In this document: one piece after another, positions 1 to 17,800 of the stretch
How the letters are laid out: each line of letters begins with the position of its first letter
How positions within the stretch are numbered: position 1 is the first letter of the stretch
The notes under the pieces: model-generated
What the model was told of the DNA's origin: nothing
What the model saw: the letters and a program-made list of their open reading frames with translations, nothing else
Database searches by the model: none
Translations under genes and position numbers: made by a program
Source: Dunaliella salina
Lineage: Eukaryota > Chlorophyta > Chlorophyceae > Chlamydomonadales > Dunaliellaceae
Assembly: GCA_002284615.2 (NCBI GenBank)
Contig: MU069655.1
Location: 194,833-212,632, forward strand
DNA: 17,800 nucleotides
Direction of reading: 5' to 3'

Positions 1-99
<99 letters not shown>
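1..99. repeat. (CA)n microsatellite at window edge
   Basis: An almost pure CA dinucleotide array runs from the first base to about 95 and then degenerates. Its position at the window edge suggests the contig broke here. Confidence 0.98.
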
Positions 100-504
100 G
101 AGCTAGCATTTCAAAGTTGCAGGCTGGAGGAGCTGGTGGAATGTGAGGGAGAAAAGCGGGTGCCTTGCCCACAAACGTTTGATGAGAAAAATGGGCCAAG
201 GCATGAAAGGACTTGACAGGCATTTGTTTGCTTCAGCTTTGCTTCAGCTAAACTGCCCTTTTTGGCAGGAACAGCTTTGTAACCCTTTCCTATCCTATCC
301 TATGCAAGGGCTTGTCAACATGGCTGCAACTTTCGGTTGAAGCAGCCATGGCACGCTGTCAGGCGTAGAATGTCAAAAGAGATACAAGGGAGTGAGGGAA
401 CCTAACGAGCAACTTGCACATGGACTTCAAGTGACAAGCAGCAAAAGGTTCAAGAGCAGGGCTCAATTCAATTTCAGCATCAGAAATACCCATTGGGAGC
501 TTAC
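100..504. other. Region downstream of the AAGAB-like exons; possible last exon or 3' UTR
   Basis: No independent gene is supported here. On the minus strand this lies just downstream of AAGAB exon 2, so it should hold the last intron and terminal exon. A pyrimidine-rich stretch ending in an AG acceptor at 357-356 is a candidate, but joining it in phase to the donor at 504 gives only a short peptide and stop. It does not give the helical AAxLA-type C-terminus expected of the family, so the terminal exon is unresolved. Confidence 0.4.
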
Positions 505-1864
505 TCTCCTCTGTTCCTTTGTCGGGCAGCCTAACCAATACTTCAGACACACCTGCCATCTGCTCCAGTAGCCGCTCCATTCCATCCTCCACAGATTTAG
601 AGGTGCTTTGGGTGTGTGAGCGGCGCTGAGCACCCTGGCAAGCCTCATTTTGGCTGCGGTCTTGGTGCAGCTGCCCCTGCTGCTGTTCCTGCTGATGTTC
701 CTGCTGCTGCTGCTGCTGCTGTTGCTGCTGCTTTTCAACCGCCAATGGTTGCTGCGAGTCAATAACCCCAAAACTACCTTCCTCATGCCCATTCATTGCA
801 CATGGGGGCCTCAATACGCAAGGTGGTGCTTGAGTGGACTGAGGAGGACGTGGGTGCTTTTGGCACTCAGCTCCACGTTTCTCCTCCTCTCCTGCTCCCT
901 CCTCTGCCACGCAACTGGTGCCTTCTTCACCGCCTGCACCTACACCTTGACTGCTTTGATGTAAGTTACTGTTCGCTTCCCTGGCTGGCTCTCGCATGAC
1001 GAGCCCCGGCCACATGTGTGCCTGCAGTACGGAAACAAGGGTGCAGCTATGCCTGCATGCATGCAGCAGCACTTTTCAATCAAGTGGTCCAGAACATCCA
1101 AATAAATGCTCTCTGACGGAATTGGCTTGTTCATGCTACTAACCGCATGGAATCTAGGGTGCCCCATGCGGCAGGTCTTGTTCCAAGTTCTGTGCTATGC
1201 CTAGTATGGAAGGAAACGCAAGCAAACTTCTCTGAGAGATGAGGGTCTGGCAGCACACCTGCAGAGCCTCTGTGATGCGTGCAATGCCTTGCACGTCTCC
1301 CTCTAGGCGCAGCTGCTGGTCCAGAGCAGAATCCGTGTTGCAGCACTCCACGTACTCGAAGCACTCCCCAGCGCACCAGTCCATGGCATCCATCAGCCAC
1401 TGTGGCCTCTGTCCCAAGCTGGGTATGCTGCTGGTGGCTCCTTGCTGGGGGCTGGTTGCCTGAGGGTTTGGCTGTGCATCTCCACAGCAAGGAGTACTGC
1501 TTGCAGCATACCGGTCTGCGTGGGTCGCCACAACGAGGCGCACCCCGGCCTCCTCTGTGCTCCCGCTGTTGCTGCTGGCCCATGATTTTATGGCGGAGAA
1601 GGAGTTCTGGCAGGTGGCGTTGAACACCAGCACGATGGCCTCGCCCTCGAAGGCAGGGGCACTGGAAGATGGACCGCACGCCTGCACTCGAAACGCCACA
1701 TCCGCGCTGTAGTACTTCGTGTGGATGCGCCAGGGCGCATCTTCGTCATTTCCCACTGAAGTAGATGAGCCAGTCAAGCAGGACACCAGGCTCCTTTTGC
1801 CCGCGCCCGGTGCGCCAAGCACGGAGATGAGGGGGACAGGGGGCTTGTTACAGAGACAATCCAT
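505..1864 (-). CDS. AAGAB: AAGAB/p34-like alpha/gamma-adaptin-binding protein, two exons visible
   Basis: Exon 1 is 1864-1259 and exon 2 is 1021-505, joined in phase 0: CAG/GTGTGC donor at 1258 and CTGCAG/G acceptor at 1022. The join reads EALQ-AHMWPGLVM, matching the end of the Rab-like domain in plant homologues. Exon 1 (202 codons) has a P-loop-like GAPGAGKRS at residues 17-25 (R where GTPases have S/T), then WRIHTKYYSADV and IVLVFNAT, typical of this family of Rab-like pseudo-GTPases. Exon 2 is a low-complexity acidic linker with a polyglutamine run, then DGMERLLEQM and RLPD, matching the C-terminal adaptin-binding segment. Family role: a cytosolic chaperone for AP-1/AP-2 clathrin adaptor assembly. 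The start is taken at 1864, just before the conserved region; an in-frame ATG at 1930 would add 22 unconserved residues. A GTAAGC donor at 504 would end exon 2 in phase 1; the last exon is not identified. Confidence 0.78.
672..732. repeat. CTG/CAG trinucleotide tract encoding polyglutamine
   Basis: A CTG-rich tract on the plus strand is CAG-rich in the sense of the AAGAB-like gene. It encodes about ten consecutive glutamines (near residues 300-309) followed by an interrupted Q/E/H stretch in the linker. On the plus strand it creates a spurious leucine-rich ORF. Confidence 0.9.
1022..1258 (-). other. Intron of the AAGAB-like gene (237 bp, GT-AG)
   Basis: The donor is GTGTGC at 1258-1253 and the acceptor AG is at 1023-1022, preceded by CTGC. 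Reading through instead would leave exon 1 with an unconserved tail and a stop near 1154. Splicing restores the family sequence without a frame change, so the intron is supported by protein homology, not only by splice-site letters. Confidence 0.75.
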
Positions 1865-2239
1865 TTGGTAACAATTGCAATTGATTTTTTGGAGAACACT
1901 TGACGAGAAAGCATGAGGTATGCAAACCACACAGTGATGGTCAATACAGGGAGTTCCTTATTTTAAAAATTGTTTTAATTGTGTACAAGTTTCATCCAAG
2001 TTTTCCAAAGTTTTTTGATTTCGACCTTGGGCGCGCTCTGTGGTGGATTAGGATTTATCTATCAAAGCTTGAATTAATCTTGTCAATTGAGACCTTTATC
2101 CGATTTGTGTTTACAAAACCCGTATTCACGGTGCGTTTTGACCGCACTTCTGCCAAAGAGGCTCTGCTGCGGCACTTTGTGAACCCCATCCACAACTTCT
2201 TCCACAAAAAGTTTCTGTGAGTGCCTGCTGAAATGGTCC
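1865..2239. other. Upstream region of the AAGAB-like gene; no gene seen
   Basis: AT-rich DNA lies immediately upstream of the AAGAB start on the minus strand, so its promoter and 5' UTR should be here. I see no convincing TATA box, initiator or other site to mark, and no supported coding region on either strand. Confidence 0.4.
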
Positions 2240-2710
2240 AACCCGGGTGATTTGCAAAGTTTCAAGCCTCTACCCCTTGGAGATGGAAATTCCAAAAAGT
2301 GTCCAACAAAACATTCCACATTGGCTGTTCCCATCTGGACAGCCACCAAATTTACAAAACAGTTGCCCTGATGGCATGGAAGAAAAAGAAAATAAGAAAA
2401 GAAAAAAATTCTACGCAAGCCAAGGGCCTCGTGCATTAAGGGAAGGCCCTTTAACTGGAAAGCTAGAGGCCTCACCAGAAGGCCCTCAGAACCTGCACTA
2501 GACACAGCTAGCCTAGGAGAGAGCCAGAAACAGACTTAATGGGGGTCTGAAGGGTTGCTCGCCATGCCTCTGGACGCCTGGACTCTCCTTCTCCTGTCCT
2601 CCGCCGCCGGCGATGGCATAATCACAGTTGTACCCCTTGAAGGCAGAAACTCCACCCAGAAGACACAAAGTATGAACACCAGAGACAGAAGTTTATCAAT
2701 ATGAAATTTT
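2240..2710 (-). repeat. Dispersed repeat family F, copy 1 (interrupted)
   Basis: Read on the minus strand, two blocks match the repeat at 7880-8130 in the same order. The first (about 2710-2620) contains CTGTCTCTG and then GGTGGAGTTTCTGCCTTCA. The second (about 2377-2300) contains GGTGGCTGTCCAGATGGGAA and TGTGGAATGTTTTGT. The blocks are adjacent in the other copy but separated here by a 234-bp insertion. The translations are also alike (WVExLPSRG and LVAxQxGTxxVExFVG), so the repeat may derive from a coding element whose class I cannot name. Confidence 0.7.
2378..2611 (-). mobile_element. 5'-truncated retroelement tail with 8-bp target-site duplication
   Basis: This 234-bp insertion splits repeat family F. 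It is flanked by the direct repeat GATGGCAT at 2370-2377 and 2612-2619. The paralogous empty site at about 7978 has a single related copy (CATGCCATTAGG). On the minus strand the insert encodes the end of an ORF, RGMASNPSDPH then stop, followed by a 3' UTR ending in a pyrimidine-rich TTATTTTC tract. The same peptide ending and UTR features occur in the larger element at 2780-6060. This is what a heavily 5'-truncated target-primed retrotransposition product should look like. Confidence 0.7.
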
Positions 2711-2779
2711 GCTTTGAAACCAAGCCTGAACAAACTTTGTTCACTCGCGTTAAAACAAAACACACTACTCAACATTTAT

Positions 2780-3161
2780 AAAACTCTCCAAGGCAGACAC
2801 CGCAACAACAGAGACACATTACATATCTATTCATTGGGGTTGCTGTAATAGTTACAATCCGCACACGATTGATCCCATCTGCAAACTCGGCCTATCTAAA
2901 GAAAGTGCCCCAAAAACTGCAACCAAACTTCGCTATCATGCTGTCAAGGCCCAAACAAAAATGAATGGCATTAACAGGCTATTCATTCAACAACCCTCCC
3001 AACACCCACAGCATATTCTACCCTCTCAAACCTTGGAAGACAGGGCTTTGAAAACCCTTATGAAACCATGGTTGGCCAATGTACAGCAGCCGAAATTGGA
3101 CACAGAATTGCGGAACAAAATCACTTTTATACTGACCCGACTAATCCACAAACAGATATAA
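2780..3161 (+). pseudogene. Unrecognised N-terminal segment of the retroelement ORF
   Basis: The frame that contains the ATG at 2961 is open from about 2763 to 3161. It encodes a basic, leucine-rich, probably helical sequence (for example TLMKPWLANV and ITFILTRLIHKQ) before a TAA. It sits directly upstream of the methyltransferase segment in the same orientation, so I infer it belongs to the same ancestral protein. I do not recognise a family; reverse-transcriptase catalytic motifs such as FADD are absent. Confidence 0.4.
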
Positions 3162-3205
3162 AACCTACAGGCACATGCAAATATTGGCTGCACGACGTTG
3201 ACCTC

Positions 3206-4293
3206 GTGAAGTACACGGATGAGCAACCCCCTCATCCAGCATCACCTTACACAAGATCCCACAGCCGACACAAGATCCCACAGCCGTTCCCCTCCTACTC
3301 CATCCCCCCTCATTCTCCCAGAAATTTATACTGCGCACATGGCTTGCACCTACAATACGCAAGGCAAACGTGTTGGTATGGTATCCCCAAACCGCTTCCA
3401 AATCTTCTACAGGGCTTCTTGTGGGGGGCCAAGCTGGCTAGCATGCACGAGGAAACATCACCAGCTCCTGGCAGCTTTGCTACTGAGCTGCAGAGGCTCC
3501 TTTCCTGCAAATCCATGCTTGAAAGAAAGTACTCTAGCAAAAAGACCAAAGACTCTTTTTCACGAGCCCTTCCAACTCACATCCATACTGCCCTCCCAAT
3601 ATGGGCTTTGGTAACCCAAGAAAAAATGGCCTCCCCACTAGACCACAATCCACAATACCAGAATTATTGAGGTGCGGACTCCCGAGCCGAGACACTCTTT
3701 TTGGTGCCATGCAAAACGCCTTCTCATCCAAATTCTCAGGCTTCTCAGTCTGCCATCCCATTTATGACGAGGGTGTCATGACCCAAGCTTTGCAACATGC
3801 CATGTACTCTGGCATTCTCAACACAGAATCCACTGCTACATTCATGTTTTTTCCGGCTTGGAATAAGAACATGATATCCAACCCCTACTCCAAACTTTTC
3901 AATGCCTACCCCCACCTCTGTTACGAACTTGGAACCATACCTCACGAAAAACTAAGTTACAGCGCCCCTGAATCCTGCCCTAACCAAGAGGTGCCTTTGC
4001 CTAAGCATACCTGGGACCTTCGTATCTTTGCTGTTTGGAACAGTGCAGCTTTAATCCATCTCAACAACCATAACAAAGACTGGCTACAAGGCCTGAAAGG
4101 AGATTTGAAAGAAACCACAGAGTGGAAGCTGAAGAACATCAGCAGCCACCCTGTCCTAAATCCCATGCATGCTCACATGCCAGGTTTCAATAAAGTGAAA
4201 CGCCTTCCATTTGACAAACAACACGTCTCCAAGCACCGTAGAAATCCACACATGAGTAATCAAGATACAAACTTGGTGCCCAGCCAATCCTAG
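3206..4293 (+). pseudogene. PCIF1/CAPAM-like adenine-N6 methyltransferase domain of the retroelement
   Basis: The sequence is split over two frames (shift near 3660-3690). It shows the ordered landmarks of PCIF1-type cap-adenosine N6-methyltransferases. These are an ASPL block (EKMASPLD, about 3625), a D-x2-FG block (RDTLFGAM), an F-x-G strand (SSKFSGFSV) leading into the catalytic loop at 3754-3765, an alternating hydrophobic strand with P-x-W (FMFFPAWNKN), and a late strand FAVWNSAALIHLNN. The catalytic NPP(F/Y) tetrad reads HPIY here, so this copy is probably inactive or divergent. In other eukaryotes the family methylates the first transcribed adenosine of capped mRNA using SAM. Its place next to RNase H in a retroelement is unusual. 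Family assignment is from remembered motifs, not a search. Confidence 0.6.
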
Positions 4294-4304
4294 CTCTCAA
4301 AGTT

Positions 4305-4745
4305 GTTGATTGGAGGAAATGGGCGAACACAGATGGCAGCTGCCTTGTCCATACAGTAAGCAAGAAATTGGAGCAGGCATCGACTGCCCGTCCACTTACA
4401 GCAAGAAGTTTGTAGAACCAAACGGTGCTGAGATTATAAAAACCCATCACTTGAGCTGAAATAGCAGCAATTGCTGCTGCTATCATCACCAAATATGTAG
4501 ATATTGCATCAGGCAGCCTCACCTCTTACAATCAAATACGCTAACAGCTTCTCTATTCTGAAAACATCTGAGGCATATCCAAGGAGACGTCCTTGAAATG
4601 ATTTCAACGCTCATTAGATACTTCCATACCAAAATTCGAATTTACAAAGTGAAGTCCCATGCTGGCATCGCTGGAAATGAATGTGCAGATGCTATTGCAA
4701 AACATCAGGCAAAGCAAGCCCAGAGCTGCGTGGCAGACACCGAGA
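4305..4745 (+). pseudogene. RNase H domain of the retroelement (frameshifted)
   Basis: The domain is reassembled over three frames. It has a TDGS motif carrying the first catalytic aspartate (4326-4337), then QEIGAG and VEPNGAEI, then AEIAAIAAAI with the catalytic glutamate (about 4453). At the third site ASGS stands where the family has a T-D-S motif, so that aspartate is lost. The C-terminal KVKSHAGIAGNECADAIAK block is intact (about 4648-4704). This is the LINE-type RNase H signature and would remove RNA from the cDNA hybrid. Frameshifts near 4357, 4437 and 4560 plus the lost aspartate make it non-functional. Confidence 0.82.
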
Positions 4746-5107
4746 TCCATGGTGCAGATCCTGGTGGCAATCCATTTATAGATATTCCTGGATATCCAAG
4801 GAGGAAGGAGTGCATGCTGCCGGCACATCTTCAGGTCCACTACCCACACACAAGCTCACCTATCTCCCCGATCGTCAAGATGCTCTCAAATCCCACATGC
4901 AATCGAAACACAAGCTTGGATATGCCAATGCCAAAACAGGTTACTACTCTTACTATCAAAACTGATTACCGCAAGTAGATAAAAAGAAATCAGCAACATT
5001 GATTAATGCCTTCAGAAATATGCCCAACATGCCTGTACCCATGAAGCATACCATCCTGCAGTACCGCACAGGCATCCTCTACAACCAAATCACGCAATAT
5101 TTTTACA
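4746..5107 (+). pseudogene. Linker between RNase H and zinc knuckle in the retroelement ORF
   Basis: The segment continues mainly in one frame (4681-4965, then past a stop). It has THKLTYLPDRQDALKSHMQ and then MPVPMKHTILQYRTGILYNQ just before a one-base shift into the zinc-knuckle frame. The last block is repeated in the copy at 8148 (LPVKMKRNTI, then TGTLFHQK), so it is a conserved part of the element protein. It resembles the region that precedes the C-x2-C knuckle in LINE proteins. No catalytic function is assigned. Confidence 0.55.
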
Positions 5108-5929
5108 AGGTCAACTGATCCATCTTGCCCCCTTCCAGGCTGCCATCATTTGGACAGCGCACTACACATGCTCTTAGGCTGCCAAAATCATATCATCTCA
5201 AACATGAAAACCGAATGCCATGACAGTGCAGGCAGAATGATTACAAAAGCCCTCAGCAAATGCCCTGTAGAGGCAGGCCTAGTATACACAGACATAGGAA
5301 GCAATTTTTAGCTTGCTCAACACAACCTCCAAATCCCCACACACGCCTCAAACAGAAGTGTACCTGCTTACTTCTTCCCTCGTAACCTTCCAGAGAGGAA
5401 AAGACTCAACTCCAGTCGACCAGATGCTGTTTTGATCACCCCTTTTAATGCCAATCATACTTCTAACGATGTTTTTCCTAACCATTCCCACCACGCTTTG
5501 CGCAGCTCTTCACGGAGGGCCACCAGAACTNGCCGCATGAGGCAACCCCATGAACTTTATGCCATTGAACGCCATGTGCACCCAATAGAAATCAAGTCCT
5601 GTGAGAACAAAAGGCCAGAGCATCAGTTGAACGTGGCAAAGCAGCAGCATGCGAACCTTTGTAAACTTATTATTGCTAAAGCTGTTACGATTCACCCTAT
5701 TCTCCGGGGTGTAGGTGGAACCATTTACACTGGGCATACCCTGAAGCAATTCAAACAACTAGGATTGGATCACCAGCGTGCCACGAAGCTTGCTCGACAA
5801 CTTCATGCCCATTCTGTTCAATATGCCCACAAACTAACCTCCACACGCCGTGCTATTGAAAACAAGAATGCTTCCCACAGCCAAGATCTAGAGCCAGGTG
5901 CTTCTAGTAACCCTCTAGATCCTCATTAG
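5108..5929 (+). pseudogene. CCHC zinc knuckle and PD-(D/E)XK restriction-like endonuclease, C-terminus of retroelement ORF
   Basis: One frame runs from 5108 to the TAG at 5927-5929, broken only by a TAG at 5309. It starts with CPLPGC, then SALHMLLGC, giving a C-x4-C-x8-H-x4-C knuckle. The nuclease signature follows: RPDAVLI with the aspartate at 5423-5425, and PIEIKSCE with glutamate at 5588 and lysine at 5594. RPEHQL, a GVGGTIY turn, LGLDHQRATKLA and TRRAIEN come next, ending NPLDPH. R2-type LINEs carry the same knuckle plus nuclease and use it to nick the target. The D-to-E spacing (55 residues) is longer than usual. The copy at 8140 keeps the same architecture and almost the same spacing, which supports homology. 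The ambiguous base at 5531 lies inside. Confidence 0.75.
5531..5531. other. Ambiguous base (N)
   Basis: A single undetermined base inside the endonuclease-domain pseudogene; it affects one codon between the catalytic D and E. Confidence 1.
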
Positions 5930-6060
5930 CATTCTCTTTTCCATACTTTGTGGTGAAGGGGGCTCAGGCTCTTTTTTGAGCCAATGTGTTTCCTTTTCCT
6001 TAATTGATGTAGGGAGAGTCTCTCTGCCTACTTAGGTATTCTTCTTATTTTCTTATTCTC
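5930..6060 (+). repeat. Retroelement 3' UTR and pyrimidine-rich tail
   Basis: After the stop come TTGTGGTGAAGGGG, GAGCCAATGTG, CCTTAATTGATGTAGGGAGA and a T/C-rich tract ending near 6060. The same landmarks in the same order occur at 6440-6554 (minus) and 16580-16690 (plus), and partly at 2378-2540 (minus) and 9059-9140 (plus). Here the 3' end is pyrimidine-rich, not poly(A). Confidence 0.75.
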
Positions 6061-6310
6061 TCAACCCAAGCATGGGGGTCTGGGGGAGGAGGCTTCAGGA
6101 TGGACTGCTTACAGGAGAGCAAGGTGTGCTACTGGAAGGATGGCCGACAACCCACCAGACCCACATTAGCTTCGGCTGCCCATTGCCTGCCCTTTTTGGT
6201 GGGACTCCCTGTTGGTGCCAGCGCTGACAGTTGGGTCTTTCCTTATTTAGGCCGGAGGTGACCAGCGCAGACTTTTACTTTTTACTTGGTAGGTAAGGTA
6301 CAAGAAACCA
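6061..6310 (+). repeat. Dispersed repeat family G, copy 1
   Basis: This matches 10700-10915. Shared blocks are GGACTGCTTACAGGAGAGCA, GGATGGCCGACAAC, GCGCTGACAGTTGGGTCTTT and CTTGGTAGGT. It encodes AYRRARCATGRMADNPPDPH followed by TAG at 6170-6172, and the other copy preserves AYRK, RC and GRMADN in frame. The conservation is therefore at the protein level, suggesting the 3' end of another element ORF. A partial inverted match lies at 6326-6400. Confidence 0.65.
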
Positions 6311-6439
6311 AGCAAATTTGGTGCCAGCGGTTTGTCAGCCATCCGTCCTGTGTGTCTTGCTCTCTTGGGAAAAGCCCAAGACAAGATGATCCCGCACCTT
6401 CCCCCTGGTCCCCATGCTTGAGTTGCATGGCATGAAATT

Positions 6440-6554
6440 CAGTAAAATAAAAAAAAGGAAGAAAATATCTAAAGGCAAGGAAGCTCTCCCTACATCAATT
6501 AAAGAAGATGAGACACATTGGCTTAAAAGGGCCGTGAACTCCCTCCACCAAAAG
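6440..6554 (-). mobile_element. Retroelement 3' tail, inverted copy
   Basis: The reverse complement carries TTTGGTGGAGGGAGTTCA, AAGCCAATGTGTC, TTTAATTGATGTAGGGAGAG and a T/C-rich tail, parallel to 5947-6060. No coding sequence of the element remains upstream of it. It faces the large element tail to tail, forming an imperfect inverted repeat. Confidence 0.75.
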
Positions 6555-6752
6555 ATTTGAGACTGGAAAGGCTACTGGGCATATGGAGGGTTACCAAGAA
6601 GCACCAGGCTAGGCTCTTGAACCTTGCTGTGAGAGGTCTCCTTTTTTACCAATCGCGCGTCTAGTGGTAACAGGTTTATGGGCATACTGAACTGAATGAG
6701 CATGAAGTTTTTGGGCAAGGTGGTCTGGATCTACTAGTGATTTTTTGAATCG
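6555..6752. other. No feature recognised
   Basis: Unique-looking sequence between the inverted retroelement tail and the protease-like remnant. I see no supported gene or repeat. Confidence 0.5.
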
Positions 6753-6947
6753 GTGGCACGTTGGTGGTCAGGACCTGCTAGTTTTTTAATTGATACTGGC
6801 ATGTTCAGTGCTGTTAATGTTTGTCAGGGACTTGACAGCAAGACAGTAGAGTTTAAGTGCATTTATGAGGGCCTTGTCTTTGGTTTGTCACGCAATATTA
6901 TTGTCCTTGCTATATTGCTGTCAGATCTCCAGATTGGCGGTTGGTAG
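6753..6947 (+). pseudogene. Possible retropepsin-like aspartic protease remnant
   Basis: The frame reads PASFLIDTGMFSAVNV, resembling the hydrophobic-D-T-G core of LTR-retrotransposon proteases, and later LLSDLQIGGW. This is followed in another frame by sequence consistent with continuation of the fold. It is short, lacks a visible flap or partner motifs, and no integrase or reverse transcriptase is nearby. It is a weak assignment from a single motif. Confidence 0.3.
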
Positions 6948-7674
6948 TTGAACCTGATATTTATGATGGCTGAAAGACTGGCAAGGCCAGTATTGAAGAC
7001 ACCTATTTCCGGCATTGATTTTGGTCGTATTCAGTACTCACCTTTGAAGAAGACGCCTCAGTGAGTATGTCCGGCGAAGGCCACCAGCCCTTGGGGAGGG
7101 GACTGGTGTGGCGACCCAAAGTGTGGTAACGTGTCGTGTTTGTCAGGTTCCAGTCAGGAAATCAACCAGGAAATTGGCCAGCAAAGCCTCAGTTAGAGTG
7201 TAAGTGAAGCTGTTCAGAAAGCAACAGCTGTCCTTTGCGCTAGAGTTACCTAGCCTCTGGACGTTAAAAACCACATAGTGGATAGCCAAACGAAGTTGGT
7301 GAAACAGATGCCACAGCTATATGGCATGACAGGTTTAGCAAAGTCTGCAGAGGGGACCAATTGTGTATGGATTGCAAACAGTTCCGGCTACTCCAATTCG
7401 GTAGGTGTGTATGTGACTCCATTGTTGCGGTGTGTGCCCCAGAGGTATTTTGTGCAGAAGTTCTCAAGAGTGCTTTTGTGTTGATTTTGGGCAAACAGGG
7501 GGGCGTGTTCAGACTCGGTGTCTGAGCAGATTCGGAGCTCGATGAAATTCTGTGGATGTAATGACCATAATTGATTTTTCCCAGTGCTATGTTTGCTAAG
7601 AAACTGACAATATTGATTGATTGATTGAAGTGGGACCAAGGATGCGATTGCATGAGGACGTTGATAGAACTGTC
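6948..7674. other. No gene recognised
   Basis: The ORFs on both strands here (for example minus 7264-7803) have no recognisable motif and are rich in H, S and T, as expected for chance frames. A short run of ATTG/TTGA repeats is present near 7609-7628. Confidence 0.5.
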
Positions 7675-7729
7675 ACGCATTGTACTGCAGTGCGTTGCAC
7701 TGTAGTGCGTTGCACTGTAGTGCGTTGCC
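7675..7729. repeat. 15-bp tandem repeat, about 3.7 copies
   Basis: GTGCGTTGCACTGTA is repeated exactly at 7690-7704 and 7705-7719, with a diverged unit before (7675-7689) and a partial unit after. Confidence 0.9.
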
Positions 7730-7879
7730 TTAGAACATTGCCAAGAAACGCTGTTTTGCATTGCATTGCTGGAATTGAACACGTGTTGAATTGGAATCAT
7801 CATACTCTGCGCACACTCATCAATTTCACACGAAGCATTGATTACAAGTAATTACTTAAGAGGCCGCAGCTGGTGCAAC

Positions 7880-8130
7880 ACAAAATCTGTTGTTACAGTG
7901 GATACATCTGTCTCTGAGATTCACGTGTTTTAGGTGGTGGGTGGAGTCTCTGCCTTCAAGGGGTAGACGTAGACCTATCATGCCATTAGGACGACTCAGT
8001 TGCGTATGTCTGGTGGCTTTCCAGATTGGAACACCTGGTGTGGAACGTTTTGTGGGATTTCAGCAGAACTCTTTTTTTCCTGCATGCAAGCTAGTGGGTG
8101 TCCAGCCTAGAATTTTACAACTCCCACCTT
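7880..8130 (+). repeat. Dispersed repeat family F, copy 2 (uninterrupted)
   Basis: This is homologous to minus-strand 2710-2240. It has TCTGTCTCTGAGATTCA, GGTGGAGTCTCTGCCTTCA, CATGCCATTAGGA and GGTGGCTTTCCAGATTGGAA in unbroken order. It represents the pre-insertion state of the interrupted copy. Its end (GGTGTCCAGCCTAGAA) also matches the end of family G copy 2 at about 10887. The reading frame 7890-8162 is open, but I recognise no domain. Confidence 0.7.
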
Positions 8131-8139
8131 CTGGACCCT

Positions 8140-9180
8140 GCCAACGCTTCCTGTCAAAATGAAACGAAACACCATTAACAAGTGTACAGGCACTCTCTTC
8201 CACCAGAAGCGTGCTGTGCGCATTAAAAATTCCACCTGCTTACAATGCCCCCTATGTGCCTGACAGTGCCCTTCACATTCTATCAGGATGCAAATACTCC
8301 ATCATGTCGAATATGGTAACTGAGAGCCACAAAATAGCCAGCAGTACCCTCCTCAAAGATATCAGTAAAGGCTCTCTCAGGGTGGCTTTGCCCCTTTGGA
8401 CAGTGTCAGAGCAGATCGTCTTGCAAGCAATTGCTTTACAGGACCTCCAGATTCCTGAGCACTCAACAAACAGAAACCTCCCTAAACGTTTTCCTTCGTC
8501 GTTTCCCTGACAAAGAAAGAATCACTTCTAGCCGCCCTGATGTAATATTTGTTGCTCTCATGACAAAAGGGTCAAGGACCCATTCCCGGTATCAATTAAA
8601 TAATTGCAGGGGGGCGCGGGGGAAATAGGGAGCACTCAGCGCCAGCCACAGCCACTTCCCCTACTTCCAAGGTCCGTCACCCAAGACAGCTCCTCCCAGA
8701 ACAGAGGCACATCCATCTAGAGAAAGTCAAATACTGTGAAGACACCCGGCCCAAAAATCAGCTTGAGGCCTCCAAGCAGCAACACTCCGGTTTGTGTCGC
8801 CATCTTTCAAGAGCCTCTGCACAAGTCACCCTTCACAGCATTTCATATGGTGTGGGTATAGTCGTCTACAGCCCCCATACTTTGGAGCCACTTAAAGAGC
8901 TTGGGCTTGACACACACAAGCCCACCAAAGTTGCTCTGAGGCTTCATGCTCATTCTGTCGAATTTGCTAGTACCAGACGAGCTCTGGAAAAGACTTTTAA
9001 TTCTCATCAACAAGGTCGGGCACGGGCTACTGCAAGTAACCCTCCTGATCCCCACTGACTTCTTTTCTCATCTTCAAAAGGTGAAGGGGATACACAGTGC
9101 CGTGGCCCTAGGTATCCTCTTTTCCTTAATTGATGTGCGCAAGCAATGAAAACATGGGTCCCTAGCAGTCGATATGGGGG
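8140..9180 (+). mobile_element. Second, 5'-truncated copy of the RNase H/endonuclease retroelement
   Basis: It starts within the block before the zinc knuckle (LPVKMKRNTI) and continues through knuckle, nuclease and C-terminal peptide into a 3' UTR with TTCCTTAATTGATGT at about 9122. Everything upstream of this point in the family is missing, consistent with 5' truncation. Downstream of the UTR, CAATGAAAACATGGGTCC resembles the sequence that follows the tails at 6061 and 6440. Confidence 0.75.
8148..9058 (+). pseudogene. Decayed zinc-knuckle/endonuclease C-terminus of the retroelement, copy 2
   Basis: Frame segments are LPVKMKRNTI to CPLC (stop at about 8250), then DSALHILSGC to about 8480, then SSRPDVIFVA (aspartate at 8539), then from about 8642 the frame that ends at 9058. 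The last part has HLEKVKYCEDTRP, YGVGIVVY, LGLDTHKPTKVA, STRRALEK and NPPDPH. The residue matching the catalytic glutamate is lysine (codon 8723), with the following lysine kept. Three frameshifts and the lost glutamate make it inactive. Comparison with 5108-5929 shows which residues of the family are conserved. Confidence 0.75.
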
Positions 9181-9917
9181 AGGGTTTGGGGCAGTCTTAG
9201 ATCCGAGGCTCCGGTTTATATATGGGAAAAGTTACTTCTCCCCCTGAAGGACTCCGGGTTATCTGATAGGGTGTTTAAAGTTTCAAGACAACTCTTTGCC
9301 GAGCATCATACATCGCTGTGCACCTGATATCTCATACTCACGCATGTGCTTTCAGGCTGTTGCTGCAGTTCCTTTCATGAAACATTGCAATAGGATTTTA
9401 GGAGTTTTGAGAAAACTGCTTGCCGAGCATCATGCAAACCTGCATTCGAGTATACACCAGGACTTCAGGGCTTCGACCATCTCTTTCTTGCACTTGGTGT
9501 CTGGATATCTGGAGTCTCAAGTCAGATGTATCATGAGCATTCCGGTCAAGACCTCCTGTGCCAATTTTCTCAGTGCTTACTTGGAAAACCTGTGCAACAA
9601 GTGGTTTTATGAGCACACGTTTTTCAACAGTTGACAACTCTGTTAACAGCTTTCTTTTTAGACTTGTCTAGTTTCAGGTCTGTGTTTCCACTGTCACACC
9701 CAGAGTGTGCTGCAACGAGAAACTGCTGCAAGTTAGTTGAGTCGGTTTGCCGTTGTGATTGACCTTTGCATTCCACACAGCTGCGGTGTGCTTAGAGAAC
9801 TCTTGAACTCGTAGTAACACCTTTATTGTCTCGGCATGTGTATCGCCTTGTAAAGTAATAGCAGCCCCGGAGATAATGCCCATGCAAGGCTAAGAGCCTT
9901 CAAGCCCTTGGAGTAGG

Positions 9918-9933
9918 CAGCAGCAGCAGCAGC
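9918..9933. repeat. (CAG)5 microsatellite
   Basis: Five consecutive CAG units plus one base, outside any supported reading frame. Confidence 0.9.
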
Positions 9934-10108
9934 GTCGCTAGTTGAGTTGCTTGCATACAGCATCCCCAGAATTGCATAAGCCTCAGTGGCTCAGCCAAGC
10001 TTAGGAAAGAGTCGTGCCGACTCCAGAAAATCACGCTTTGAGAAGTCACGCCTTACAAACCTTGCCATCAGCCTTGCCAGCCAGCTAGCTCCACGCCGGA
10101 GCCTTGCA

Positions 10109-10135
10109 TCTCTCTCTCCCTCTCTCTCTCTCTCT
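10109..10135. repeat. (CT)n microsatellite
   Basis: A CT dinucleotide run with a single CC interruption. Confidence 0.9.
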
Positions 10136-10699
10136 ATTTTACTTCTCTAAACACCGTGTCATGTGGCATGGCAAACTGGGACACTGTTTTGGCTGCGTCA
10201 GTTTCTCAGCCTGACACCGCTCAGCTGCCCTCGTAGGCGGATATAGTGATGTAGCCTTACCTTCATTGATGTGGGGTGTGTTTTCACTACCTGCGTAGTT
10301 TTTGTTTTGTTCCGTTTTCTTTCCTTTCATTCTCTTTATCACTGAGACTCTCAAGTTGAATCGAGTTGAATCAATCACGAGACGACGAATCAGTCAGACT
10401 TTGACCCAGAACTTTTTATGTATGCTCAAGATGAACACAAACACATAATGCTGCGCCTGAGCAAAAGGCCTCTTTGAGATGGACAAATTGCCGTGGTAGA
10501 ATCACTCTATGTAATATCCTGGTAGGAAGTTGCACTATCAAAAGTTTAACCGCTCTGTGAACTTGGCACCTACCTAAAGAATGAGCCCTCGGACTTACAA
10601 CTACTCTCCACTGCCATGCTATATAGACCCTAACCAAAATAACAAGCACCAAATACGCCACCAATTGAGCAATACAAACTATAGGGGCGGGCTCCCTAA

Positions 10700-10915
10700 A
10701 GTCCCGGGGGGGGAGGTTTGACAGGACGGGCTGCTTACAGGAAAACGAGGTGCATGCTTGGACGAATGGCTGACAACTTACCGGATCGACATGATGTTGA
10801 TTGCCACTAGTTAGTTACAAAACCTTGGGTGAAACTGGCAGTGGCCTCAGTGCTGACAATTGGGCCTTTTCTGACTGCACTTGGTAGGTGTCCAGCCCAG
10901 AAAACCACAACTTTA
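10700..10915 (+). repeat. Dispersed repeat family G, copy 2
   Basis: This parallels 6061-6310 with GGGCTGCTTACAGGAAAAC, GAATGGCTGACAAC, CAGTGCTGACAATTGGGCC and CTTGGTAGGT. The frame encodes AYRKTRC and then GRMADNLPDRHD, related to the peptide of copy 1 but with the stop lost. The end, GGTGTCCAGCCCAGAA, also matches family F copy 2 at 8097. Confidence 0.65.
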
Positions 10916-11704
10916 CTATCTCGAGCTTTGGCTCAAAGTATGAGAGAAATCCTTTAATTAAAGTCAGGACGACCTGAGAGTCAACTTCAGGGACGTCACA
11001 CGCTGAGCTGAACGGAGCATGCAGGGTCAATAGGAATGGAACGTAAAGGGGAGTGGCTAGGATTCTATATACAAAGCCAGCCAGCAGAAACAACAGATGG
11101 CTCTTGCTGTTGACCAGCAGAATTGACAAATATGTGTTGAAACATTTCTTAACAACAATGGGTGCCTGCTGCTGTTACCCATGCATCACCTCTGCTCTGC
11201 CTCTCCGCCAATTACGCTGCGCAAGGACAAAAACTCCTGCAGGGAAAAATTGCAGGATGAAACAAACTTCACAAACAACATCTTAACAAGCAAGCCTCAG
11301 ACTGATCGATATATGAGCATGCGAGAATGAGCGCGACAACAACATAACATCATTTTATCAGGAGGCATCATAAAGCATGACTCCTGGATGTCACGCCCAT
11401 GTCTACTAAGAAATGAAAAAAACTAGTTCACGCTGCTGAGGGGAATGATCGGTCACTTACACGGTAGGAATGTAATAGGATGATTGGAATGTGCTGTACC
11501 ATGAAGAATGTGCATCAATACTAATAGACAGAGTCTGGGCTATGCATGCTGTTACCTAGAGGCAAAAACATCGTCACAGCAGGTAGGATCAGCAGGACCA
11601 CTACTTCAGCTGCTGTACCCTGGCCTTGCTGAGCTAGGGTTGGCAGGGCTCTGTTCCAACCGTGGAGCATCATTTTGATATCACAATCTCCGCATAGAAT
11701 CATT
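10916..11704. other. No gene recognised
   Basis: The frames at 10815-11129 (minus) and 11053-11286 (plus) have no recognisable motif. I see no repeat structure. Confidence 0.5.
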
Positions 11705-12016
11705 CACAAAGCAATTCGCCGTCCCCAATGTCCTGAATGACCCATGGTCCAATTTAGACGAGTAGCACTATGAGCTTTCTGATTTCACGACCTTAATATT
11801 TGAGTAGTCATAAAGCAACTCTGCGTCCCAAATCTTGGATTCTACATGGTCCAATTTGGAGGTGTATGGGAATTTTTGAGGTCTGATGACATAACGCGGC
11901 TATTGAATTGGCCACAAAGCAATTCTGCGTCTCGAATCCTGCATGCAAGATGGTCCAATTTGGAAGGGGTGCATGTACTTGTATAATATCGCGCTAGCGT
12001 GGTCAAGTGGTCGGCC
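11705..12016. repeat. 104-bp tandem repeat, three diverged copies
   Basis: Units begin at 11705, 11809 and 11913, each with CAYAAAGCAAYTC near the start, then TGCGTC or CCGTCC, then ATGGTCCAATTT about 38-40 bases in. The two spacings are both exactly 104 bp. The second halves are more diverged but units 1 and 2 still share a CTGAT block. Confidence 0.75.
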
Positions 12017-12179
12017 AGCCTTCCCTTATACCTCAACAGAGAAAGCTCGTAAAACAGGCAACCATAAGAACCTAAGTTTGTTTGGTGCCAGTCATGAGAG
12101 AGCTAAGCTGGAAGCATGCAAAGAACAGGCAATTTAGGCCCCAGATAACCCCCTGCGGTAGTCATCCAGGTCTTAATCT

Positions 12180-12299
12180 GGCCATACCTCAGAAGCTTAT
12201 AGATGTCCCAGGACCAAAAGTATTAGGACCTAGCCTACTCTAGCCATAGCACTGGAAAAATTTGGCCCTGGGACATCCATAGGTTTTTGAGATATAGCC
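12180..12299. repeat. Inverted repeat with 39-bp arms and 42-bp loop
   Basis: Arms 12180-12218 and 12261-12299 are reverse complements at 32 of 39 positions with no gap, including GATGTCCCAGG. All seven differences are transitions. It could be a fold-back element or a hairpin RNA precursor; no target duplication is evident. Confidence 0.8.
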
Positions 12300-13097
12300 T
12301 CTTGAAGTCCCACACAATGGTGAACCCCCTCTGATTATGTTATTCATTTTACGTTTACAAATGTCATTAACTCAATATTTTTACATTATATGTATTCCCA
12401 ATCATTCCCCCATGTATATACACATGCATACCAGAGGAACCCTTTAATTTTGCGACCTTACAAATCTGCGAGCCTTCAATTCGTAATTATTTTCTTTGCG
12501 AAACTTTACAACTTCACGAGGCCCGCATACATTTTTTTCCTTGCAAGCTTTTGCTGTTTTCAGCGCTGTTTGGCAACTTCACTGGCTCTGCAGGTGGTGC
12601 TTGCACATGAGTGCTCGTAGGCCTTCCCACTGATCTCTAAGGGCAACAGCAGGGCGCATTCCTGGGTCTATACAACGCCTGCCTGTTGACAGCTGGGGCA
12701 TTGGCTTTTGCAGCCTCTGCCCTGTATTCCATTTCCTGTTCCTGCTGCATCCTTGCTGCATCCCTGCTTCCATTTTACTTGCTTGACACAAGGAAGCGGG
12801 CCATTCACCTTAGTGCAGGGCCTCATGAAAAAGCCAAACGAAGCTAGAGGCCTTTGTCCCTGCTCAGAATGGGGCTCCGTTTTACATTAATGCTTGTTAC
12901 ACTTTGCGATGTGCCTCCAAACTTATTTTTTCGAATGTCCCAGTTTGTGGGTAGGCCCCAGGATTATTCATTAATTAATTTAATTACTCTCCAAATTGTC
13001 AAGGTCCCCCGGTACAGGAGGCTGCAAGAAGCATAACTTTAGGACATCATCGGTCAATCCTCTTAAGAATTATATGTTCAGAATCCTGGTATCAAGG
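12300..13097. other. No gene recognised
   Basis: AT-rich sequence to about 12540, then a more GC-balanced part. The short frames on both strands have no known motif. TTAATTAATTTAATTA at 12970-12985 is simple AT-rich sequence. Confidence 0.5.
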
Positions 13098-13700
13098 GCT
13101 ATTGATTGGAATATGTATGGGTCTGATCTGAGAAGGGGGGGGGGGGGGGTCAAGGGGGGTTACAGGTTTTTGGGACACCCCCTCCAGAATTTTTCTGGGC
13201 CACTTCTACAGAATTCTAAAGACACCATTGGATTCCTGAGCTCAAGAACTGTCAATTGGCACCCTCTTTGGATAAATTGAGTAAAAGGGGGGGTCTGTGT
13301 GCATGGCTGGGAGTCAGTGCCATGCGCTCAAGGGTGTGGGCGGCAGGGGGTGTAGAGGCGAACATGCGGCAAATCAGTTCAAACTTCCAGGATGGTGACA
13401 ATGCATGATGTGATTATGCATGGTGAATCAGGAAGGTAGTTAGTGCACTTGCAAGCCAGTTGTGGGTGCCTGGAAGGGCAGGTATGCAGGGACGTCAGCT
13501 GCTCAGTTTTTGTTCCATATCTCTGCTGCAACTCACTTTTCCAGCATGGCAAGTATGCAGATTGATAGCTATTTCAAGAAGGAACAGATTGACACCCTTT
13601 TTGTCCGGGTTGGCTTACTGCGTGGGGGGTTTTGGGGGGGGGGGGATCAGGGGGGGCCCGCCCAGTTTTTGGGGATGGCGTCCACTGCTTTTTTTTTTAA
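13098..13700 (+). repeat. Dispersed repeat family H, copy 1
   Basis: This aligns in the same order with 15705-16305. Shared blocks are ATTGATTGGAATATGTATGG, CAAGGGGGGTTA, GTCTGTGTGCATGGCTGGGA, AGTGACAATGCA-like, TTGCAAGCC, GGGTGCCTGG, CAGCTCAGTTTTTG-like, GCTGCAACTCACT, AGTATGCAGAT and CCCTTTTTGTC. It has G-runs at 13135-13149 and 13634-13645. A frame reading ISAATH, MQIDSYF, QIDTLFV is parallel to one in copy 2, but I recognise no protein family. Confidence 0.75.
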
Positions 13701-13746
13701 CCCTCGGCACGTACCCTCGGTACGTTACCCCCGGTACCCCCGGTAC
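13701..13746. repeat. Short tandem of CCCTCGGTACGTA-like units
   Basis: Four degenerate units, two of about 13-14 bp and two of about 9 bp (CCCCCGGTA), follow the end of repeat family H copy 1. Confidence 0.65.
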
Positions 13747-13802
13747 ATAATTATATTATTATCATATTGTATTACATTATATCTTTTACATGAACATATA
13801 AT

Positions 13803-14700
13803 TAGGGTTTGCACAAACGTTATGTGGCGAAATGGTATCACGTTATATAACGTTATATAACGTTATAAACGCTATATACGTTATACACTCAGATTTCAAG
13901 TTCAGCAATTCGCAACTTCAAGGGTATCACTGGATAGCTCTCAATGAGTAGAGACCGTTAACCCAATTTACTTTGAGCAAAAAATGAGATGGTGATTACA
14001 AAAGAGTGTCTGAAAGTCAGAGTTTGCGCCAAGCGCGGAAAACATCCTTATACAAAGCTCCCTGTGAAAGTGCGCTTGCCTAGCACCTGCTGCTCCTTGC
14101 CAGGCTCAACGCGCAGAGATGCTTGGCCTGCTTCCATGTAGGCCCTTGCATCCACACGGTGTAGTGGTCCCTGGCAGACTTGGCAGGGTTCTCGCTGGCC
14201 AGGTCACTGGCCAAATCCTTCCCACACACTGCCTCCCCGCCCCTGTTGCACACCAGCCTGCACTGCAAAGGCTTGGCAAAGGCTTGCCTGGGCCTTTCCT
14301 CATCAACACAGGCTTCAACCATGCTTAGCCTGCCTAAGCTGTGCTGTGCTTTCCTGCGCCTCAAATTTCTCCTTGTCCTCCCTGGCCTCTTCTTCTACAT
14401 CCTCCACCTCTCCCTCGTGCCTCAGCACCACTTCCAATTTCACTCATCCTAATCAATTCGACCAAGCACCTCACAGTCACGAAACTCAAAGGGTTGCAAC
14501 CACAAAATCGTGAAACTTCAGTGTGAACTTCTTCGAATATGATGTTATATAACGTTATTTATAACGTTATTTATAACGTTATATATAACGTATAACTTTA
14601 TAACGTATAACATAACAAGATCCAAACTCAAATATACGGGTTATATACTTATGTTATAAACATAATGTTATATATAACTATAACGTTTATGCGAACCCTA
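13803..14700. mobile_element. Complete non-autonomous hAT-type DNA transposon (898 bp)
   Basis: The ends are TAGGGTTTGCACAAACGTTA on the left and, reversed, TAGGGTTCGCATAAACGTTA on the right (two transitions). Perfect 8-bp duplications CATATAAT flank it at 13795-13802 and 14701-14708. The TA-GGG start, short terminal inverted repeats and 8-bp duplication are hallmarks of hAT. Subterminal regions (13838-13890 and 14538-14690) are packed with ATAACGTTAT palindromes, the usual place of hAT transposase binding sites. The interior holds a minus-strand zinc-finger-like remnant but no catalytic core, so it needs a transposase in trans. Confidence 0.88.
14080..14440 (-). pseudogene. hAT transposase N-terminal fragment with BED-like zinc finger
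   Basis: Upstream, one frame encodes an acidic stretch (GEVEDVEEEAREDKEKFEAQ). After a frame change near 14330 it continues as ERPRQAFAKPLQCRLVCNRG, then ASENPAKSARDHY and GPTWKQAKHLCA, to the stop near 14080. The cysteine pair followed by NPAKSARDH resembles the BED-type finger at the start of hAT transposases (C-x-x-C, then NP-x-x-S-x-x-H). It lies inside the 13803-14700 element, so it is most simply the leftover of that element's own transposase. There is no ATG in the main frame and no catalytic part. Confidence 0.45.
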
Positions 14701-14801
14701 CATATAATTAAAAAAATATAACATACATTTATTATTATAATGTAAAGATTAATACATACATGTATACACGTGGAATGTATAATATAATATATGATGCCTT
14801 A

Positions 14802-15189
14802 CTGATCCAAAATATCACGTGATCCAAATCACAGATGCCTATCCTGAAGTTTGCCTAAAATTAGTATCAGCGGCCTATAATAAGTACAAGCGCAATTCGG
14901 TCAAAATCCATCATGGAGAATATAGATCAAAGCAAATTTTCCCTGCGGGGCGTCACAAAACATTCCTGTCCGGGAGGGGGCGAGGGCGCTTCCTTTAGGG
15001 GAGGGGTGGGTCTGTCTTCTGTTTCATGCGAGGGGAGGAGCTCTCGCCTGGGGGGTCGTAAGCTCCTAATCACGGCCGTCGACCGGCCATGTCACCAGAC
15101 CATGTTGAGACGCTTCTGGCCTATCATAACCAATCAGTTTCAAAACATTTCCCGAAATCCAATTATTATCACGTAACGTTTTGGATCAG
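14802..15189. mobile_element. MITE of 388 bp with TA target duplication
   Basis: The left end CTGATCCAAAATATCACGTG and the reversed right end CTGATCCAAAACGTTACGTG match at 19 of 22 positions, all differences being transitions. TA occurs directly outside both ends (14800-14801 and 15190-15191). Inverted repeats with TA duplications are typical of Tc1/mariner-derived MITEs. The interior is GC-rich and the frame 14913-15176 has no recognisable domain. Confidence 0.7.
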
Positions 15190-15191
15190 TA

Positions 15192-15560
15192 GGGTATAAC
15201 ATATGATAATATATATTGGAAGGGCACTGTGTGCTGCCCCGACTTTCAGCTCGAGCTCGACCTCAGCTTTGCTTCAGTCCCAACCCTAACATGGCAGGGC
15301 TGATGTGGCAGGGCTCTTTTCCAGAAGGGTTTGCTTCCTGGACTAGTTTACTGGTTTTGCTCTTCAATTTATTACCTAATTTTTAATAGAATATAGTAAG
15401 CTGATTGGCAGAGGGGTTCAGCTGGCCAATCTGTCAGGCATGCTCTTTATGGTAAGCTTTTTATCTCGAACCTGACCATTTCAAACATTTCCATTATTGA
15501 AATGTTACTTTTGACAAGAAATGAAAAAATTGGAGGGCTCACGCCGCGGCTGATTAGAAA
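15192..15560. other. No gene recognised
   Basis: ATGGCAGGGCT and TGTGGCAGGGCT form a small direct repeat near 15290-15316. I see nothing else to support. Confidence 0.5.
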
Positions 15561-15646
15561 TGTATGCCCCAAGTGGCAGTTTACAAACTTTGGTGCTGCA
15601 GAGGCCAGAGGCACCAGAGTTTGAAAACTGCCAGTTGGGGCACACA
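15561..15646. repeat. Near-perfect hairpin, 36-bp arms and about 14-base loop
   Basis: Positions 15561-15596 and 15611-15646 pair at 32 of 36 positions without gaps, including TGCCCCAA, TGGCAGTTT and TGGTGC. Because of this, frames on the two strands give similar peptides (QTLV, GHT). The size and compact loop fit a hairpin RNA precursor or a small fold-back element; expression cannot be judged here. Confidence 0.85.
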
Positions 15647-15704
15647 CATGCAAGGAGCATGCAGAAAACACCTGATTTTGGGCCTCAGCTGACCCCCTCT
15701 GATC

Positions 15705-16305
15705 GATTGGTATATATATGGATCCAATTGAATGGGAGCAAGGGGGGTTAGAAGTTCAAGAGGATTTTCGGACCAAATCTCCAAAGCTTTTCTAAGCTAT
15801 GCTTTCGACATTCCAATTCATCAATGGAGTTCTGGGCTTGAGGCCCGTCGATTGAAACCCTCTGTGCAAACAAGGTGATGGGAGTGGTCTGTGTGCATGG
15901 CTGGGAGTCAGGTCCACTCCCTGCGTGTGGGCTGAAGGGGCTGTGGAGGCAAGCGAATCCAGTGGAGGCAAGCATGCAGCAAGCCAATCCAAACGTACAG
16001 GACAGTGACAATGCACAATGTTCTATTGCCTGGTGAAGTCAGAATGGCAGTCCGTGGACTTGCAAGCCTCTTATGGGTGCCTGGCAGAACAGACATGCAA
16101 GGGAGTAAGCAGCTCAGTTTTTGCCCCATAACTTAGCTGCAACTCACTCTTCCGATGCATTGAGTATGCAGATGGAGAGAGAATTCAAAGAGGTACAGAT
16201 TGCTACCCTTTTTGTCTGGATTGAGGAACTGAAAGGGAGGGGGGGGGGGGGGAGGGGGCAGGGCTCCAGGCCCAAATTTAGACATGACATCCTCAAAATT
16301 TTTTT
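15705..16305 (+). repeat. Dispersed repeat family H, copy 2
   Basis: This is the diverged direct repeat of 13098-13700, including GATCGATTGGTATATATATGG, CAAGGGGGGTTAGAAGTTCA, GTCTGTGTGCATGGCTGGGA, GGGTGCCTGG, GCTGCAACTCACT and CCCTTTTTGTC. The G-run at 16239-16252 sits where copy 1 has its 13634-13645 G-run. Confidence 0.75.
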
Positions 16306-16528
16306 GCCTCTTGATTTTACTCAGTTTTTTGGGTTTGAGCAGGAACAAAAGCCCCAAAGTGCCAGAGGGGCATCATTGGCAGCTGGGAAATGAAAGGCAT
16401 TCGGAGCAGTGCGCGCAGCTGGATATCATGCAGTAAGGGAAAATATTTGCCACTAAGAATGCTTTTTGGGTGTGTAGGAGTGTACTTCTTGAAAATGTCA
16501 TCATATTGAGGAACTATGAGTGATTTTG
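16306..16528. other. No gene recognised
   Basis: Sequence between repeat H copy 2 and the retroelement tail. The minus frame 16317-16556 has no known motif. The retroelement homology may begin slightly before 16529, near 16500. Confidence 0.5.
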
Positions 16529-16700
16529 GAGCCGGGTGCTTCAAGCAATCCTCCATACCCCATAATACTCCTTTCTTTTTGAGCTATGGTAAGGAAGAGG
16601 ACCCACAGCTCTTTTGAGCCAAGTGTTCCTTTCATTGATGTAGTGAAAAGATTTTTCCTGCCTGCGCGGCCTTTCTTATTCTTTTGATTTCATGTGTTCA
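16529..16700 (+). mobile_element. Retroelement tail with the last ORF codons
   Basis: GAG CCG GGT GCT TCA AGC AAT CCT CCA encodes EPGASSNPP, matching EPGASSNPL at the end of the 5108-5929 ORF; the next codons have drifted and the stop is lost. The UTR landmarks follow: AGCTCTTTTGAGCCAAGTG, TTTCATTGATGTAG and a T/C-rich tract near 16672-16690. It is a 3'-end-only copy. Confidence 0.7.
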
Positions 16701-17054
16701 GCTAGATTCATTTTCATGCCCTGTCATGCATCAGGGCTCCACCTGTTTCCTTATTCTTTTAATAATATTTGCACACGGCGTACATGTACGTACACATATG
16801 GCATATAAATAGGCATTTGCCATACTTTTGCTATTTCCAGCCAAAAAGGGAGGGTCAAAGCTTGGATTGCCCCTTTGAAGTGACACTGAATTCCCATGGA
16901 TCTCCATACTGAATCAGGTAGAAATAGAGATCTGCATGGCTACATGGCTTTCTCTGCCTACATCGTTTTTCTTTTCTTTTCTCTTCTTTTCTTTCCTTTA
17001 CTTTTCTTAGCAATGGAAACTTGCATGGCAGTTCCTAAAACAGCTAGAATGCAA
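16701..17054. other. No gene recognised
   Basis: Contains a GTACATGTACGTACA palindromic run (16780-16794) and a TTTTCTT-rich tract (16965-17008). The frame starting at 16896 is not supported as a gene because it runs from a T/C-rich stretch into a minisatellite. Confidence 0.5.
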
Positions 17055-17232
17055 GCCTCTGCAAAAGCGAGGACAGTGGAGCCTCGATCAAGCAGAAGGC
17101 AGTGGAGCCTCAAACAAGCTGAAGGTAGTGCAGCCTCAAACAAGCTGAAGGCAGTGCAGCCTCAATCAAGCTGAAGGCAGAGCAGCCTCAATCAAGCCGA
17201 AGGCAGTGGAGCCTCAAACAAGCTGAAGGCAG
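17055..17232. repeat. 26-bp minisatellite, about 6.8 copies
   Basis: The consensus is GCCTCAAACAAGCTGAAGG plus CAGTGCA, with units starting at 17055 (diverged), 17081, 17107, 17133, 17159, 17185 and 17211 (partial). The unit length is exactly 26 bp throughout. As this is not a multiple of three, a reading frame through it would cycle through all three frames. Confidence 0.93.
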
Positions 17233-17479
17233 GCAAGCAGGTCCCAAACAAGCAGCAATGGAGAGAACCTCGCCAAGAGAAGTTCTGAACAACATGACTG
17301 CCAATAAAGCATGTGGTGGCAGCATGTCAAGCCTACCCTGATGGGGCTTGAAGGAAGGAGTGCTTCCTTAAGAAATGAAGTGCACTTGGTGGAGAAGCTA
17401 GAGGCACATGTAACAAGCTGCTGCGCATCACAAACCCATCAGACACTCGAACGCCGCGTGTCAGTGTAATCCTAGTGTA

Positions 17480-17591
17480 ACCCCATTGAGTACAAGGTTA
17501 CACGTAAAAAAGGAGGCCTCCAGTCAAACCGACTGACTGCTAGCCTGCCCATAAAAAGAAAGGAGTTCATAGATAAACCCCATTGAGTACA
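17480..17591. repeat. 15-bp direct repeat ACCCCATTGAGTACA, two copies 97 bp apart
   Basis: Exact copies at 17480-17494 and 17577-17591. The origin is unknown. Confidence 0.85.
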
Positions 17592-17594
17592 CAC

Positions 17595-17661
17595 CTGCTT
17601 CAGCATGGAGATTACAGACACAAGTTGTTGCCGCTGCTCCTCTCCTTGCTGCAGTGCAAGC
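17595..17661 (-). CDS. Possible internal exon of an unidentified gene
   Basis: On the minus strand, a pyrimidine-rich acceptor (CTCCTTCCGCAG, AG at 17663-17662) precedes a 67-bp segment ending in a CAG/GTGTGT donor at 17594. In the open frame it encodes LALQQGEEQRQQLVSVISML then KQ, a polar, heptad-compatible helix. The donor type is like that of the AAGAB intron. No partner exon is visible before the window ends, and I cannot name a family, so this is a weak call. Confidence 0.25.
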
Positions 17662-17759
17662 CTGCGGAAGGAGTCATACGAGCATGCATTTGTCATTGGA
17701 GCTTTTGTCACATACGAGCACCAGGAGAAATACAGAGTTACCAACCGGTAAGAATAGGA

Positions 17760-17762
<3 letters not shown>

Positions 17763-17800
<38 letters not shown>
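17763..17800. repeat. (GA)n microsatellite at window edge
   Basis: A pure GA array runs to the last base, mirroring the (CA)n array at the other edge. Confidence 0.98.

What the first reader, a model, noticed from the sequence alone, without database searches (positions are those of the whole stretch)
3206..5929. Retroelement joining a PCIF1-like cap-adenosine methyltransferase to RNase H and a restriction-like endonuclease
Directly upstream of an unmistakable RNase H in the same decayed ORF is a ~350-codon segment with the ordered motifs of PCIF1: ASPL, D-x2-FG, F-x-G strand, an NPPF-position tetrad (here HPIY), P-x-W, and a final VWNSA-type strand. PCIF1-type enzymes make N6-methyl-2'-O-methyladenosine next to mRNA caps. 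A retroelement with such a domain could mark its own RNA (or DNA) to alter translation, stability or host recognition. Motif order is seen in the sequence; family identity is from knowledge; function is inference. I know of Dam-like methyltransferases in DIRS elements, but not of a PCIF1-like one in a LINE-type element.
Basis: partly seen in the sequence, partly recalled or inferred. Interest (0 to 1): 0.92.

Follow-up and report, generated by a model that had tools for sequence, protein, structure and literature searches.

The report
Jumping gene with mRNA-cap methyltransferase domain
A repeated jumping gene in this genome carries, just before its RNase H, a domain whose sequence motifs and predicted fold match PCIF1, the enzyme that marks the caps of messenger RNAs; the key catalytic residue is swapped in this lineage, so the domain likely holds the element's own RNA rather than methylating it.

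The parts
2995..6059 (+). 5'-truncated copy of the retrotransposon (the part shared with other genomic copies)
   Evidence: blastn of the window against 20 copies: the main shared stretch starts at 2991-3002 in 14 of 20 and runs to about 6043-6065 in most; 49 match rows in the genome
3146..4122 (+). PCIF1-like methyltransferase-fold domain, frame 2 to about 3700 then frame 1
   Evidence: tblastn with the natural L009 fragment P0064; homology to PF12237 in other copies; fold of P0064 matches PCIF1
3629..3640 (+). ASPL motif (frame 2); nearly invariant in the family
   Evidence: position; each letter kept in 59-61 of 61-62 rows, copies and relatives together; aligned to ASPL of PCIF1
3754..3765 (+). 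HPIY, at the place of PCIF1's catalytic NPPF
   Evidence: register by HMMER alignment NPEY/NPPF and the family alignment
4030..4047 (+). AVWNSA strand near the end of the domain
4290..4786 (+). RNase H domain, frames 3 and 2
   Evidence: tblastn with L025 RNase H; Pfam PF00075 E 2.7e-4, 21.5 bits (below the 25.8 cut-off) for window 4562-4975 and up to 1e-14 in other copies
5102..5926 (+). Zinc knuckle (C..C..H..C) and C-terminal restriction-like endonuclease (RPD ... E-x-K)
   Evidence: tblastn 81.7% identity to the L025 C-terminus; profile of 8 relatives matches R2 retrotransposon chain 9nl3 at E 1.7e-8 in all, from two weaker stretches over knuckle (0.0077) and endonuclease (0.027)
6009..6031 (+). 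3'-end hairpin GTAGGGAGAG..CTCTGCCTAC, followed in most copies by a TTTTC-rich tail
   Evidence: fold -12.9 kcal/mol, z -1.11, so not exceptional on its own

Best explanation
The segment is a PCIF1-type methyltransferase domain (sequence profile and predicted fold match) built into a multi-copy non-LTR retrotransposon, where it likely grips the 5' part of the element's own RNA next to the reverse transcriptase and RNase H, with methyl transfer predicted to be weak or lost in this lineage because the catalytic Asn position holds His. Shown: homology, predicted fold, repeated copies, a common 3' end with variable 5' extent, and the domain order APE-RT-PHD-like-PCIF1-like-RNase H-zinc knuckle-RLE (pieced from overlapping copies here, the APE from one copy; APE to RNase H in one ORF in relatives). 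Inferred: that it binds RNA, that it acts in cis on the template, and that catalysis is impaired. In the sister lineages that keep Asn (mostly NPEY) it would more likely still methylate adenine N6, on the element's RNA 5' end or the RNA/cDNA hybrid.

For: Architecture: APE in L013 (PF03372, 1.8e-9), in order with the APE and pre-RT stretch of four full-length relatives; RT in L013 and L015; PHD-like/zf plus PCIF1 plus RNase H in one frame of L021; PCIF1 plus RNase H plus RLE in one frame of L025. In relatives APE, RT, PCIF1 and RNase H lie in one ORF (P0030, P0063; P0045). RLE matches R2.

Constraint: dN/dS 0.24-0.46 between the window copy and nine others over 173 codons; ASPL, D..FG, LP and the last N each kept in at least 90% of the rows.

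Catalytic swap: His in 20 of 20 fetched copies; 14 of 49 relatives His; in the tree all 23 His rows lie on one side of a branch with support 98/83. Published N553A and F556G reduce PCIF1 activity (PMC11550742, passage).
Against: No assay and no ligand evidence: RNA binding, SAM binding and cis action are inferred. PCIF1's cap contacts Arg239 and Arg269 lie in the helical domain, whereas my model aligns only to human residues 417-668, so cap recognition by the same pocket is not supported. On the His side of the tree no row has lost His (23 of 23), and Pro at position 2 and an aromatic at position 4 are kept in 13 of 14 His-type relatives each, which could equally mean a changed but working active site. 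Two earlier PDB searches without the Asn-type relatives did not find PCIF1, P0018 alone reached only E 0.11, and the first structure job was unusable (pLDDT 40.4). The APE was seen in 1 of 20 fetched copies.
Confidence: 0.55

Rival explanations
1. The domain is a working adenine N6-methyltransferase, also in the window's lineage, with His or another residue taking over the role of Asn; it marks the element's own RNA near the 5' end, or the RNA/cDNA hybrid, to change stability or host recognition.
For: The rest of the domain is kept; His is kept throughout its side of the tree and dN/dS is below 1; 30 of 49 relatives keep Asn. PCIF1 itself acts on single-stranded RNA best and on RNA/DNA hybrids less (PMC11550742, passage).
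Against: Position 1 is His in 20 of 20 fetched copies and position 3 is Ile or Met, never Pro; N553 and F556 mutants of PCIF1 have reduced or no activity (PMC11550742, PMC10544176, passages).
Confidence: 0.22
2. The domain works with the PHD-like finger on DNA or chromatin: it methylates, or reads, target DNA or new cDNA rather than RNA.
For: A PHD-like finger lies directly upstream in the same frame (L021: PF16744 at 2.8e-5, below cut-off; PF00628 in some relatives: P0017, 6 of 35, P0043 just below cut-off). Dam-like adenine methyltransferases in DIRS elements and cytosine methyltransferases in LINE and DIRS elements are in print (PMC5890265, passages).
Confidence: 0.13
3. The domain is a passive remnant carried along with no function.
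For: The catalytic tetrad is altered in the window family and varies at position 3; the copies seen are decayed to various degrees.
Against: Conserved across relatives down to about 27-30% identity; dN/dS below 1; present in 20 of 20 copies fetched (the copies were picked by a probe that includes the domain).
Confidence: 0.05
4. The resemblance is generic: any Rossmann methyltransferase, or chance motifs next to an unrelated RNase H.
For: The window copy alone is below the Pfam cut-off.
Confidence: 0.02

Closest known systems
PCIF1/CAPAM, cap-specific adenosine N6-methyltransferase (Pfam PF12237; PDB 6irv-6is0)
   Same: Methyltransferase-domain fold and ordered motifs ASPL, D..FG, the NPPF-position tetrad, P-x-W and the last N-bearing strand
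   Different: Embedded in a retrotransposon protein; HPIY here (NPEY in 27 of 49 relatives) instead of NPPF; no WW domain found in three full-length relatives; the N-terminal helical cap-binding part was not matched
Dualen/RandI non-LTR retrotransposons
   Same: Both an APE and a PD-(D/E)xK-type endonuclease, plus RNase H (definition from PMC3636483 and PMC4640811 passages; features here)
   Different: PHD-like finger and PCIF1-like domain; I could not compare with Dualen sequences, so whether Dualen itself has the domain is open
R2-type non-LTR retrotransposons
   Same: Best RT match among solved structures (9nl3, E 8.5e-24) and C-terminal zinc knuckle plus RLE (E 1.7e-8)
   Different: R2 has no APE, RNase H or methyltransferase domain (recalled)
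DIRS elements with Dam-like methyltransferases; SymbioLINE/SymbioDIRS with cytosine methyltransferases
   Same: Retrotransposons that captured a methyltransferase (PMC5890265, passages)
   Different: Different enzyme families: Dam-like or C5-cytosine, not PCIF1; DIRS use a tyrosine recombinase
PCIF1-like adenine methylases of jumbo phages
   Same: PCIF1-clade domain on a mobile or viral genome (PMC7824862, passage)
   Different: Described there as much smaller phage enzymes; no retroelement is mentioned in that passage

Membership tests
PCIF1 / PF12237 methyltransferase domain | Profile match above the curated cut-off | tested here: met
   35.2-40.1 bits in four natural frames, cut-off 31.1; L014 31.4. 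The window copy alone 13.3, below.
PCIF1 / PF12237 methyltransferase domain | PCIF1-specific fold rather than any Rossmann methyltransferase | tested here: met
PCIF1 enzyme | Catalytic NPPF tetrad | tested here: not met
   HPIY in 18 of 20 copies, HPIH and HPMY in one each; relatives NPEY 27 of 49, none NPPF.
PCIF1 enzyme | N-terminal WW domain that binds the phosphorylated Pol II tail | tested here: not met
   Pfam scan of the full-length relatives P0030, P0043 and P0063 at E <= 0.05 lists no WW; nor do the natural frames of copies. Other full-length relatives were not scanned for it.
PCIF1 enzyme | Helical domain with the two arginines that contact the cap | tested here: inconclusive
   The 317-aa model aligns to human PCIF1 residues 417-668 only; upstream parts were modelled only at mean pLDDT 40.
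PCIF1 enzyme | m6Am activity on capped RNA | not testable with these tools
   Needs an assay.
Dualen/RandI non-LTR retrotransposon | APE and RLE endonucleases in one element | tested here: met
   APE in copy L013, 1 of 20; relative P0063 has the APE and is one of the eight rows of the RLE profile that matches R2 at 1.7e-8.
Dualen/RandI non-LTR retrotransposon | RNase H domain | tested here: met
   PF00075 up to 1e-14.
Dualen/RandI non-LTR retrotransposon | RT falls in the Dualen clade | not tested
   No Dualen RT was at hand; the best solved-structure RT is R2 9nl3, ahead of L1, but the R2-like entry 8gh6 (recalled as an R2 protein) is behind L1.
DIRS element with a Dam-like methyltransferase | Dam-type methyltransferase | tested here: not met

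The most novel reading that the evidence does not exclude
A whole clade of dual-endonuclease retrotransposons carries its own cap-type RNA adenine methyltransferase. It is active in the NPEY lineages, where it marks the 5' end of the element's RNA in cis. One lineage, including the window's, re-tooled the active site by a single Asn-to-His switch into a cap/RNA clamp that selects full-length template RNA for reverse transcription.
Probability: 0.3. Interest if true: 0.92.

Novelty: new variant of a known kind. Interest (0 to 1): 0.8.

Why it matters
Non-LTR retrotransposons must recognise their own RNA and keep it intact, and how they do so at the 5' end is poorly understood (general knowledge). 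A PCIF1-type domain fixed next to RNase H and RT in a widespread family makes it directly testable whether some elements write, or read, a cap-adjacent mark on their own RNA. It would also give PCIF1 a deep, mobile branch outside cellular genes, with a natural series of altered active sites (NPPF, NPEY, HPPY, HPIY).

Tried and rejected
Rejected: chance adjacency (same frame as RNase H in several copies and relatives); a generic Rossmann match; a Dam-like enzyme as in DIRS.

Led nowhere: phmmer of single copy L014 against the PDB and the A2 profile gave no PCIF1; the A3 profile found 153 chains, of which the 60 shown were all matched by the RNase H part; the first AF2 job was poor. The 3' hairpin is not clearly more stable than shuffles in three of four copies. 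A simple C/H pattern for the finger matched 1 of 9 relatives tried (P0011), so the finger is not uniform.

Literature: searches. One search (PCIF1 and retrotransposon) listed 16 papers; from titles and abstract starts none describes a PCIF1 domain in a retroelement. I did not read those 16. Iyer et al. 2016 (PMC4738411), the review most likely to mention it, is not held, so 'not in print' is not established. Papers seen only by passages: PMC7824862, PMC8868631, PMC5890265, PMC4640811, PMC8226300, PMC3747384, PMC3636483, PMC11345611, PMC7948815, PMC11550742, PMC10544176.

Not done: whether the host has its own PCIF1 gene, and the full copy number; the genome search with PF12237 did not complete.

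Full report
What is in the window. The stretch 2995-6059 is one 5'-truncated copy of a repeat. A DNA search of the host assembly (285 Mb, 1403 contigs, unnamed) with 3206-5929 gave 49 match rows, most of them 86-90% identical apart from the window itself; only 40 of 4326 first-look candidates were scored, so this is a lower bound. I fetched 20 copies. They share a 3' end, and sequence shared with at least one other fetched copy reaches from 891 to 5862 bases upstream of a fixed point, which is the pattern of target-primed reverse transcription with 5' truncation. The 3' end bears a hairpin (window 6009-6031) and in most copies a TTTTC-rich tail.

Window anatomy. Mapping proteins of less decayed copies onto the window puts the PCIF1-like domain at 3146-3700 (frame 2) and 3685-4122 (frame 1), RNase H at 4290-4786 in two frames, and the zinc knuckle plus RPD...EIK endonuclease at 5102-5926. 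The copy is not one ORF.

Domain identity by sequence. The window's own frame matches PF12237 only weakly (E 0.064, 13.3 bits). Natural, unmended frames of other copies match above the curated cut-off of 31.1 bits: L019 40.1, L028 40.0, L021 39.4, L025 35.2, L014 31.4, each with RNase H in the same frame. Ten of 14 members of alignment A2 match at E <= 0.1; the call does not name the other four, but five members (P0005-P0009) begin inside the domain. Among nine more distant relatives, P0018 (50.5) and P0011 (31.8) pass, P0014 (28.2) and P0015 (24.7) fall below, and five have no PF12237 hit at E <= 0.01. Homology searches found 10, 27 and 35 proteins. Of the 35, 34 carry the precomputed PF12237 label, 28 RNase H, 17 RT, 6 PHD and 4 APE. 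A domain-only profile of 12 relatives (10 Asn-type, 2 His-type), searched against all PDB sequences, gives zebrafish PCIF1 at 2.9e-12 and human PCIF1 at 4e-11, with the next chain at 0.045. HMMER lays NPEY on NPPF and ASPL on ASPL. On the other side: a single window-lineage sequence and the window-lineage profile did not find PCIF1 in the PDB, and P0018 alone reached only E 0.11.

The element. In this genome the order is read from overlapping copies: APE (L013:360-1238, PF03372, 1.8e-9) upstream of RT (L013, L015); RT in one 898-aa frame of L013 that ends in the start of the finger (weak alone, PF16744 at 0.039); finger (PF16744 at 2.8e-5, below cut-off), PCIF1-like domain and RNase H in one 890-aa frame of L021; PCIF1-like domain, RNase H and endonuclease in one 951-aa frame of L025. 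The APE was seen in 1 of 20 fetched copies and lies outside the part shared among them; that it belongs rests on order: the APE and the stretch before the RT of four full-length relatives match L013 in the same order. No fetched copy showed one open frame over the whole order. In relatives APE, RT, PCIF1 and RNase H lie in one ORF: P0030 (2478 aa) and P0063 (2450 aa), P0045 (2439 aa). P0043 (2694 aa) has APE, RT, finger and PCIF1 but ends before RNase H. A PHD label is present in only some relatives. The RT's best solved match is R2 9nl3 (8.5e-24), ahead of L1 ORF2p (5.7e-17), though the entry 8gh6 (recalled as an R2 protein) is behind L1 (1.7e-13). The C-terminal profile matches R2 over knuckle and endonuclease (1.7e-8 in all; the two stretches alone 0.0077 and 0.027). 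Having both an APE and a PD-(D/E)xK-like endonuclease is what sets Dualen/RandI apart (PMC3636483 passage; PMC4640811 passage), and Dualen elements are reported across Chlamydomonas relatives (PMC8226300 passage). I could not place the RT in that clade.

The active site. In all 20 fetched copies the first residue of the tetrad is His; 18 read HPIY, one HPIH, one HPMY. Of 57 relatives aligned (6 of 63 did not align), 49 cover the tetrad: 30 Asn (27 of them NPEY), 14 His and 5 other. A maximum-likelihood tree of 58 rows (window, L012 and P0019 left out as too short) puts all 23 His rows, and no others, on one side of a branch (98/83): one change, against 18.3 for shuffled labels. Some rows have long branches, so placement of P0017, P0022, P0061 and P0014 is unsure, and the root is only a midpoint. 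As PCIF1 has Asn, one Asn-to-His switch is the simplest reading (inference). Reviews report that N553A and F556G reduce PCIF1 activity (PMC11550742, PMC10544176, passages). The acidic residue five positions after the catalytic site, reported to contact the cap ribose (Glu563, which I take as zebrafish numbering from the 5-residue offset), is Asp or Glu in 11 of 14 His-type proteins and Asp in 22 of 30 Asn-type proteins.

Constraint. Over 173 codons, window against nine copies gives dN/dS 0.24-0.46; among the nine others it ranges from 0.18 to 0.96 apart from one near-identical pair. These values mix selection on the source lineage with neutral decay after insertion. The positions kept in at least 90% of the family rows include ASPL, D..FG, LP and the last N, which line up with PCIF1.

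Mechanism. I commit to an RNA-holding role beside RT and RNase H, with methyl transfer predicted to be weak or lost in the His lineage and more likely present in the Asn lineage. Everything about RNA, cap and SAM binding is inference; the N-terminal cap-binding half of PCIF1 was not recognised. I put homology and architecture at about 0.97 and this role at about 0.5.

Host. The source names two hits as Dunaliella salina (P0010, 82% identity over 17% of the query; P0027, 77% over 12%) and one as Haematococcus lacustris (P0017). A chlorophyte host near Dunaliella is a guess from these.

Novelty. None of the ten searches listed a paper whose title or abstract start describes it, but the main review was not held. 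I rate it a new variant of a known kind: a dual-endonuclease retrotransposon with a captured PCIF1-type domain.

Noticed in passing
window 8126-9055 (+): 3' part of a second, diverged copy of the same element family (knuckle and endonuclease region), with pieces 46-61% identical to P0002/P0006 and 33-56% to L025 of this genome.
   Followed up: partly
window 6438-6719 (-): A short 3'-end copy of the family in inverse orientation: inverted repeat 5974-6064 / 6438-6528 and endonuclease-end matches on the minus strand at 6588-6719.
   Followed up: partly
P0043, about residues 1-490: One full-length relative starts with two repeats that look like a cysteine-protease fold (C..H motifs, by eye); no Pfam hit was listed for that part.
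   Followed up: no
P0010 (Dunaliella salina gene model): A predicted host protein ends in a fragment of this element's PCIF1-RNase H linker, so a copy has been swept into a gene model.
   Followed up: no
P0009, P0013, P0016, P0024 (EukProt entries named Pelagomonas calceolata): Relatives labelled by the source as a stramenopile; this could be real spread beyond green algae or contamination.
   Followed up: no
L015 2919-4334: A 709-base stretch is duplicated in tandem at 99.9% identity inside this copy: a recent duplication or an assembly artefact.
   Followed up: no
window 1154-1957 (-): ORF of 267 aa with a P-loop-like GAPGAGKRSL motif, possibly a host GTPase-like gene (read by eye).
   Followed up: no
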